Assembly (NCBI RefSeq): GCF_009689585.1
Contig: NZ_AP018694.1
Coordinates: 806,001 to 870,000 of the forward strand
Length of the DNA stretch: 64,000 nt
Source: Aquipluma nitroreducens
GTDB taxonomy: Bacteria > Bacteroidota > Bacteroidia > Bacteroidales > Prolixibacteraceae
Reading direction: 5' to 3'
Under the pieces are notes generated by a model. It was not told where the DNA came from. It searched no databases and saw only the letters and a list, made by a program, of their open reading frames with translations. Positions within the stretch are counted from its first letter, which is position 1. Each line of letters opens with the position of its first letter. Of this stretch, positions 1 through 64,000 are shown in pieces. The translations under genes were made by a program, and so were the position numbers.

Positions 1-1162
1 GTCCAACATAGAATTCTTCGTCTTCCCGATCGATGATCACTTTCAGAGTCTGCCCTATTCTTTCGGCATTTAACTGAGACGAAACAATTTGCTGAATGCC
101 CATCAATTCTTCGACACGAGCTTGTTTTACATCTTCAGGAATATCGTCCGAATATTTCTTGTACCCATAAGTTCCTTCTTCGTGCGAATAAGAGAAAGCG
201 CCCAAACGGTCGAACCGATGTTTGCTGACAAAGCTTTTCAGCTGTTCAAAATCTTCTTTGGTTTCACCCGGATGGCCGATCAGCATGGTTGTACGGATGG
301 CAATTCCGGGAACTTCTTCCTTAATTTTCTGAAGTAAAGCTTCAGTTTCTTCAGTAGTAACCTGGCGCAACATGTGTTTCAGCACGTTATTCGAACTATG
401 CTGAAGCGGAATATCAATGTATTTGCAGAGTTTCGGAACGGTCTTAAACAGCGGCAAAATGTCCATCGGGAACTTGGTCGGATATAAGTAATGAAGTCGA
501 ATCCATTCAATTCCATCAACTTCAGCAATTTTCTGAATCAGTTCTGCCAGCATTCCTTTTCCGTATAAATCGATGCCGTAATACGACAAATCCTGGGCAA
601 TAAGCAAAATCTCTTTTACACCACTTTTTGCCAGATATTTGGCTTCTTTCACCAAGTCATCCATCGATTTAGAAACATGTTTCCCCGTCATTCCCGGAAT
701 AGCGCAAAAGGCACAAACGCGGTTACATCCTTCAGATATCTTGAGGTAAGCAAAATGCGAGGGTGTTGTGATCTTTCGCTCATAAATAAATTCAGGGCGA
801 TAAGTTGCCTTCAGTTCGCCAACCAAGGCTTTCAAATCGAACTTTCCGAAAAACTTATCTACTTCCGGAACTTCCTGTTCCAAATCGGTTTTGTAACGCT
901 CCGAAAGACAGCCCATCACATATAATTTATCAATGTCGCCGCGACCTTTGGCATCAACAAACTGCAAAATAGTATTCACCGACTCCTCTTTGGCATCGTG
1001 AATAAATCCGCAGGTATTGATCACTACGATATCCGAATCTGCATCATTCGAATCGTGAACCACTTCGAAACCATCCTTCGAAAGCTGATTCAGTAATACT
1101 TCCGAGTCAACCAGATTCTTTGAGCAACCCAAAGTCACCACATTTATTTTTTGCTTCTTCAT
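1..1162 (-). CDS. rimO: Ribosomal protein S12 methylthiotransferase RimO (partial, C-terminus off the edge)
   Basis: RimO is a radical-SAM enzyme that methylthiolates an aspartate of ribosomal protein S12. The ATG lies at 1162-1160 and about 387 codons are present, so some 45 residues of the usual ~430 are missing at the left edge. The N-terminal cluster domain shows Cys13 in TLGCSKNLVDSE, Cys51 in NTCGF and a third Cys in MGCLSER. The radical-SAM motif CNRVCAFC places cysteines at 146, 150 and 153. The TRAM domain is just beginning where the sequence stops. SGYYGIDLYG-like and DIPLQH motifs distinguish RimO from MiaB. It lies downstream of ftsY on the same strand, about 190 bases away. RimO identity is confident from the overall match. 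Confidence 0.93.
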   Translation of the reverse strand, partial: MKKQKINVVTLGCSKNLVDSEVLLNQLSKDGFEVVHDSNDADSDIVVINTCGFIHDAKEESVNTILQFVDAKGRGDIDKLYVMGCLSERYKTDLEQEVPEVDKFFGKFDLKALVGELKATYRPEFIYERKITTPSHFAYLKISEGCNRVCAFCAIPGMTGKHVSKSMDDLVKEAKYLAKSGVKEILLIAQDLSYYGIDLYGKGMLAELIQKIAEVDGIEWIRLHYLYPTKFPMDILPLFKTVPKLCKYIDIPLQHSSNNVLKHMLRQVTTEETEALLQKIKEEVPGIAIRTTMLIGHPGETKEDFEQLKSFVSKHRFDRLGAFSYSHEEGTYGYKKYSDDIPEDVKQARVEELMGIQQIVSSQLNAERIGQTLKVIIDREDEEFYVG

Positions 1163-1354
1163 TTTTCTATTTTTTAGCCAATAAGGCCCTAAGTCACAAA
1201 GTTAACACCAACGATTTTTTAATCTGTTTTGGCTTAAAACAGTATACTTTAATAAAAGTTCTGAATTCGTGTCCATCCAAAAGAAAGGCCAGCAAAAGCC
1301 AGCCATATCGTTTTTCATTCTCCGGTCTTCCGTCTCCAAACTACGGACTATTTC

Positions 1355-2305
1355 TTAACTAAACAGCGATTCAACAAATTCCCTTCTCCGGAAAATCTGT
1401 AAATCTTCCATCTTTTCACCTATACCAATGTATTTAACCGGAATTTTAAACTGATCGGAGATGCCAATTACCACACCACCTTTTGCTGTTCCATCGAGTT
1501 TTGTAAGTGCCAGAGCGGAAACCTCGGTAGCTTTTGTAAACTGCTTGGCCTGTTCAAATGCGTTTTGTCCGGTTGAACCATCAAGAACAAGCAAAACCTC
1601 GTGAGGCGCAGTTGGCACTACCTTTTTCATGACTGATTTAATCTTGCTCAGTTCGTTCATCAGGTTCACTTTGTTGTGCAAACGTCCGGCAGTATCAATA
1701 ATCACCACATCGGCGCCCTGTGCTTTTGCCGATGAAAGTGTATCGTAAGCAACAGAAGCAGGATCGGCACCCATCACCTGCTTAACAAGTGGCACTTGTA
1801 CCCGATCGGCCCAAATCTGAAGTTGATCGATGGCCGCTGCTCTAAACGTATCAGCTGCACCTAAAACTACTTTTTTACCGGCTGCTTTAAAATGCCAGGC
1901 AAGTTTTCCAATAGTGGTTGTTTTACCAACACCATTCACGCCAACAACCATGATTACATAGGGTTCATTGCTTTCAGGAAGGTCAAAATCGGCAATATCG
2001 TTGCTGTTATTTTCTTCAAGCAAACTGGCAATCTCTTCTTTCAAGATACCATTCAATTCGGAAGTTCCCATGTATTTATCGGCCGAAACGCGCTTTTCGA
2101 TGCGTTCGATAATTTTCAGAGTCGTTTCAACGCCGACATCCGAAGAAATCAGAATTTCTTCCAGATTGTCCAACACTTCATCGTCAACCTTGGTTTTCCC
2201 AATGATAGCGCGGCTAATCTTTGTAAAAACACTTTCTTTGGTTTTTGCAAGCCCTTGGTCAAGGCTTTCTTTTTTCTTGCTGTTAAAAATTCCGAAAATA
2301 CCCAT
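1355..2305 (-). CDS. ftsY: Signal recognition particle receptor FtsY
   Basis: FtsY is the membrane-associated GTPase that receives SRP-ribosome complexes and delivers nascent membrane proteins to the translocon. The protein starts MGIFGIFNSKKKESL and has 316 residues. The helical N domain comes first, followed by the G domain with GVNGVGKTT (P-loop), DTFRAAA, DTAGR and TKLDGTAKGG, the SRP-GTPase set. It ends FRRREFVESLF. A longer reading frame begins at a TTG at 2332. I prefer the ATG at 2305 because MGIFGxF is the usual N-terminus in this phylum. The acidic A domain of enteric FtsY is absent, as is common here. A terminator-like hairpin separates it from the ribosomal protein genes upstream. 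Confidence 0.95.
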   Translation of the reverse strand: MGIFGIFNSKKKESLDQGLAKTKESVFTKISRAIIGKTKVDDEVLDNLEEILISSDVGVETTLKIIERIEKRVSADKYMGTSELNGILKEEIASLLEENNSNDIADFDLPESNEPYVIMVVGVNGVGKTTTIGKLAWHFKAAGKKVVLGAADTFRAAAIDQLQIWADRVQVPLVKQVMGADPASVAYDTLSSAKAQGADVVIIDTAGRLHNKVNLMNELSKIKSVMKKVVPTAPHEVLLVLDGSTGQNAFEQAKQFTKATEVSALALTKLDGTAKGGVVIGISDQFKIPVKYIGIGEKMEDLQIFRRREFVESLFS

Positions 2306-2398
2306 ATTAGCACCTGTATTAAAGAGCGGCAATTTAGTAATATAAAATGAATCAGCCTTACAGACGTAAAACGATCTGCTTTAGAGGCTTAATTCAAT

Positions 2399-2432
2399 AA
2401 AAAAAGCCTTCACCAACGATGAAAGCTTTTTA
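2399..2432 (-). terminator. Rho-independent terminator after the L28/L33/DUF4295 genes
   Basis: Read on the minus strand, an A-rich arm AAAAAGCTTTC pairs with GAAGGCTTTTT across a short loop (10 of 11 positions) and runs into a T tract. It lies between the DUF4295 stop and ftsY, so ftsY and rimO probably have their own promoter or depend on read-through. Confidence 0.6.
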
Positions 2433-2450
2433 TTATAGAGAGATTTTGAT

Positions 2451-2603
2451 CTATTTCTTGAAATGATCTTTTACATTTTCATTAGGAACAATTTCTTCCT
2501 GAAATGTATAAGCACCGGTTTTTTCGGATTTTACCATTTTCACAACTTTCGCGTAACCCTTACCGGCACCTTTTTGTAATGATGCAACTACTTTCTTTGC
2601 CAT
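2451..2603 (-). CDS. DUF4295 family small basic protein
   Basis: This 50-residue protein reads MAKKVVASLQKGAGKGYAKV and continues to ENVKDHFKK. It matches what I know of DUF4295, a family confined to Bacteroidota and found directly after rpmG. The function is not established. The lysine-rich composition and its place behind two ribosomal protein genes suggest a ribosome-associated role, which is inference. The ATG is at 2603-2601, 8 bases after the rpmG stop, so the three genes are surely co-transcribed. The gene is too short for most ORF thresholds and easily missed. Confidence 0.85.
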   Translation of the reverse strand: MAKKVVASLQKGAGKGYAKVVKMVKSEKTGAYTFQEEIVPNENVKDHFKK

Positions 2604-2611
2604 ACTATTTA

Positions 2612-2794
2612 TTATTTAATTTCGCGGTGTACAGTAACTCGCTTTAAGTTAGGATTGTATTTCTTTTTCTCCAAACGCTCAGGAGTATTCTTCCTGTTTT
2701 TGGTAGTAATGTACCTTGAAGTTCCGGGAACCCCACTGGTTTTTTGCTCGGTACATTCCATGATTACCTGAATTCTATTGCCTTTCTTAGCCAT
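2612..2794 (-). CDS. rpmG: 50S ribosomal protein L33
   Basis: L33 is a small zinc-ribbon-derived protein of the large ribosomal subunit. The 60-residue product carries the family pattern with [12 protein letters not shown] near the start, [23 protein letters not shown] in the middle (given here only as a landmark) and HREIK at the end. Only one cysteine (in MECTEQ) remains, so this is the C-minus form that does not bind zinc. It sits 11 bases after rpmB and 8 bases before the DUF4295 gene. Confidence 0.95.
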
Positions 2795-2805
2795 CTCTTA
2801 AAGCT

Positions 2806-3048
2806 TTAAATAGTTGTAATTAAACCTTTTACCTTCGCAGCGTTTAACGATGCATTCAACCCGTTTTTGTTGATTGTACGGATACCGTTGGCTGAAACAG
2901 TCAAAGAAATCCAACGATCTTCTTCAGGTAGATAAAACTTCTTCTTAAACAAATTAGGAAGGAACTTCCGTTTTGTTCTACGTTTTGAATGAGAAACATT
3001 GTTTCCCACCATTACTTTTTTACCAGTTATTTGACAAACTCTTGACAT
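2806..3048 (-). CDS. rpmB: 50S ribosomal protein L28
   Basis: L28 is a large-subunit protein needed late in 50S assembly. The 80-residue product starts [21 protein letters not shown] and shows [13 protein letters not shown], the L28 signature, then a C-terminal [14 protein letters not shown] strand. It is the first gene of the rpmB-rpmG-DUF4295 transcript. About 200 bases upstream separate it from the divergent MBOAT gene, so both promoters must lie there. Confidence 0.95.
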
Positions 3049-3189
3049 TGTCTTATTTTTTTAATCAGAACCTCACATTTTTCAAACAGCTCGCAAAATA
3101 AGTACATTTTCTTCAAACGATCAAATAGTTTGAGAAGTTTTTTCGATAATTTTCAACATCTCATTGTTCAAAAATAATAAGTCCTCAAA

Positions 3190-3223
3190 TTGCATCCGTT
3201 TAGAACAAAAAAAATTACATTCG
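3190..3223 (+). promoter_or_regulatory. Possible promoter for the MBOAT gene
   Basis: A TTG at 3190-3192 and TACATTCG at 3216-3223 resemble the Bacteroidota -33 (TTTG) and -7 (TAnnTTTG) elements. One position of the -7 box is off and the 23-base spacer is at the long end. It lies 22 bases before the start codon. Confidence 0.3.
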
Positions 3224-3245
3224 TTTAAACCCTTTTATCCACACA

Positions 3246-4685
3246 ATGCTCTTTAATTCAATCACCTATTTTTTCTTTATCATCATTGTCTTTGCATTGT
3301 ATTGGTCGGTTCTCCTGAAGAATTTTAAGTGGCAAAATCTATTTCTTTTTATTGCGAGTTATTGCTTTTACGGATGGTGGGATGTTCGATTTTTAGCTCT
3401 CATTTTTATTAGCTCGTCAGTCGATTTTTTTCTGGGAAGAGCCATTTTCAACGAACCAGTCAGGAAGAAAAAGCAGCATTTGCTCGGATTATGTATATTT
3501 ATTAATCTGGGGATGCTCGTTTTTTTTAAATATTACAACTTTTTCACGGTCAGTTTCTCAAGTATGATTGAGCAACTTGGATTTCATTCAAACCCACATA
3601 CACTTCAGATTATTTTACCAGTCGGAATTAGTTTTTACACGTTTCAATCGCTAAGTTATTCAATCGACATATACCGGAACAAAATAAAACCCACAAACAA
3701 TTTTATTTCGTTCATGACTTTCGTCTCATTCTTTCCCCAACTGGTGGCAGGTCCTATCGAAAGAGCTTCTGAATTGTTGCCACAGTTTTTGAAAGCACGG
3801 ACGTTTGATAAGGAAAAAGTAAAATCAGGCTTCCGGTTTATTCTATGGGGTTTGTTTAAAAAGATGGTTATTGCTGATCGTCTGGCTTATTTTGTCGATC
3901 ATGTTTATAATTCGTCGGCAAACTACTCGGGAATAGCGCTGATTGCAGTAGCTTTTATGTTTGGGTTCCAGATTTATTGTGATTTCTCGGGATACTCAGA
4001 TATTGCAATCGGATCGGCTCGCCTACTTGGGTTCGATCTGATGCAAAACTTTCGATCTCCCTATTTTTCGAAAAGTCTTCAGGAATTTTGGCAACGCTGG
4101 CATATTTCGCTGTCAACTTGGTTTCGAGACTATGTTTATATTCCATTAGGTGGAAATAAGGTCTCTAAAAAACACTGGATTATAAATATTCTGATAACAT
4201 TTACGTTATCGGGTCTGTGGCATGGTGCTGCAGCAACATTTGTTTTATGGGGATTTTTGCATGGATCGTTTTTGATCGTTGAGTCGTTCATTAAACCCGA
4301 TCGACCAAGTAAATTGAGAAATTGGGTTGGTTTTTTAATGACGTTTTCGTTCGTGAATTTTGCCTTGATTATTTTCAGATCGAAGTCGCTGGATCAGAGC
4401 TATGAAATATTTAGCCGGATAACCGACATGAATTGGATATTTATAGATCAACTTAAACATGCATGGCAAACAAGTAATCTGTTTAAGGAATTTGCAATTT
4501 CTATAATTATCGGATTTCCAATTTTCCTGCTTACTGAGATCTTAATCAGGAAGAATGATTTTAATGAATTGATTGTCAATCTATCAACAACAAAAAGATG
4601 GAGTTTGTATTTGTTTTTCACCGCATTGATCCTGATTTTTGGTGTTTTGAATTTAGCTCCGCAATTCATTTATTTTCAGTTCTGA
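3246..4685 (+). CDS. MBOAT family membrane-bound O-acyltransferase
   Basis: This is a 479-residue polytopic membrane protein of the MBOAT family, close to AlgI, PatA and DltB-type transferases that move acyl groups across the membrane onto extracellular sugars or polymers. About ten hydrophobic segments are visible. The family core is clear: FVSFFPQLVAGPIERASELLPQF near residues 158-180, WQRWHISLSTWFRDYVYIPLG near 285-305, and LWHGAAATFVLWGFLHG with the presumed catalytic His326 and a second His339. The next gene is an SGNH-type protein, the usual partner that completes acetyl transfer outside the cell. The acceptor cannot be read from sequence. No exopolysaccharide genes are nearby. Confidence 0.9.
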   Translation: MLFNSITYFFFIIIVFALYWSVLLKNFKWQNLFLFIASYCFYGWWDVRFLALIFISSSVDFFLGRAIFNEPVRKKKQHLLGLCIFINLGMLVFFKYYNFFTVSFSSMIEQLGFHSNPHTLQIILPVGISFYTFQSLSYSIDIYRNKIKPTNNFISFMTFVSFFPQLVAGPIERASELLPQFLKARTFDKEKVKSGFRFILWGLFKKMVIADRLAYFVDHVYNSSANYSGIALIAVAFMFGFQIYCDFSGYSDIAIGSARLLGFDLMQNFRSPYFSKSLQEFWQRWHISLSTWFRDYVYIPLGGNKVSKKHWIINILITFTLSGLWHGAAATFVLWGFLHGSFLIVESFIKPDRPSKLRNWVGFLMTFSFVNFALIIFRSKSLDQSYEIFSRITDMNWIFIDQLKHAWQTSNLFKEFAISIIIGFPIFLLTEILIRKNDFNELIVNLSTTKRWSLYLFFTALILIFGVLNLAPQFIYFQF

Positions 4686-4900
4686 CATGAAACAATCCAT
4701 AAAAAGATCTATGCTGATATTTTTCAACAATGAATTCAATCTGGTAATTAAAAAACAAATTACGGATAGATGAAATAGCCATAAGAGCAAATGCCCATAC
4801 AAACCGAAAATGTATAAATGGCTATTCGCTTCGCGGATTTCGCAAGCTCAATTCCATGAGTACGTTATAAATTTCAACAAAGCAAAAACATTTTATACGA

Positions 4901-5866
4901 ATGAAAGAGGTCATACAAAAAATAGCTTTATTCTTTGGATTACTTGCCTTGCCGGCTGTAACGTTACTTATATTACCCTACTCCAATGAATTTGCGCGAC
5001 ATTTCATTAAAGATGATTGTTACAATCACGGAGCCTGGATTTTTGATCGCCTCACAAAAAATACGACTCCGATTGATATCGCATTTATTGGTTCGTCTCA
5101 CACCATTCATTCTTTCCAGGAAAATAAAATGGAAGGCCTATTAGGGAACAGACTTCATTTGGCCAATCTGGGCTACTGTCGATTTGGACGAAACCTGGAA
5201 TATTTATTTGTAAAAGAACTAGTTGCAAGCAAAAATCCAAAATTGGTGGTCATCGAAGTACACGAAGACGAGTCAAAAAACAGCCATGATATCTTTCCTT
5301 TTCTGGCTGATACAAAAGATTTGTTAATTAGTCCAACATTTCTAAACCGCGACTATTTTTCAGATGTATTTAAAGGAGTTTCAGCAAGATTGGAACAATT
5401 TAAAACAAAAACCATTTTTCAGGAGAAATATCCGGAGAATGACCTAAATCTATACGGCTACGGAGAATCGGACAGAATAGCGAGTGAAGAAGAATTTTTA
5501 AAGAACAAGGAAGGATGGGGCAAATGGACCAAGAGACGAGGTTCCCCTGAATTAGAAAAAATACAGCTAAAATATCCATATGCTTATTTGACTAGAACAA
5601 TCAAGTTGCTGAATGACAAAAAGATACCATTCATTTTCGTGTATTTACCCGAGAGCGGATCTAATTTTCAGACTCCACTACGACTGGATTTTTATAAACA
5701 ATACGGACCAGTTCTGATTTTACCAGACTCAATATTGAAAAACCCGACCAATTGGATGGACGATATGCACTTTAATAATCGAGGTGCCGGTCAGGTTTCG
5801 GAATGGATGGCAAAAAAATTAAAACAAATACTCGAGGAAAAATGTCTTATTGATCATACTGATTAA
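4901..5866 (+). CDS. SGNH/GDSL-type hydrolase-like protein, MBOAT partner
   Basis: The 321-residue product begins with a hydrophobic segment (residues 8-26) that acts as an uncleaved anchor or signal. It then shows an SGNH-like fold: IDIAFIGSSHTIHS with Ser65 as candidate nucleophile, and MDDMHFNNRGAG with Asp287 and His290 in the DxxH block near the C-terminus. The conserved Gly and Asn blocks are weaker, so activity is not assured. Position downstream of an MBOAT gene suggests that it transfers or removes acyl groups on an extracytoplasmic polymer, as AlgX/AlgJ or PatB do. The 215-base gap before it holds a hairpin with perfect 9-base arms (4774-4782 and 4818-4826). Confidence 0.65.
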   Translation: MKEVIQKIALFFGLLALPAVTLLILPYSNEFARHFIKDDCYNHGAWIFDRLTKNTTPIDIAFIGSSHTIHSFQENKMEGLLGNRLHLANLGYCRFGRNLEYLFVKELVASKNPKLVVIEVHEDESKNSHDIFPFLADTKDLLISPTFLNRDYFSDVFKGVSARLEQFKTKTIFQEKYPENDLNLYGYGESDRIASEEEFLKNKEGWGKWTKRRGSPELEKIQLKYPYAYLTRTIKLLNDKKIPFIFVYLPESGSNFQTPLRLDFYKQYGPVLILPDSILKNPTNWMDDMHFNNRGAGQVSEWMAKKLKQILEEKCLIDHTD

Positions 5867-5924
5867 TGTATTCTGATTCAAATCATATATTTGTATGAAT
5901 AATAAATATGAAACCAACTAAAAA

Positions 5925-6740
5925 GTGAATTCGCAAACAAACAAATACTACCCAACCATTTTAGGAGCCATTCATCTGGTGGTTCTTTATACTTTCATTC
6001 AAACCATCATCGATTTTCCGCTTGCACTGTTCGATTATTACAATGGGACTGATTATCTCTATAATCCATTCAAGAAAATCATTTTGGGTGTTGGATCACC
6101 TGCTTTCATTTTCTATTATGCCTACCGGAAAGCCGGTGTAAAGCTTAACGAACTTTTTCCATCCAAATCGTTTAATGTATTTATCCTGATTCCGGTCTTG
6201 GTCTTTCTTTGGGCTGCCCAAAATCTGATCGGAGAAGTGAACATTGCATTAGATAAAGTATTGCCACCACCTTCGTGGTTCTGGGAGTTGTTCAATAAAA
6301 TTTTTGAAAGCGATTATGGAATTTATGGTGCAATTCTGAAAGTTGCCATTATAGCGCCGGTCGTTGAAGAGCTGATATTCAGGGGTGTGATTATGCATGG
6401 TTTGATGCGAAACTATTCGAAATTTACGGCAGTTTTTGTTTCAGCTTTAATGTTTGCATTATTCCATCTCAATCCATGGCAATTCCCGGCGACTTTTATT
6501 CTCGGCCTTCTGCTTGGCATTCTGATGGTTCGTACCCGCAACATCTACTTGTGTATTCTGGGGCATGCCTTCAATAATGGACTGGTGTTAGTTAGCATTC
6601 AGTTTTCGAATCAATTACAAAACACTTCATTTTTCCAAAGCAGCAAATCCAGTCAACTCATGATCAGCACGTTGCTTGCAGCTATCGCGTTGGTTTTCAT
6701 CTTTATTATTAGCAGCAGAAACGATTCCGAAACGAATTAA
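5925..6740 (+). CDS. CPBP family intramembrane glutamic endopeptidase
   Basis: The product has 271 residues and about eight membrane segments. It belongs to the CPBP (Abi, Rce1-like) family of intramembrane proteases. The three family motifs are present: VVEELIFRG with Glu148, Glu149 and Arg153, then FALFHLNPWQ, then HAFNNG. The substrate is unknown. Members act in peptide maturation, bacteriocin self-immunity or membrane protein turnover. The start is GTG at 5925. A six-codon reading frame (MKPTKK) at 5908-5928 ends with a TGA that overlaps this GTG. A -7-like TATATTTG lies at 5886-5893. Confidence 0.88.
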   Translation: MNSQTNKYYPTILGAIHLVVLYTFIQTIIDFPLALFDYYNGTDYLYNPFKKIILGVGSPAFIFYYAYRKAGVKLNELFPSKSFNVFILIPVLVFLWAAQNLIGEVNIALDKVLPPPSWFWELFNKIFESDYGIYGAILKVAIIAPVVEELIFRGVIMHGLMRNYSKFTAVFVSALMFALFHLNPWQFPATFILGLLLGILMVRTRNIYLCILGHAFNNGLVLVSIQFSNQLQNTSFFQSSKSSQLMISTLLAAIALVFIFIISSRNDSETN

Positions 6741-6753
6741 ATCGAATGATTTG

Positions 6754-6783
6754 TTTGCTTATTTTGAATAAGCACTATATTTA
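6754..6783 (+). promoter_or_regulatory. Predicted promoter of coaD
   Basis: TTTG at 6754-6757 and TATATTTA at 6776-6783 are separated by 18 bases. This fits the -33/-7 arrangement of the Bacteroidota housekeeping sigma factor, with one mismatch in the -7 box. It ends 31 bases before the coaD ATG. Confidence 0.45.
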
Positions 6784-6814
6784 CAACTCATAAATTTCCA
6801 GAAAAACCAAGTAC

Positions 6815-7294
6815 ATGGAACGAGTTGCCATTTTCCCGGGGTCATTTGATCCGTTTACCGTTGGACACGAAAGCATCGTAAAACGCGCGATCCCGCTATT
6901 CGACAAAATCATTATCATGATCGGATTTAACTCCAGCAAACGTTCGTTCTTTTCGGTCGCAAAAAGAGAAACATGGATCAACGAAGTTTTCAAAAACGAG
7001 CCCAAAGTTACCGTTCAATGTCACGAAGGACTAACCGTTGACTTCTGTAAACAAGTGAATGCACAATATATATTAAGAGGTTTGCGTACTTCGGCTGATT
7101 TTGAGTTCGAACGCGCCATTGCTCAGATCAACAAAAAAATGCTCCCGAAAATTGAATCGGTTTTCCTTTTAACCATGCCAGAACACACTCCAATAAATTC
7201 TACAATTGTCCGCGACATCATTCTGCATGGTGGAGATCCGAGCATGTTTTTGCCATCGTCATTAGATATGTCAGAATTTAAGCTAGAAAAATAA
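6815..7294 (+). CDS. coaD: Pantetheine-phosphate adenylyltransferase CoaD
   Basis: CoaD transfers AMP from ATP to 4-phosphopantetheine, the penultimate step of coenzyme A synthesis. The 159-residue length is typical. The nucleotidyltransferase motif FPGSFDPFTVGH places the T-x-G-H block at residues 15-18. RGLRTSADFEFE and the late INSTIVRDI segment are the substrate and ATP-binding regions of the family. It has its own predicted promoter and is followed 62 bases later by an unrelated exported protein, so it is probably monocistronic or loosely coupled. Confidence 0.95.
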   Translation: MERVAIFPGSFDPFTVGHESIVKRAIPLFDKIIIMIGFNSSKRSFFSVAKRETWINEVFKNEPKVTVQCHEGLTVDFCKQVNAQYILRGLRTSADFEFERAIAQINKKMLPKIESVFLLTMPEHTPINSTIVRDIILHGGDPSMFLPSSLDMSEFKLEK

Positions 7295-7356
7295 TTATTG
7301 CCTGATTCATGCGTTTTGATGTATGAATCAAGTTCTCATCAATCCGTCTTATCGTC

Positions 7357-8781
7357 GTGAAAAGAAGTATATTACTATCCATCTTCATTTTATTTGGCTT
7401 GCTTGCAACTGAAAAATCATGGTCGGCCACAGTCAAGATTTCAGGAAAAGCTCCTGAATACGCCATGAATTCAATCGAACTTTACACGCTTCACGACATC
7501 GTTTCCGAAGAAAAAATAAAACTGGGAACCTTTCGATTTAGTGCAGATGGCTTGTTTAACCTGGACGTTGAAATTACTGAAACCACACTCTGCCTGGCCG
7601 ATTTTGACGGCTATCACGGAATGATATACATTGAACCCGGCAAGTCGTACCAAATTGTATTTCCGCCCAAACGAACATTAACCGAATCACAAAAAAGGAA
7701 TCCATTTGCAAAACCGGAGCCGGTTTGGTTTGGAATTCTAAATCCGTCAAAAGACGAGTTGAATCTCAAAATACAGCAGTTTGAGCAAGAATATGCCAAA
7801 CTTGAGAATCGGTATTTCGACCAAATATTCGCAAATCAATCCAAATCGTTGGTCGACACCGTCAATCTGAAACTTGAGAAAGAATTTCCAAAAACAAATT
7901 CATCGTTTTTCGAGTCGCACAAGTTTTTCAGAAAGGCGAACCTTGAGTTTGCACTCAATCAAGGTAAATCTGCTGAATTTATGGAAACCTATTTCAGCCA
8001 TTCAAAACCCATGAGTAATTTGGCTGCCTATTCAGTCATATTCAATCAGGTTTTTATGAATTATTTCAGTATGCTCTCCAACGCACCAAACAGTACTGAA
8101 ATCAGGAACCGAATCAATTCAGCCAACCTGACAAAGCTTGATGATTATTTTCAAAAACAGCTGCATTTCAACAAGGAACTTTCGCATTTGGTGCTGATTA
8201 AATCGATGAATGATGCTTATTATAGCAAGCAATTTTCGAAAGCATTGATTCTGAAATTACTCGATCAGATGAAGTCGCCAGAATGGAGCGCTTACGAGCA
8301 AAAAACAGCGCAATTAATCCATTCAAAACTTACCTATTTAACCAGCGGCACTAATCCACCATCAATTATCCTGAAGAATTTAAACGGTCAAAAAGTAAAT
8401 TTTTCTGATTATCCGAACACATACATTTACCTCCATTTCACCGATCCAAAAAACTCCATTTGCCGCCAGCATCTGGATGCGCTGAAAGCCATTTCGGCTC
8501 GCTACAAAGAAAAAATGGTGATTATTAATGTGATTCCGGAGATTAAAGGGTTTAAAAATGGAAGCGGATGGCCTGGAATATTTACGACTACCGATAGCAA
8601 TACAGAAACAAGCTACAAAGTAAAAACCTACCCAAATTCGTTTTTGATTGGCAAAGATGGGAAGTTGTTACTTTCGCCAGCGCCAAATCCAATCGATGGA
8701 CTCGACCGGCAATTAGGGCAGCTTTTCAAAAGTGATTACTTCAAGGAAATGCAGAAACAGAACAACCCGGATGTTAAATAA
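7357..8781 (+). CDS. Exported thioredoxin-fold protein lacking a CxxC motif
   Basis: The product has 474 residues from a GTG start (MKRSILLSIFILFGLLATEKSWSA, a cleavable signal peptide). The N-terminal half resembles the DUF4369-like domain that precedes TlpA/ResA-type thioredoxins in Bacteroidota. The middle is helical. The C-terminal ~130 residues look like a thioredoxin fold (SIILKNLNGQKVNFSDY, then TYPNSFLIGKDGKLLL). Where a CxxC would be expected the sequence is DPKNSICRQH, a single cysteine. It is therefore unlikely to be an ordinary dithiol oxidoreductase. Role unknown. Its last 8 bases overlap the end of the convergent Nudix gene. Confidence 0.7.
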   Translation: MKRSILLSIFILFGLLATEKSWSATVKISGKAPEYAMNSIELYTLHDIVSEEKIKLGTFRFSADGLFNLDVEITETTLCLADFDGYHGMIYIEPGKSYQIVFPPKRTLTESQKRNPFAKPEPVWFGILNPSKDELNLKIQQFEQEYAKLENRYFDQIFANQSKSLVDTVNLKLEKEFPKTNSSFFESHKFFRKANLEFALNQGKSAEFMETYFSHSKPMSNLAAYSVIFNQVFMNYFSMLSNAPNSTEIRNRINSANLTKLDDYFQKQLHFNKELSHLVLIKSMNDAYYSKQFSKALILKLLDQMKSPEWSAYEQKTAQLIHSKLTYLTSGTNPPSIILKNLNGQKVNFSDYPNTYIYLHFTDPKNSICRQHLDALKAISARYKEKMVIINVIPEIKGFKNGSGWPGIFTTTDSNTETSYKVKTYPNSFLIGKDGKLLLSPAPNPIDGLDRQLGQLFKSDYFKEMQKQNNPDVK

Positions 8782-9406
8782 TTGGTAACGATTTTTTCAG
8801 AAAATCGATCAAACTGGAATACGTTTTGGAATATACCCGATCCAAATCTGCGATGGAGAACCATGTCACTTCGTGAATATCTTCTTCAACTTGAGGAACC
8901 GGAATTTCGTTACCTGAATAATTCATTAGAAACCATTTAGTTTCCTTTAGCACCAAATTATTCAGGTGTGGCAAATAAGGAGACCGGTAGATATGAAACG
9001 TTGAATCAAGTTGATTGATGACATGAAGTCCAGACAAACCACACTCCTCCTCAACCTCACGAACGGCAGCTAATTCAGGAGTTTCTTTCTTTTCAATCTT
9101 CCCCTTAGGAAGATCCCAAACGCCCAACCGTTTAATAAAAAGGAATGCCCCTTCTGAGTTCCGAACCAATCCACCAGCAGCCGGAATCTCAACAAACTGA
9201 CTTTTAAAATGCTCCCAGGCAGTATCAACTTCATGATTCAAAATGAAAAACCCAGAAGGAGTTTCTGTAGATTCAATTTGCGATATTATCTGATTCACAA
9301 CATCATAACTCACCAAATCAAATATCTCAGTAATGTTATTATTTAATGATTTATTCATTTCTGAACCGAACTGAATGATAGAACCATTGAAAAAAACTTT
9401 GTACAT
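8774..9406 (-). CDS. Nudix hydrolase
   Basis: The 210-residue product contains a full Nudix box near residues 120-142: G at GKIEKKE, then E, then REVEEECGL, matching G-x5-E-x7-R-E-x2-E-E-x-G. It hydrolyses a nucleoside diphosphate linked to another moiety, but the substrate cannot be predicted. The box is preceded by VWDLPKGK, common in ADP-ribose or (di)nucleotide pyrophosphatases. An N-terminal extension of about 75 residues precedes the Nudix domain. It is divergent from pyrE with only 32 bases between the start codons. Confidence 0.9.
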   Translation of the reverse strand: MYKVFFNGSIIQFGSEMNKSLNNNITEIFDLVSYDVVNQIISQIESTETPSGFFILNHEVDTAWEHFKSQFVEIPAAGGLVRNSEGAFLFIKRLGVWDLPKGKIEKKETPELAAVREVEEECGLSGLHVINQLDSTFHIYRSPYLPHLNNLVLKETKWFLMNYSGNEIPVPQVEEDIHEVTWFSIADLDRVYSKTYSSLIDFLKKSLPII

Positions 9407-9409
9407 TTG
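9402..9409 (+). promoter_or_regulatory. Possible -7 box for pyrE overlapping the Nudix start codon
   Basis: TACATTTG matches TAnnTTTG exactly and lies 29 bases before the pyrE ATG. Its bases include the start codon of the divergent Nudix gene (9404-9406). No convincing -33 TTTG is seen at the usual distance, so confidence is modest. Confidence 0.35.
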
Positions 9410-9438
9410 CGAGTATTAAAAGATAAAAGAAAACAATC

Positions 9439-10074
9439 ATGCTTGAACAAATTCAACTCGAAGTTACAAAGAAACTATTACACATTAACACCATAAAAGT
9501 ACAGCCCAACAATCCGTTTACCTGGGCTTCAGGCTGGAAAGCTCCAATTTATTGCGACAACCGTAAAATCTTGTCGTATCCTGAAGAGCGTACTTTTATT
9601 TGCCAGAAGTTTTGCGAAATCATCCGCGAAAAGTACCCACAGGCCGAAGTTATTGCCGGAGTTGCTACCGGGGCTATCGCTCATGGCATGTTGGTTGCTC
9701 AGGAATTAGGCCTGCCATTTATTTATGTTCGGGCAAAACCAAAAGACCACGGGCTCGAAAACCTGATTGAAGGTGACATGAAAGCTGGTCAGAAAGTGGT
9801 GATCATTGAAGATTTGATTTCAACTGGATTGAGTAGCCTGAAAGCTGCTGATGCAATCACCAATTTTGGTGGCGATGTTCTTGGAATGGTTGCCATTTTT
9901 ACCTACAACTTTCCACAAGCACGTAAAAACTTTGAAGATGCAGGTCTTGAGTTGACTGCTCTAAGCCGTTACCAGATTTTGATTGAACAGGCAATCGAAT
10001 TGGGTGATGTTAGGCCCGAAGAAGTAGAAAAACTCAACCAATGGCGTGAAAATCCTGAAAGTTGGGGTCTATAG
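9439..10074 (+). CDS. pyrE: Orotate phosphoribosyltransferase PyrE
   Basis: PyrE joins orotate to phosphoribosyl pyrophosphate to make orotidine monophosphate in pyrimidine synthesis. The 211-residue product has the PRPP-binding loop VVIIEDLISTGLSS at about residues 116-129, and the IAGVATGAIAHG and YVRAKPKDHG segments that hold the catalytic lysine and mobile loop. FTWASGWKAPIYCDNR near the start binds orotate. It is followed by a terminator hairpin, so the downstream SRPBCC gene may be transcribed separately. Confidence 0.95.
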   Translation: MLEQIQLEVTKKLLHINTIKVQPNNPFTWASGWKAPIYCDNRKILSYPEERTFICQKFCEIIREKYPQAEVIAGVATGAIAHGMLVAQELGLPFIYVRAKPKDHGLENLIEGDMKAGQKVVIIEDLISTGLSSLKAADAITNFGGDVLGMVAIFTYNFPQARKNFEDAGLELTALSRYQILIEQAIELGDVRPEEVEKLNQWRENPESWGL

Positions 10075-10093
10075 ATTATTCATTACATCTTAT

Positions 10094-10128
10094 AATCTCC
10101 CCTTTTCTGTGAGGAAGAGGGGATTTTC
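10094..10128 (+). terminator. Rho-independent terminator after pyrE
   Basis: An AATCTCCCCTTTTC arm pairs with AAGAGGGGATT, with one bulged base, and is followed by a T-rich tail before the SRPBCC gene. Confidence 0.6.
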
Positions 10129-10147
10129 TTTTTAAAACCTAAGCAGA

Positions 10148-10597
10148 ATGAGTACCACAAAATATGTAAGCGACGTAAAAGTCATCAATAATAATCAGGA
10201 AGTTATCTTCAATTACCTGTCAAACTTCGAAAACCTGTCAAAATACGTCAACGAGGGATTATTGACAAAAATGACAGAGCAAATTCCACAGATTAAGATT
10301 TCGAATTTCGAATCGGATGCTGACTCATGCCGTTTCCAGATTGCTGGAATGGGCCTTGCCGAAATCAGGATCATTGAACGTGAACCGCACAAAACCATCA
10401 AGATAAACAGTAGTGGCGGCATGCCTGTTGGAATAACATTTTGGATTCAGTTGCTTCCGGTTTCGGCCTACGAGACCAAACTTCGCCTTACATTAGATGC
10501 CGATATGAGCATGATGATTAAAATGATGGTCAATAAAAAGCTGGAAGAAGGAATTAACCGACTGGCCGACATGCTGGCTGCATTGCCTTACAGGTAG
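10148..10597 (+). CDS. SRPBCC family protein
   Basis: The 149-residue product looks like a START/Bet v 1-type lipid or ligand-binding domain: a first strand and helix KVINNNQEVIFNYLSNFENLSKYV, a run of beta strands, and a long C-terminal helix KMMVNKKLEEGINRLADML (split here as landmarks). The ligand is unknown. The gene following pyrE in this order is, as far as I recall, common in the phylum, but no pathway link is established. No signal peptide is visible, so it is cytoplasmic. Confidence 0.7.
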   Translation: MSTTKYVSDVKVINNNQEVIFNYLSNFENLSKYVNEGLLTKMTEQIPQIKISNFESDADSCRFQIAGMGLAEIRIIEREPHKTIKINSSGGMPVGITFWIQLLPVSAYETKLRLTLDADMSMMIKMMVNKKLEEGINRLADMLAALPYR

Positions 10598-10667
10598 TGG
10601 CCAGTATTCAGTCACGGTTTGCAGAAAAGACGAAAGACAGGATACAAATGGGTGATTAGTCAATAAT

Positions 10668-11435
10668 TCAGTCCTTCAATCCTTCAGTTTTTTGCAGAAA
10701 TTCAACTTCCTTGAAATGAAATTCCAATACTTCTCCGTCATTCTTTCGGATAATTAATTGTCCAATTTCGTTAACACCGAGAATTTCACCTTCAAAAACT
10801 AAATCTTCAGCTTTAAAAAAATGCTTTTCATTTATGCGATAAAGAGCAGAGATAAATTCCCGATCAATTAGTTCTTCTTCTCTATTTCGCAAAAGAGCAT
10901 AATACCAGTTTATTCCGGATAATATTTCGGCCAGAATAACCTCACGATCGTAGTGCTGATTTGTCAGCATTTTTAGAGATACCGGATTAGGGGCATTACT
11001 GTAAAAAATGGTTTGATTCACATTCAGGCCAATACCAACAATAGAGCTTTTCAACAATCCACTCATAATTGAATTTTCAATCAAGATACCACCGAGTTTC
11101 CGATTGCCGGCATAAATATCATTGGGCCATTTTATTTTTAATGAATCAACATACTTATTCAGAGCCTTATAAATACCTAAAGCGACTACTTTAGATATCA
11201 TAAATTGCCTACGAATCTCCAAGAATACTGGACTCAAAACAACTGAAAAGAGTAGGTTTTCATTTGGCAGGCTTTCCCATGAATTGTTCTGTTGTCCTCG
11301 ACCAGATGTTTGTTCATATGCCAAAAAGACAGTACCTTCCGACAACCCATTTTCACGTATTTGGCGGTTGGCATAGTTGTTGGTAGAATCTGTCACCTTG
11401 AGGCGTACAATTAAATTTCCAATAATTTGATCCAT
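10668..11435 (-). CDS. birA: Biotin--[acetyl-CoA-carboxylase] ligase
   Basis: BirA activates biotin with ATP and attaches it to the biotin carboxyl carrier protein. The 255-residue product contains the catalytic loop SGRGQQNNSW, the core KWPNDIYAGNRKLGGILIE and a small C-terminal SH3-like domain (FEGEILGVNEIGQLII). There is no N-terminal helix-turn-helix, so this is the monofunctional type and does not act as a repressor. It is divergent from rsfS, with a 108-base gap containing the rsfS promoter. Confidence 0.93.
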   Translation of the reverse strand: MDQIIGNLIVRLKVTDSTNNYANRQIRENGLSEGTVFLAYEQTSGRGQQNNSWESLPNENLLFSVVLSPVFLEIRRQFMISKVVALGIYKALNKYVDSLKIKWPNDIYAGNRKLGGILIENSIMSGLLKSSIVGIGLNVNQTIFYSNAPNPVSLKMLTNQHYDREVILAEILSGINWYYALLRNREEELIDREFISALYRINEKHFFKAEDLVFEGEILGVNEIGQLIIRKNDGEVLEFHFKEVEFLQKTEGLKD

Positions 11436-11488
11436 GCTACTGAGTTAAGTTTGCATTTACATTTAATGCTGAAATTTCGTCGCACAAG

Positions 11489-11525
11489 TTTAATCACTTA
11501 TAATAAGGTAAAAAATTTATCTTTG
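11489..11525 (+). promoter_or_regulatory. Predicted promoter of the rsfS-ftsH operon
   Basis: TATCTTTG at 11518-11525 is an exact TAnnTTTG -7 box. A weaker -33 candidate, TTTA, begins at 11489. The -7 box lies 18 bases before the rsfS ATG, giving a short leader. Confidence 0.55.
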
Positions 11526-11543
11526 TAGTTCTAATAAAAAATT

Positions 11544-11921
11544 ATGGATAAAAGCGTTAAAGAAACTGAAACTGAACAATTGTTGAAAGCCATTGTTGAA
11601 GGAATTCAAAGAAAAAAAGGACTTGAAATCGTTAAAATAGACTTAACAAAAATTAATCATACTGAATGTAAATATTTCATCATTTGCCACGGAAACTCGG
11701 TTACACATGTCGATGCCATAGCTCATTCGGTTGAAGACACCGTTGAAGAACTCATGAACGAAAGTGCCTGGCACAAAGACGGATATCGAAATTCAATCTG
11801 GATCTTACTCGATTATGCCGAGATTATGGTACACGTTTTTCAAAAAGAATCCAGAAACTTTTACGACCTTGAAAACTTATGGGCCGATGCACACATCGAA
11901 TTAATTAAAGAAGAAAACTAA
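11544..11921 (+). CDS. rsfS: Ribosomal silencing factor RsfS
   Basis: RsfS (YbeB/Iojap family) binds ribosomal protein L14 and blocks joining of the subunits when nutrients are low. The 125-residue product shows the family sequence: IVKIDLTKINHTECKYFIICHGNS (landmark, split), then HKDGYRNSIWILLDYAEIMVHVF and FYDLENLWADA at the end. It is 6 bases ahead of ftsH, so the two are co-transcribed from the promoter upstream. Confidence 0.93.
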   Translation: MDKSVKETETEQLLKAIVEGIQRKKGLEIVKIDLTKINHTECKYFIICHGNSVTHVDAIAHSVEDTVEELMNESAWHKDGYRNSIWILLDYAEIMVHVFQKESRNFYDLENLWADAHIELIKEEN

Positions 11922-11927
11922 TAAATA

Positions 11928-13961
11928 ATGGGAAACAATAATAAAAACAAGGAAAAGCTAAATATCGGGAATATGGGTTCGGGGAATAAAGCCCCCAAAT
12001 TTAATCCCTATTGGATATATGGTGTAGTAATTATCGCTTTTCTGGCCATCCAGTGGTTTACCTTGGGTGGAGGACCGGTTGAGACAAACTGGAACGAAGT
12101 AAAAACAACCATACTGGCCAACAACGATGTTAAAAAAATTGTTGTTGTCAATGAAAAAGAAGCTCAGGTATATCTGAAAGAAAGCAGTTACGACAAATAT
12201 TCTGCAAAGCTAAACAATGGATTTACTGCACCGCAAAAAGTTGGGCCACACTATTTCTTCGAAATTGGTCCACCGGAAGCATTTGCAAACAACCTAAAAG
12301 AGGCTCAGGCCAATGTTGCTGAAGAAAATAAAGTTGGCATCGAATATAAGACTGTCCACAACTATTTGGGCGAATTATTGAACTGGATTCTTCCGTTTGC
12401 AATCATCATTTTAATCTGGTGGTTTATCTTCAAGCGGATGAGTAAAGGAACTGGTGGTGGTGGTGCCGGCAATATTTTCAATGTCGGTAAATCGCAGGCC
12501 AAAGTATTTGACAAAGATTCAAGAGTTTCAAATACATTTAAAGATGTTGCCGGATTAGCTGAAGCAAAACAGGAAGTGGAAGAAATTGTCGATTTCCTGA
12601 AAAGTCCGACTAAATTCACCAAATTAGGAGGTAAAATTCCAAAAGGAGCACTACTCGTGGGCCCTCCGGGAACCGGAAAAACATTACTGGCCAAAGCTGT
12701 AGCCGGAGAAGCCAATGTTCCTTTCTTCTCGATGTCGGGATCCGACTTTGTTGAGATGTTTGTCGGAGTTGGTGCTTCGCGTGTTCGCGATTTATTCAAA
12801 CAGGCCAAAGAGAAAGCGCCTTGCATTGTGTTTATCGACGAAATTGATGCCATTGGACGTGCCAGAGGCAAAAACCCAAACATGGGATCGAACGATGAGC
12901 GTGAGAATACACTGAATCAGCTTTTAACTGAAATGGATGGTTTTGACACCAATTCAGGAGTAATTATATTGGCCGCGACTAACCGCGCCGACATTCTCGA
13001 CAAAGCTTTAATGCGTGCTGGCCGTTTCGACCGCCAGATACACGTTGAATTACCCGATTTAAACGAGCGAGAAGAAATATTCAATGTTCATTTAAGGCCT
13101 ATAAAACTTTCACCGGAAATTGATCCTGCTTTTCTGGCCAAACAGACTCCGGGATTCTCGGGCGCCGACATTGCTAACGTATGTAACGAATCGGCTCTAA
13201 TTGCAGCCCGACACAATAAAGATTTAGTCGACAAACAAGACTTTTTGGATGCCGTTGACCGAATAATTGGAGGTCTGGAAAAAAAGAATAAAATCATTTC
13301 GGTGGATGAAAAACGCCGGATCGCTTATCATGAAGCCGGACACGCTACTATAAGCTGGTTGCTCGAACATGCTCATCCATTGGTAAAAGTGACCATTGTT
13401 CCGCGTGGAAAAGCGCTGGGTGCTGCATGGTATCTTCCTGAAGAACGGTCGATTACAACAAAAGATCAGTTGCTTGATGAAATGTGTTCTGCCTTGGGTG
13501 GCCGTGCTGCCGAGCAAATTTCGTTCAACAGCATCTCTTCCGGAGCGCAAAACGACCTCGAAAAAGTGACCAAGCAGTCGTACGCCATGGTAAGTATTTT
13601 TGGCATGAGCGAAAAAGTTGGAAACGTAAGTTTTTACGACTCGTCAGGTCAGAATGAATACGGATTCACCAAACCTTACAGCGAAAAAACAGCTGAATTG
13701 ATCGATTCAGAATCGAAACTATTGATTGAAACGCAATATGCAAGAGCTCTGGAAGTTTTGACAGCGAACAAAGAAGGTCACGAAAAATTGGCTGAATTAC
13801 TTTTGGAAAAAGAAGTTATCTTCAGCGAAGACCTTGAAAACGTATTTGGAAAACGCAAATGGGGAAAACCTTTGATGGTTGCTGAAGTAAAAAAAGAAAT
13901 AGCTGCCGGACTTCTCGAAAACAAAGAAGCTCCTGCTACTTCTGAATCGACAACTGCATAA
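11928..13961 (+). CDS. ftsH: ATP-dependent zinc metalloprotease FtsH
   Basis: FtsH is a membrane-anchored AAA+ protease that degrades misfolded membrane proteins and short-lived regulators. The 677-residue product has two membrane segments (about residues 27-47 and 142-167) around a periplasmic domain. The AAA module follows, with Walker A GPPGTGKT at 245-252, Walker B IVFIDEID and the second region of homology. The zinc site HEAGH has His468 and His472. A Gly-rich linker follows the second membrane segment. The stop codon overlaps the start of the next gene by one base (TAATG), indicating translational coupling to the LUD protein. Confidence 0.97.
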
Positions 13962-14596
13962 TGGATTCGGCAAGAAATAATATTTTGGCCCGGTTAAAGG
14001 CCGCACAGGATAAAAGAGGTGAAATTGGGGAAAACATCCCTGATTTCACCTCTCCTATTTACCATCCGCTCAACGATTCGTTAAGTCTGGAATTTAAAAC
14101 GAACCTCGAGATGATTGGGGGACAAGTTTATCTGCTTAGATCGAAATCAGAGGTTACAGATCAGATCAAACAGATTTGCGAGGAAAAACACCAGGATCGA
14201 ATTTTTTGTACCGACCCAAAACTTCAGGAAATACTTCAGGATAGTATTCAAATTGATTCGGATGAAAACTCATTTTTAACATTAAATATTGGAATTACAG
14301 GCTGCGAATTCCTGGTAGCGCATTTGGGTTCGGTCATGATTAGTTCTGCCCAAATTTCAGGACGACGCTTAAATGTCTTTCCGGAAACACATGTAGTTAT
14401 AGCTCACCAATCGCAATTGACAGATTATTTGGATGGGGCTCTTGAGAAATTGCAAAACAAATACAAAAATGAGTTACCTTCGTTAATCAGCAACATCACC
14501 GGGCCAAGCCGCACAGCCGATATTGAAAAGACATTGGTTATGGGCATGCATGGTCCAAAATCGCTGATTGTCATCATCTCTGAAGAACCGATTTAA
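13961..14596 (+). CDS. LUD domain protein (LutC/YkgG-like)
   Basis: The 211-residue product resembles LutC/YkgG, the LUD-domain component of the LutABC lactate oxidation complex. Typical stretches are GITGCEFLVAHLGSVMISS and the C-terminal ITGPSRTADIEKTLVMGMHGP, the family's conserved end. No lutA or lutB is nearby. In Bacteroidota a single LUD gene behind ftsH is common, and its role is not settled. It overlaps ftsH by one base, so it is expressed with it. Confidence 0.8.
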   Translation: MDSARNNILARLKAAQDKRGEIGENIPDFTSPIYHPLNDSLSLEFKTNLEMIGGQVYLLRSKSEVTDQIKQICEEKHQDRIFCTDPKLQEILQDSIQIDSDENSFLTLNIGITGCEFLVAHLGSVMISSAQISGRRLNVFPETHVVIAHQSQLTDYLDGALEKLQNKYKNELPSLISNITGPSRTADIEKTLVMGMHGPKSLIVIISEEPI

Positions 14597-14607
14597 CATC
14601 TGAAACT

Positions 14608-14814
14608 ATGGAAAAAGACTGGGTATGTGTATTTCACTCTGAACAAGGATTTCAGGCTGAAATAGCTCGTGAAATTCTCGAAAACGAAGAAATCAATTGT
14701 GTTGTACTTAACGAACATGACTCAACATTTCCATCAATTGGTGATTTGGAAATATGGGTTCACCAGGATTTCGAAGTAAAAGCAACTGAACTTTTAAAAG
14801 ATTTAATCCTTTGA
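14608..14814 (+). CDS. DUF2007 family small protein
   Basis: This 68-residue product (MEKDWVCVFHSEQGFQAEIA) has the ferredoxin-like DUF2007 pattern: an N-terminal strand, a helix of the type EAEIAREILENEEINCVVLN (here QAEIARE) and GDLEIWVHQDFEVKATELL. Members are sometimes called putative signal-transducing proteins, but no biochemical function is known to me. Its TGA stop overlaps the TTG start of cdsA (TTGA), which couples the two genes. Confidence 0.75.
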   Translation: MEKDWVCVFHSEQGFQAEIAREILENEEINCVVLNEHDSTFPSIGDLEIWVHQDFEVKATELLKDLIL

Positions 14815-15638
14815 AGAAATTAATTACGCGAACGATTACCGGAATCGTTCTTGTTTTGGTTATGCTGACAGCTATTTTTGTCAGCTCGTATAGTTATGCG
14901 ATCCTCTTCCTCATTATTTTAATAGCCAGCATTCACGAGTTCACGAACCTTTTTAAAGAATCTGAAGTTCGACCTAACAGTTACTTTAGTTATCTGGTTT
15001 CAATTTGTCTGTTTATTGTGACTTTCCTGATCGCAAAAGGGATCGTCGAAGTCAGGTATTTTCTGGCGCTACTGCCATTCTTCCTGATGATTATGGCTGC
15101 CGAACTTTACCGCAAGCAAAACAAACCGGTCGAAAACATTGCCGTAACAATTTTTGGTATCATTTACCTGGCCATACCGGTATCATTGATCAACTTTCTG
15201 GTTTTCCCCGAAATACTATCATCAACAAATGCCTATACCCCAAAACTATTAATTGCATTGTTTTCGCTGATCTGGATCTACGATTCAGGAGCATATTTGG
15301 TAGGGGTATCCATTGGAAAACATCGGCTATTCGAGCGTATTTCGCCAAAAAAATCATGGGAAGGTGCCATTGGCGGAACACTTATCGCAATCACTGCATC
15401 GTATTTCATTTCCAGTGTTATTCCTGAAATCAATTTGATTCATTGGATTGCAATTAGCGTTTTAACTGTAGTTTCATCAACTTTTGGAGATTTAACCGAA
15501 TCGATGTTTAAACGCTATTTCGGAATTAAAGACAGCGCAAATGTACTTCCCGGACACGGAGGCCTACTCGACCGCTTCGACTCTTTGTTCTTTGCGGCCC
15601 CGATGGTGGTGATTTACCTGAAACTTTTTGTTGAATAA
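14811..15638 (+). CDS. cdsA: Phosphatidate cytidylyltransferase CdsA
   Basis: CdsA makes CDP-diacylglycerol from phosphatidic acid and CTP, the branch point of phospholipid synthesis. The 275-residue polytopic protein has about seven membrane segments and the C-terminal family signature: SPKKSWEGAIGG, then GDLTESMFKR, then KDSANVLPGHGGLLDRFDS. The start is TTG at 14811, overlapping the upstream stop, and the protein then reads MKKLITRTITG. Psd and PssA follow, so this is a phospholipid operon or neighbourhood. Confidence 0.95.
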   Translation: MKKLITRTITGIVLVLVMLTAIFVSSYSYAILFLIILIASIHEFTNLFKESEVRPNSYFSYLVSICLFIVTFLIAKGIVEVRYFLALLPFFLMIMAAELYRKQNKPVENIAVTIFGIIYLAIPVSLINFLVFPEILSSTNAYTPKLLIALFSLIWIYDSGAYLVGVSIGKHRLFERISPKKSWEGAIGGTLIAITASYFISSVIPEINLIHWIAISVLTVVSSTFGDLTESMFKRYFGIKDSANVLPGHGGLLDRFDSLFFAAPMVVIYLKLFVE

Positions 15639-15742
15639 CTTTTTACATCCCAACTTAACAGCGATTTTCATTTTGGCCTGACGATTATTCGGTTTTTGTT
15701 TACTTAAATTCAGCGATGCAATTAAAAAGCACAATTATTTGC

Positions 15743-15750
15743 TATTTTTG
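15743..15750 (+). promoter_or_regulatory. Predicted -7 box upstream of psd
   Basis: TATTTTTG matches TAnnTTTG and sits 22 bases before the psd start in the 134-base gap after cdsA. No clear -33 partner was found. Confidence 0.4.
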
Positions 15751-15772
15751 AAGCCAAAATATAAAACTTAAT

Positions 15773-16426
15773 ATGAAGTTTCATAAAGCCGGCACTACTA
15801 CTATTTACTATGCAACTGCAATATTCGCGGTTCTCATTCTCATTTCGTGGTTTTTAATCACTGACAATGCCATCAAACTGGGTATTCTGGGAGCCTATGG
15901 ATTGGTATATTTCCTGATTATTCAATTCTTCAGGTATCCGGAGCGAAGCATCGTTCAGGATGAAAATGCGATTATATCCCCTGCCGACGGAAAAATCTGT
16001 GAAATCAAAGAAACGATTGAATCAGAATATCTGGGGACAAAATGCCTTCAGGTTTCCATATTTATGTCGCCAACCAACGTACACATTAACTGGATTCCCG
16101 TTCCTGGACAGGTAACCTATATGAAGCACAAGGATGGTGAGTTTTATGCAGCCTTTAAAGACAAATCAGCAGAAGAAAACGAGCGTACCACAACAGCGGT
16201 CAAAATCAGGGATGGGCGCGAAATTGTAATGAAACAAATTGCCGGTGCAATGGCTCGCCGAATCATAAACTACGTTCAAGTTGGCGACAATGTTGATCAA
16301 ACAACAGAACTGGGTTTCATCCGGTTTGGTTCGCGGGTCGATTTATATTTACCCCTTGGCACCAAACTGAATGTAAAACTGAGAGACAAGGTTAAAGGCT
16401 CGCAGACCATCATTGGCCAAATTTAG
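15773..16426 (+). CDS. psd: Phosphatidylserine decarboxylase
   Basis: Psd converts phosphatidylserine to phosphatidylethanolamine. The 217-residue product is the short (type II, archaeal-like) form with an N-terminal hydrophobic region (residues 8-45). The self-cleavage site is RFGSRVDLY, where cleavage between Gly186 and Ser187 would produce the pyruvoyl cofactor. SPADGKICEIKE, IFMSPTNVHINWIP and QIAGAMARRI are the other conserved blocks. It ends 2 bases before pssA, so substrate maker and consumer are encoded together. Confidence 0.95.
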   Translation: MKFHKAGTTTIYYATAIFAVLILISWFLITDNAIKLGILGAYGLVYFLIIQFFRYPERSIVQDENAIISPADGKICEIKETIESEYLGTKCLQVSIFMSPTNVHINWIPVPGQVTYMKHKDGEFYAAFKDKSAEENERTTTAVKIRDGREIVMKQIAGAMARRIINYVQVGDNVDQTTELGFIRFGSRVDLYLPLGTKLNVKLRDKVKGSQTIIGQI

Positions 16427-16428
16427 TT

Positions 16429-17181
16429 ATGAGTCAAAAAAACAATATATTTTTCTGGGTACCCAACGCCATTACCTCCATGAATCTGGTTTGTGGTAGT
16501 TTGTCGGTTTTCTTTGCCATCGACGGACAATTGGGATGGGCTTCTGTTTTCATATTTGCCGCCGCAGTTTTCGATTTTCTCGACGGTTTTGCAGCCCGGT
16601 TACTAAAAGCTTATTCTGCCATTGGAAAAGAACTCGATTCACTGGCCGATATGGTTTCTTTTGGACTGGCGCCTGCCGCTATGGTATTTACCATGCTCCA
16701 ACTGACATTGTTTGGTAAAATTCAGCTTATACAAAATATCGAAGGAAACTTTAGCCAATGGCTTTTGCTCTTCACCAGTCTGGTTATCCCGGTTGCCGGA
16801 GCTTTCCGTTTGGCCAAATTTAACACCGATGACCGGCAAAGCGAACAATTTTTAGGTATGCCCATACCGGCTAACGCTATATTTTTTGCATCGCTTGGCC
16901 TTATCCTCGAATTGGGCACCAAAGAGGCTATTGTTCCCTTTATCCTGAACAAATATATACTGCTAATTGCGATATTTGCCTGTTCGTTCCTGATGGTTTC
17001 TGAATTGCCTATGTTTAACCTGAAATTCAAGAACCTGAAATTAAAAGAAAATGCACTTCGTTTTCTTTTTCTGGGAGTAACATTATTTATGTTGGTTTTC
17101 CTTCAAATCTACGCATTACCACTTATCATTATCTGGTACGTGCTACTTTCGGTAATTAGCCACCTGGCAGGAAAAAAATAA
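16429..17181 (+). CDS. pssA: CDP-diacylglycerol--serine O-phosphatidyltransferase
   Basis: PssA joins serine to CDP-diacylglycerol to give phosphatidylserine. The 250-residue membrane protein carries the CDP-alcohol phosphatidyltransferase signature at about residues 50-78: DG-x2-AR-x8-G-x3-D-x3-D, read in LDGFAARLLK and GKELDSLADMVSFG. About seven membrane segments follow. Its substrate comes from CdsA, two genes upstream, and its product goes to Psd. A strong terminator follows the gene. Confidence 0.95.
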   Translation: MSQKNNIFFWVPNAITSMNLVCGSLSVFFAIDGQLGWASVFIFAAAVFDFLDGFAARLLKAYSAIGKELDSLADMVSFGLAPAAMVFTMLQLTLFGKIQLIQNIEGNFSQWLLLFTSLVIPVAGAFRLAKFNTDDRQSEQFLGMPIPANAIFFASLGLILELGTKEAIVPFILNKYILLIAIFACSFLMVSELPMFNLKFKNLKLKENALRFLFLGVTLFMLVFLQIYALPLIIIWYVLLSVISHLAGKK

Positions 17182-17206
17182 AGCTCACCAACAATATTTT
17201 AACGGT

Positions 17207-17237
17207 AAGAGTGCTATGGAAACATAACACTCTTTTT
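17207..17237 (+). terminator. Rho-independent terminator after pssA
   Basis: AAGAGTGcTAT pairs with ATAaCACTCTT around a 6-base loop, followed by a T run. It closes the phospholipid genes ahead of the nuo operon. Confidence 0.75.
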
Positions 17238-17320
17238 CTTTTTATAAAACATCAAATTCGATATAAAAAAAGATAAGACGCTATGCAAACGATTGCCTTT
17301 TCATAAGTGTCAGCTTTACA

Positions 17321-17346
17321 CGTTAATATTTTAACGTAAACGTTAA
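17321..17346 (+). promoter_or_regulatory. Candidate operator: three CGTTAA half-sites spaced 10 bases apart
   Basis: CGTTAA at 17321-17326, its complement TTAACG at 17331-17336 and CGTTAA again at 17341-17346 begin exactly 10 bases apart, on one face of the helix. The first two form a perfect palindrome. The third overlaps TAAGCTTTG, a near match to a -7 box. It lies 121 bases before nuoA in a 285-base gap with no gene. A transcription factor site controlling complex I is plausible, but the factor is not identified. Confidence 0.4.
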
Positions 17347-17466
17347 GCTTTGGATATTATTCCACCGTTACCCTTACCCCACTTCAATTCTACCAGAATA
17401 TATTTTCTAGTTTTACGAACAAATTGATCGAATAATCGTTTATCTCATCACAATAAACATTTAAAA

Positions 17467-17829
17467 ATGCCTCAAGATTATATACCAATATTGATTCAAT
17501 CGCTGGTTGTTCTGGGTTTTGTAATTACCACCATGCTGGCAACTCATTTACTGGGACCAAAGCGATCATCAAAAGCCAAACTCGAGAATTTCGAATGTGG
17601 GATCGAAGGAATGGGAAATGCTCGTAGTCCATTTTCAGTAAAATATTTTTTAATCGCCATACTCTTCGTACTCTTTGATGTAGAAGTTATCTTTATGTAC
17701 CCATGGGCAGTGAATTTCAAAGATTTAGGTAAAGAAGGGTTCCTCGAAATGGTTTTATTTATGATTCTTGTTTTAGCTGGCTTTATTTATATTATCCTGA
17801 AAGGCGCTTTTAAATGGGATAAAAACTAA
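17467..17829 (+). CDS. nuoA: NADH-quinone oxidoreductase subunit A
   Basis: NuoA is a small membrane-arm subunit of complex I near the quinone channel. The 120-residue product has three membrane helices and the conserved segment [23 protein letters not shown] (split landmark) between helices 1 and 2. [12 protein letters not shown] with acidic residues in helix 2 is diagnostic. It is the first gene of the 14-gene nuo operon and ends 20 bases before nuoB. Confidence 0.95.
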
Positions 17830-17849
17830 TTCAGGAAGGAAACGAAATC

Positions 17850-18407
17850 ATGTCAGATAAACAAATTATTACTCCAACTGTAGCAGAAATGCCAGAAGGA
17901 ATTACCGGCCAGGGATATTTTGCTACTTCATTTGATAAAGCAGTTGGACTAGCACGTAAAAACTCACTTTGGCCACTCCCTTTTGCAACTTCATGTTGTG
18001 GAATTGAATTTATGGCGACCATGGCTTCTACCTACGATTTAGCCCGGTTTGGTTCCGAACGATTAAGTTTTTCGCCCCGTCAAAGCGATTTGTTAATGGT
18101 GATGGGAACTGTGGCAAAGAAAATGGGACCTGTGTTACGCGAAGTTTATATCCAAATGGCCGAGCCCAAATGGGTTATTGCTGTTGGTGCCTGCGCTTCG
18201 AGCGGTGGCATATTCGATACATACAGCGTACTGCAAGGAATCGACCGTATCATTCCGGTTGATGTTTATGTGCCCGGCTGTCCGCCTCGCCCCGAACAAA
18301 TCATCGATGGAATTCTAAAGATTCAGGAACTGGTAGGTAACGAATCGCTTCGCAGAAGAAATTCTGAAGCCTACAACGATTTAATGAAAAAATACAACAT
18401 GGAATAG
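17850..18407 (+). CDS. nuoB: NADH-quinone oxidoreductase subunit B
   Basis: NuoB carries iron-sulfur cluster N2, the last electron carrier before quinone. The 185-residue product has the expected ligands: the adjacent pair Cys49-Cys50 (TSCCGIEF), Cys115 (VGACASSGG) and Cys144 (VPGCPPRPE). The length is normal. Together with NuoD it forms the quinone pocket. Confidence 0.96.
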
Positions 18408-18483
18408 GCTTTCATGGATTTGAAATTGATAAAGTCCAACAAGAAAATATTCAGTAAACACTGAAACATTAAAAATCAAAATT

Positions 18484-18993
18484 GTGTATCCGATTAACCC
18501 CGAAAGAGACCATTTAGTAGTTAGTAAATTGAGCAATCGGTTTGGCAGTGCGATTGAATCGCATGAAGTATTGAGTGATATGCTTTGCATCACGGCTCAA
18601 AAAGAGCTTATTCCAAGTATCTTTTTATTTCTTCGTGACGATCTGGAACTTCAGTACAACTTTCTAACTACACTATGCGGAATGCATTACCCGGAAACAG
18701 AACAACTGGGAGTAGTTTATCACGTACAGAGTTTTGTCAACAACCATCGGATTCGGATTAAAACAGTTACTGAACTAAAAGAACCTAATATACCTACCAT
18801 TACCACTATTTGGCCGGCAGCTAACTGGATGGAACGTGAAGCCTATGATTTTTTCGGGATATTGTTTGAAGGGCATCCAAATCTGAAACGAATTTTAAAC
18901 ATGGACGAGATGACCGGGTTCCCTTTACGGAAAGAGTTTCCGCTTGAAGACCAAACCAGGGAAGACAAGAACGACAGCATGTTTGGACGTTAA
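18484..18993 (+). CDS. nuoC: NADH-quinone oxidoreductase subunit C
   Basis: NuoC is the 30-kDa peripheral subunit that braces NuoB and NuoD. The 169-residue product has the family signature WPAANWMEREAYDFFGI and FEGHPNLKRILNMDE, then the ending FPLRKEFPLED. The start is a GTG at 18484. C and D are separate genes here, unlike the fused NuoCD of enterics. The 76-base gap from nuoB and the 87-base gap to nuoD are unusual for a tight operon. The latter holds repeat sequence. Confidence 0.92.
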   Translation: MYPINPERDHLVVSKLSNRFGSAIESHEVLSDMLCITAQKELIPSIFLFLRDDLELQYNFLTTLCGMHYPETEQLGVVYHVQSFVNNHRIRIKTVTELKEPNIPTITTIWPAANWMEREAYDFFGILFEGHPNLKRILNMDEMTGFPLRKEFPLEDQTREDKNDSMFGR

Positions 18994-19003
18994 TGAGATA
19001 TAA

Positions 19004-19078
19004 ATTATAAGTTATGAATGATGAGTTGTGATTGTTTGAAAAACTTCCGACTCGTGACTTCAAACTTCTGACTTTAAT
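19004..19078. repeat. Solo repeat arm between nuoC and nuoD
   Basis: TTATAAGTTATGAATGATGAG (landmark, starting near 19005) closely matches the left arm of the four-helix-bundle element at 25629-25660. It is followed by a second degenerate array of the type ACTTCnGACT (AACTTCCGACTCGTGACTT, then CAAACTTCTGACTT). No gene lies between. Confidence 0.6.
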
Positions 19079-19080
19079 AT

Positions 19081-20316
19081 ATGGCACAGAATTTCACTAC
19101 AGGTTATTGGGCTAAAGATATAGTAACTACTGAAGAGCCGAAGGAATACAACACGCTGAATGTCGGACCTACACATCCGGCAACGCATGGTGTATTCCAG
19201 AATGTGATGCTGATGGATGGCGAATTCATTGTCAGTACTGAACAAACCATTGGATACATTCACCGCGCTTTTGAAAAAATAGCCGAGCACCGTCCTTTTT
19301 ACCAGATCACACCGCTAACTGACAGACTGAACTATTGTTCCTCTCCGTTGAATAACATGGGCTGGCATATGACTGTCGAAAAATTACTCGGCATTGAAAC
19401 ACCAAAACGTGTCGATTACCTTCGGATAATTGTCATGGAGTTGGCTCGTATTGCCGACCATTTGGTTTGCAACACCGTTATTGGTGTTGACAGTGGCGCC
19501 CTCACCGGGTTTACTTACTTGTTTCAGGACAGGGAATTCATTTACGAAATTTACGAAGAAATATGTGGTTCGCGGTTGACCACCAACATGGGACGGATTG
19601 GAGGATTCGAGCGTAATTTCAGTGAAAAAGCATGGGATAAAATACGTTATTTCCTGAAAACGTACCCAGCCCATCTTCAGGAATTTGAAAACCTGCTTGC
19701 CCGAAACCGTATTTTCATGGATCGTACCATCAATGTTGGCGCATTTTCGGCTGATCGGGCTTTGGCATACGGATTTACCGGTCCAAATCTTCGTGCCTGC
19801 GGTGTTGACTATGATGTTCGGGTGATGAATCCGTATTGTTCGTACGACGAATTCGACTTTATTGTGCCAATCGGTCAAAGTGGCGACACTTACGATCGGT
19901 TTATGGTGCGTCAGGAAGAAATGAAACAAAGTTTATCCATCATAGAGCAGGCTTTGGCCAAACTCGATCAAATGGACGACAAAGAAACCTATTTTGCTGC
20001 CGATCCGCGTTTTGTTTTGCCACCTAAAGAGAAAGTTTACAACAACATGGAAGCGCTCATCTGGCATTTCAAAATTGTAATGGGCGAAACCGATATTCCG
20101 GCAGGAGAAGTTTACCATTGTATTGAAGCAGCCAACGGCGAACTGGGTTTTTACCTGATTAGCGATGGCGGCCGCACTCCTTCCCGATTGCATTTCCGCA
20201 GACCCTGTTTTATCTATTACCAGGCTTATCCTGAAATGGTAACCGGAAACATGTTGTCGGATGCTGTAATCACGCTGAGTTCGATGAACGTAATTGCCGG
20301 GGAGCTGGATGCCTAG
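19081..20316 (+). CDS. nuoD: NADH-quinone oxidoreductase subunit D
   Basis: NuoD is the 49-kDa peripheral subunit that builds most of the quinone-binding site. The 411-residue product has NVGPTHPATHGVFQ near the start, then HRAFEKIAEHRPFYQITPLTDR (split landmark). The C-terminal segment is GRTPSRLHFRRPCF, ending AGELDA. As in other complex I subunits, the hydrogenase-type nickel cysteines are absent. The ATG directly follows the repeat sequence at 19004-19078. Confidence 0.96.
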   Translation: MAQNFTTGYWAKDIVTTEEPKEYNTLNVGPTHPATHGVFQNVMLMDGEFIVSTEQTIGYIHRAFEKIAEHRPFYQITPLTDRLNYCSSPLNNMGWHMTVEKLLGIETPKRVDYLRIIVMELARIADHLVCNTVIGVDSGALTGFTYLFQDREFIYEIYEEICGSRLTTNMGRIGGFERNFSEKAWDKIRYFLKTYPAHLQEFENLLARNRIFMDRTINVGAFSADRALAYGFTGPNLRACGVDYDVRVMNPYCSYDEFDFIVPIGQSGDTYDRFMVRQEEMKQSLSIIEQALAKLDQMDDKETYFAADPRFVLPPKEKVYNNMEALIWHFKIVMGETDIPAGEVYHCIEAANGELGFYLISDGGRTPSRLHFRRPCFIYYQAYPEMVTGNMLSDAVITLSSMNVIAGELDA

Positions 20317-20629
20317 AGCACTGGACGAGGAGCATGGAGTCGGGAGACAGAAGTATCGCTTCCTGAACTTGTCAAAGGGAAGGGAGAAAAAAGTCATCAG
20401 TCATTAGAAAAAACAGCTCCAGAGGAGCGAAATATTTATAGAAATAAGATTTCAGTTGATTCGAATCGTCCGCGAGATGCAATATATCAAAGCATTAGCC
20501 ACCTTTCGGACGAAATGGAAAAGATTAAGAAAAAAGAAAAAAAAAGGAAGACAGGGAGACGGGAGACAAGAAAAACCTTAGTGAACTTTGTGCGTTCTTC
20601 GTGTCCTTTGTGGTTAAAAAAATATATAA
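20317..20629. repeat. Mosaic of repeat modules between nuoD and nuoE
   Basis: This 313-base gap has no credible gene. It contains tandem GGGAGAC-type heptamers (near 20340 and 20550). A half copy of the GTCATCAGTCATT repeat lies at 20382-20410. A compact hairpin GCTCC-AGA-GGAGC (20416-20428) is followed by GAAATATTTATAGAAA. A CTTTGTG array lies at 20577-20616 with a unit of about 10-11 bases. Several unrelated modules have accumulated at one site within the operon. Confidence 0.6.
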
Positions 20630-21163
20630 ATGCAGAACACAAAAAATACAACTGAATTCAATAGCGAGACGCTCGAACTAGTGAACAAGATCATCCGGCG
20701 TTATCCGAAAGGCAGGCAAAAATCGGCTTTACTGCCGGTATTGCACATTGCTCAATCGGAAAATAGCGGATGGCTCAGTTCCGAAGTGATGGATTATGTG
20801 GCTTCGCTGCTCGAAATTCAACCCATCGAAGTGTACGAAGTCGCTTCGTTTTACAGCATGTTCAACCTTCAGCCGGTTGGAAACTGTGTCATTGAAGTTT
20901 GCCAGACCGGCCCTTGCTGGTTAAAAGGTTCAGAAGAACTGCTTGCACATTTTGAAAAGAAGCTTGGCATCAAACCAGGAGAAACAACTGCCGATGGCCG
21001 CTTCACCATCAAAACTGTTGAGTGTCTTGCTGCCTGTGGAAATGCGCCGGTCATTCAGGTTGGAACGGAGTACCACGAAAACATGACCAACGAAAAAGCA
21101 GACGAACTGCTGAGCAAATGGACGGCTGAAAATAAATGTTCGCACACCAATCCATACCTGTAA
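20630..21163 (+). CDS. nuoE: NADH-quinone oxidoreductase subunit E
   Basis: NuoE is the thioredoxin-like 24-kDa subunit with the [2Fe-2S] cluster N1a. The 177-residue product shows the four ligands as C-x4-C (VCQTGPCWL) and C-x3-C (ECLAACGNAP). VYEVASFYSMF in the N-terminal half is typical. It ends 2 bases before the nuoF start, after a repeat-rich gap upstream. Confidence 0.95.
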   Translation: MQNTKNTTEFNSETLELVNKIIRRYPKGRQKSALLPVLHIAQSENSGWLSSEVMDYVASLLEIQPIEVYEVASFYSMFNLQPVGNCVIEVCQTGPCWLKGSEELLAHFEKKLGIKPGETTADGRFTIKTVECLAACGNAPVIQVGTEYHENMTNEKADELLSKWTAENKCSHTNPYL

Positions 21164-21165
21164 CC

Positions 21166-22473
21166 ATGGCACAGCAAATACTACTCAACAACATAAAGGT
21201 TCCCGGATTGGCCAGTTTCGACGTTTACCGCAAACTGGGCGGTTATACGTCGGTTGAAAAAACGTTGAAAAACTTTACTCCTGATGAAGTAACCGCCGAA
21301 GTAAAAAAATCGGGTCTGCGAGGTCGCGGGGGTGCTGGTTTTCCGGCAGGAATGAAATGGGGATTTATCGATAAAAGCACAAATAACCCAAGATATTTCG
21401 TTTGCAATTTCGACGAAAGTGAACCCGGAACATTTAAAGACAGGCACATTGGCCAACTGAACCCGCATCAGCTCATCGAAGGAATGATTTTGGGCTCATA
21501 CGCTTTGGGCGCCCGCACTTCGTACATTTACATTCGCGGCGAACTGTTTTACGTGCTTCGGATCATCGAAAAAGCCATCGAAGAAGCCTATGCGAATGGC
21601 TTTTTAGGCGAAAATATTTTAGGCAGCGGATATTCGCTCGACCTGTATTGCCAACCCGGTGGCGGCGCTTACATTTGCGGGGAAGAAACTGCACTCATCG
21701 AATCGCTCGAAGGGAAACGCGGTAATCCACGCATCAAGCCACCATTCCCGGCCATTGTCGGTTTATACGACTGCCCAACGGTGGTCAATAATGTGGAAAC
21801 CATTTCGGCTCTTCCGTGGATCATGAATAACGGCGCCGATGCCTATTCCGCAATCGGTATTGCCAACAGCAAAGGAACCAAACTGATTTCGGCTTGTGGT
21901 CACATCAACAAACCAGGCATTTACGAGATCGAACTCGGGCTTCCGGTTGAAGAATTCATATACAGCGATCAATATTGCGGGGGTATACGGAATGGAAACA
22001 AACTGAAAGCGGTTGTCGCCGGAGGTTCTTCGGTACCGATTCTTCCTGCCGAACTGATCCTGAAAACGGCCAAAGGCGAACCACGTCTGATGAGCTACGA
22101 ATCGCTGGCCGAAGGAGGTTTCGAAACCGGAACCATGCTCGGATCGGGTGGATTCATTGTGATGGACGACACCACTTGCATTGTAAAGAACCTCTTGACC
22201 TTTGCGCGTTTCTACCACCACGAATCGTGCGGACAATGCAGCCCTTGCCGCGAAGGTACCGGCTGGATGGAAAAAATATTGCAACGAATCGAAGACGGCC
22301 GTGGAACGATGAAAGACATCGATTTACTGGTTGGTATTTCGAAACACATAGAAGGAAATACGATTTGTCCGCTTGGCGATGCTGCTGCATGGCCTGTTGC
22401 GAGTGCAGTCCGCCATTTCCGTCAGGAATTTGAAGATCACGTAAAATTACAGCGATGTCCCTTGTCAAAGTAA
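21166..22473 (+). CDS. nuoF: NADH-quinone oxidoreductase subunit F
   Basis: NuoF binds NADH and FMN and holds cluster N3. The 435-residue product has the FMN loop GRGGAGFPAGMKWG near residues 52-65, the NADH segment GGGAYICGEETALIESLEG and the N3 ligands ESCGQCSPCREG with a fourth Cys in NTICPLGDA. I start it at the ATG at 21166 (MAQQILL), directly after nuoE. An in-frame ATG at 21136 lies inside nuoE and is less likely. It overlaps nuoG by 19 bases. Confidence 0.95.
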   Translation: MAQQILLNNIKVPGLASFDVYRKLGGYTSVEKTLKNFTPDEVTAEVKKSGLRGRGGAGFPAGMKWGFIDKSTNNPRYFVCNFDESEPGTFKDRHIGQLNPHQLIEGMILGSYALGARTSYIYIRGELFYVLRIIEKAIEEAYANGFLGENILGSGYSLDLYCQPGGGAYICGEETALIESLEGKRGNPRIKPPFPAIVGLYDCPTVVNNVETISALPWIMNNGADAYSAIGIANSKGTKLISACGHINKPGIYEIELGLPVEEFIYSDQYCGGIRNGNKLKAVVAGGSSVPILPAELILKTAKGEPRLMSYESLAEGGFETGTMLGSGGFIVMDDTTCIVKNLLTFARFYHHESCGQCSPCREGTGWMEKILQRIEDGRGTMKDIDLLVGISKHIEGNTICPLGDAAAWPVASAVRHFRQEFEDHVKLQRCPLSK

Positions 22474-23408
22474 CGATAGATAATATTGAGGTTGAAGTCG
22501 AATCCGGAACAACCATTCTGAACGCCGCCCGAAAAATTGGCGGTGCTGTGGTTCCGCCAACCATGTGTTACTATTCAAAGCTCGAAGGTAGCGGCGGAAA
22601 ATGCCGTAGCTGTCTGGTTAAAGTAGCACAGGGATCAACAAAAGATCCACGCCCAATGCCTAAACTGGTGGCTTCGTGCCGAACCGCAGTTATGGATGGA
22701 ATGGTGGTACAAAACATTACTTCTCCGGAAGTGATGGAAAACCGTCGTGCAATTACCGAATTCCTGTTGCTCAACCATCCGCTCGATTGCCCCGTTTGCG
22801 ATCAGGCAGGCGAATGCCACCTTCAGGATTTATCGTACGAACATGGATTGGTTGATACCGAAACCGTTGAAGAGCGCCGCACTTTTGCCCCGATTGACAT
22901 CGGCGATAAAATCAAGCTGCACATGAACCGTTGCATCCTTTGCTACCGTTGTGTGATGGTGGCGGATCAGCTGACTGATCAACGGGTTCATGGAGTTCTC
23001 GGGCGTGGCGATCATTCCGAAATCAGCACCCACATTACCAAAGCCATCGACAACGATTTCTCCGGAAACATGATTGATGTTTGTCCGGTTGGCGCGCTCA
23101 CCGATAAAACATTCAGGTTTAAAAGCCGTGTTTGGTTTACCAAACCATTCGATGCCCACCGCGATTGCCCCAAATGTAGTGGGAAAGTGGTCTTGTGGAA
23201 GAAAGGTGATGAAATCCTCAGGGTAACCGGACGAAAAGATAAATACGGCGAACTGGAAGATTTTATTTGCAACGATTGCCGGTTCGAACATAAAGAAAAT
23301 ACGGACTGGACAATTGAAGGGCCAAGAAAAATCGAGCGACATTCGGTCATTTCACAAAATCATTACGAAAAGATATCAAAACCTGAAATTCAGGATAACA
23401 ACAGCTAA
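22455..23408 (+). CDS. nuoG: NADH-quinone oxidoreductase subunit G, short form
   Basis: This 317-residue product corresponds to the N-terminal third of classical NuoG. It has a ferredoxin-like [2Fe-2S] domain (CYYSKLEGSGGKCRSC), the His-Cys3 site HPLDCPVCDQAGECH, and a [4Fe-4S] segment RCILCYRC with CPVGALTDK. A four-cysteine region then follows (DCPKC and ICNDC), resembling the start of the molybdopterin-type domain. The ~500-residue molybdopterin-oxidoreductase-like domain is missing. No frameshift is visible and nuoH follows 8 bases later, so the short form is genuine and, to my knowledge, usual in Bacteroidota. Confidence 0.88.
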   Translation: MSLVKVTIDNIEVEVESGTTILNAARKIGGAVVPPTMCYYSKLEGSGGKCRSCLVKVAQGSTKDPRPMPKLVASCRTAVMDGMVVQNITSPEVMENRRAITEFLLLNHPLDCPVCDQAGECHLQDLSYEHGLVDTETVEERRTFAPIDIGDKIKLHMNRCILCYRCVMVADQLTDQRVHGVLGRGDHSEISTHITKAIDNDFSGNMIDVCPVGALTDKTFRFKSRVWFTKPFDAHRDCPKCSGKVVLWKKGDEILRVTGRKDKYGELEDFICNDCRFEHKENTDWTIEGPRKIERHSVISQNHYEKISKPEIQDNNS

Positions 23409-23416
23409 TTACAATT

Positions 23417-24448
23417 ATGGATTGGACGTTATATATTTATAAAACCATTTTTCTGGTCATCATATTCCTGGTTACGCTTGTTGTAGCCATGTATTCGACC
23501 TATGGCGAACGAAAGGTTGCTGCATTTATGCAAGATCGCCGTGGCCCAAACCGCGCAGGTAAATTCGGTCTTTTGCAACCACTTGCCGATGGGGTTAAAA
23601 TGTTCATGAAAGAAGAAATCATACCAACAACGGCCAATAAAAAGTTATTCATTTTGGGGCCTTCCATTGCCATGACTACTGCCATGCTTACCGGAGTTGT
23701 TATTCCTTGGGGCGGAACTTTAACGATTGGCGGTCGTGAATTTTCGATGCAGATTGCTGATCTGAACATTGGTATTCTTTACGTTTTTGCCATGGTTTCC
23801 ATTGGAGTTTACGGCATCATGATCGGAGGTTGGGCTTCGAATAATAAATACGCGTTACTGGGCTCGATTCGTGCGGCATCGCAGATGATCAGCTACGAAA
23901 TTGCGATGGGATTGTCGATTATTGCACTCATCCTGACAACTGGTTCGCTGAGCCTTAACGATATTGTACAACAACAGCACGGCATGAACTGGAACATTTT
24001 TTACCAGCCACTCGGATTCCTGGTCTTCATTATTTGTGCTTTTGCCGAAACCAACCGGGCGCCGTTCGACCTTCCGGAGTGCGAAACCGAATTGATTGGC
24101 GGCTACCACACCGAATACAGCTCAATGAAACTGGGGTTCTACCTTTTTGCCGAATACATTAACATGTTTATTTCGTCGGCGGTGATTGCTACTTTATATT
24201 TTGGCGGTTACAACATGCCATTTATCGATCAGTTGGGCTTATCGCCAAATCTGGTCACTTTGCTCGGTTCTCTGTTTTTCTTTATGAAAATATTGTTCCT
24301 GATCTTCCTGTTTATGTGGATCAGATGGACTTTACCCCGTTTCAGGTACGACCAGTTGATGAATCTGGGTTGGAAAAAGTTGATGCCCCTGGCTATGTTC
24401 AACATTGTGGCTACCGGTGCTTACTATTATTTCACCGTACTAATTTAA
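23417..24448 (+). CDS. nuoH: NADH-quinone oxidoreductase subunit H
   Basis: NuoH is the membrane subunit that joins the peripheral arm to the proton-pumping arm and forms part of the quinone tunnel. The 343-residue product has eight hydrophobic helices. Conserved loops are MQDRRGPNRAGKFGLLQP, and ETNRAPFDLPECETELIGGY followed by HTEYSSMKLG, the acidic loop near the quinone site. Length is normal. Confidence 0.96.
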   Translation: MDWTLYIYKTIFLVIIFLVTLVVAMYSTYGERKVAAFMQDRRGPNRAGKFGLLQPLADGVKMFMKEEIIPTTANKKLFILGPSIAMTTAMLTGVVIPWGGTLTIGGREFSMQIADLNIGILYVFAMVSIGVYGIMIGGWASNNKYALLGSIRAASQMISYEIAMGLSIIALILTTGSLSLNDIVQQQHGMNWNIFYQPLGFLVFIICAFAETNRAPFDLPECETELIGGYHTEYSSMKLGFYLFAEYINMFISSAVIATLYFGGYNMPFIDQLGLSPNLVTLLGSLFFFMKILFLIFLFMWIRWTLPRFRYDQLMNLGWKKLMPLAMFNIVATGAYYYFTVLI

Positions 24449-24459
24449 TCCGAAACGCC

Positions 24460-25035
24460 ATGCAAACACTGACAAACAGATCAAAAATGGTTTCAAACAA
24501 GAAGATGACCTTCATGGAAAGGATTTATCTTCCGGCCATTTTTAAAGGCATGTCCATTACCTTAAAGCATTTTTTCAAGAAGAAAGCCACCATAAGTTAT
24601 CCGGAACAGATCCGTGAATTCAGTAAAGTTTACCGCGGTAGGCACGTTTTAAAACGCGACGAAGAAGGACGTGAACGTTGCACTGCTTGCGGATTGTGCG
24701 CCGTTGCCTGTCCGGCTGAAGCAATCACCATGATTGCTGCCGAGCGCAAACCCGGAGAAGAGCATTTGTATCGCGAAGAAAAATACGCCGAAGTGTATGA
24801 AATTAATATGCTTCGTTGCATTTTCTGTGGCGATTGTGAAGAAGCCTGCCCTAAGGAAGCTATTTTCCTGACCGACCGGATTGTTAAATCAGATTACGAA
24901 CGGCTTCCGTTTGTTTACGGCAAAAGCCTTTTGGTTGAGCCGGTTGATCCAAACCTCCGGATAGACATATCAGGAAGGCAAACCGAAAATGTATTGCAAT
25001 TCAAGCAGAACAAACGTTTTGCACACAACAGATAA
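24460..25035 (+). CDS. nuoI: NADH-quinone oxidoreductase subunit I
   Basis: NuoI carries clusters N6a and N6b on two ferredoxin motifs. The 191-residue product shows CTACGLCAVACPAEAI and CIFCGDCEEACPKEAI, two complete 4Fe-4S motifs. A lysine-rich, amphipathic N-terminus (residues 1-45) lies on the membrane. I chose the ATG at 24460 (MQTLTNRSK), 11 bases after nuoH. A longer in-frame start at 24316 is inside nuoH. Confidence 0.94.
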   Translation: MQTLTNRSKMVSNKKMTFMERIYLPAIFKGMSITLKHFFKKKATISYPEQIREFSKVYRGRHVLKRDEEGRERCTACGLCAVACPAEAITMIAAERKPGEEHLYREEKYAEVYEINMLRCIFCGDCEEACPKEAIFLTDRIVKSDYERLPFVYGKSLLVEPVDPNLRIDISGRQTENVLQFKQNKRFAHNR

Positions 25036-25037
25036 AG

Positions 25038-25113
25038 AAGTTCGGAGTGAGCTAGAGTTCGAAGTGTCTGGAGTTTTAACTCCAAACTCTGAAATTTAGG
25101 CACTCTAGGCACT
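25038..25113. repeat. Inverted repeat of the GTTCGAAGTGTCT family between nuoI and nuoJ
   Basis: The arms read AAGTTCGGAGTGAGCTAGAG and, in the other direction, AGTGCCTAGAGTGCCTAAAT. They meet at a perfect palindrome GGAGTT-TT-AACTCC (25070-25083). The segment GAGTTCGAAGTGTCTGGAGTT recurs, slightly changed, between gltB and gltD at 45541-45671. It would fold as a long imperfect hairpin in the nuo transcript. Confidence 0.65.
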
Positions 25114-25133
25114 AAATAAAAAAAGTAAATAAA

Positions 25134-25637
25134 ATGACATTTCTATTTTACCTGCTTTCGGCAATCATGGTTATTAGCGCATTAATGGTTATTTCTACCA
25201 GAAGTCCGATAAACAGTGTTCTTTCACTGATTGTGTGCTTTATCGCCATGGCAGGTCATTACATCTTGCTGAATGCCCAGTTTCTGGCGGTGGTACACTT
25301 AATTGTTTACACGGGAGCTATTATGGTTTTGTTTCTGTTTGTAATCATGCTCCTGAATTTGAACAAAGTAACCATTCCAACAAAAACCTCGGTAACCAGA
25401 ATATCGGCAGTAATAACCGGAGGATTATTTTTTCTGGTTATGGTTGCTGCAACACGACTGACGTTTGAAATACATCCGCGCTACCCGTTTACCAACCAAA
25501 TCGGATTGGTTTCCGAAGTAGGCAAAACATTGTTTAAGGAATTCCTTTTACCCTTTGAAGTATCATCAGTTCTATTTATTTCGGCTATGATTGGTGCAGT
25601 CATGTTTGGCAAAAAAGACGAGACTAAGAAGTTATGA
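25134..25637 (+). CDS. nuoJ: NADH-quinone oxidoreductase subunit J
   Basis: NuoJ is a five-helix membrane subunit of complex I. The 167-residue product has the conserved helix LIVYTGAIMVLFLFVIMLLN (near residues 60-80) that contains the pi-bulge region. Its last two codons and stop (AAG TTA TGA) coincide with the first copy of the AAGTTATGAGTT arm of the following inserted element, so the natural C-terminus may have been altered by a few residues. Confidence 0.94.
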   Translation: MTFLFYLLSAIMVISALMVISTRSPINSVLSLIVCFIAMAGHYILLNAQFLAVVHLIVYTGAIMVLFLFVIMLLNLNKVTIPTKTSVTRISAVITGGLFFLVMVAATRLTFEIHPRYPFTNQIGLVSEVGKTLFKEFLLPFEVSSVLFISAMIGAVMFGKKDETKKL

Positions 25638-26037
25638 GTTATTAATTATAAGTTATGAGTGAGAAGAAAAGCATCATAAAAGATAAGAGTTTTGCTTTTG
25701 CAGTGCGGGCTATCAGGCTTTTTCAATATTTGACCGAAATAAAAAAGGAATATGTGCTGAGCAAGCAATTATTGAGAAGCGGAACGGCTATTGGAGCTTT
25801 AGTTCGTGAAGCACAAAATGCCGAAAGCACCAAAGACTTCATTCATAAGTTGGGCATCGCTCAAAAAGAATGTGACGAAACCATTTACTGGCTCGAATTA
25901 TTGAAAGAAACAGAATACATAAACGATAAAGAATTTGAAAGTATAAACAATGAAGCGAATGAGTTACTGAAGATGCTTCGAAGTGCAATCATCACCTCAA
26001 AGAAAAATTTATAACTCATAACTTAGAACTCATAATT
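25629..26037. mobile_element. Putative minimal element: four-helix-bundle gene flanked by inverted tandem arms
   Basis: The left arm has two copies of AAGTTATGAGT (25629-25639 and 25650-25660). The right arm has two inverted copies, ACTCATAACTT (26014-26024) and AACTCATAATT (26027-26037). The arms enclose a single gene, and the whole unit sits exactly between nuoJ and nuoK, which are normally adjacent. The nuoJ stop lies in the left arm and the nuoK ATG abuts the right arm. The architecture recalls intervening sequences in some 23S rRNA genes. Mobility is inferred, not shown. Confidence 0.5.
25655..26014 (+). CDS. Four-helix-bundle protein (23S rRNA intervening-sequence / S23 family)
   Basis: The 119-residue product matches the S23/IVP-type four-helix-bundle family: an opening FAFAVRAIRLFQYL, the hallmark LSKQLLRSGTAIGALVREAQNAES (split landmark), KLGIAQKECDETIYWLELL and a last helix NEANELLKMLRSAI. 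Homologues are found as the only ORF inside 23S rRNA intervening sequences. The related fold appears in the Avd protein of diversity-generating retroelements. No function is established. It has no known relation to complex I although it would be co-transcribed with it. Its start and stop both touch the flanking arms. Confidence 0.85.
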   Translation: MSEKKSIIKDKSFAFAVRAIRLFQYLTEIKKEYVLSKQLLRSGTAIGALVREAQNAESTKDFIHKLGIAQKECDETIYWLELLKETEYINDKEFESINNEANELLKMLRSAIITSKKNL

Positions 26038-26367
26038 ATGCAAGACATATCATCTGCCATACAAGTTATTCCATTAGAGCATTACGTTTTTTTATGCGTA
26101 ACTCTTTTCAGCATTGGTTTGCTTGGAGTATTGTTCAGGCGAAATACAATCATCATTTTAATGTGTATCGAACTCATGTTCAACTCAGTAAATTTATTGG
26201 TTGCCGCATTTTCGGCCTACCATTCCGACCCGGCCGGACAGGTTTTCGTTTTCTTTATCATGATTGTAGCCGCTGCCGAAGTTGCCGTCGGCCTATCCAT
26301 TCTGGTGATGATGAAACGCAATGTGGATTCCGTAGATATTAACCTTTTGAACCGTTTGAAATGGTAG
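26038..26367 (+). CDS. nuoK: NADH-quinone oxidoreductase subunit K
   Basis: NuoK is a three-helix antiporter-like subunit. The 109-residue product has the conserved LMCIELMFNSVNLLVAAFS, with the key glutamate of helix 2 (GLLGVLFRRNTIIILMCIE, then a second in AAAEVAVGLSILV). It begins directly after the right arm of the inserted element and overlaps nuoL by 7 bases. Confidence 0.95.
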   Translation: MQDISSAIQVIPLEHYVFLCVTLFSIGLLGVLFRRNTIIILMCIELMFNSVNLLVAAFSAYHSDPAGQVFVFFIMIVAAAEVAVGLSILVMMKRNVDSVDINLLNRLKW

Positions 26368-28262
26368 GATCGATTCCAAATATGAACCTCGCAATACTCG
26401 TACCTGCGTTGCCATTACTGGGTTTTCTCATAACCGGACTGGCATACAAACGTTTAAACCACAATCAGGCCGGAATAATTGCCAGCATTGCAGTTGGTTT
26501 ATCATTCCTGGTATCAGTTGCATTATTTTTTATGCTCCGAAATTCAGGACAGAATTCAGCGACAGTGACGCTTTTCAACTGGATTGCCCTTGGAAATATG
26601 AACATTCCATTCGCTTTTCTGATCGATCATTTGTCGCTCACCATGATGCTGATTATTACCGGCGTTGGGACTTTGATTCACATCTATTCCATCGGGTATA
26701 TGCACGGCGATGATCGGGTAAATTCGTTCTTCGCGCAAATGAATCTATTCACTTTCAGCATGTTGCTTTTGGTGATGGGCGCCAATTACCTGGTTCTGTT
26801 TATCGGATGGGAAGGCGTTGGACTCTGCTCCTATTTGCTGATTGGCTTCTGGTTCAAGAATCCGGCATATAATTATGCAGCCCGCAAAGCATTCGTTATG
26901 AACCGCATCGGTGATGTTGGATTCATTCTGGGAATCATCCTGCTTTTCTATACGTTTAAATCTGTTTCTTTTTCTGAAATATTTACACAAGCCGGTGCCA
27001 TGCAGGTTGGAGCACCAGCCATCACGCTCATTACGCTGCTGCTCTTAGTTGGTGCAGTGGGCAAAAGTGCTCAGATTCCGCTTTACACCTGGCTGCCCGA
27101 TGCAATGGCTGGCCCAACACCGGTTTCGGCGCTTATACATGCTGCAACCATGGTTACCGCCGGTATTTATATGATTGCCCGTTCGAGCATTCTGTATAAT
27201 CTGGCGCCAATCACCCTCAATATTATTATTGTGATTGGTATGGCCACAGCTACTTTTGCAGCCATCATCGGTTTAAAGCAGAACGACATTAAGAAAGTAC
27301 TGGCCTACTCAACCGTTTCGCAATTGGGTTACATGTTTCTGGCTTTAGGGCTGGGAGCCTACTCCACCGGAGTTTTCCACGTAACTACACACGCGTTTTT
27401 TAAAGCATTGCTTTTCCTGGGCGCTGGAAGTGTTATTCATGCGATGGGTGGCGAGCAGGACATCCGCAAAATGGGTGGACTACGAAAGAAAATGCCAATA
27501 ACATACATCACATTCCTGGCGGCAACGCTTGCCATTAGCGGGATTCCGCCATTCTCCGGATTCTTCAGCAAAGACATGATATTGAGCAAAGCTTTAGAGC
27601 ACAATATTCTTCTGTATATTCTGGCTCTCGGAACAGCTTTGATTACCTGTTTTTACATGTTCAGGCTGTTGTATCTGGTGTTCTTTGGCGAACAACGAAT
27701 GTCCGGTGCACATCCGCACGAATCGCCCAAAGTGATGACTGTTCCATTGATGATTTTAAGTGTACTCTCGGTTTTTGGAGGGTTCCTGAATATCCCGTCA
27801 CTTTTCGGAGGCAATCTTAGTTTCAGTAATTATCTCGACAGTGCAGTAGTTTCCAAATCTTCCGAAGAAATCAGCCACTCCACTGAAATTGGAATGATTT
27901 TCCTTTCGGTAATACTTTTAGTAGTGATCATCTACTGGGCTTACCAAACCTATGTCAGAAAAGCACAAATCCCTTCCGGAGACGAAGTAAAACAAACTCC
28001 GTTACAACGAATAATTACCAACAAATTTCACATCGACGAGATTTACCAAACCGCATTTGAAAAACCTTTCGGGCTCCTTTCGAATTTCCTTTTCAAAAAA
28101 GTTGAATCCATTATTCTTGGACCGTCAGTTGACGAAGTTGGAACGATTACCTCGAAGTTGGGTGACTTAACCCGCAAATTGCAACGTGGAAACATCAGTT
28201 TTTATCTTTTTGCCATGGTTGCCGGAATTCTTTTGTTTGTTGTATTTATACTGACAATTTAG
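26361..28262 (+). CDS. nuoL: NADH-quinone oxidoreductase subunit L
   Basis: NuoL is the largest, most distal proton-pumping subunit. The 633-residue product has about 16 membrane helices. WLPDAMAGPTPVSALIHAATMV and STVSQLGYMFLALGLGAY (split landmarks) are the antiporter core, and the long lateral helix lies at the C-terminus. The first ATG at 26361 overlaps nuoK. A second ATG at 26382 (MNLAILVPALPLLG) is equally possible. Confidence 0.95.
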   Translation: MVGSIPNMNLAILVPALPLLGFLITGLAYKRLNHNQAGIIASIAVGLSFLVSVALFFMLRNSGQNSATVTLFNWIALGNMNIPFAFLIDHLSLTMMLIITGVGTLIHIYSIGYMHGDDRVNSFFAQMNLFTFSMLLLVMGANYLVLFIGWEGVGLCSYLLIGFWFKNPAYNYAARKAFVMNRIGDVGFILGIILLFYTFKSVSFSEIFTQAGAMQVGAPAITLITLLLLVGAVGKSAQIPLYTWLPDAMAGPTPVSALIHAATMVTAGIYMIARSSILYNLAPITLNIIIVIGMATATFAAIIGLKQNDIKKVLAYSTVSQLGYMFLALGLGAYSTGVFHVTTHAFFKALLFLGAGSVIHAMGGEQDIRKMGGLRKKMPITYITFLAATLAISGIPPFSGFFSKDMILSKALEHNILLYILALGTALITCFYMFRLLYLVFFGEQRMSGAHPHESPKVMTVPLMILSVLSVFGGFLNIPSLFGGNLSFSNYLDSAVVSKSSEEISHSTEIGMIFLSVILLVVIIYWAYQTYVRKAQIPSGDEVKQTPLQRIITNKFHIDEIYQTAFEKPFGLLSNFLFKKVESIILGPSVDEVGTITSKLGDLTRKLQRGNISFYLFAMVAGILLFVVFILTI

Positions 28263-28266
28263 AAAC

Positions 28267-29700
28267 ATGATACTACTGATAATACTTTTAATTCCATTTT
28301 TGACAGGTCTGTCACTCCTGTTTTTTAGGAAGGCAGGAACAGCGAGAACAGTTGCTCTCATTTCAACAGTTGTTAATTTGTTACTGACGTTGTCGCTGCT
28401 AAACGCTGATCAATCGGTAACCTATTCAGCCGAATGGATCAACTATTTGGGAATTCAATTTTCGCTGGGTTATGATGGCATTAGTACGATTATGCTTTTG
28501 CTAACCAATCTGCTGTTCCCATTCATTGTTATGGCTGGCTTCGGACGCGACCAAAAGAATGTTCCGATGCTGAATTGTTTGATTTTGTGCGCTCAGTCCG
28601 CATTAATCGGAGTTTTTCTGGCTCAGAACGCGTTCCTGTTCTATGTTTTCTGGGAACTGGCGCTCATTCCGGTTTATTTCATCCTGTTGGTTTGGGGTGG
28701 CGACGATCGGAAAGCAATCACCCTGAAATTCTTCATTTATACCCTGGCCGGAAGCTTATTCCTGTTGTTCGGGATTATTTATTTATATCAACTCACGCCA
28801 GGCACACATACAACTGATTTTTCGGCATTCAGTCAACTACAGATTCCGGCAGGAACCCAAAACTGGCTGTTCTGGATTCTGTTCATCGCTTTTGCCATCA
28901 AGATGCCAATATTTCCGTTTCATACCTGGCAACCACCAACCTATAAAATGGCATCTACACAAGGCGTAATGATTCTGGCCGGAGTGATGACCAAAATGGG
29001 AATTTACGGCGCTTTACGCTTCCTTTTTCCTGTTGTACCACTCGGAGTTTTATACTGGCAGAATCTGGTGATTATAATGAGCCTTACTGGCGTTATATAC
29101 GCGTCGGTAATTGCCTATAAGCACACCAACCTGAAAACGATGATCGCTTATTCGTCGATGGCGCACATTTCTCTCATGGCCGCTGCCCTATTTGTACTAA
29201 ATTCCTATGCTTATCAGGGACTTATTTTTCAGGTTCTCAGTCACGGAGTTACCATTGCAGCCCTATTTTACGTGGCCTGCTTGGTTAAAGAACAGACAGG
29301 AACAACTGAAATGCCCCAATTGGGCGGATTAAAAATAAACGCACCAAACATGGCTATTTTATTTCTGATCATTCTGTTGGGATCAATTGCCCTTCCGCTG
29401 ACTGCGGGTTTTGTGGGAGAGTTTCTGATGATAACCGGGCTGTTTCAACAATCAATTTGGTTCGCTTTATTTGGAGGATTAACCATGATTCTTGGAGCCA
29501 TTTACATGCTTTACGCTTACCAACGGGTTATGCTGGGCGATAAAAAGCTTGCTTTTGCAAAAGCGACAGATTTAGGTGCTTTGGATTACTGGATTTTAAT
29601 TCCGTTGATCGTTGTAATTCTCGGACTTGGAATTTACCCGCAACCGATATTTGATATACTAAAGCCTGTTGCCGAAGTCTTTTCGGGCTTGGCACATTAA
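28267..29700 (+). CDS. nuoM: NADH-quinone oxidoreductase subunit M
   Basis: NuoM is a 14-helix antiporter-like proton-pumping subunit. The 477-residue product contains FYVFWELALIPVYFILLVWGG with the key glutamate, FHTWQPPTYKMASTQGVMILAG and YSSMAHISLMAAALF. It starts 4 bases after nuoL. A 149-base gap holding an inverted repeat separates it from nuoN. Confidence 0.95.
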   Translation: MILLIILLIPFLTGLSLLFFRKAGTARTVALISTVVNLLLTLSLLNADQSVTYSAEWINYLGIQFSLGYDGISTIMLLLTNLLFPFIVMAGFGRDQKNVPMLNCLILCAQSALIGVFLAQNAFLFYVFWELALIPVYFILLVWGGDDRKAITLKFFIYTLAGSLFLLFGIIYLYQLTPGTHTTDFSAFSQLQIPAGTQNWLFWILFIAFAIKMPIFPFHTWQPPTYKMASTQGVMILAGVMTKMGIYGALRFLFPVVPLGVLYWQNLVIIMSLTGVIYASVIAYKHTNLKTMIAYSSMAHISLMAAALFVLNSYAYQGLIFQVLSHGVTIAALFYVACLVKEQTGTTEMPQLGGLKINAPNMAILFLIILLGSIALPLTAGFVGEFLMITGLFQQSIWFALFGGLTMILGAIYMLYAYQRVMLGDKKLAFAKATDLGALDYWILIPLIVVILGLGIYPQPIFDILKPVAEVFSGLAH

Positions 29701-29741
29701 ATATGTGATTGAATAAAAACGATATTTAACTTATTGACAAA

Positions 29742-29809
29742 GGGAAATAGTCATCAGTCATTGAAGAGTCACTTTTATACTTTTTTTCGAATGACCATTT
29801 ACTTTTTCC
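29742..29809. repeat. Inverted repeat of the GTCATTAGTCATT family between nuoM and nuoN
   Basis: The left arm GGGAAATAGTCATCAGTCAT and the complement of the right arm, GGAAAAAGTAAATGGTCATT, pair with a few mismatches. Better copies lie at 31526-31588 and 40882-40951, with a half copy at 20382-20410. Confidence 0.65.
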
Positions 29810-29849
29810 GGTTAGAAAATTGAAAAAATAGAAACATAGATATACACCA

Positions 29850-31223
29850 ATGAGTGCATTAATTTTTACGATAGTTCTGGGAATAATAGTTTTGTATCTG
29901 GGATTCACCAAAAACAAAGCCATTTTGGCGCCTGTCGCGATTACAGGCTTAGGAGTTTCACTCATACTTTCAATCAGAGATTGGGGACTCGGATCGAAGT
30001 ATTTCCACGACATGATTATACTCGACAATTTTTCGATTGCCTTCAACATCTCCATGATCATTATAACCATTCTGATTTTTCTGTTTGGAGTCGACTATTA
30101 CGAAACGATGGAGTTTCATGTTGCTGAGCATTATGCACTCATGTTGTTTGCCCTTACAGGAGCTTTCCTGATGACCTCGTTCTCTAATCTGATTATGCTT
30201 TTCCTGGGTATTGAAATTCTATCTATTCCATTGTATGTGCTGGCGGGAGGGAAAAAATACTCCTATCGGTCTAACGAAGCATCGTTTAAATATTTTATGC
30301 TCGGTTCGTTTGCCACAGCCATTTTCCTTTTCGGAATTGCCTTGGTTTACGGAGCTTCAGCAACATTTTATCTTCCTGAAATCAAAACTTACATTGCCCA
30401 ATTCAACGGTCATTTGCCTCCAATGTTAATGGTTGGGCTCCTCTTTATCCTGATTGGTGTTGCATTTAAAATTGCAGCGGCTCCCTTTCATTTCTGGAGT
30501 CCCGATGTGTATGAAGGAGCTCCGACTCTTGTCACTGCGTTTATGGCAACTGTGGTAAAAACCGCAGGGTTTGCTGCCTTTTACCGTTTACTCGGAATGG
30601 GACTGTTACCATTGCCTCCACAACTCGAAAAGGCGCTTTGGGTAATGACAGGATTGACCTTATTGATTGGAAATCTTGGAGCTTTAAAACAAACTAATTT
30701 TAAACGACTTCTTGCCTATTCGGCTATCTCGCACAGCGGGTTCCTTATGCTCGCCATGCTATCGCAGCACGACTCATCGGCATCAGTTTTATTATACTAC
30801 ACCTTTGTTTATTCGCTGGCTACAGTTCCATTGTTCATCATTTTTATCCTGATGAAACGTGCTTCAGATGGCTTGGAAGACCTTACTATATTCCGTGGCC
30901 TTTACAAAGCAAAGCCATGGGTTGCTGTGCCAGCAATTGTCTTGCTGATGTCGTTGGCAGGTATTCCGCCAACTTCAGGATTTATGGCCAAGTACCAGGT
31001 TTTTGTATTGTCTATCAGCCAGGGAATTTTACTGACAAGTATTTTCGCCATTGTCATGGCCATCATCGGAGTGTATTATTATTTCTTCGTGATTCGCGAA
31101 ATTTTTACCGACAAGCAACAGCCCTATCCGATTATTGTCAGCAAAATCAATGGAGCGCTGATTATAGTTTGCACTGTTGCTGTATTGTTTATGGGAATTT
31201 TCATGTGGCGATTGCCTATTTAA
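29850..31223 (+). CDS. nuoN: NADH-quinone oxidoreductase subunit N
   Basis: NuoN is the third antiporter-like subunit, next to NuoK. The 457-residue product has MLFLGIEILSIPLYVLAG with its glutamate, FHFWSPDVYEGAPTLVTAFMA and LLAYSAISHSGFLMLAML. It is the last gene of the complex I operon and is followed by a terminator 26 bases after the stop. Confidence 0.95.
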   Translation: MSALIFTIVLGIIVLYLGFTKNKAILAPVAITGLGVSLILSIRDWGLGSKYFHDMIILDNFSIAFNISMIIITILIFLFGVDYYETMEFHVAEHYALMLFALTGAFLMTSFSNLIMLFLGIEILSIPLYVLAGGKKYSYRSNEASFKYFMLGSFATAIFLFGIALVYGASATFYLPEIKTYIAQFNGHLPPMLMVGLLFILIGVAFKIAAAPFHFWSPDVYEGAPTLVTAFMATVVKTAGFAAFYRLLGMGLLPLPPQLEKALWVMTGLTLLIGNLGALKQTNFKRLLAYSAISHSGFLMLAMLSQHDSSASVLLYYTFVYSLATVPLFIIFILMKRASDGLEDLTIFRGLYKAKPWVAVPAIVLLMSLAGIPPTSGFMAKYQVFVLSISQGILLTSIFAIVMAIIGVYYYFFVIREIFTDKQQPYPIIVSKINGALIIVCTVAVLFMGIFMWRLPI

Positions 31224-31249
31224 TAGAATAGTATTCGTGAAATATATCG

Positions 31250-31279
31250 AAAAAGGCTTCCGTTATGGTAGCCTTTTTT
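31250..31279 (+). terminator. Rho-independent terminator of the nuo operon
   Basis: AAAAAGGCTtCC and GGtAGCCTTTTTT form a near-perfect stem around a 5-base loop, with a T tract at the end. Confidence 0.8.
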
Positions 31280-31287
31280 GATATAAA

Positions 31288-31319
31288 AAACCTCCAGAGC
31301 ATTACGCCCTGAAGGTTTT
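31288..31319 (-). terminator. Terminator of the cytochrome bd transcript
   Basis: On the minus strand, AAAACCTTCAGGGC pairs with GCTCTGGAGGTTTT (two mismatches), followed by a T run. It lies 33 bases after the stop of the 45-residue membrane protein, so that gene belongs to the cyd transcript. Confidence 0.7.
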
Positions 31320-31351
31320 GATAGATAAATAATTGGACCCTTAACATCCTC

Positions 31352-31489
31352 CTATTTCTCCGGAGCTGCCTTTTTGATTGGCTTTTCCAGAATTTCTTCG
31401 TATTTCAGAATGGTAAATTTTATCAGTTGATAACTGATAATGACCAACACCGGCCAACTTATAAACCACAATATTGAACTCCAGTACAT
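31352..31489 (-). CDS. Small single-helix membrane protein at the end of the cyd operon (CydX-like candidate)
   Basis: A 45-codon frame reads MYWSSILWFISWPVLVIISY and continues to a charged tail ending PIKKAAPEK. It has one membrane helix (residues 5-24) with the N-terminus rich in Trp and a basic/acidic cytoplasmic tail. Its place after cydA and cydB and before the transcript terminator matches that of CydX/CydS-type small subunits of bd oxidases, though it has no sequence likeness to E. coli CydX beyond architecture. It is 103 bases after cydB, and most of that gap is a repeat. A role in the oxidase is inference. Confidence 0.6.
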   Translation of the reverse strand: MYWSSILWFISWPVLVIISYQLIKFTILKYEEILEKPIKKAAPEK

Positions 31490-31525
31490 ACTATTTCATT
31501 TAAAAGATTTACAATTTAAAGATTT

Positions 31526-31588
31526 GGGAAAAGTCATTAGTCATCGGGAAAATGCTTTCCCCTTTTCAAATGACTAATGACTCTTTCC
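31526..31588. repeat. Inverted repeat of the GTCATTAGTCATT family after cydB
   Basis: AGTCATTAGTCAT (31532-31544) and ATGACTAATGACT (31570-31582) are perfect 13-base complements, extended outward by GGGAA and TTTCC. This is the best copy of the family. It fills the gap between cydB and the small membrane-protein gene. Confidence 0.75.
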
Positions 31589-31592
31589 TATT

Positions 31593-32723
31593 TTAATAAA
31601 CATGGTGCTCCTGCTCCAGTTCTTTGGTGCTGATTTTTTCATTGTTCATTGATTTCCAGGCGTACCAGATGTAGCCCAGTACAAACGGAACGAATAGTGA
31701 AACGTAGCTCATGGCCACCAGTGTAAACTTGCTGGATGACGCATTTTCGATAGTCAATGACGATTGCATATCGAAGATTGATGGATAGAAACTGGTATTA
31801 TTGAATGCTGCCAAAATCAACAAAGCCCAAACCGTTAAAACAGTTCCCCCACCAACAAACCAGATTCCTTTAGTACCGCCTTTCAGGATTGTTGAGCCAA
31901 TTCCCCACAATACACCAACAACCCCAATCAAAAGCATCAGTGTATTAACCGGTATAGCCAGCAAGTTGTGCAGGTATTTATACGATTCAATGCTGATTTC
32001 CCCGGAAGTTGGATTGTAAGCAAATCCATCCTTGAAAAGAAGCGCAATCACAAAATAGAGGAAGAATACCAAAAACGGAACCGTATTGTATAACAATTGC
32101 TTCTTTGAGCGTTCGTAAATTGCTTCACTGTCAATTGAATTCATGAAATAAAGCAAACCTAAAATGCGTGAAAGAAATACAACAGCGAATCCCAAAGCCA
32201 GGTTATGGAACGTAAGTACGGCTTCCAAACCACGAAATTCAGTTCCCCAAGTCACATGTTTCATGTCGTCGAGCGAAAACATGGCACCGTTAAAGAAAGT
32301 TCCAACAGCCGTTCCAACGAGTAGCGGCCCGAGCAATCCATTGATAAAAAGGAAGGTCTCGTAGGTTTTAGCGCCTAAAAAGTTATCAGGTTTTTTCCTG
32401 AATTCGTACGAAACAGCCTGAATGACAAACGAGATCAGGATGGCAAACCAAACCCAGTAAGCGCCACCAAACGAAGTAGCATAAAACAACGGGAAAGACG
32501 CAAAGAACGCGCCACCAAAAGTAACCAATGTGGTAAAGGTAAATTCCCATTTCCGGCCAAGTGTATTCACCAGAAGCGACTTTTCTTCTTCATTTTTAGC
32601 GATGGTAAAAAACAAAGTTTCACCACCCTGAACAAACATCAGGAAAACAAACAAAGCGCCCAGCAGCGAAACAATCAGCCACCAGTATTGCTGTAAACTT
32701 AAGAGTGATAGTGATTCGAACAT
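31593..32723 (-). CDS. cydB: Cytochrome bd quinol oxidase subunit II
   Basis: CydB is the membrane partner of CydA and stabilises the hemes. The 376-residue product has nine hydrophobic helices. QYWWLIVSLLGALFVFLMFVQGG near the start and the LIWGFGL-like N-terminal block identify the family. It overlaps cydA by one base (translational coupling). The oxidase takes electrons from quinol and reduces oxygen to water with high affinity. Confidence 0.94.
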   Translation of the reverse strand: MFESLSLLSLQQYWWLIVSLLGALFVFLMFVQGGETLFFTIAKNEEEKSLLVNTLGRKWEFTFTTLVTFGGAFFASFPLFYATSFGGAYWVWFAILISFVIQAVSYEFRKKPDNFLGAKTYETFLFINGLLGPLLVGTAVGTFFNGAMFSLDDMKHVTWGTEFRGLEAVLTFHNLALGFAVVFLSRILGLLYFMNSIDSEAIYERSKKQLLYNTVPFLVFFLYFVIALLFKDGFAYNPTSGEISIESYKYLHNLLAIPVNTLMLLIGVVGVLWGIGSTILKGGTKGIWFVGGGTVLTVWALLILAAFNNTSFYPSIFDMQSSLTIENASSSKFTLVAMSYVSLFVPFVLGYIWYAWKSMNNEKISTKELEQEHHVY

Positions 32724-34294
32724 TAGTTGGTTCCTCCTTCTGTTTTAGATCCGATTTTAATTTGACGCGTCATGATTTTTATTTCGGCAATAAGCAATGT
32801 GGTAAAAATGATCGCAAAAAGCCAGAATGTAACCTGAACTGCTCCAACACTGATTTTAGTAACTGCAGCAATTGTAGGCATCAAATCCTGAATAATCCAA
32901 GGCTGACGGCCAACTTCGGCCAAAACCCAACCTGCCTGACTGGCGATATAAGCCAATGGGATGGTCCAGATCGCAATTTTCAGGAATTTACGCTTTTTAT
33001 GAATTTTTCCTTTGAGCGTATAGTACAAGGCAAACAGGAAAAAGAAGATAAAATACATACCCAGCACAACCATGATGTGAAAGCTGTAAAACGAAAATGC
33101 GACACTCGGAACCAGCGTATTTTTATCGGCAATGTAACCGTAGCCAAAGTATTTGAAATTGTTATTCTGAAATTCGGGACTCATGATTTGGGTTTTCAGT
33201 GAATCTGCCACAACAACATTTCCTGCTTTTTTGGCTTCCTTAAATGCTTTAAGTTTTTCGATGGCTAATTTGCCCCGGGCAATTTTTTCGTCAGCCGATA
33301 AAACTCCATACTTCTCGTTTCCATTGATCAAATCATTTATTCCAGGTACAAAAGCATTCCAATTCAGGAAAGCCATATACGACAAGATGTTCGGGATTTC
33401 AATCTTTACCGCAAAGTCCTTCAGGTTTTGATTATTCGGATCTGTAGAGTTTTCCGAAAACAAACCGAGGGCAACCAGTCCAGCGCCTTCGCTTCCGTTG
33501 TACAAACCTTCGAAAGCAGCAAATTTCATCGGTTGATGATGGGCAATGTCGCGAGCCGAACTATCGCCTGTAAAAACGGTATAGAGAATTGCCAAAAAGC
33601 CAAAAATGGAGCTAACCACAATACTCTTCCGCGCAAAAACAATATCTCGGCCTTTCAGGATATACCACGACGACACACCAATTACAAAAATAGCCGCTAA
33701 AACAAATGATGACGAAGTGGTGTGCAAAAACTTATGAACGGCCATGGGCGAAAACAACACTTCCCAAAAACTGGTCATTTCCATACGGGCAGTTTCAGGA
33801 TTGAAAACCATGCCAACAGGTTTTTGCATCCAGCCATTGGCAACTAAAATCCATAAGGCTGATAAATTGGCTCCGATAGCTGTCAACCATGTTGCCGTTA
33901 AATGAAATCCTTTACTCACCTTGTTCCACCCAAAAAACATGATGGCAATGAAGGTAGATTCCATGAAAAAGGCCAGAATTCCCTCGATGGCCAGCGGCGC
34001 CCCAAAAATGTCGCCCACAAACCATGAATAATTCGACCAGTTGGTACCAAACTCGAATTCAAGAATAATACCAGTGGCAACACCAATCGCAAAGTTGATT
34101 CCGAAAAGGGTCATCCAGAATTTGGTAATGCGCTTCCACTCCGGATTTCCGGTTTTAACGTAGAGCGTTTCCATAATAGCAATAATAATCCCCAGACCAA
34201 GTGTCAAAGGCACAAAAATCCAGTGATACATGGCCGTAAGTGCAAATTGCGCCCTCGACCAATCGACTAAAGATGTACTAATTCCTTCAAGCAT
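32723..34294 (-). CDS. cydA: Cytochrome bd quinol oxidase subunit I
   Basis: CydA holds hemes b558, b595 and d and the quinol site. The 523-residue product starts with SRAQFALTAMYHWIFVPLTLG, whose His is an axial heme ligand. Further conserved blocks are GWxAxEVGRQPW (read as GWVLAEVGRQPW) and KFAAFEGLY. The length and the stretch around residues 340-385 point to the long Q-loop type. It is preceded by a DUF4492 gene, which also opens the operon. Confidence 0.96.
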   Translation of the reverse strand: MLEGISTSLVDWSRAQFALTAMYHWIFVPLTLGLGIIIAIMETLYVKTGNPEWKRITKFWMTLFGINFAIGVATGIILEFEFGTNWSNYSWFVGDIFGAPLAIEGILAFFMESTFIAIMFFGWNKVSKGFHLTATWLTAIGANLSALWILVANGWMQKPVGMVFNPETARMEMTSFWEVLFSPMAVHKFLHTTSSSFVLAAIFVIGVSSWYILKGRDIVFARKSIVVSSIFGFLAILYTVFTGDSSARDIAHHQPMKFAAFEGLYNGSEGAGLVALGLFSENSTDPNNQNLKDFAVKIEIPNILSYMAFLNWNAFVPGINDLINGNEKYGVLSADEKIARGKLAIEKLKAFKEAKKAGNVVVADSLKTQIMSPEFQNNNFKYFGYGYIADKNTLVPSVAFSFYSFHIMVVLGMYFIFFFLFALYYTLKGKIHKKRKFLKIAIWTIPLAYIASQAGWVLAEVGRQPWIIQDLMPTIAAVTKISVGAVQVTFWLFAIIFTTLLIAEIKIMTRQIKIGSKTEGGTN

Positions 34295-34312
34295 AGGTTT
34301 TTTATTAAAAAA

Positions 34313-34528
34313 TTAGTTGATATTTGTTAAATTCTCAAGCACATGATTACTCCGATCCGAATCGTTATTAAAATTCGTTTTCAGAAAATTGGGAAAGAAA
34401 AAGATTTTCAGGATGACGAATAGGATAAAAAGCTTGATCAGGATGACCAACCAAACCTGTTTACCCCAGCGGGGAAGGTTTGAAAATCCATCATAGTAAA
34501 ACCGGAAAGTACGTTTAAATACATTCAT
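34313..34528 (-). CDS. DUF4492 family small membrane protein
   Basis: From the ATG at 34528 the product has 71 residues: MNVFKRTFRFYYDGFSNLPR, then WGKQVWLVILIKLFILFVILKIFFF as a single membrane helix, then a polar tail. This matches DUF4492, which in Bacteroidota precedes cydA. It ends 18 bases before cydA. A role in bd oxidase assembly or stability is inference from that position. A longer frame begins further upstream at 34600, but MNVFKRTF is the family's usual start. Confidence 0.8.
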   Translation of the reverse strand: MNVFKRTFRFYYDGFSNLPRWGKQVWLVILIKLFILFVILKIFFFPNFLKTNFNNDSDRSNHVLENLTNIN

Positions 34529-34784
34529 ATTTTGGGCTATAAACGGTTTAAATAGTTGACATCTAAAGTTAATTTGAAATTCACGATTATAAAACCCCAA
34601 GCCACTAAAACAAGATCAATAATATCGATAACTGATAGATTATGCCGAAAATAATTGTTTGACAATACATTACAGATAAACAAACCCTTTTCAACGTGAT
34701 TTATTTGTACTTTTTCGCCGCTGTTATTGAACAAATACCAGTTTCAATCCTTATTTACGTCGATCAACGACCAGCCCGGAACTT

Positions 34785-37181
34785 ATGAGTGAAGAATTAA
34801 AATGTATTCATTGCGGAAATTCGTGTGGAAATTCTCCTGTGATTTTTGAGGGAAACCCATTCTGCTGTTCAGGCTGCTCAACCGTCTATCAAATTTTAAA
34901 TACCAATCAGCTCAAGCAATATTACCAGATCGAGCCCATGCAGGGTATCCGAATTGAAGACGAAAAAAAGCCTACTGACGAAACATATGCTTTTCTCGAT
35001 CTTGAGAAATTCAAATCTAAAATTCTAACCTTTTCTGAAGGTGGTTTCTCAAAAGTCAGTTTTTTCATCCCTGAAATTCATTGCGCATCGTGCATTTGGT
35101 TGTTGGAAAATCTAAATAGCCTGAATCCCGGCATCATTCAATCCATAGTTAATTTCCCGAAGAAAGAAATCAACATTACCTTCAGGGAAAACGAAATTTC
35201 ACTCCGGAAGCTGGTCGAATTGCTGGTTAGTATCCATTATATTCCTGAAATTAACCAACACAGCATCGACAAATCTTCAACCGATCAGTCAGACAAAAAA
35301 CTGTTCATCAAAATTGGAATTGCCGCATTCAGTTTTATGAATGCCATGATTTACCATTTTCCGCAATACCTGCCAGGACACCAATTTCTGGAAGCTAACA
35401 TCCGCGAGATGTTTGGCTGGCTGAGTGTTGCACTTGCCATTCCTGCATTGACCTACAGCGCCAGCGATTATTTCCTTACCGCATACAAAAGTCTAAAAAA
35501 AGGGATCATTAGCATCGATTTGCCGATTGCCATGGGATTAATCATGCTTTTCAGCCAAAGTTTAATCGAAATCATTTCAGGAAAAGGCATTGGCTACATC
35601 GATTCGTTGACCGGACTCGTCTTTTTTATGCTGATTGGCCGCTGGTACCAGGGGAAAACGTACCATGCACTTTCGTTTGAGCGCGACTACAAAACCTATT
35701 TCCCTTTGGCTGTGACACAAATTACAGAAACGGGCAATCAAACCATTGCGCTGGAAGACTTAAAAGCTGGAGATCGGATTTTGGTACGCAATCAGGAAAT
35801 TGTGCCAGCCGATTCGATTCTGAAAAGCGAAATGGCAAGCATCGATTACAGTTTTGTAACAGGCGAGTCGATGCCAGTTGCCAAAAGTGCCGGCGATTTT
35901 GTATTTGCCGGTGGCCGCCAAATTGGAAATGCCATTGAACTTACGATTGAAAAAGAAGTTCAGCAAAGCTACCTCACACAACTCTGGAACCAGACCGAAA
36001 ACCCATTTACTGCCGACAATAAACTGAAAACAATCATTAACCGGGTTAGTCAATATTTCACCATTATTGTGGTACTGATTGCCATTATTTCTGGCATTTT
36101 CTGGCATTTCAACCGATCCGAAATTGCACTTTTCGCGTTTACATCGGTACTCATAATTGCCTGCCCCTGCGCATTGGCCTTAACCGTTCCGTTCACGTTC
36201 GGAAGCACGATGCGCCAGTTTGGCCGAAAGGGGTTTTACCTGAAAAATACAGCAGTGATCGAACATCTGTATAAAGTTGACACGGTAGTTTTCGACAAAA
36301 CAGGCACAATCACAAACGCACAAATGTCTGACATCAGGTTTATTGGGCAGGAACTAAGTACTGAACAATTGCAGATGATTAAGTCACTGGTATTCCATTC
36401 GTCGCACCCACTAAGCAAAACCATATTCAATTTTATTGAGGCTGATGAATTGCTTGAAGTGAGCGATTTTCAGGAGATTCCGTCGTTGGGCATTTCAGGA
36501 AAAATAAATGGGATCAGATTAAACATCGGCTCCAAATATTTTGTTAGTGGTGATAAAACTGAAAATGATAATCTAAAAACGGAAGTTTGGGTATACCTGG
36601 ACAATTCGATTATTGGTTATTTTCAGCTTGAAAACGAATATCGTCCCGGATTGGGAGAACTGATTCAAAAGCTTCAGAAAACACATGAACTTCATTTGTT
36701 AACTGGCGATAATGATGCAGAAAAAGCCAATCTGGTTCGCATTTTCGGGACAGAAAGAAATCTTCATTTCAACCAAACGCCAACCGACAAATTGGGATAC
36801 ATCAGGGAATTACAAAAACAAGGCAAAAAGGTTTTAATGATCGGCGACGGACTAAACGATGCCGGAGCGCTGAACGAAAGTAATGTAGGAATTGTGGTAG
36901 CCGACAATGTATTCAACTTTTCGCCCGCCTGCGATGCCATCCTTCAATCGGACAAGTTTGCCAATCTGGACAAGTTCATGCGCTTTACCCACCGGAGTAT
37001 GCGAATCGTTTACGCAGGATTCCTGATTTCATTTCTTTACAATCTGGTGGGTTTATCGTTTGCGGTTCAGGGAACATTGACACCGATTGTGGCGGCGATA
37101 CTGATGCCAATAAGTTCAGTTTCAGTGGTGGTTTTTGCAAGTTTTTCAGTAAGTTTATCAGCAAAAGTGGTTAAATTTTAA
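34785..37181 (+). CDS. ccoI: Copper-type P1B ATPase CcoI/FixI
   Basis: CcoI exports copper across the inner membrane for insertion into the cbb3 oxidase. The 798-residue product starts with a Cys-rich domain (CIHCGNSC and CCSGC), followed by a heavy-metal domain with CASC near residue 103. Eight membrane helices include the CPC motif (IIACPCALALT). The catalytic domain has DKTGT with the phosphorylated Asp, SSHPLSK (HP motif) and GDGLNDAGAL. The N-terminal Cys-rich region is typical for the CcoI branch. CcoS follows 9 bases later. Confidence 0.94.
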   Translation: MSEELKCIHCGNSCGNSPVIFEGNPFCCSGCSTVYQILNTNQLKQYYQIEPMQGIRIEDEKKPTDETYAFLDLEKFKSKILTFSEGGFSKVSFFIPEIHCASCIWLLENLNSLNPGIIQSIVNFPKKEINITFRENEISLRKLVELLVSIHYIPEINQHSIDKSSTDQSDKKLFIKIGIAAFSFMNAMIYHFPQYLPGHQFLEANIREMFGWLSVALAIPALTYSASDYFLTAYKSLKKGIISIDLPIAMGLIMLFSQSLIEIISGKGIGYIDSLTGLVFFMLIGRWYQGKTYHALSFERDYKTYFPLAVTQITETGNQTIALEDLKAGDRILVRNQEIVPADSILKSEMASIDYSFVTGESMPVAKSAGDFVFAGGRQIGNAIELTIEKEVQQSYLTQLWNQTENPFTADNKLKTIINRVSQYFTIIVVLIAIISGIFWHFNRSEIALFAFTSVLIIACPCALALTVPFTFGSTMRQFGRKGFYLKNTAVIEHLYKVDTVVFDKTGTITNAQMSDIRFIGQELSTEQLQMIKSLVFHSSHPLSKTIFNFIEADELLEVSDFQEIPSLGISGKINGIRLNIGSKYFVSGDKTENDNLKTEVWVYLDNSIIGYFQLENEYRPGLGELIQKLQKTHELHLLTGDNDAEKANLVRIFGTERNLHFNQTPTDKLGYIRELQKQGKKVLMIGDGLNDAGALNESNVGIVVADNVFNFSPACDAILQSDKFANLDKFMRFTHRSMRIVYAGFLISFLYNLVGLSFAVQGTLTPIVAAILMPISSVSVVVFASFSVSLSAKVVKF

Positions 37182-37190
37182 AAAGATAAG

Positions 37191-37421
37191 ATGTCAGTTG
37201 TTTTCATTTTGGTATTTGCGGCAATCATTATGGCCAGTGCATTTTTAATCGCCTTTATTTGGTCGGTCAAAAATGGACAGTATGAAGACACCTATACCCC
37301 ATCGGTAAGGATGCTGTTTGATGATCCGCCGGTGAAAGAGGCCGAGAGTCGCAGTGATCAGTCGCAGCTAGCAGAAAAAGGCCTGAAAAAAGTAAAAAAG
37401 GAAAGGGAAAACGGAGACTGA
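37191..37421 (+). CDS. ccoS: Cbb3-type oxidase assembly protein CcoS
   Basis: CcoS is a small membrane protein required for cofactor insertion into the cbb3 oxidase. The 76-residue product has a single N-terminal helix (residues 2-25), then the family block FIWSVKNGQYEDTYTPSVRML. The tail is highly charged. It lies between ccoI and the inserted nuclease gene. Confidence 0.88.
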   Translation: MSVVFILVFAAIIMASAFLIAFIWSVKNGQYEDTYTPSVRMLFDDPPVKEAESRSDQSQLAEKGLKKVKKERENGD

Positions 37422-37523
37422 AAAACAGAGTTTATAAAATGTTGCTCTTTGTGAGTAAATACGAAACATCAACAAAGGTGTTTCTTAATCAAATCGGGAT
37501 AGAAAAAATCAGATTTCAGCATT

Positions 37524-38522
37524 ATGGAAGGAATTAATTTATATGAAAATCAATTATTTAGTTCTATAAAGGAGATTATTATTGAATCAAGGAGCCGTAC
37601 ATTTCGGATGGTTAATTCTATTTTGATAGAAACCTATTGGCAAATTGGCAAAACCATTGTTGAAGATGAACTTCAGGGAAAACGCAGGGCGGAATACGGG
37701 AGAGCCACTTTAAAAACCCTGTCAAAACAACTTACATTGGAATTTGGGAGTGGTTTTGATGATAGTAATCTGCGCAATATGCGGACTTTTTATAAAGCAT
37801 TTCCAATTCGTGACACACTGCGTCACGAATTGAGTTGGTCACATTATCGACTACTTTCCAGAATCGATTCAGAAGACAAAAAGAACTACTATATAAACGA
37901 AAGTATTGCAGGAAATTGGAATAGTCGAATGCTTCAACGCCAAATTAATAGCCTCGCATTTGAAAGGGTTTTAACTCAACCGGATTCTATTCTGGAAAAA
38001 CAGACTATCCACAATTTCATTAAAGACCCATACATCTTCGAGTTTCTGGGGCTATCGCCTGAAACAAAGAATTCTGAACATTCAATTGAAACGGCCATCA
38101 TCGATCATATCCAACAATTTCTGTTAGAATTTGGTAAAGGTTTCGCATTTGTTGCCAGACAACAGCATATTGTTACTGATACTTCTGACTTTTATATTGA
38201 TCTGGTTTTTTACAACTACCTGCTCCGGTGTTTTGTAATCATTGATTTGAAAACAGGAGAATTGTCCCATCAGGATATTGGGCAAATAGATATGTATGTC
38301 CGAATGTATGACGATTTAAAAAGAAATCCGGAAGACAATCCAACGATAGGCATATTACTTTGCTCCGAAAAAGATGAAACTATTGTAAAATACTCGGTAT
38401 TGAATGACAAGAATAACCTTTTTGCAAGTAAATATCTATTGATTTTACCAAAAGAAGAAGAGTTAAAACAGCTAATTGAACATGACCGATTGAAATTTGA
38501 CCTTAGCAACAAAAATAACTAA
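37524..38522 (+). CDS. DUF1016/YhcG-type PD-(D/E)XK nuclease-like protein
   Basis: The 332-residue product matches the YhcG/DUF1016 family. The N-terminal domain has the features of this family (RMVNSILIETYWQIGKTIVE, LRHELSWSHYRLLSRI). The C-terminal nuclease domain shows the PD-(D/E)XK core as FYIDLVFYN followed by CFVIIDLKTG, then QDIGQIDMYVRMYD. Family members often accompany type I restriction systems or sit alone. Their biological role is unsettled. Here no restriction gene is near. It lies between ccoS (102 bases before) and ccoNO (10 bases after), so it must share transcription with the oxidase. It is a likely late insertion. Confidence 0.87.
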   Translation: MEGINLYENQLFSSIKEIIIESRSRTFRMVNSILIETYWQIGKTIVEDELQGKRRAEYGRATLKTLSKQLTLEFGSGFDDSNLRNMRTFYKAFPIRDTLRHELSWSHYRLLSRIDSEDKKNYYINESIAGNWNSRMLQRQINSLAFERVLTQPDSILEKQTIHNFIKDPYIFEFLGLSPETKNSEHSIETAIIDHIQQFLLEFGKGFAFVARQQHIVTDTSDFYIDLVFYNYLLRCFVIIDLKTGELSHQDIGQIDMYVRMYDDLKRNPEDNPTIGILLCSEKDETIVKYSVLNDKNNLFASKYLLILPKEEELKQLIEHDRLKFDLSNKNN

Positions 38523-38532
38523 ACACATCAAT

Positions 38533-40674
38533 ATGGAATTACAAAAGTTTTCGTACGACAACCGCATGACCCGGAACTTTGCGATTGCAACCATTGTCTG
38601 GGGTGTCGTTGGTCTGTTGGCTGGATTACTGATTGCCCTTCAGATTTTTATTCCTGCAATGAATTTCGGATTGGAGTTTACCACATTCGGGCGAACCCGT
38701 CCGGTTCACACCAATGCAGTGATCTTTGCCTTCGTTGGAAATGCGATTTTCACGGCGGTGTATTATTCGTTACAGCGATTGCTGAAAACACGAATGTACA
38801 GCGAAACCCTAAGCAAAATTCATTTTTGGGGATGGCAGGCAATTATTGTTGCTGCAGCTGTCTCACTTCTTTCTGGATTTACCGTTGGCAAGGAATACGC
38901 CGAACTGGAATGGCCTATTGACATTGCAATTACGCTCGTTTGGGTAATTTTTGGATGGAACATGTGCGGAACTATTTTGCAACGCCGCACGAGCCACATT
39001 TACGTCTCCATTTGGTTTTACATTGCCACCTGGGTTACAGTAGCAGTTCTGCATATCTTTAACTCGCTGGCTGTACCGGTTAGTTTCATGAAAAGTTACA
39101 CGCTTTACGCCGGAGTTCAGGATGCATTGGTACAGTGGTGGTATGGTCATAATGCGGTAGCATTCTTCCTGACTACTCCTTTCCTTGGCTTGATGTATTA
39201 TTTCGTTCCCAAAGTCTCCGGACGACCGGTATATTCATACAAACTTTCAATCGTTCACTTCTGGTCGCTCATTTTCCTGTACATCTGGGCAGGTCCGCAC
39301 CATTTATTGTATAGCTCGTTGCCCGACTGGCTTCAGGCACTTGGAACCACGTTCTCGGTGATGCTCATTGCTCCAAGTTGGGGCGGTATGATTAATGGAT
39401 TGCTCACTTTGCGCGGTGCATGGGATAAAGTACGCCGCGACCCAATCCTGAAAATGTTTGTGGTGGGAATCACTGCCTATGGAATGTCAACTTTCGAAGG
39501 CCCAATGCTGTCATTCAAAACGGTAAATGCCATCAGTCACTTTACCGACTGGACAATCGGTCACGTTCACATTGGTGCGTTGGGTTGGAATGGAATGCTC
39601 ACTTTTGGGATGATTTACTGGTTAGTACCACGTTTATACAATACAAAACTTTATTCAGTAAAACTAGCCAATATCCATTTCTGGCTGGCTACTTTGGCGA
39701 TCGTATTTTACGCAGTTCCTCTATACATCGGCGGAATTACCCAGGCTTTGATGTGGAAACAGTTTACTCCGGATGGATTTCTGAAATACCCGAATTTTCT
39801 GGAAACAGTTGCCCAGTTGATCCCGATGTACACCATCAGGGCTTTTGGTGGCGCTTTGTATGTGGCCGGTTTCCTGATCTTGGTATTCAATATCGTAAAA
39901 ACCATACAGGCTGGTTCGTTTGTGGCTGAAGAAGAAGCACAAGCTCCGGCATTGCATTCCGAATCAGAAATGAAGACTCAGTCAGAAACCTGGCATCGCT
40001 TTTTGGAACGCAAACCAATCCGTTTCCTGATTTTTGCAACCATTGCCATCCTGATTGGCGGTGTTGTTGAAGTGATTCCGACTTACCTGATTAAATCGAA
40101 TATACCAACCATCACCAGCGTAAAACCTTATACTCCGCTCGAATTGCAGGGCAGAGACATTTATGTGAAGGAGGGTTGTTACAACTGCCACTCGCAAATG
40201 GTGAGGCCATTTCGGTCGGAAACTGAACGCTACGGCGAATATTCCAAAGCTGGCGAATCGGTCTATGACCATCCGTTCCAATATGGATCAAAACGTACCG
40301 GACCTGATTTGGCGCGCGAAGGGGTAAAAACCGGAAAGCTATACAAACCGAACGCCTGGCATTACAACCATTTTATCGATCCGCAAAAGATGAACGAAGC
40401 TTCCATCATGCCTAAATATCCATGGCTGGCTCAAAAGGAAATCGACATTCAATCGACACCAGCAAAAATCAGGGCCATGAAGGTATTGGGTGTCCCCTAC
40501 CCTGACAATTACGAGCAACAAGCCATTGCGGATTTAAAAGCACAGGCCGACAGCATTGCAAAAGACCTAGGCGCAAACGGTATCCAAACCGACAGCAACC
40601 GCGAAATCATTGCGCTGATTGCTTACATTCAGCGATTGGGTGTTGACATCTCGAATAAACCGGTAAAAAAATAG
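38533..40674 (+). CDS. ccoNO: Fused cbb3-type cytochrome c oxidase subunits I and II
   Basis: CcoN (residues 1 to about 480) is the catalytic subunit with 12 membrane helices and heme/copper histidines, seen in RTRPVHTNAVIFAFVGN-like and GHNAVAFFLTTPFLG blocks. CcoO (from about 510) is a membrane-anchored cytochrome c with CYNCH at residues 549-553 and HSQMVRPFRSETERYG. The two are separate genes in Proteobacteria, and the fusion is a Bacteroidota trait. I take the ATG at 38533 (MELQKF). An in-frame start at 38497 lies inside the nuclease gene. Confidence 0.95.
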   Translation: MELQKFSYDNRMTRNFAIATIVWGVVGLLAGLLIALQIFIPAMNFGLEFTTFGRTRPVHTNAVIFAFVGNAIFTAVYYSLQRLLKTRMYSETLSKIHFWGWQAIIVAAAVSLLSGFTVGKEYAELEWPIDIAITLVWVIFGWNMCGTILQRRTSHIYVSIWFYIATWVTVAVLHIFNSLAVPVSFMKSYTLYAGVQDALVQWWYGHNAVAFFLTTPFLGLMYYFVPKVSGRPVYSYKLSIVHFWSLIFLYIWAGPHHLLYSSLPDWLQALGTTFSVMLIAPSWGGMINGLLTLRGAWDKVRRDPILKMFVVGITAYGMSTFEGPMLSFKTVNAISHFTDWTIGHVHIGALGWNGMLTFGMIYWLVPRLYNTKLYSVKLANIHFWLATLAIVFYAVPLYIGGITQALMWKQFTPDGFLKYPNFLETVAQLIPMYTIRAFGGALYVAGFLILVFNIVKTIQAGSFVAEEEAQAPALHSESEMKTQSETWHRFLERKPIRFLIFATIAILIGGVVEVIPTYLIKSNIPTITSVKPYTPLELQGRDIYVKEGCYNCHSQMVRPFRSETERYGEYSKAGESVYDHPFQYGSKRTGPDLAREGVKTGKLYKPNAWHYNHFIDPQKMNEASIMPKYPWLAQKEIDIQSTPAKIRAMKVLGVPYPDNYEQQAIADLKAQADSIAKDLGANGIQTDSNREIIALIAYIQRLGVDISNKPVKK

Positions 40675-40676
40675 CC

Positions 40677-40865
40677 ATGTATAAGGAAACCCTCAACAGT
40701 ATAACAAATGTGGAAGTCTATGCCATTTTAGGCTTCTTCATTTTCTTCACCTTTTTCATTTTTGTTTCCGTTCAGGCATTCCTGATGAAAAAAGATGAAG
40801 TTGACCAAATAAGCAACATGCCGTTGGAAGACTCGTTTGAGAGCAATGAGTTTGGGGCTAAATGA
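40677..40865 (+). CDS. ccoQ: Cbb3-type oxidase small subunit, CcoQ-like
   Basis: This 62-residue product has a single membrane helix (VYAILGFFIFFTFFIFVSV) and an acidic tail. It follows ccoNO by 2 bases and precedes ccoP, the position of ccoQ. Sequence similarity in this small family is weak, so the name rests mainly on position and architecture. Confidence 0.7.
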   Translation: MYKETLNSITNVEVYAILGFFIFFTFFIFVSVQAFLMKKDEVDQISNMPLEDSFESNEFGAK

Positions 40866-40881
40866 CGATTAACCCTTAAAC

Positions 40882-40951
40882 GGGAAAAAGCCATTAGTCA
40901 TTGGAAAATTGTTTAAAGAAGCGCCTTTTCGAATGACCGATGACTTTTTCC
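40882..40951. repeat. Inverted repeat of the GTCATTAGTCATT family between ccoQ and ccoP
   Basis: GGGAAAAAGCCATTAGTCAT and the complement of the right arm, GGAAAAAGTCATCGGTCATT, pair with few mismatches around a loop. A further half array (CTAATGACGAATGAACTAAT, 41006-41025) follows closer to ccoP. The 193-base gap contains no gene. Confidence 0.7.
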
Positions 40952-41058
40952 AATTACCAATCAGTTAGATAATACTTTTAGTCTGATAATTTTTAGGCAG
41001 AACTGCTAATGACGAATGAACTAATGACTATTTAAAAATTCAATCAAAATACTGAACT

Positions 41059-41688
41059 ATGCATGCAAATAACGACGATAATTTAAAGGAGCCACAGAAC
41101 ACTCATCAGGAAAGTGATCATGAAACTCAAATAAAATTTTTCGGTGGACACGAAGAATACGACGGCATTAAAGAGCTTGATAATCCGCTACCGCCTTGGT
41201 TAAAGTACATCTTTTACATTACTATCATCATTTCATTTGCTTACCTGACACGTCTGGTTGTTTTTAAAGACGCGACCATTGTTCAGAAAAAGGAATATTC
41301 GAAAGAAATGGCGGCTGCACGGGCTAAAACGGAAGTCGCTGCAAAGGAAGAGGCTACTCAAACCGCCGCACAGCCAGCGATGACTCAGGAGCAGATTCTA
41401 GCCACCGGAAAAGTAACTTTCGACAAAATCTGTTACGTATGCCACGGAAAATTTGGCGAAGGATTGGTAGGTCCAAACTTCACCGATGACTACTGGATTC
41501 ATGGCAATCGTCCGGAAGACTTAAAGAAAATAATTGTTGACGGTGTGATTGACAAAGGAATGCTTTCGTATAAAAGTCAGCTAAGTAATAAACAAATCGA
41601 TCAGGTAGTTGCTTATATATTAAGTCTGCACGGAACAAATCCTCCGAATCAGAAAGCTCCGCAGGGAGTAAAAGTGGAAAAGAAGTAA
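41059..41688 (+). CDS. ccoP: Cbb3-type oxidase subunit III (cytochrome c, CcoP-like)
   Basis: CcoP donates electrons from soluble cytochrome to CcoO/N. The 209-residue product has an N-terminal polar region, the CcoP block LDNPLPPWLKYIFYITIIIS with a membrane helix, and one heme site CYVCH at residues 125-129 followed by GPNFTDDYWIHG. Classical CcoP has two hemes, and this one has one. The helix-linker rich in Ala/Glu/Lys joins anchor and heme domain. Confidence 0.9.
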   Translation: MHANNDDNLKEPQNTHQESDHETQIKFFGGHEEYDGIKELDNPLPPWLKYIFYITIIISFAYLTRLVVFKDATIVQKKEYSKEMAAARAKTEVAAKEEATQTAAQPAMTQEQILATGKVTFDKICYVCHGKFGEGLVGPNFTDDYWIHGNRPEDLKKIIVDGVIDKGMLSYKSQLSNKQIDQVVAYILSLHGTNPPNQKAPQGVKVEKK

Positions 41689-41726
41689 GATTTTTACCTG
41701 ACTGCAATTATTAAAAACAAAACATC

Positions 41727-42032
41727 ATGAAACAAATTCTTTTCATCGTACTGGTATTATTAGGTTTTATTGCCTGTAACTCACCTCAGAAAACTGCAGA
41801 AAAAGCCCAGGCTCCCGTTATGGTTGAAGCCAAGCTAAAAGTGGAAGGCATGACCTGTAACGAATGTGAAGCTTCTGTTGCCAAAGGAGTAAACGAATTG
41901 GCTGGCATCGACAGCATCAGTGCCAACCATCTGGATTCAACTGCATTTGTACGGTTCGATTCCAACAAAACCAGCTTGAAAGACATTTCGAAAGCAATCG
42001 AAAATCGCGGATATGTAGTTGCCTCAAAATAG
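41727..42032 (+). CDS. Heavy-metal-binding (HMA) lipoprotein
   Basis: The 101-residue product has a lipoprotein signal peptide (MKQILFIVLVLLGFIAC, lipobox at GFIAC) and one HMA domain with the metal motif GMTCNECEASV. It is therefore anchored in the periplasm or outer membrane inner leaflet and probably handles copper or another soft metal. It lies 38 bases after ccoP, where ccoG/ccoH often sit in other Bacteroidota. A supporting role in oxidase copper supply is inference. Confidence 0.8.
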   Translation: MKQILFIVLVLLGFIACNSPQKTAEKAQAPVMVEAKLKVEGMTCNECEASVAKGVNELAGIDSISANHLDSTAFVRFDSNKTSLKDISKAIENRGYVVASK

Positions 42033-42377
42033 TGTTCAAGTTACAGCCAAAGTTGGCTGATCAAAATATACGAAAGCGGTTGGACAACGGATAAAACTCC
42101 GGAGTTCAGCCGCTTTGTTTTTGAAAGTATCGGATTCATTACAAAAGGGTTAAAAAATGTATTTTGTGCATTTTACATCGGAAAGCTTTGTAACTTTATG
42201 ATTGACCAATCTGTTATCCTGAAAATCGGAAAAAAGAGGCTGTACCGGTTTTGCCTTTGAGTTTAGCTGCATCAAAAACATAGAACTCACTAAAAACTAA
42301 TGCATTCTTTAAATGTTCTTTCAAAACATGATCAAATTAAAACTTCAATAGTATTAACACATCTAAAATTTTAAACC
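42033..42377. other. Intergenic region with a hairpin terminator
   Basis: 345 bases without a credible gene. A hairpin at 42073-42116 (AAAGCGGTTGGAC with GTTCAGCCGCTTT, one or two mismatches), followed by T-rich sequence, would terminate the cco transcript. A closely related hairpin follows the next gene. No exact promoter box for the DJ-1/PfpI gene was found. Confidence 0.5.
42073..42123 (+). terminator. Hairpin terminator after the cco cluster
   Basis: AAAGCGG...CCGCTTT stem followed by GTTTTTG. It shares about 15 identical bases (AAGTTCAGCCGCT-like right arm) with the hairpin at 42975-43020. Confidence 0.55.
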
Positions 42378-42953
42378 ATGAAAAAATTATTGTTCTTAAC
42401 AGGCGACTTCACCGAAGATTATGAAACTATGGTTCCTTTCCAGATGCTTGAAATGGTTGGATACGAAGTTCATGCTGTTTGTCCCGATAAAAAGAAGGGC
42501 GACACGATTAAAACAGCCATCCACGATTTTGAAGGAGACCAAACGTACTCCGAAAAACCGGGGCATAATTTTGCGCTGAACTACAGTTTCGACGATGTTG
42601 ATGTAACCCAATACAGCGGATTGGTTATTGCCGGAGGTCGCGCACCAGAATACCTGCGGCTAAACAAAAAGGTGATTGAAATTGCAAAGTACTTCTTTGC
42701 AAAAAACTTACCAGTTGCTGCCATTTGCCACGGAATCCAGATTCTGACTGCAGCCGATGTTGTTCGCGGAAGAAAATTAACCGCCTACCCTGCAGTTGGA
42801 CCTGAAGTAACCCTGGCCGGAGGAGAATTCCAGTCGATCGCGGTTACCGGGGCTTATGTCGATGGCAATTTGGTTACTTCGCCGGCATGGCCTGCCCATC
42901 CCAGTTTCATTCGTGAATTCCTGAAGGTAATGGGTGCCAAAATTGAGATTTAA
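42378..42953 (+). CDS. DJ-1/PfpI family protein
   Basis: The 191-residue product has the class I glutamine-amidotransferase-like fold of DJ-1/PfpI. The nucleophile elbow [10 protein letters not shown] contains the conserved Cys, and [11 protein letters not shown] near the start holds the acidic residue that pairs with it. Family members include peptidase, deglycase and stress proteins. The specific role here is unknown. No signal peptide. It is flanked on both sides by related hairpins. Confidence 0.87.
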
Positions 42954-42974
42954 GTATTGAATAAAAACCTTCTT

Positions 42975-43020
42975 AAAGCGGCTGAATTAAGGTGTAAAAT
43001 CCGAAGTTCAGCCGCTCTTT
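42975..43020 (+). terminator. Hairpin terminator after the DJ-1/PfpI gene
   Basis: AGCGGCTGAA pairs perfectly with TTCAGCCGCT around a loop of about 22 bases, followed by CTTTG. It resembles the hairpin at 42073-42116. Confidence 0.55.
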
Positions 43021-43179
43021 GCGTGTTAATAATTCGGATAATGAATTTCAACATCCAACTTATTCTCTGTTATATTCCAAATCCATAGAAATACTTCCAG
43101 AGAGGGTCTTATTACCACCAAAGCATTAACTTTACCACAAGATTATTGAACCAATAACAATCTGTAAATACAACAAACG

Positions 43180-43920
43180 ATGTCGGGACACAGTAAATGG
43201 TCAACCATTAAGCACAAAAAAGGAGCATTAGATTCGAAACGGTCGAAGATGTTTTCCAAATTGGTTAAAGAGATTACCGTCGCAGTTAAGGAAGGCGGTC
43301 CCGATCCGGAAGGCAATCCACGGCTCCGGGTGGCCATATCGAATGCCAAAGGGGTAAGTATGCCCAAAGATAACATTCAGCGCGCCATCAGTAAAGGATC
43401 TGATAAAGATTCAGCCTCTTTTATCGAGTGTACCTTCGAAGGCTATGCCAACGGCGGAGTGGCCATTTTCCTCGAAGCCACAACCGACAACCAGTTACGA
43501 ACCATTTCGAATGTGCGGAGTTATTTCAACAAGCACAACGGCAGTTTGGGAACCAATGGATCGTTGAGTTTTATCTTCGACCGAAAAGGCGTTTTTACCG
43601 TCCCGAAAGGCACACTCGATGCCGATGAATTTGAAATGGAAATGATTGAAACCGGCGCTGAAGATATACAGCTTGAAGAAGATTATTTTACGATAACCAC
43701 TGCCTTGGAAGATTTTGGCGCCATGATGAAAAAACTCGAAGCTCTAAACATAGAACCGGAAAGTGCTCAACTACAACGCATACCCAAAGATACCACTGCA
43801 CTTGACCTTGAAAATGCACGAAAGGTGATGCGGTTGATTGATGTGTTTGAAGAAGACGACGATATACAGGCCGTTTATCACAACCTTGAGCTGACCGATG
43901 AACTGATGGAATCGCTTTAG
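43180..43920 (+). CDS. YebC/PmpR (TACO1) family protein
   Basis: The 246-residue product has the classical start MSGHSKWSTIKHKKGALDS and the three-domain YebC layout. The middle shows GxSMPKDNIQRAI and the C-terminus LENARKVMRLIDVFEEDDDIQAVYHN (split landmark). YebC proteins were first described as transcription regulators. More recent work links the family to translation through polyproline stretches. It stands alone. Confidence 0.93.
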   Translation: MSGHSKWSTIKHKKGALDSKRSKMFSKLVKEITVAVKEGGPDPEGNPRLRVAISNAKGVSMPKDNIQRAISKGSDKDSASFIECTFEGYANGGVAIFLEATTDNQLRTISNVRSYFNKHNGSLGTNGSLSFIFDRKGVFTVPKGTLDADEFEMEMIETGAEDIQLEEDYFTITTALEDFGAMMKKLEALNIEPESAQLQRIPKDTTALDLENARKVMRLIDVFEEDDDIQAVYHNLELTDELMESL

Positions 43921-43971
43921 ATCCGGGATAATACGAACCACATAGGCACATTGGAAAGCTCGGATATCGAC

Positions 43972-44031
43972 CACTGATTACACTGATTAACACCGATTTT
44001 TAAAATTTCTTTCTCCGCGAAAATCTGTGGT
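43972..44031. repeat. CACTGATTA tandem module with inverted partner
   Basis: CACTGATTA occurs at 43972-43980 and 43981-43989, then CACCGATTT at 43991-43999. AAAATCTGTGGT at 44020-44031 is a partial inverted complement. It lies between yebC and the bidirectional terminator. Confidence 0.5.
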
Positions 44032-44039
44032 AAAAAATA

Positions 44040-44073
44040 AAAGGCTGTCCTCAACAATATGAGAACAGCCTTT
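44040..44073. terminator. Bidirectional terminator between yebC and gltD
   Basis: AAAGGCTGTcCTCA and TGAGaACAGCCTTT form a stem of 13-14 bases. A-rich sequence before and T-rich after make it usable from both strands, which fits two converging genes. Confidence 0.8.
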
Positions 44074-44098
44074 GAACTATATAATACTTGTTAAGTTT

Positions 44099-45526
44099 CT
44101 ACTCGGTCGGGTAAAGAAATTCGTCCACATTCATTGCAGCAATCTTACCTGCTTCGATGGCACGAACCACCAAACTGGCACCTGCTTCAACGTCACCACA
44201 GGCAAATATCTTTTCGTTCGAAGTTTGCTTTTTGGCATTCACTTTCACGTTTCCGCGTCCGTCGTATTCAATTCCGAGCGAATCAAGCAGTCCGCTGTGA
44301 ACCGGCTGAGTGAAACCCATTGACAACAAAACCAGGTCAACATCAATGATTTCTTCAGAGCCCTGTCTTTCGGTCATGACCCAACGTCCGGCTTCGTCTT
44401 TATCCCAGTCAACAGTAACCAACTCAACCTGCTTCACCTTGCCATTTTCGCCAATAATGCGCTTAGTTGAAAGACTCCAGCGACGTTCGCAACCTTCGAG
44501 GTGCGAACTTGATGTACGGAGCGTATTGGGCCAATATGGCCATGGATTGTTATCGGCACGTTCAGTAGCAGGTTTTGGCAGAATTTCAATCTGAGTTACA
44601 CTTCTGGCCTTCTGGCGGATTGATGTACCCACACAGTCGGAACCCGTATCGCCGCCACCGATGACCAATACTTTTTTATCTTTCGCAAAAATGCTGATTT
44701 CTTCAGGTATGATTTCACCGGCAATGCGTTTATTCGACTGGCTCAGGAATTCCATAGCGAAATAAGCGCCTTTCAAATCCCGGCCTTCAACTGGAAGATC
44801 GCGTGGCTGCTCAGCTCCATTCGCTAAAACAACAGCGTCAAATTGTGCCAATAATTCATCGCCGGAAATGTCTTTTCCAACGGCTACATTCGGTTTAAAA
44901 ATAAGACCTTCATCAAGGAAGATTTCCAGACGGCGATCAATAACAGTTTTGCTCAGTTTGAAATCAGGAATACCAAAACGAAGCAAACCTCCAATGGCGC
45001 TGTTTTTCTCAAATACAGTTACGGTATGTCCGGCCTGATTCAGCAAGTCGGCTGCCGAAAGACCAGCAGGACCTGAACCTACAACAGCAACTTTTTTACC
45101 TGTGCGAACTTCAGGAATACGTGGCTGAACAAAACCTAAATTAAAGGCATGCTCAACAGTTGAAGCCTCGTTTTCGCGAATGGTAACCGCTTCGTTGTGA
45201 ATAGCCAACACGCACGATTTTTCGCATGGTGCGGGGCAAACGCGTCCGGTAAACTCCGGAAAACTATTGGTTGAGTGCAAAATATCGTAAGCGCCTTTCC
45301 AATCCTTTTTGTAGATCAAATCCTGCCATTCCGGAATTTTACTTCCTACAGGACAGCCCCAATGGCAAAACGGAATACCGCAATCCATGCAGCGCGAAGC
45401 CTGATCAATGCGGTCTTTATCGTCCAGTGTTTGCTCTACTTCACCGTAGTCGTAAATTCTGTCATTAACCGGACGGTAACCAGCATCTTTCCGTCCTATT
45501 GTCATGAAACCTTTTGGATTTCCCAT
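44099..45526 (-). CDS. gltD: Glutamate synthase small subunit
   Basis: GltD supplies electrons from NADPH to GltB. The 475-residue product starts with a 4Fe-4S domain (CMDCGIPFCHWGCP and CPAPCEKSC), then FAD binding VAVVGSGPAGLSAAD near residue 150 and NADPH binding VLVIGGGDTGSDC near 290. The C-terminal block FACGDVEAGASLVVRAIEAG is typical. It is downstream of gltB, separated by a 148-base repeat-filled gap. Confidence 0.96.
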   Translation of the reverse strand: MGNPKGFMTIGRKDAGYRPVNDRIYDYGEVEQTLDDKDRIDQASRCMDCGIPFCHWGCPVGSKIPEWQDLIYKKDWKGAYDILHSTNSFPEFTGRVCPAPCEKSCVLAIHNEAVTIRENEASTVEHAFNLGFVQPRIPEVRTGKKVAVVGSGPAGLSAADLLNQAGHTVTVFEKNSAIGGLLRFGIPDFKLSKTVIDRRLEIFLDEGLIFKPNVAVGKDISGDELLAQFDAVVLANGAEQPRDLPVEGRDLKGAYFAMEFLSQSNKRIAGEIIPEEISIFAKDKKVLVIGGGDTGSDCVGTSIRQKARSVTQIEILPKPATERADNNPWPYWPNTLRTSSSHLEGCERRWSLSTKRIIGENGKVKQVELVTVDWDKDEAGRWVMTERQGSEEIIDVDLVLLSMGFTQPVHSGLLDSLGIEYDGRGNVKVNAKKQTSNEKIFACGDVEAGASLVVRAIEAGKIAAMNVDEFLYPTE

Positions 45527-45540
45527 GGTAATTTATTTTT

Positions 45541-45671
45541 AAAGTGTCGAGTGCCTAAAGTTCGAAGTGTCTATAGTTTTAACCCGATACTATTTTTACT
45601 TTTTAATCTTTTAAATGTGGAGAGCCATAAGTTTTAACTTCGAACTATAGGTACTCCGAATTTCGAACTTC
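45541..45671. repeat. Long inverted repeat of the GTTCGAAGTGTCT family between gltB and gltD
   Basis: The left part reads GAGTGCCTAAAGTTCGAAGT, and the complement of the right part reads GAGTACCTATAGTTCGAAGT (two differences). The arms lie 130 bases end to end and fill almost the whole gap. The same units occur between nuoI and nuoJ at 25038-25113. Confidence 0.7.
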
Positions 45672-45674
45672 CTA

Positions 45675-48600
45675 TTACTCGTGCCTTGTTGGATTGTCTT
45701 CACTCAACTGAAGTTTAGCTTCCAGTTCGCGCAGTTTCAATTCTTCCAGCACTTTCTTATACTCGAACGGAATAACCTTCACAAATTTAGGCAGGTATTC
45801 GTCCCAGTTGGTCAGAATCTTAGCAGCCATTGTACTTTGAGTGTACAACAGGTGCTTGTTGATCATGTCCTGAAGTTCAACAATATCCACTTTGTCTTCA
45901 ACCGGTCCGAGTTCAACCAGACCTTTGTTGCAGAAATATTCGAAATCACCGTTCACATCGAGTACGTAAGCGATTCCACCGCTCATACCTGCCGCGAAGT
46001 TACGTCCGGTAGTTCCCAAAACAACCACACGTCCGCCAGTCATGTATTCGCAACAGTGGTCGCCACTGCCTTCAATTACCGCTTTGGCTCCTGAATTACG
46101 CACGCAGAAACGTTCTCCGGCAACACCACGAATGTATGCTTCTCCGGAAGTTGCTCCATAGAATGAAGTATTTCCGATAATGATATTATCTTCAGGTTTA
46201 AATGTTGAACCAACTGGTGGCACCACAATGATTCGTCCTCCGGAAAGACCTTTCCCAATGTAATCGTTCGAATCACCTTCAAGTCTGAAACTAATACCTT
46301 TTACTAGGAATGCTCCAAAACTTTGTCCGGCAGTCCCGTTAAAATTCGCCATAATGGTGTTGTTTGGCAAACCTTCTTCACCATACCGACGTGATATTTC
46401 ACCAGACAACATGGCACCTACAGTACGATCGACATTGGTAATGTTGTATGAGAGCCATACTTTCTCCTTGCTCTTGATGGCCTTATTGGCATCGCGAATT
46501 AAGGCATGACCCATATGTTCATCAACCGATTTAATGTTCGGATTGGTATTTCTTATGTCGTATTTTTTAGCTTCTTCAGGCATATAAATAATGCGCGAGA
46601 AGTCCATTTTTCTCATTTTCCAGTTTCCAACTTCACGATTTTGTTCCAACAGATCGGCACGGCCAACAATATCATCGAAAGTTGTGAAGCCCATTTCAGC
46701 CAGAATTTCGCGTACTTCCATGGCTATAAAACGGAAGAAATTGATTACAAATTCTGAACGTCCGATGAAACGTTTGCGTAAAGATTCATCCTGAGTGGCG
46801 ATACCAGCCGGACAAGTATTCAGATGGCATTTACGCATCATGATACAACCAAGTGTGATCAGCGCTGAAGTTGAGAAACCAAATTCTTCGCCTCCTAAAC
46901 AACCCATAATCACCACATCGCGTCCGGTTTTCAACTGACCGTCAACCTGCAGTTTCACACGACCACGAAGGTTGTTCATTACCAAAGTCTGCTGAGTTTC
47001 GGCAATACCCAATTCAGCAGGCAAACCTGCAAATTTGATTGAGCTGGCCGGACTGGCACCTGTACCACCTTCACAACCAGCAATAATAATCAGGTCGGAG
47101 AATGCTTTGGCCACCCCGGCAGCAATGGTTCCTACCCCATTTTCGGCAACCAGTTTCACCGAAACTTTAGCGTTCGGATTGGTTACTTTCAGGTCGTAAA
47201 TCAACTGTGCCAAATCCTCAATCGAATAAATATCGTGGTGAGGCGGTGGAGAAATCAGGGTAATACCCGGTGTTGAATTACGCAGTTTAGCAATAATCTT
47301 ATTGATTTTGAACCCTGGCAACTGACCGCCTTCTCCCGGTTTTGCGCCCTGGGCAATTTTAATCTGCAATTCGTCGGCGTTCATCAGGTAATTGTTGGTT
47401 ACCCCGAAACGACCCGATGCAACCTGCTTAATGGCGCTTCGTTTGTTAGTACCAAATCGTTCAGCATCTTCACCACCTTCGCCTGTATTGCTACGTCCGC
47501 CGATAGAATTCATTGCCATAGCAAGCGCTTCGTGAGCTTCCTTGCTAATAGAACCATACGACATAGCTCCGGTTACGAAACGTTTCATGATGCTTTCAAC
47601 AGGCTCAACCAGTGAAATATCAATCGGATTTCGTTTATAATTCAGGCAACCACGAATAAAGGTTGGTTTCGAATTATCGGAATTTACCTTTTTGCTAAAT
47701 TCTTTAAATACGCTGTAATCGTTGGTGCGGGTAGCCCATTGCAACAAACCAACGGTTTCAGGATTCCAGGAGTGATGTTCTCCATATTTACGGTAATGGT
47801 ATGTACCTTTGGTTTCAAACCGGTCGTTTATCAGTTGTTTCTTTTTCCCATAAGCTTCCTTGTGGAACAGTAACGATTCGTGACAAATTTCTTCGAGGCC
47901 CATTCCGCTGAATTTTGAAGCAGTTCCGGTGAAATATTTGGAAATAATTTCATTTGAAACACCCAATGATTCGAACAATTGGCAGCCATGATAACTGCGA
48001 AGCGTTGAAATTCCCATTTTCGACAGGATTTTCAGCAAGCCTTTATTGATGGATTTAATGTAGTTGTATCGGGCTTTAGCATAATCCATGTTAATCTCAC
48101 CACTCTTTACCATATTGTCGATGGCAGCAAAGGCCAGATATGGGTTTACAGAACTCGCTCCGTAACCAAATAACATGGCAAAGTGCGAAATTTCACGAGC
48201 TTCGCCAGTTTCAACAATGATACCGATCTGCATCCTCTTTTGAGTCTGAATCAGATGGTGGTGAACTGCTGCAACAGCCAATAACGACGGAATTGGAGCA
48301 AACTCTTCAGAGACCTGACGATCGGATAAAATGATAAAGTTCTTTTCATCATCCACTGCTTGTTCAGCCTGTTGCAGCAAACCTTCGAATGCTTTTTTGA
48401 ACCCTTCAGCACCTTCTTTCACCGGAAATATCATCGGGATGGTGGTGTGCGAGAATTGTTCGTGTTTAAAGTCCTTTATTTTCCCAAGGTCGGTATTGGT
48501 AATAATCGGATCGTCGAATTTGATCAGTTTGGCATGTACAGGCGATTCGTCGAGAATATTGGTGTGCAGCGAACCGATGTAGTTGGTCAGCGACATTACC

Positions 48601-50201
48601 AAACCTTCGCGGATCGAGTCGATCGGCGGATTGGTTACCTGTGCAAATACCTGGCGGAAATAATTAAAGAAACGCTGTGGTTGTTCGGAGAAACAGGCCA
48701 GCGGCGTATCGTTACCCATCGAACTGGTCGGTTCATCGCCGGTTACCGCCATAGGTTTCAGAATCATTTCCATGTCTTCTTTCGAATAGCCAAATACTTT
48801 CGAAAATGCAGGGAATTGATCACCCATGGATGAAGACACGCGTTGTTTAACTTCAATATCCTCCATCTGCAAACGATTCTCTTTCAACCAGTTTCCGTAT
48901 GGATTGCGTGAACTCAACTGAGCTTTTACTTCTTTATCCGGAATAATAATTCCCAGTTTGGTATCAACCAACAAAATTTTCCCAGGACGCAAACGGCCTT
49001 TTTCTTTAATATCTTCGGCAGCAAAAATTTGTACGCCAACTTCAGAACCCATCACAATCATATCATTTTTGGTGATGATGTACCTTGAAGGACGCAAACC
49101 ATTGCGGTCGAGCGTTCCACCGATGTAACGTCCATCAGAAAAAACCATCGAAGCAGGGCCATCCCATGGCTCCATGATGGTTGAGTGATATTCATAGAAT
49201 GATTTCAGACTATCGGGAATCGGATTCTTTGAATTGAAAGATTCAGGAATCATCATACACAACACATGAGGTACTGAGCGACCGGCCATGTGAAGGAATT
49301 CAAGCGTATTATCGAATGAAGCTGAATCGGATTTATTGGGTTCGATAACCGGAAAAAGTTTTGGCAAATCTTCGCCAAAAATTTCTGATTTCAAAAGCGA
49401 TTCGCGGGCCGACATCCACATGCGGTTACCTTTCACGGTATTTATTTCGCCGTTGTGCGCAATTACACGGAATGGCTGAGCTAAATCCCAGGTTGGGAAA
49501 GTGTTTGTACTGAAACGGGAATGTACCAAAGCAATGGCGCTTGTAAATTTCGGATGCGAGAGATCCTTGAAATATTCTCTCAACTGTCCGGAAGTAAGCA
49601 TTCCCTTATAAATGATCGTCTTGCTTGATAAACTTGGGACATAAAAAGCCTGACGGAATTTCAAATTCGAATTTCTGATTTCCTTTTCAGCCTGTTTACG
49701 AGCCAGATACAATTTCTGCTCCAGAACATCCTGCTCCAAATCGGCTTTCACAAAAATCTGACGAATGTAAGGTTCTGTCAACTTTGCAATCTCACCAGGG
49801 GCTGAACTATCAACAGCAACATCGCGATACTCAATTAAGGTAAGGCCTTCCTGTACAATATATTTGGTCAAAATATCCTCACAAGCAGCCGCTTCTTTTT
49901 TATCCTGAGGTAAGAAAATCAAGCCCGTTCCGAACTTGCCAGAATCAGGAATATCCACCTTCAACACTTCCTTGATATACTGATCGGGAATTTGCATTAA
50001 AATACCCGCACCGTCACCTGTTTTATTATCGGCGCTGGTGGCTCCCCGGTGTTCCATATTTTCAAGTACTTCTAATCCTCTCTCGATAATGTCGTGCGTT
50101 TTCTGACCTTTAATGTTGGCCACGAAACCGATTCCGCAATTATCGTGCTCATTGGCTGGATCATACAACCCCTGCGCTTTTGGCAATCCTAAATTCATCA
50201 T
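45675..50201 (-). CDS. gltB: Glutamate synthase large subunit
   Basis: GltB makes two glutamates from glutamine and 2-oxoglutarate. The 1508-residue product has the class II amidotransferase domain with Cys22 exposed after removal of the short propeptide (NEHDNCGIGF). The central domain follows, then the FMN synthase domain, with the 3Fe-4S ligands in CIMMRKCHLNTCPAGIATQ. The C-terminal beta-helix has repeated Gly-rich turns (GKGLSGGRIIV, GMSGGIAYVLD). With gltD it forms the NADPH-dependent enzyme for ammonium assimilation. Confidence 0.96.
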   Translation of the reverse strand: MMNLGLPKAQGLYDPANEHDNCGIGFVANIKGQKTHDIIERGLEVLENMEHRGATSADNKTGDGAGILMQIPDQYIKEVLKVDIPDSGKFGTGLIFLPQDKKEAAACEDILTKYIVQEGLTLIEYRDVAVDSSAPGEIAKLTEPYIRQIFVKADLEQDVLEQKLYLARKQAEKEIRNSNLKFRQAFYVPSLSSKTIIYKGMLTSGQLREYFKDLSHPKFTSAIALVHSRFSTNTFPTWDLAQPFRVIAHNGEINTVKGNRMWMSARESLLKSEIFGEDLPKLFPVIEPNKSDSASFDNTLEFLHMAGRSVPHVLCMMIPESFNSKNPIPDSLKSFYEYHSTIMEPWDGPASMVFSDGRYIGGTLDRNGLRPSRYIITKNDMIVMGSEVGVQIFAAEDIKEKGRLRPGKILLVDTKLGIIIPDKEVKAQLSSRNPYGNWLKENRLQMEDIEVKQRVSSSMGDQFPAFSKVFGYSKEDMEMILKPMAVTGDEPTSSMGNDTPLACFSEQPQRFFNYFRQVFAQVTNPPIDSIREGLVMSLTNYIGSLHTNILDESPVHAKLIKFDDPIITNTDLGKIKDFKHEQFSHTTIPMIFPVKEGAEGFKKAFEGLLQQAEQAVDDEKNFIILSDRQVSEEFAPIPSLLAVAAVHHHLIQTQKRMQIGIIVETGEAREISHFAMLFGYGASSVNPYLAFAAIDNMVKSGEINMDYAKARYNYIKSINKGLLKILSKMGISTLRSYHGCQLFESLGVSNEIISKYFTGTASKFSGMGLEEICHESLLFHKEAYGKKKQLINDRFETKGTYHYRKYGEHHSWNPETVGLLQWATRTNDYSVFKEFSKKVNSDNSKPTFIRGCLNYKRNPIDISLVEPVESIMKRFVTGAMSYGSISKEAHEALAMAMNSIGGRSNTGEGGEDAERFGTNKRSAIKQVASGRFGVTNNYLMNADELQIKIAQGAKPGEGGQLPGFKINKIIAKLRNSTPGITLISPPPHHDIYSIEDLAQLIYDLKVTNPNAKVSVKLVAENGVGTIAAGVAKAFSDLIIIAGCEGGTGASPASSIKFAGLPAELGIAETQQTLVMNNLRGRVKLQVDGQLKTGRDVVIMGCLGGEEFGFSTSALITLGCIMMRKCHLNTCPAGIATQDESLRKRFIGRSEFVINFFRFIAMEVREILAEMGFTTFDDIVGRADLLEQNREVGNWKMRKMDFSRIIYMPEEAKKYDIRNTNPNIKSVDEHMGHALIRDANKAIKSKEKVWLSYNITNVDRTVGAMLSGEISRRYGEEGLPNNTIMANFNGTAGQSFGAFLVKGISFRLEGDSNDYIGKGLSGGRIIVVPPVGSTFKPEDNIIIGNTSFYGATSGEAYIRGVAGERFCVRNSGAKAVIEGSGDHCCEYMTGGRVVVLGTTGRNFAAGMSGGIAYVLDVNGDFEYFCNKGLVELGPVEDKVDIVELQDMINKHLLYTQSTMAAKILTNWDEYLPKFVKVIPFEYKKVLEELKLRELEAKLQLSEDNPTRHE

Positions 50202-50525
50202 CTTTATTTTTGTTATTTTGATTTCGTGAATGGGGGTCGGTTCATCTGATTATTAATCATTCTGAACAAATCAATTCACTAAAACCGAAAAATTATAAGC
50301 AAATTCATCATTTTCCTTACAAACTGAAAGCGAAAGTAGTGATTTTTATAGAAAATTCCATTTCTTGGAAAAACACAGGAAGATCGAAACGACTTCATTG
50401 CTTCTGAAAATATACAATTAGTCTCATTCAATCCTCAATTATTCAACAAATTACAATATACATCAGCAACTTCACGAATTATTTGTAAAGTTCAAAAAAT
50501 AACGATTAATTAACAGAACACAAAA
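50202..50525. other. Intergenic region upstream of gltB
   Basis: 324 AT-rich bases without a credible gene on either strand. It must contain the gltB promoter (minus strand) and the end of the argH transcript. I found no exact TAnnTTTG box and no strong hairpin. Confidence 0.5.
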
Positions 50526-51857
50526 TCAGCCAAGTAGTTCTGCGTAGGCTTTTTCTATTCGCTCAAAGTCATATCCCTCAACGACTACAACCATTTTTTC
50601 GGCGATCTCATCCAGACATAAATTACCAATACTACCGGCATGAGTATGATTTATTTCACGCGAAGGTTCGTATGTTCCTGAATTGATTTCAGTTCCAACC
50701 TGTTTATACGCATCGCGGAAAGGAACTCCAAGCATCACCAGCTTATTTACATCCTCAACGCTGTACGCATATTTATACCGTTCGTCGGCCATAACGTTGG
50801 TATTCACGGTCATATTATCGATGGCAAAACCGGCAATGCTAATGCAATCGTGTAATTCCTGAAATGCCGGTAGGAAAACTTCTTTCAAAATCTGCAAATC
50901 CCGGAAATAACCGCTTGGTAGATTATTGGTCATTAAGCTAATCTGATAGGGAATGGCTTGTATTTTATTGCAATGAGAACGAACCAACTCAAATACATCC
51001 GGATTCTTTTTGTGCGGCATAATGCTTGAGCCGGTAGTCAGTTCGTCGGGAAGCGAAACAAAACCAAAATTCTGGCTCATAAACAAGCACACATCGAAGG
51101 CAAATTTCGAGATGGTCGCTGCAATCGAAGATAGAGCAAAAGCGACGGTTTTCTCCATTTTACCACGACCCATCTGGGCATAAATCACGTTGTAGTTCAT
51201 TGATTCAAAACCTAGCAAATCGGTGGTCATTTGCCGGTCGAGCGGAAATGATGAACCATAACCGGCAGCCGAACCCAGCGGATTTTGATTGGTTATCTGG
51301 TAGGCCGCTTTCAAAAGGACAAGATCATCAACCAAGCTTTCGGCATAAGCGCCAAACCACAATCCAAACGATGATGGCATGGCTACCTGCAAATGGGTGT
51401 AGCCGGGCATCAGGTACTCGCGGTTAGTAATTGCTTTGGTTAGCAACTTATCAAACAATTCGCAAACCGAAATTACCAAATTCTGAATTTCGGAACGTGT
51501 AAAAAGCTTTAAATCAAGCAAAACCTGATCATTGCGCGAACGTCCACTGTGGATTTTTTTACCAGTATCGCCCAATTTCTGGGTTAGCATCAGCTCCACC
51601 TGCGAGTGAACATCTTCCACTCCAGCCTCAATGCTAAAATCACCTTTTTCGATAACCTGATAGATCTGAACAAGTCCGGTCTGAAGTTCGGCAAGCTCAT
51701 CTTTTGTCAGCAAATTTATGGATTGCAGCATTTTAGCATGAGCAATCGAGCCTAAAACGTCGAATTTAGCCAAATACAAATCCATTTCGCGGTCTTTTCC
51801 AACCGTAAAATTTTCAATCAACGAATTAACCGACGTTCCTTTATCCCAAAGTTTCAT
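50526..51857 (-). CDS. argH: Argininosuccinate lyase
   Basis: ArgH splits argininosuccinate into arginine and fumarate. The 443-residue product has the fumarase/aspartase superfamily signature GSSIMPHKKNPD, the HSGRSRNDQV segment and the TxxSxxPHK-type catalytic loop. The N-terminus is MKLWDKGTSVNSLIENFTVG. It stands alone on this strand, with a candidate ARG box and promoter just upstream. The other arginine genes are not in the window. Confidence 0.95.
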   Translation of the reverse strand: MKLWDKGTSVNSLIENFTVGKDREMDLYLAKFDVLGSIAHAKMLQSINLLTKDELAELQTGLVQIYQVIEKGDFSIEAGVEDVHSQVELMLTQKLGDTGKKIHSGRSRNDQVLLDLKLFTRSEIQNLVISVCELFDKLLTKAITNREYLMPGYTHLQVAMPSSFGLWFGAYAESLVDDLVLLKAAYQITNQNPLGSAAGYGSSFPLDRQMTTDLLGFESMNYNVIYAQMGRGKMEKTVAFALSSIAATISKFAFDVCLFMSQNFGFVSLPDELTTGSSIMPHKKNPDVFELVRSHCNKIQAIPYQISLMTNNLPSGYFRDLQILKEVFLPAFQELHDCISIAGFAIDNMTVNTNVMADERYKYAYSVEDVNKLVMLGVPFRDAYKQVGTEINSGTYEPSREINHTHAGSIGNLCLDEIAEKMVVVVEGYDFERIEKAYAELLG

Positions 51858-51879
51858 ATCTTACGTATATTTTGTGCAT

Positions 51880-51887
51880 CAAAGATA
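51880..51887 (-). promoter_or_regulatory. Predicted -7 box for argH
   Basis: On the minus strand, TATCTTTG is an exact TAnnTTTG match, 22 bases before the argH start. A clear -33 element was not found. Confidence 0.45.
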
Positions 51888-51916
51888 AATCAAAATAAAT
51901 AAATATACATTATTGA

Positions 51917-51930
51917 TGAATATTTATTCA
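51917..51930. promoter_or_regulatory. Candidate ARG box (ArgR operator) upstream of argH
   Basis: TGAATATTTATTCA matches the 14-base core of the ARG box (TGAAT-N4-ATTCA) and is palindromic in its six outer bases. It lies about 45-55 bases upstream of the predicted argH start of transcription. Control by an ArgR/AhrC-type regulator in response to arginine is inference. The divergent S9 peptidase is 175 bases away on the other side. Confidence 0.5.
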
Positions 51931-51989
51931 AAACGCTCCTATTTTTTAATGTAGATCCGATATTAAGAAATAAATGGAGAAAAGTCAGG

Positions 51990-52018
51990 TTTATATAAAT
52001 CTGAATTCTATATGTTTG
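51990..52018 (+). promoter_or_regulatory. Predicted promoter of the S9 peptidase gene
   Basis: TATGTTTG at 52011-52018 is an exact TAnnTTTG match, and TTTA begins at 51990, about 17 bases upstream, as a weaker -33 element. The leader would be about 80 bases. Confidence 0.4.
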
Positions 52019-52104
52019 AATTCCCCTATTTACGTGCAGTCTCTGCTAGTATTTCCATGTACCACATACATTACTCAAATAGCATAACCAATTAATTTCC
52101 AAAT

Positions 52105-54330
52105 ATGCGCACAAGCAAAAATCGATTTGTAAAAAAATCAGGATTAAAATTCTGGGGCTTCATCTCATTGTTATTAATCTTTTCATCTCAGGTTCACTCT
52201 CAAGGTGGACCCATCAAGTGGTCGGCAGATGATAATTCTTATTTCAGAATTGAAAACGATGAGATTGTTCAATTTTCGTTGCCTGACAACAAATCAAAAG
52301 TTATTATTTCGAAACAGCAACTGACTCCACAAGGAAGTACGACTCCGCTAAAAATCAGTTTTTATACATTTTCGGCCGATAAGCAAAAAGCTTTGCTGTT
52401 TACAAATACAACCAAAGTTTGGCGATTAAATACAAAGGGCGATTACTGGGTTTTAGATCTAAAAAACGGATTTCTCCATCAATTGGGCAAGTCCATGCCC
52501 TCATCGTCATTAATGTTTGCCAAGTTTTCGCCGGATGGCAAGTCGGTTGCCTATGTAAGTGGCAATAATATTTATGCTGAAGATCTGGCCTCATCGCAAA
52601 TCAAAACGTTAACGACTGATGGATCTGTCACCTTAATTAATGGTACTTTCGATTGGGTTTACGAAGAAGAATTTTCGTGCCGCGATGGCTTCCGTTGGAG
52701 TCCCGACAGCAAATCGATTGCTTACTGGCAGGTTGATGCCAGCAAAATCAAGAAATTTTACATGATCAACAATACGGATTCGATATACTCGCAATTGATA
52801 CCCATCGAATATCCAAAAGTGGGAGAAACGCCATCTGCGGTCAAAGTGGGCGTTGTAACTGTTGCCGACTCAAAAACCACATGGATGAATATTCCCGGCG
52901 ATCCGGCACAACACTATATTGTGCGGATGGAATACATTCCTTTTTCAAACAACTTATTGATTCAGCAATTAAACCGGAAACAGAACGACAGCAAGCTTTA
53001 CATTTCTGAAATTGCAACAGGCCATTCGAAAATCATTCAGGAGGAAACGGATGAAGCCTGGATCGATATTTTCCAATCCGGGAATGCCTATACGATTGAC
53101 TTTACAAACAACTTCACGTGGATAAATGAAAACAAGAGTATTCTTTGGGCCTCGGAAAAAGACGGATGGAGACATCTTTATCAGGTTTCGCTGGAAGGAA
53201 AACCCGAAAAGCTTGTTACAAAAGGCGATTACGATTTGATTGATCTGGAATATACCGATCCGAAAGCAGGTTATGTGTATTTTACAGCTTCACCCGAGAA
53301 TGCTACCCAGAAATACCTCTACCGCACCAAACTTGATGGCAGCAGCACTCCGGAATTACTCAGTCCATCATCGTTAAAAGGAAATCACAATTACTCGTTT
53401 TCGGCCACTGGGAAATATGCATCTCATACCTTCTCGAACCATTTTACCAAACGCGCCAATGAGTTTATTACCGTAGCCAACCAAAAACCAATTAACGAAA
53501 AGGAAAGTATTGCTTACTGGCTCGATTCTCTTCAGGTAAAATCGACAACCGAATTCTTCAGGGTGACAACTAAAGACCATGTTGAAATGGATGGCTGGAT
53601 GGTCAAACCCAAAAACTTCGACCCGACAAAGAAATATCCGGTAGTATTTATGGTATATACCGAACCTGCCGGGGCGACCGTTTCTGACGCTTACGGAGTT
53701 AGCCGAAATGGCCTTTATGCCGGTGACATGGCTGAAGATGGCTACATTTACATGTCGATTGACAATCGTGGCACACCAGCGCCCAAAGGACGGGAGTGGC
53801 GGAAATCGATTTACCGGAAGGTTGGTCAGATAAACATTAGCGACCAAGCCAATGCGGCAGCTGAAATACTAAAATGGGATTTTGTAGATTCGTCAAGGGT
53901 GGCAGTTTGGGGCTGGAGCGGCGGCGGATCAGCTACTTTAAACCTGATGTTTCAACATCCCGAAATTTACAAAACCGGGATCGCAATAGCAGCAGTAGGC
54001 AATCAGCTCACGTATGACAATGTATATCAGGAACGCTATATGGGATTGCCACAGGAAAACAAGGAAGATTTTGTAAAAGGCTCGCCCATCACCTATGCTA
54101 AAAACTTAAAGGGGAATTTGCTGTACATTCATGGCACAGGCGACGACAACGTACATTACCAAAACGCGGAAATGTTGGTTAACGAACTGATCAAGTATAA
54201 CAAGCTATTTCAGTTTATGCCTTACCCCAACCGCACGCACAGCATTTCGGAAGGAGAAGGAACATCCAAACATTTATCGACCTTATATACCAACTATTTA
54301 AAAATGCATTGTCCTCCGGGAGGACGCTAA
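52105..54330 (+). CDS. S9 family peptidase, dipeptidyl peptidase IV type
   Basis: The 741-residue product has a basic N-terminus and a hydrophobic segment (residues 15-32), a signal peptide. The beta-propeller DPP_IV N domain spans about 100-470, including the TFDWVYEEEF block that holds the N-terminus-binding glutamates of DPP IV. The alpha/beta-hydrolase domain has Ser605 in GWSGGGSA, Asp680/681 in GTGDDNVHYQN and His712 in NRTHSI. It should release X-Pro dipeptides from peptides in the periplasm. Its own promoter and terminator suggest a single-gene transcript. Confidence 0.93.
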   Translation: MRTSKNRFVKKSGLKFWGFISLLLIFSSQVHSQGGPIKWSADDNSYFRIENDEIVQFSLPDNKSKVIISKQQLTPQGSTTPLKISFYTFSADKQKALLFTNTTKVWRLNTKGDYWVLDLKNGFLHQLGKSMPSSSLMFAKFSPDGKSVAYVSGNNIYAEDLASSQIKTLTTDGSVTLINGTFDWVYEEEFSCRDGFRWSPDSKSIAYWQVDASKIKKFYMINNTDSIYSQLIPIEYPKVGETPSAVKVGVVTVADSKTTWMNIPGDPAQHYIVRMEYIPFSNNLLIQQLNRKQNDSKLYISEIATGHSKIIQEETDEAWIDIFQSGNAYTIDFTNNFTWINENKSILWASEKDGWRHLYQVSLEGKPEKLVTKGDYDLIDLEYTDPKAGYVYFTASPENATQKYLYRTKLDGSSTPELLSPSSLKGNHNYSFSATGKYASHTFSNHFTKRANEFITVANQKPINEKESIAYWLDSLQVKSTTEFFRVTTKDHVEMDGWMVKPKNFDPTKKYPVVFMVYTEPAGATVSDAYGVSRNGLYAGDMAEDGYIYMSIDNRGTPAPKGREWRKSIYRKVGQINISDQANAAAEILKWDFVDSSRVAVWGWSGGGSATLNLMFQHPEIYKTGIAIAAVGNQLTYDNVYQERYMGLPQENKEDFVKGSPITYAKNLKGNLLYIHGTGDDNVHYQNAEMLVNELIKYNKLFQFMPYPNRTHSISEGEGTSKHLSTLYTNYLKMHCPPGGR

Positions 54331-54340
54331 AATGCAAAAG

Positions 54341-54381
54341 AAAAGAGCCATTCTTCAGAAAGAGGAAGTGGTTCTTTTTTT
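54341..54381 (+). terminator. Rho-independent terminator after the S9 peptidase gene
   Basis: AAAAGAGCCAtTcTTC pairs with GgAAgTGGtTCTTTT around a loop, followed by a run of T. Confidence 0.65.
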
Positions 54382-54423
54382 ATGTAATTAAAAATGAAAC
54401 ATGCACTTTCAACCCAATATTGC

Positions 54424-55086
54424 CTATCTGAACACCGATTCGGAAACTCTTTTTATAGCTTTACTGTAATCAACAATAATCCTCGAATTCTCGTACTCTG
54501 AAATAAATTTAGTGTTTGCGATCAATCCATTAATTAATTCGTCGAGCAAGCTTATCCTATCTTTCAATTGAGCTATCTGGTATGAAACAGTTGGCCGGTG
54601 CGCTATATTACTGAACTTTGATCGATCTCCTATCGATTTTTCATATTCATCGATTTGGTTATGTAATTTGGTTAATTGACTTGCTGTAATATTGTATGGT
54701 TCTAAATAATAAAGCATCCATTCGGCCCTGCAAACAATGGTATTACAGCGCTGAATTACGGTTCTATCACTTCCATTGGCCAGCGAAGGTTCAGAATGAT
54801 CCACTAGCTTCATCATAATTTCATCATTATGGCTATGCGCATACAAATACATTCTTCGGCAAAGCTTAATTGTAGCACGAATGATCGAATTTAAATCATC
54901 GTTTAGCGTAGTGTAACGAATACGTGAATTGTGGTTAAGTCTCCCAACAGTCTCATAGTAATCTCGCTCAATTGAATGAACTTCCATTACTATCGCCGAT
55001 TCCGAAATCCATATCGGCTGGTTTTTATTCAAGGTATCCAAAACAGAGTGAACCATGTTTAGGAAATTTTCTTCTGATTGTTTCAT
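54424..55086 (-). CDS. Hypothetical helical protein
   Basis: I do not recognise this 220-residue protein. It is soluble, mostly alpha-helical by pattern, without signal peptide or membrane helices. RDYYETVGRLNHNSRIRY and SKFSNIAHRPTVSYQIAQLK are polar stretches between helices, and the C-terminal third (LKDRISLLDELI) may form a coiled coil. An IS4-type insertion lies 18 bases upstream of its start codon, so its native promoter has been displaced by about 1.3 kb. Expression is therefore doubtful. Confidence 0.6.
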   Translation of the reverse strand: MKQSEENFLNMVHSVLDTLNKNQPIWISESAIVMEVHSIERDYYETVGRLNHNSRIRYTTLNDDLNSIIRATIKLCRRMYLYAHSHNDEIMMKLVDHSEPSLANGSDRTVIQRCNTIVCRAEWMLYYLEPYNITASQLTKLHNQIDEYEKSIGDRSKFSNIAHRPTVSYQIAQLKDRISLLDELINGLIANTKFISEYENSRIIVDYSKAIKRVSESVFR

Positions 55087-55104
55087 CTTTTAATAATTAG
55101 TTTA

Positions 55105-55114
55105 GTAAACACCT
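55105..55114. repeat. Left target-site duplication of the IS element
   Basis: GTAAACACCT is repeated exactly at 56425-56434, on the other side of the insertion. IS4-family elements commonly make duplications of this length. Confidence 0.75.
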
Positions 55115-56424
55115 CATTAATGGGTACTAAAAATTAAAAATCGTTCTTTGAAATTCTTTATTCATCGCATTTATAGCGTTTTTTTATAGCGTGACGATTT
55201 GAATTGACGATTAGATTTTAGCTTTAACAAAAGCACTATCTCATGAATCAAGGCAAATACATCTTCGCACAGCTTACAGATTTTTTACCTCTCCGAGTCT
55301 TTGATCGAATAGTTGAAAACCATCAAGGGAATAAATATGTCAGGCATTTTACATGCTGGAACCAGATGCTTTGTATGGTTTTCGGTCAACTCACTTCCAG
55401 AGACAGCATGCGTGATTTAATGTTGAGCCTTGAAGCTCATCAATCTAAGTATTATCATCTGGGTCTGGGATCGACCATCACCCGCAGAAACCTTGGCAAA
55501 GCGAACGAAAAACGTAGTTATAAAATCTTTGAAGAGTTTGCCTACGTTTTGATTGAAGAAGCCAGAAGGAGCTGCTATAAAGACGAATTCGAGATTGATG
55601 TTGATGGCAATATTTTTGCTTTGGATTCCACAACGATAGACCTGTGTTTAAGTGTCTTCTGGTGGGCTGAATTTAGAAAGCATAAAGGAGGGATTAAACT
55701 TCATACCATTTACGATGTGAAGACCTCCATACCAAGCTTTTTGCACATCACAACTGCCAGTGTTCACGATGTCAATATTTTGGATCTCATCCCTTATGAA
55801 ACAGGGAGCTTTTACATTGTTGACAAAGGATACATCGATTTTAAGCGACTGTACAGATTGCACTTAAAAGGAGCGTTTTTTGTCACAAGAGCAAAAGACA
55901 ACATGCGTTTTAAACGAATGTATTCCAGCGCAGTTGACAAAACAACCGGAGTCCTTTATGATCAAATAGGTCGGTTGGAAACATACTATTCCAGAAAAGA
56001 CTATCCGGAAAAGCTGCGCAGGATCAAATATTACGATCAAAATCGGGACAGAACCTTCATCTTCATGACCAACAACACTGACCTGAAAGCCGAAGAAATT
56101 GCCATGTTGTACAAGAAACGCTGGGAAGTTGAACTGTTCTTCAAATGGATGAAACAGCACTTGAGGATCAAATCATTTTGGGGAACAACCATGAATGCTG
56201 TCAAAGTCCAAATTTATTGCGCGATCATTGCTTACTGTCTGATTGCCATTGTCGGTAACAAATTGAAAGTTGATCGCTCAATCTACGAAATACTACAGAT
56301 TCTCAGCATCTCTCTACTCGACAAAGCGCCTGTAAGAGAAATACTTACAAAATGCGATTACAAGAATGTCAAAGAACTAAATTATAAACAATTAACAATC
56401 AGTGGGTTTTAAGTGCCCACTAGT
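55115..56424 (+). mobile_element. IS4-family insertion sequence, apparently intact
   Basis: The element is about 1310 bases with a single transposase gene. The left end reads CATTAATGGGTACTaAAAA, and the right end, complemented, reads ACTAGTGGGCACTtAAAA. They agree at about 10 of 13 positions after alignment, an imperfect terminal inverted repeat. A 10-base direct duplication borders it. Completeness and exact duplication suggest fairly recent insertion. Confidence 0.82.
55243..56412 (+). CDS. IS4-family transposase (DUF4372 plus DDE domain)
   Basis: The 389-residue transposase has an N-terminal DUF4372-type domain (FAQLTDFLPLRVFDRIVE) and a DDE nuclease domain. The catalytic residues are Asp128 in FALDSTTID, Asp194 in IVDKGYID and Glu297. 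The last lies in the IS4-specific Y-(2)-R-(3)-E-(6)-K pattern, with Tyr290, Arg293, Glu297 and Lys304 at exact spacing. No frameshift or stop interrupts it, so it should be active. Confidence 0.93.
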   Translation: MNQGKYIFAQLTDFLPLRVFDRIVENHQGNKYVRHFTCWNQMLCMVFGQLTSRDSMRDLMLSLEAHQSKYYHLGLGSTITRRNLGKANEKRSYKIFEEFAYVLIEEARRSCYKDEFEIDVDGNIFALDSTTIDLCLSVFWWAEFRKHKGGIKLHTIYDVKTSIPSFLHITTASVHDVNILDLIPYETGSFYIVDKGYIDFKRLYRLHLKGAFFVTRAKDNMRFKRMYSSAVDKTTGVLYDQIGRLETYYSRKDYPEKLRRIKYYDQNRDRTFIFMTNNTDLKAEEIAMLYKKRWEVELFFKWMKQHLRIKSFWGTTMNAVKVQIYCAIIAYCLIAIVGNKLKVDRSIYEILQILSISLLDKAPVREILTKCDYKNVKELNYKQLTISGF

Positions 56425-56434
56425 GTAAACACCT
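56425..56434. repeat. Right target-site duplication of the IS element
   Basis: GTAAACACCT, identical to 55105-55114. Sequence following it is the former upstream region of the hypothetical gene at 54424-55086. Confidence 0.75.
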
Positions 56435-56616
56435 TTTATCAAAAAAATGTACATGGCAGTTTTCAAAAAAAAATCAACTATACCAATACCACGTTAACGA
56501 TATGTCTAAAATACTCTAAATTAGAGATCCATAATTTTAATAAAAGTGAAATTTTTATAAGAAAACTAAACAGATTACCGTATTCAAACCTAATTTCGGA
56601 TTGAAAAAAAGAATGG

Positions 56617-58089
56617 CTAAGCCAATTGTACAGCCGCCCTGCCCCCACTCCGATCAACAGCAACAACCTCCACTTTATCGCCAGTTTTAAATGAAGTTTC
56701 AAAAATAAATGGCTTACTTTTCAGCGTTTGTGGCTGATGTTTGACTTCACCAGCTTTTATGCCGTTAACCAAAACCTCATACGTTGCCACAGCAGCATCG
56801 CCAGCTAAAGCGGTATCCCAAACAATTTTATTTCCTTCTTTTCGGAGGTTTCCGGGAGCGGTTAATCCAACTTTTTCCATCTGGAAATAATTGGATTTTG
56901 GTTTTATCAAAGTTGCCTGGTCTTCAATTCGTTTCCGCTCATTTTCAGGCATTCCATTGGGATTGATTTGCGCACTATAAAAGTTCTGTATCAACTGGCA
57001 TTTCATTGGGTCGTCATCAATCTGGCCGATTCCGATAATTAAAGTATGGATACCAGGTGTAGAAAGTGAATATTCGATCAACGGACGACTCGGCAATTCA
57101 GGTGTCCCAATTTTCCGGAACACATCGTTCGGATCGCGCGACCAGCGAGGCTCTTTGTGATACATGGCTGCATCGGCAAATACTTTCATGCCAATAATAC
57201 CCATTCCTTTTGCCGCTGCCACCGGAATCACATTGTGCTGCATGTTGTATTTGGTTTTGTCGTTGGCATTGATGGCAATCAGCATTCCTTCCAGAATTCC
57301 ATATTCGTCGCGCTGAATCATATCGACCATCGCAGGCGGATTATTATGGCCTGAAAACCCGATGTGCCTGACTAACTTTTCATTTTTCGGATTCATCCCT
57401 GTCAGATTGGTTCCATCGCGAAAATCGCGTAACGCAACCAGTGCCCCCAAATTTTCATTCGGATCGAGGGGCGTTTCCAATCCTTCGTAAAGGACATTCA
57501 CCTCATCGGTAGTATTTAAGGTATGAATCAGAATCATATCAAGGTAAGCGCCTTCAGGATAACCGCCTTTGTTGTCGCCAAAAACCTGAGAAAGCGAGCG
57601 CTTCAGATCATCAACCGCACATTTAACGTCCGGCATTCCATTCGACCAGTTGTTCACATTCTTTCGTTCAGGCCATCCGGGTTTACCCCACCGCATGCAG
57701 GTTTTACTGGTTAGCCAGATCGATTTCCGAAGTTTCTCGTCGTAATTCGATTCTCCGGGAATTAGGTTCAGTATTTTGAATGCTTTGTTGTAGTTCAGTT
57801 GGCTTCCGGCATAAAGGTTCGACGTATCGAAATAATTAACCCCCAATTTAAAAGCCTTCAGGATAATTGGAACCGGGTCAACATCAGCAGGTGTCCATTG
57901 CAGTGAAGCCTGCCCACCCAAACCCAGCGTAGTGACCTCGAAATCGAAGTTCCCAAATTTGCGTTTCATGGGTGCTGGCATTTTTTCAGGAATACTATTA
58001 AACGACAACATGGAAACTCCTGCTGTTGTAACAGCCGACACTTTAATAAAATTACGACGTGACAATGGATAATTTTTTGGCGTGCTCAT
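56617..58089 (-). CDS. Tat-exported aldo/keto reductase family protein
   Basis: The 490-residue product begins with a twin-arginine signal (PLSRRNFIKVSAVTTAGVSML). The aldo/keto reductase barrel spans about 40-390. Candidate tetrad positions are Asp in NYFDTSNLY, the Tyr in the same segment, Lys in WLTSKTC and His in ILIHTLN. The last ~90 residues look like an appended beta-sandwich of fibronectin III type (TYEVLVNGIKAGE, KVEVVAVDRSGG). Export suggests a sugar- or glycan-related oxidoreductase. The substrate is unknown. Confidence 0.82.
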   Translation of the reverse strand: MSTPKNYPLSRRNFIKVSAVTTAGVSMLSFNSIPEKMPAPMKRKFGNFDFEVTTLGLGGQASLQWTPADVDPVPIILKAFKLGVNYFDTSNLYAGSQLNYNKAFKILNLIPGESNYDEKLRKSIWLTSKTCMRWGKPGWPERKNVNNWSNGMPDVKCAVDDLKRSLSQVFGDNKGGYPEGAYLDMILIHTLNTTDEVNVLYEGLETPLDPNENLGALVALRDFRDGTNLTGMNPKNEKLVRHIGFSGHNNPPAMVDMIQRDEYGILEGMLIAINANDKTKYNMQHNVIPVAAAKGMGIIGMKVFADAAMYHKEPRWSRDPNDVFRKIGTPELPSRPLIEYSLSTPGIHTLIIGIGQIDDDPMKCQLIQNFYSAQINPNGMPENERKRIEDQATLIKPKSNYFQMEKVGLTAPGNLRKEGNKIVWDTALAGDAAVATYEVLVNGIKAGEVKHQPQTLKSKPFIFETSFKTGDKVEVVAVDRSGGRAAVQLA

Positions 58090-58241
58090 GATATCAGGTT
58101 TTAAGTTGCTTAAATTTAAGAAATATCATCAAAGAAGACAATTAAAAACCTTTACAGTTCATCTATTTTCGGGATATTAACACTCATTATGAACAAATTG
58201 CCGCGTTATTGCTTTTATATTGAAACTAAATATTCGAAACT

Positions 58242-58667
58242 ATGACAACAGGCAAAACAATCGTTACCATTGAGACTACAGTTGACGCAGTTGTTAATCG
58301 CGTTTGGAAATGCTGGACTTCTCCAGAGCACATCATTCATTGGAACAATGCTTCAGACGACTGGCATACCCCTTGGGCAGAAAACGACTTCAGGGTTGGT
58401 GGAAGTTTTCATTCGCGCATGGAGGCCAAAGATGGCAGTTTTGGGTTCGACTTTGCCGGCGCTTACAACGAAATAAAACAGCACGAAACGATTAAATACA
58501 CCCTTTTTGATGGTCGTAAAGTGCACATTAATTTTGCTTCAGGCAAAGATTCTACGACGATCGTTGAGAACTTCGAAGCCGAGGAAGAAAATCCAATCGA
58601 AATGCAAAAAGCTGGCTGGCAATCTATTCTGGATAACTTTAAGAAATACGTGGAATCAACAATTTAA
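58242..58667 (+). CDS. SRPBCC family protein, AHSA1-like
   Basis: The 141-residue product matches the activator-of-Hsp90-ATPase-1-like (AHSA1) branch of SRPBCC. It shows VVNRVWKCWTSPEHIIHWN near the start, WAENDFRVGGSFHSRMEAKDG and the final helix AGWQSILDNFKKYVE. It is a small cytoplasmic ligand-binding protein of unknown ligand. It is encoded alone, convergent with the M64 gene. Confidence 0.85.
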   Translation: MTTGKTIVTIETTVDAVVNRVWKCWTSPEHIIHWNNASDDWHTPWAENDFRVGGSFHSRMEAKDGSFGFDFAGAYNEIKQHETIKYTLFDGRKVHINFASGKDSTTIVENFEAEEENPIEMQKAGWQSILDNFKKYVESTI

Positions 58668-58678
58668 CCACACAAAAT

Positions 58679-59950
58679 CTACTTGCAATTGAAATCAATC
58701 ATTTCCTGAATGGACTTGCTGCAAACCGGGCAAAAAACATCGATGGTATGTAAATTATTCATCAGGCAATTTATCCATGGCCGGTAAACTCCTTTACTCA
58801 CATAGCCGCCACCTTCATAAACTCCCAGTTTTTTCGAATTTTCGAACTTTGTAGCGGTTGGAACGGCTGTTCCTTCGGGCAACATGCTCTTCCATTTCTT
58901 GTCAAAATCAACCAAAGTGGTCAGATTTGGTTCCCAAGGCTCGAGATTGGTAGGGTAAAATTCAGAATATTCAACGCCACCAACATATTCATCGCCCAGG
59001 CCGGCAAACAAATGGCCAAACTCATGGATGTAAATCTTGCCTGCTTCTTCTGCATGATGGGCAGCGCTAATTCCATAGAAATTATAAATAGCACCACCAC
59101 CATATTTTTCAGTGTTCGCCAAGATATAAATGTAATCGTACGGGGCATTTGCGGCTACATCGCGTACGCCCTGAAAATCTTTAATCATCAGGTAACGTTC
59201 AGAGTCGAACGTATAATAAGAACCGTTCAGCCGGGTTTTATTCCAGATATTTTGTCCCGGAATATCTGGCCCTTCATCCTTCGAAGCAGCCCATACTCCC
59301 CGAATATTAAATTTATCTTTGTTCTGAGAATATGGTGCGTACGAGAAAAATTCATCAGCAAACTTCTTACAATCAGCCTCAAATAGCTCCCGTTGGCTTT
59401 CGGAATAACCTTCAGGCAACAAAACCAAGTCAACCTTTTTGTTTGAATTGCCCGAATGGATCACATCAAAAACAGGAAGTTTTTCCCGTTCTTTTTTAAT
59501 GAAATAGCTATTCGGATCTACCTGATATTCAAACTTTTTTTCGAATTCGCCTTTTTTATTCCGGCTCAAAATCGAAACCACAACTTTTTCGCGGGGAAAA
59601 GGCATAATTACTGATTCAGGATAACAGCAATCGGTTGTTTTAGCTTCAGGCGTGGTTTGCCATTCGTCGAAAAGCGTGCAGTACCCCCTTGAATAAACCA
59701 GCTCATTGTCATTGATAGTACGCACTTCAACCAAATGATTTCCGTATCCTTTGGTGTCAATCATGTTCGTTTCAGAACCAGCCCAATAAGGCTCCTGAAT
59801 CAATTCATCAAAGAAATATTTTTCGGTTTCTGCATTTCCGCAGTGATAATAGTCGAGTCGTAAAGACTTATCCTCAAAATACTTGTTAAATTGAGCTTCC
59901 GATTTTTGCACCAGAAAAACTGACAATATCAGCAAGAAAAAATACTTCAT
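58679..59950 (-). CDS. M64 (IgA-specific-type) family metallopeptidase
   Basis: From the ATG at 59950 the product has 423 residues: a signal peptide (MKYFFLLILSVFLVQKSEAQ), then an N-terminal beta domain and the peptidase domain. The zinc motif is HEFGHLFAGLGDEY with His309, Glu310, His313 and the third-ligand Asp. VDLVLLPEGYSESQ is the family start of the catalytic domain. Six or more cysteines suggest disulfides. Despite the family name, the natural substrate is unknown. An upstream in-frame start at 60016 would precede the signal peptide and is less likely. Confidence 0.88.
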   Translation of the reverse strand: MKYFFLLILSVFLVQKSEAQFNKYFEDKSLRLDYYHCGNAETEKYFFDELIQEPYWAGSETNMIDTKGYGNHLVEVRTINDNELVYSRGYCTLFDEWQTTPEAKTTDCCYPESVIMPFPREKVVVSILSRNKKGEFEKKFEYQVDPNSYFIKKEREKLPVFDVIHSGNSNKKVDLVLLPEGYSESQRELFEADCKKFADEFFSYAPYSQNKDKFNIRGVWAASKDEGPDIPGQNIWNKTRLNGSYYTFDSERYLMIKDFQGVRDVAANAPYDYIYILANTEKYGGGAIYNFYGISAAHHAEEAGKIYIHEFGHLFAGLGDEYVGGVEYSEFYPTNLEPWEPNLTTLVDFDKKWKSMLPEGTAVPTATKFENSKKLGVYEGGGYVSKGVYRPWINCLMNNLHTIDVFCPVCSKSIQEMIDFNCK

Positions 59951-60150
59951 TAGACCGTAATTTATAACGTTTAACTTAAATCCGGAATCAAATAGTTCAA
60001 TCGACAAACACACCATTCATCCGGAAAATCAAATATAGCACATTAAAATTCCCAACAAAATGAGGGCTGACATGGTTGTCTGTTTTTATTTCGATATGTA
60101 AAAAAAACGAAAATGAATATCCGGTTGCATACCTATTTGAATCTACAATT

Positions 60151-60345
60151 GGGGCTTTGCCCCAAACCCTAAATCCTTTTTTGTCTTAACACAAAAAAGG
60201 AATCAAAAAAAGTCAAGGCTGTGTCCGCTTCGCTCGAAAAACTAGCGCTCGACGGCTAAAATCTTTTAAACTCGCCTACGGCTCAAACAGAAAAGATTTT
60301 TTAATGCCGTCTTCACTTGTTTTTCGGCTCACCTGACAAGGCCGG
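60151..60345. repeat. Highly structured intergenic element with nested hairpins
   Basis: The 419-base gap (60017-60435) has no credible gene but contains several hairpins. GGGGC-TTT-GCCCC lies at 60151-60163. TCCTTTTTTGT pairs with ACAAAAAAGGA at 60175-60202. A 61-base stem at 60251-60311 has GACGGC pairing with GCCGTC and, inside, AAAATCTTTT pairing perfectly with AAAAGATTTT. GCC-TAC-GGC lies in its loop, and CTTGT...ACAAG follows. I believe similar sequences recur in other Bacteroidota genomes, from memory only. It could be a noncoding RNA or a non-autonomous mobile element. Confidence 0.55.
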
Positions 60346-60423
60346 TCGCTATTCTTAATGTTTTGGTAAAAGATCAGATACTCATTAAACTGAATTATAC
60401 TATCCATTTTTGAATTCAAATTA

Positions 60424-60431
60424 TAACTTTG
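60424..60431 (+). promoter_or_regulatory. Predicted -7 box directly in front of the start codon
   Basis: TAACTTTG is an exact TAnnTTTG match ending 4 bases before the ATG at 60436. If used, transcription would start at or next to the start codon. Confidence 0.4.
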
Positions 60432-60435
60432 GGGT

Positions 60436-60831
60436 ATGCTTTATTTAATCATTGTACTGGTCGTGCTTATTGTATTATTTGCGGTTTTCAAACTAAAGAA
60501 AGCCCAACCGGAAGATACAATTGAACCGGAAACTCAGGAAGAGCCGCGAGAAGTTGCCTCTGATTGTTGCGGCGCACATGAAATTTGTGAATTCGACGAA
60601 TCGGCTTTTAACGAAGAGATAATCGTCTATTTCAACGACGAAGAGTTAGATGAACTGAGAAACATTCGGGAAGCTGATCTTACCGCCAGCCAAATTGATG
60701 ATTTACGTGAAGTACTGTACACCATGAAAACCAATGAAATAAGCAAATGGATCGTCAGCCTTGGACGCAGGCACATTCACTTACCAGAAATTCTAAAGCA
60801 GGAAGCCCGACAATTGATGATGAATCAATAA
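60436..60831 (+). CDS. Conserved small membrane protein with CCGAHE motif
   Basis: The 131-residue product has an N-terminal membrane helix (residues 2-20), an acidic linker and the motif SDCCGAHEICE near residues 47-57. A helical domain ending LPEILKQEARQLM follows. Proteins with CCGAHE(I/V)CE are conserved in Bacteroidales and are sometimes labelled phospholipase without visible reason. I see no phospholipase motif. The Cys/His cluster may bind metal. Function unknown. Confidence 0.75.
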   Translation: MLYLIIVLVVLIVLFAVFKLKKAQPEDTIEPETQEEPREVASDCCGAHEICEFDESAFNEEIIVYFNDEELDELRNIREADLTASQIDDLREVLYTMKTNEISKWIVSLGRRHIHLPEILKQEARQLMMNQ

Positions 60832-60955
60832 CTGTCAGAGCTCAGTAAAATCTACGTTATCCGGTTTAAATCTACATTTTGCGGCTATCATCACGCTCCG
60901 GAATTCCCATTTTACAATCCTTCTGTAATTCATTCTTCAGTCGCCAATTTTTTAC

Positions 60956-60963
60956 TAATTTTG
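60956..60963 (+). promoter_or_regulatory. Possible -7 box of the hybrid sensor gene
   Basis: TAATTTTG matches TAnnTTTG, 40 bases before the GTG start. No -33 partner was found. Confidence 0.3.
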
Positions 60964-61003
60964 AAACCCTCTCTAGATTAACAAATGTGCAAGATCTGAA
61001 AAA

Positions 61004-64000
61004 GTGATAAAAATCCGGAATCTCATCATCTTCATTGGAATTACGTTACTGTCCTTGCAAATGCAGGCAAGCGGACCCTACAAACCTCAACTTGCCAATC
61101 CGGTTTTTGAACCCTGGCGGTGGACTGAATTCCCGGAATATGACACCATTCGGATTTCCTGCATAGCAAAAGGAAGCGACAAGGGAATGTGGATGGGAAT
61201 TGGCAACAAAGCCATTTACTACGATGGCTACAAAACCGTTCAGTTTATTCCAGACAGCACTGCTATCCATTCATTAGCTTTCGAAAAAGACAACAATCTG
61301 CTGGTTGCAACAACAAACGGAATTTTCAGGTATAAAGAAGGTGAATTTAGAAAAATACTAAATTTCAATTTCAACTCGCAACGAAATTTCACCACCGACT
61401 TAAATGGCGACAGCTGGATAGGTTGCGAATTCGGCTTACTTAAGATTACTTCAAAAGGTAACTACTGCCTCAATCCTGAAGGTTATTTTGAAATAGATGC
61501 CAATGGATCAATACTGAACACGTTAAGATATGAAAAGGCCAATGATTACCGACTTGCTTCGATCAGGGAAATCAGATTCCCTGTTTACAATCTGGCCATA
61601 AATCGGGCGCAAAAAATCTGGATGACGGTTGATTTGCCTGACAAAAATTTAGCATCAGTCGATGTTTCCAAGGTTCCTGAAAACTCGCTGAACTGGAAAT
61701 ACATAAAAGTACCTAATCTGTCGGTCGGCGATGTTTCTGCACTTTGCGAACACGAGAATTCGCTTTGGATAACCAGCTCGAATCCAAACATCATGCTTCT
61801 ACAGTATCAGATTTCTGAGGAAAAATGGAAAAGCATCGACCTCAAAGTATTTGGAGGCGACAATGTTCAAGCTTCAATTTTGGAGACTTCGGATGGAAAT
61901 CTATGGATCGGCGGACACAGCAAACTTTATTCGTTAACTGAGTCAGGATGGAAAGTGTACCAGTATCCTGAAGTTTCACTTCCACTTTCGTATATTGAAA
62001 TTTACGGTGACAAACATGACAATATTTTCGTGTTTGGCTCCAACGGAAGCCTCATGAAACTTGATCTTTCATCCAGATCGTTCGGCACATTTCTGGGATT
62101 AAATTTCAACTGCAACACTCCGGACGGGAAATATTGGTTTACCACCAATGCCGGCGAAGTTGTTTCGTGCAACCAGTCGATGCAGAATTTTCAGAAATAT
62201 TCGGTAACCGATGGTTTGATGTCGATGACGATGACCTTGCACTACTCGCCCAAAAGCGGTTTGTGGGCAGCCGGAAGTAACCAGGGCAAGGCAGCTATTG
62301 CCCGATTCGAACACGGACATTGGACAATGACTACATTTCCCGATCTCTACCTCGGAATTGCATACAACGGAATTTGCGAATTGGGCGATTCTGCCGTGGC
62401 ATTTCCGGTAAATGGAGTTCTCGAATTGGACAACACCAATTTTAAAGGTGGATTTGTTGCTTACAATTACAAACGATCGGTGTGGCTACATTATTCAAGC
62501 GACAAAGTTCCACAGCGAATTCCATCCATTGGGCAAACTTCCAATGGGAATCTTTGGTTTTCAGGAAACAATGTAATCATGTTCGATGGCAAGAAAAACC
62601 ACCAAATCGAACTTCCGGCGAAATCGCTCAGCTGGACCGACGATATCGAAGTAACACCCTCGAATCATATTCTCGTAGCTCAGGGAGGCACTGGCTTGTT
62701 TTACAACGATGGAAAAAAATGGACGAGATACACCACGCTCAATGGACTGGCAAGCAACATGGTAACCAACCTTTTCGTCGAAAACGACACATTGATATAT
62801 GTTGCATCCGACAAGGGTATTTCATTTTTCGACGGCAAGCAGTTTATTCCGCAGATTATAAACCCAGAACTCAACATACAGCGGGAACGCGGTTTCCTGA
62901 ACAAATCGGAGGATGGCGCACTTTGGATCAATCAGGCCACGCGCGAATGGTATTTGTACGATTTCAAAAATACAGCCGAAAACCCGGCACTGTTTAAAAC
63001 GACTTTCTACCGGCGCGAAAACAACCCGCCAAAAACAACGATTTCATTCTCTGATCATGAAATTTCTTCCTCCGGAAATGTGATTATTACCTACAATGGC
63101 AACGACTACTGGAATGAAACGCCTTCGGAAAAAATTCAATTCTCGTATCGGCTGAACAAGGAAGAATGGTCGCCATTTTCCGAGAAAAAATCAAGTGTTT
63201 TTCTGGATTTAAACGCAGGCAACTATACCTTCGAAGTTCGTTCGCGCGACCTCGACAATAATATTGAGCCCAAGCCAGCACGAATATCATTCACCGTGTT
63301 GCGACCTGTTTACATGCGGGCATGGTTCATTTTAACGATTCTAACATTCCTCGGAATCATTGTCTGGCTGCTCATCCGGCTGTATGCACGAAACAAGCAA
63401 ATTCACGAGTTGGATCAGCTAAAACTTCGGCTTTTCACCGACATTTCGCACGAATTGAAGACCCCACTCACGCTAATTTCGCTTCCTCTCCAGAAATTGT
63501 TGGACAAAGCCAAAAGGAAAAATGAAAACTTCGATGGTCTGGAACTGATTTATACAAATGTGCAGAGGCTCAACAATCTGGTTAACCAGGTAGTCGATTT
63601 CAGGAGGCTGGAAGCCGGCAAAATTCAGTTGGAATTGAGTCCGGGCGACCTCGTTTTACAACTCCGAAATATATCTGGATACTATGCCCCACTTGCTCAC
63701 GAGAAAAATATCCGGTTCGAATTTTCGTGCAACATTCAGGAATTTTGGGCCAAGTACGACGCCGACAAACTTGAGAAAATCGTGGTCAACCTGCTTTCAA
63801 ATGCCTTCAAGTTTACTCCTGAAAACGAGAAAGTAGAGCTAATTGCTAAAATTGATCCGCAAAACGACAACTTGCAATTGTGGGTCAACGACTCAGGCCC
63901 TGGTATTCCTAAAGAAATGCAGCAAAATGTTTTCGATCGCTTTTATCGTTTGAGGAGCGAAAAATTCAACCGCATTCCCGGCAGTGGTATTGGGCTATCG
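61004..64000 (+). CDS. Hybrid two-component sensor kinase with periplasmic beta-propeller (partial, C-terminus off the edge)
   Basis: Exactly 999 codons are present from the GTG at 61004 and the frame is open to the right edge. A signal peptide (MIKIRNLIIFIGITLLSLQM) is followed by a large periplasmic sensor of repeated short blades (residues ~25-690) and a Y_Y_Y domain (~690-765). A membrane helix (AWFILTILTFLGIIVWLLI, ~770-790) is next, and then the kinase: HisKA with His816 in FTDISHELKTPLTLI, N box near 929 (NLLSNAFKFTP) and DSGPGIP near 963. It matches the HTCS architecture, whose receiver and AraC domains would lie beyond the window. HTCS proteins usually sense glycans, but no glycan-utilisation genes are in view. 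Confidence 0.9.
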   Translation, partial: MIKIRNLIIFIGITLLSLQMQASGPYKPQLANPVFEPWRWTEFPEYDTIRISCIAKGSDKGMWMGIGNKAIYYDGYKTVQFIPDSTAIHSLAFEKDNNLLVATTNGIFRYKEGEFRKILNFNFNSQRNFTTDLNGDSWIGCEFGLLKITSKGNYCLNPEGYFEIDANGSILNTLRYEKANDYRLASIREIRFPVYNLAINRAQKIWMTVDLPDKNLASVDVSKVPENSLNWKYIKVPNLSVGDVSALCEHENSLWITSSNPNIMLLQYQISEEKWKSIDLKVFGGDNVQASILETSDGNLWIGGHSKLYSLTESGWKVYQYPEVSLPLSYIEIYGDKHDNIFVFGSNGSLMKLDLSSRSFGTFLGLNFNCNTPDGKYWFTTNAGEVVSCNQSMQNFQKYSVTDGLMSMTMTLHYSPKSGLWAAGSNQGKAAIARFEHGHWTMTTFPDLYLGIAYNGICELGDSAVAFPVNGVLELDNTNFKGGFVAYNYKRSVWLHYSSDKVPQRIPSIGQTSNGNLWFSGNNVIMFDGKKNHQIELPAKSLSWTDDIEVTPSNHILVAQGGTGLFYNDGKKWTRYTTLNGLASNMVTNLFVENDTLIYVASDKGISFFDGKQFIPQIINPELNIQRERGFLNKSEDGALWINQATREWYLYDFKNTAENPALFKTTFYRRENNPPKTTISFSDHEISSSGNVIITYNGNDYWNETPSEKIQFSYRLNKEEWSPFSEKKSSVFLDLNAGNYTFEVRSRDLDNNIEPKPARISFTVLRPVYMRAWFILTILTFLGIIVWLLIRLYARNKQIHELDQLKLRLFTDISHELKTPLTLISLPLQKLLDKAKRKNENFDGLELIYTNVQRLNNLVNQVVDFRRLEAGKIQLELSPGDLVLQLRNISGYYAPLAHEKNIRFEFSCNIQEFWAKYDADKLEKIVVNLLSNAFKFTPENEKVELIAKIDPQNDNLQLWVNDSGPGIPKEMQQNVFDRFYRLRSEKFNRIPGSGIGLS

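Follow-up and report, generated by a model that had tools for sequence, protein, structure and literature searches.

The question raised by the nuo operon of Aquipluma nitroreducens is why a small gene framed by inverted repeats lies between nuoJ and nuoK, and what kind of element it represents. The window, i.e. the whole stretch of 64,000 nucleotides that was analysed, corresponds to bases 806001-870000 of the 5.71-Mb genome. All features described here are read on the + strand. Both neighbours are intact: nuoJ (25134..25637, PF00499), and nuoK (26038..26367, PF00420), which begins immediately past the right arm. Between them lies a four-helix-bundle gene of the 23S_rRNA_IVP/S23 type (25655..26014, 119 aa), characterized by profile matches, an AlphaFold model and dN/dS. 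It is enclosed by a left arm (25629..25660), a G-type heptamer array (AAGTTATGAGTTATTAATTATAAGTTATGAGT), and by a right arm (26006..26037), a C-type array (TTATAACTCATAACTTAGAACTCATAA) which is the left arm inverted and overlaps the 3' end of the gene. The arms are mutual inverted copies, 95% identical over 19 nt (25629-25647 versus 26006-26024), in agreement with an earlier note, made from the sequence alone, which had described a gene within inverted arms. The interlocking of the reading frames reported there could also be confirmed: the nuoJ stop codon (25635-25637) falls in the first left-arm unit, and the ATG of nuoK directly abuts the last unit of the right arm. Furthermore, the inner gene itself starts (25655) within the second left unit. 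The arm unit of 11 nt proposed in the same note, on the other hand, was not recovered; autocorrelation of the flanks gives a period of 7, and when read in register, the arms consist of heptamers in degenerate tandem copies, AGTTATR / ACTCATA. Scored at lag 7 alone, the left arm is a clear array (20/28 matches) and the right arm is not (14/28). The motif AACTCATAACTY occurs nine times genome-wide, two of these at the nuoJ-nuoK locus, versus once for the reversed control, and seven of the nine places are without the gene. The closest named match, a Prolixibacteraceae metagenome bin, encodes a 99% identical protein, likewise in the nuoJ-nuoK gap.

The 119-aa product matches PF05635 (E 9.9e-28, 96.9 bits versus a curated cut-off of 33.8) and TIGR02436 (E 9.8e-31, 106.2 bits versus a cut-off of 24), and thus belongs to the S23/IVP family as initially proposed. 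Among 148 sampled Bacteroidota genomes, 116 have a PF05635 match. The AlphaFold model of the protein consists of four helices (pLDDT 95.7); a solved homologue is 2rld (E 3.5e-36), and the Foldseek survey returned 2rld with a TM score of 0.91, the Xanthomonas structure 2gsc with 0.75 and Avd (4dwl_D) also with 0.75, such that the suspected likeness to the Avd fold stands, with a weak E value of 0.32. The 2rld entry contains five chains, and Avd is a pentamer; by analogy, the 119-aa protein is probably a pentamer as well. The protein is under purifying selection, since dN/dS is 0.015 versus G017 and 0.031 versus L059/L060, the latter at a dS of 1.27, close to saturation; four comparisons at greater distance were saturated. 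No recombinase, nuclease or reverse-transcriptase domain was found in the protein.

Early on it was suggested that gene and arms form one unit which entered a conserved operon without breaking any gene, and the nuoJ-nuoK junction of relatives bears this out. In the relative G003, window positions 25626-26019 are absent, and 25134-25625 and 26020-26367 adjoin; the two pieces overlap by 4 bp at the junction, where an arm remnant is retained, and this state could be a loss or an original absence. In G006, nuoJ directly adjoins nuoK. Retention of the gene in this gap with the arms missing, which according to the earlier note would argue against a unit, was encountered at none of the twelve gene-bearing nuoJ-nuoK loci inspected (L014, L029, L034, L035, L058-L062, L064, L065 and L073). 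G001 and G021 carry the gene with additional sequence past the left arm, and G020 and G013 have different sequence in the gap. In G020 (L031), the place of the gene is taken by an inverted pair, CCCCTCCACAGGAGGGG / CCTCCACTTGTGGTGGAGG, and hence the site may be a hotspot. A comparison within a single strain is provided by Azospirillum lipoferum 4B, whose rDNA copies with and without the cassette have near-identical flanks: the copy on plasmid p2 contains 469 bp of arms plus gene, that on plasmid p1 a 16-nt hairpin tip. With respect to target-site features, the A. lipoferum unit replaces the 16-nt tip with no duplication, and the G003 flanks show the 4-bp overlap. Insertion of the cassette as a unit is well supported. 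The cas6-cas4 region of Dolichospermum, considered as a clean empty site, was discarded: its flanks are ~99% identical and the cassette is missing, but another inverted-repeat insertion is present. This insertion is of the GTAGGTTGGGTT type in Dolichospermum UHCC 0315A (L321 300-620); at the corresponding place, Anabaena sp. 90 has the heptamer cassette.

A profile search revealed twelve PF05635 loci in the A. nitroreducens genome, eleven of them above the curated cut-off. The arms at these loci share a common design, and their word is specific to each locus (CCCATTG, CTCCGAA, TTGATAC, GGAGCAT etc.). Upstream and downstream flanks match with a mean of 18.5 in true pairs and 13.0 in crossed pairs; the observed sum was reached in 0 of 100,000 permutations, and the true partner was the best of twelve in seven rows and ranked 2 to 4 in the other five. 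Direct-orientation matches are high in these loci too (mean 16.83, median 12.5, as compared with 16.50 and 15.0 for inverted ones), so that inversion is not the sole arrangement at these loci. It is clear in the phylum loci, which are the 29 best-scoring matches and no random draw (15.4 inverted versus 9.6 direct). The first matching test on these 29 loci was weak (a sum as large as the real one arose in 3,212 of 100,000 permutations) because same-site relatives among the controls blurred the contrast, and the later phylum arm comparisons (mismatch, 120-nt flank) leave out same-site pairs. With 120-nt flanks, the 95th percentile of crossed pairs was exceeded by 12/12 own, 22/29 phylum and 13/79 named loci, the last figure being as expected if the named loci share one word. 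L108 (runs of N) was left out of the pair tables, and L139 includes N; L066, L073 and L125 have an internal stop; L162 was on the correct strand in the 120-nt flank comparison and mis-oriented in earlier ones, among them the mismatch-type count, the shuffled-arm control and the family-wide correlation.

The period of seven bases emerges from the lag-7 autocorrelation of 120-nt flanks, with an excess of +0.089 (own), +0.058 (phylum) and +0.124 (named loci) and a value of -0.011 for random 120-mers. PF05635 flanks also exceed at lags 14 and 21, and no period-7 excess was present 600 bp from the genes; a minority of the loci show period 8. When 19/28 lag-7 matches are taken as the threshold of a strong array, reached by 6 of 2,000 random 120-mers, 45 upstream and 39 downstream flanks qualify among the 79 named loci, and 12 upstream and 10 downstream flanks among the 41 other (own plus phylum) loci. 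The strong arrays have G over C upstream (54 of 57) and C over G downstream (44 of 49), counts that come from related, non-independent loci.

The protein clade of the query comprises 80 loci (the 79 named ones and L014) in 39 site clusters, with taxa that extend from Chryseobacterium and Chitinophagaceae through Prolixibacteraceae to Ignavibacteria. Pairs of this clade at different sites share their arms, the upstream-upstream match being 15.6 to 20.7 across identity bins versus 11.1 in a shuffled-arm control (sample of 300 pairs). Fifteen same-site pairs with less than 35% protein identity have a mean arm match of 11.8. Among the 41 loci outside the clade, the link between word and protein is weak (r 0.113, 48 of 2,000 permutations, one mis-oriented locus, L162, included). 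A strict correspondence of protein and word throughout the family was rejected, the link being strong only within the clade of the query.

Arrays of this kind were also found away from the genes. Within the 864 kb of the A. nitroreducens genome that were scanned, 27 gene-free arrays were detected at lag 7, and 2-7 at control lags. Their best match to the twelve resident loci has a mean of 15.33, as compared with 11.2 (maximum 11.8) for foreign sets, and none of 5,000 random sets of twelve foreign loci, taken from 25 of the 29 phylum loci (L145, L149, L154 and L160 excluded), reached the resident score. Resident arms read backwards gave 11.9, the forward reading being better for 25 of the 27 arrays (Wilcoxon 2.6e-5); the test covers arrays that contain at least four G/C bases. 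The idea that gene-free arrays are strict hairpins was rejected, as an inverted partner accompanies only three of the 27 at a distance of up to 160 nt (random 1.4%). In G093, 14 arrays, seven from 80 kb of stretches and seven from the outer flanks of its loci, scored 16.8 against resident words, 11.5 against foreign ones (0/5,000) and 12.1 backwards, with two of the 14 matching better backwards. G125 (11 copies, two arrays away from the gene in 340 kb) showed no difference in the resident-word test, with 12.83 versus 12.78; three arrays entered this comparison, and one of these flanks a PF05635 gene that was not on the list of loci. The earlier note had held that arms elsewhere without relation to the gene would argue against a unit. 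Gene-free arms do exist, but they carry the words of resident PF05635 loci, which fits their being dispersed derivatives.

Along these lines, six genomes with 9-14 PF05635 copies contain 28 strong arrays (44 at a looser threshold) in 1,524 kb, counted more than 600 nt from any PF05635 gene, versus no strong array and two at the looser threshold in 724.8 kb of fifteen genomes without PF05635; this is an association and not a corrected test, since the former were picked as high-copy, single-contig genomes and several of the latter are GC-rich, such that the comparison is confounded with lineage and GC. Sixteen of the 28 strong arrays reside in the A. nitroreducens genome, and each of the six genomes has at least one. 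Within one genus, G089 (nine copies) has three arrays in 80 kb and G148 (no copies) none in 40 kb.

The window itself contains such arrays. One in the nuoI/nuoJ gap (25037..25114; GAAGTTCGGAGTG.../...GGCACTCTAGGCACT; nuoI named from gene order only) bears a word which, on visual inspection, is that of the resident PF05635 locus L016 (at 1637725); the array lies under the threshold of the array scan and enters no statistic. At the same place, relatives show other words (GTAAATAGTAAAT type, G021/G001). Another gene-free array (18999..19026, TATAAATTATAAGTTATGAATGATGAGT) bears the word of the cassette itself, with L014 as best match (score 21.5). Over 18999-19085, a G-type array with one word precedes a C-type array with a different word, and the gene after these arrays is presumably nuoD, to judge from a sequence motif.

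Beyond the phylum, PF05635 homologues occur on 29 plasmid records, of which 13 were retrieved and 12 analysed: ten cyanobacterial, one from Gemmatirosa and one from Azospirillum, the gene ends of the last two, which are unannotated, being estimated. The inverted arm score of these loci is 23.8 versus 12.2 for crossed pairs, and their autocorrelation is +0.151, +0.126 and +0.108 at lags 7, 14 and 21. Three of the twelve are without clear inverted arms (L293, which has direct arrays, L292 and L301), and the arms of L298 and L299 appear octameric. Cyanobacterial genes of the family lie inside CRISPR operons in three cases (L293, L294, L299), twice at cas6-cas4 and once at cas10-cmr3. Calothrix plasmids 1 and 2 were tried as a transposition pair and dropped; both flanks are homologous too, which leaves plasmid paralogy only. 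The Azospirillum locus L300 lies within 23S rRNA (RF02541, 1504.5 bits) and its arms are also heptamers, whereby a classical rRNA intervening sequence (IVS) joins the same set. The kinship with 23S rRNA IVSs suggested at the outset is thus upheld by L300 and by the A. lipoferum rDNA. Heptamers beside an S23p ORF were already known for one IVS, that of Coxiella, where the accessible text of PMC4990558 describes GACAGAT upstream of the ORF. For PF05635/S23p genes in general, heptamer arms are undescribed in the titles and abstract beginnings of the open-access papers surveyed.

Among known systems, the 23S rRNA IVS is similar in protein family, inverted termini and the ORF inside. The sizes are alike (about 410 bp for the nuoJ-nuoK unit, 428 nt in Coxiella according to the accessible part of PMC4990558, 469 bp in Azospirillum), as are the heptamers upstream of the Coxiella ORF, and L300 links both. 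The nuoJ-nuoK unit differs in its location in a protein operon and not in a 23S rRNA helix, and in having heptamer arms on both sides, locus-specific words and dispersed same-word arrays. RAYT/REP/REPIN systems likewise have a gene beside short repeats, with relatives dispersed genome-wide as inverted doublets (RAYT/REPIN; PMC3116915, accessible part), and a PF05635 gene in inverted short repeats with dispersed relatives in the same genome is what was found here. The PF05635 protein, however, has a four-helix-bundle fold and no Y1 nuclease, passing in this comparison only the PF05635 cut-off; its words are tandem heptamers, many per genome, and most dispersed heptamer arrays are not inverted doublets of the REPIN kind. 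On this analogy, the PF05635 cassette may, in the best reading, resemble RAYT/REP to some degree, although no nuclease is known for it. Avd of diversity-generating retroelements resembles the protein in fold (4dwl_D, TM 0.75, E 0.32 in Foldseek), but bAvd gives 14.8 bits versus a cut-off of 40, DivGenRetAVD stays far below its cut-off, and the genome has no RVT_1 match that could represent a partner reverse transcriptase. The terminal inverted repeats of the nuoJ-nuoK unit recall insertion sequences and MITEs, and the period of 7 bases at PF05635 loci (lags 7, 14 and 21) recalls tandem heptamer repeats (STRR-like). Finally, intergenic heptamers are described in the accessible parts of PMC4692102 and PMC4679880, namely GGGAATC in Xanthomonas, GGGGA(C/T)T in Nostoc and TAACTGA in Beggiatoaceae; these are also tandem 7-mers between genes, often as inverted pairs in Xanthomonas, but those texts draw no connection to PF05635/S23p genes, which such arrays bracket here.

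The preferred reading, to which we assign a probability of roughly 0.55, is that of a mobile cassette of the IVS type; its protein would act on the heptamer arrays that belong to it, and the cassette would move or be copied by way of host enzymes. This reading proceeds from what was observed, namely the layout of gene and arms, the empty sites, the period of seven, the agreement of words within locus and genome, and purifying selection on the protein, from which we infer that the protein binds heptamers and drives their spread, with copying by host enzymes as the route. Segment 25629-26037 would then be a small insertion cassette, one four-helix-bundle gene in inverted, locus-specific heptamer arrays. 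The gene, probably without a promoter of its own, would be gained and lost with its arms as one unit, mostly at operon stop/start junctions and mostly along transcription, and the 23S rRNA IVS would represent the case with rRNA as the host transcript. Gene-free arrays elsewhere in the genome could be rationalized as dispersed, non-autonomous relatives of the cassette. The protein, a probable pentamer, may act in trans and bind arrays with its own word; host replication or repair would then copy, extend or spread the bound arrays. The same design with differing words and sites, found around PF05635 genes in several phyla, suggests a little-noticed kind of mobile element.

A wider proposal is possible, and it is put forward tentatively. 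PF05635 proteins might make and keep heptameric repeats throughout the bacteria, each protein, a four-helix bundle free of nuclease, reading its own word and spreading, extending and homogenising the corresponding arrays, with word and protein drifting together, such that rRNA IVSs and the cyanobacterial and xanthomonad heptamers would form one system. The heptamers of Xanthomonas, Nostoc and Beggiatoaceae are candidates for membership. If true, three separate puzzles would join, i.e. the sporadic S23p rRNA IVSs, the over-abundant heptamers that lack a maker, and a very common but unexplained protein family, and PF05635 would gain a testable substrate in the heptamer word beside each gene.

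Some of the observations could also be accommodated at the level of RNA, an explanation we regard as unlikely. According to it, the two arms form a stem within the polycistronic mRNA that RNase III cleaves as in the 23S rRNA IVS, and the protein binds RNA and tunes the expression of its neighbours; as part of this RNA-level reading, such an insulator would keep the arms complementary by pairing as the words drift. The gene is indeed co-directional with both neighbours at 12/12 own, 22/26 phylum and 59/73 named loci, as judged by crude ORF calling where both neighbours were found. At the plasmid loci L291, among ribonucleotide reductase genes, and L292 it opposes both, so that co-direction is not universal. 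The arms are paired in the MFE and centroid folds, and where orthologous proteins at a fixed site have changed their word, both arms bear the new one by eye (L143 versus L148/L165), as with the several words of L138, L142, L145, L147, L149 and L154. The accessible text of PMC4990558 states that RNase III processes the Coxiella IVS, with ends within the stem. On the other hand, arm mismatches have no G.U bias, with 38 G.U-compatible versus 39 A.C-type in 34 of the 41 own and phylum loci (L162 mis-oriented) and 60 versus 76 in 57 of the 79 named loci, and the fold energy is ordinary (z -0.57, 35 of 100 shuffles equally good). On these grounds the RNA stem was rejected as the cause of arm matching, and this explanation would furthermore leave the shared words in distant gene-free arrays unaccounted for.

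Unlikely too, and ranked after it, is a purely mutational origin, in which slippage yields the heptamers and template switching the palindromes, and PF05635 genes sit or survive in hairpin-prone spots. To account for the abundance of heptamers, Mrazek (2007, as quoted in the accessible parts of PMC4679880 and PMC4692102) suggested slippage with a footprint of 7 nt, and the arms do resemble inverted DNA copies more than wobble-tolerant stems. Passive mutation is at odds, however, with the A. lipoferum rDNA copy that lacks arms and gene together between near-identical flanks, with the array counts of genomes without the family (0 strong and 2 looser in 725 kb) versus those with it (28 and 44 in 1,524 kb), and with words common to distant arrays and resident loci. 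The preferred reading of a cassette served by host enzymes accommodates these words as marks of dispersed relatives.

That another transposase, e.g. of the Y1/IS200 type, mobilises the unit with the four-helix gene as cargo is very improbable, as judged from the Y1 family, the one transposase family searched for: the genome has six Y1_Tnp genes, and hairpin ends suit single-strand transposition, but period-7 flanks occur at none of the six (best 17/28, threshold 19), three of them have inverted flanks of their own that are unrelated, and Y1 transposase was rejected as the mover of the cassette. The earlier note had left movement to a helper or an RNA-based route; a Y1 helper falls with the missing heptamer flanks, and RNA copying, i.e. 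a reverse-transcription route within this genome, with RVT_1, for which no match was found anywhere in the A. nitroreducens genome. Two of the six Y1 transposase matches, G000:C1:281739 and 388475 (L285, L286), contain in-frame stops.
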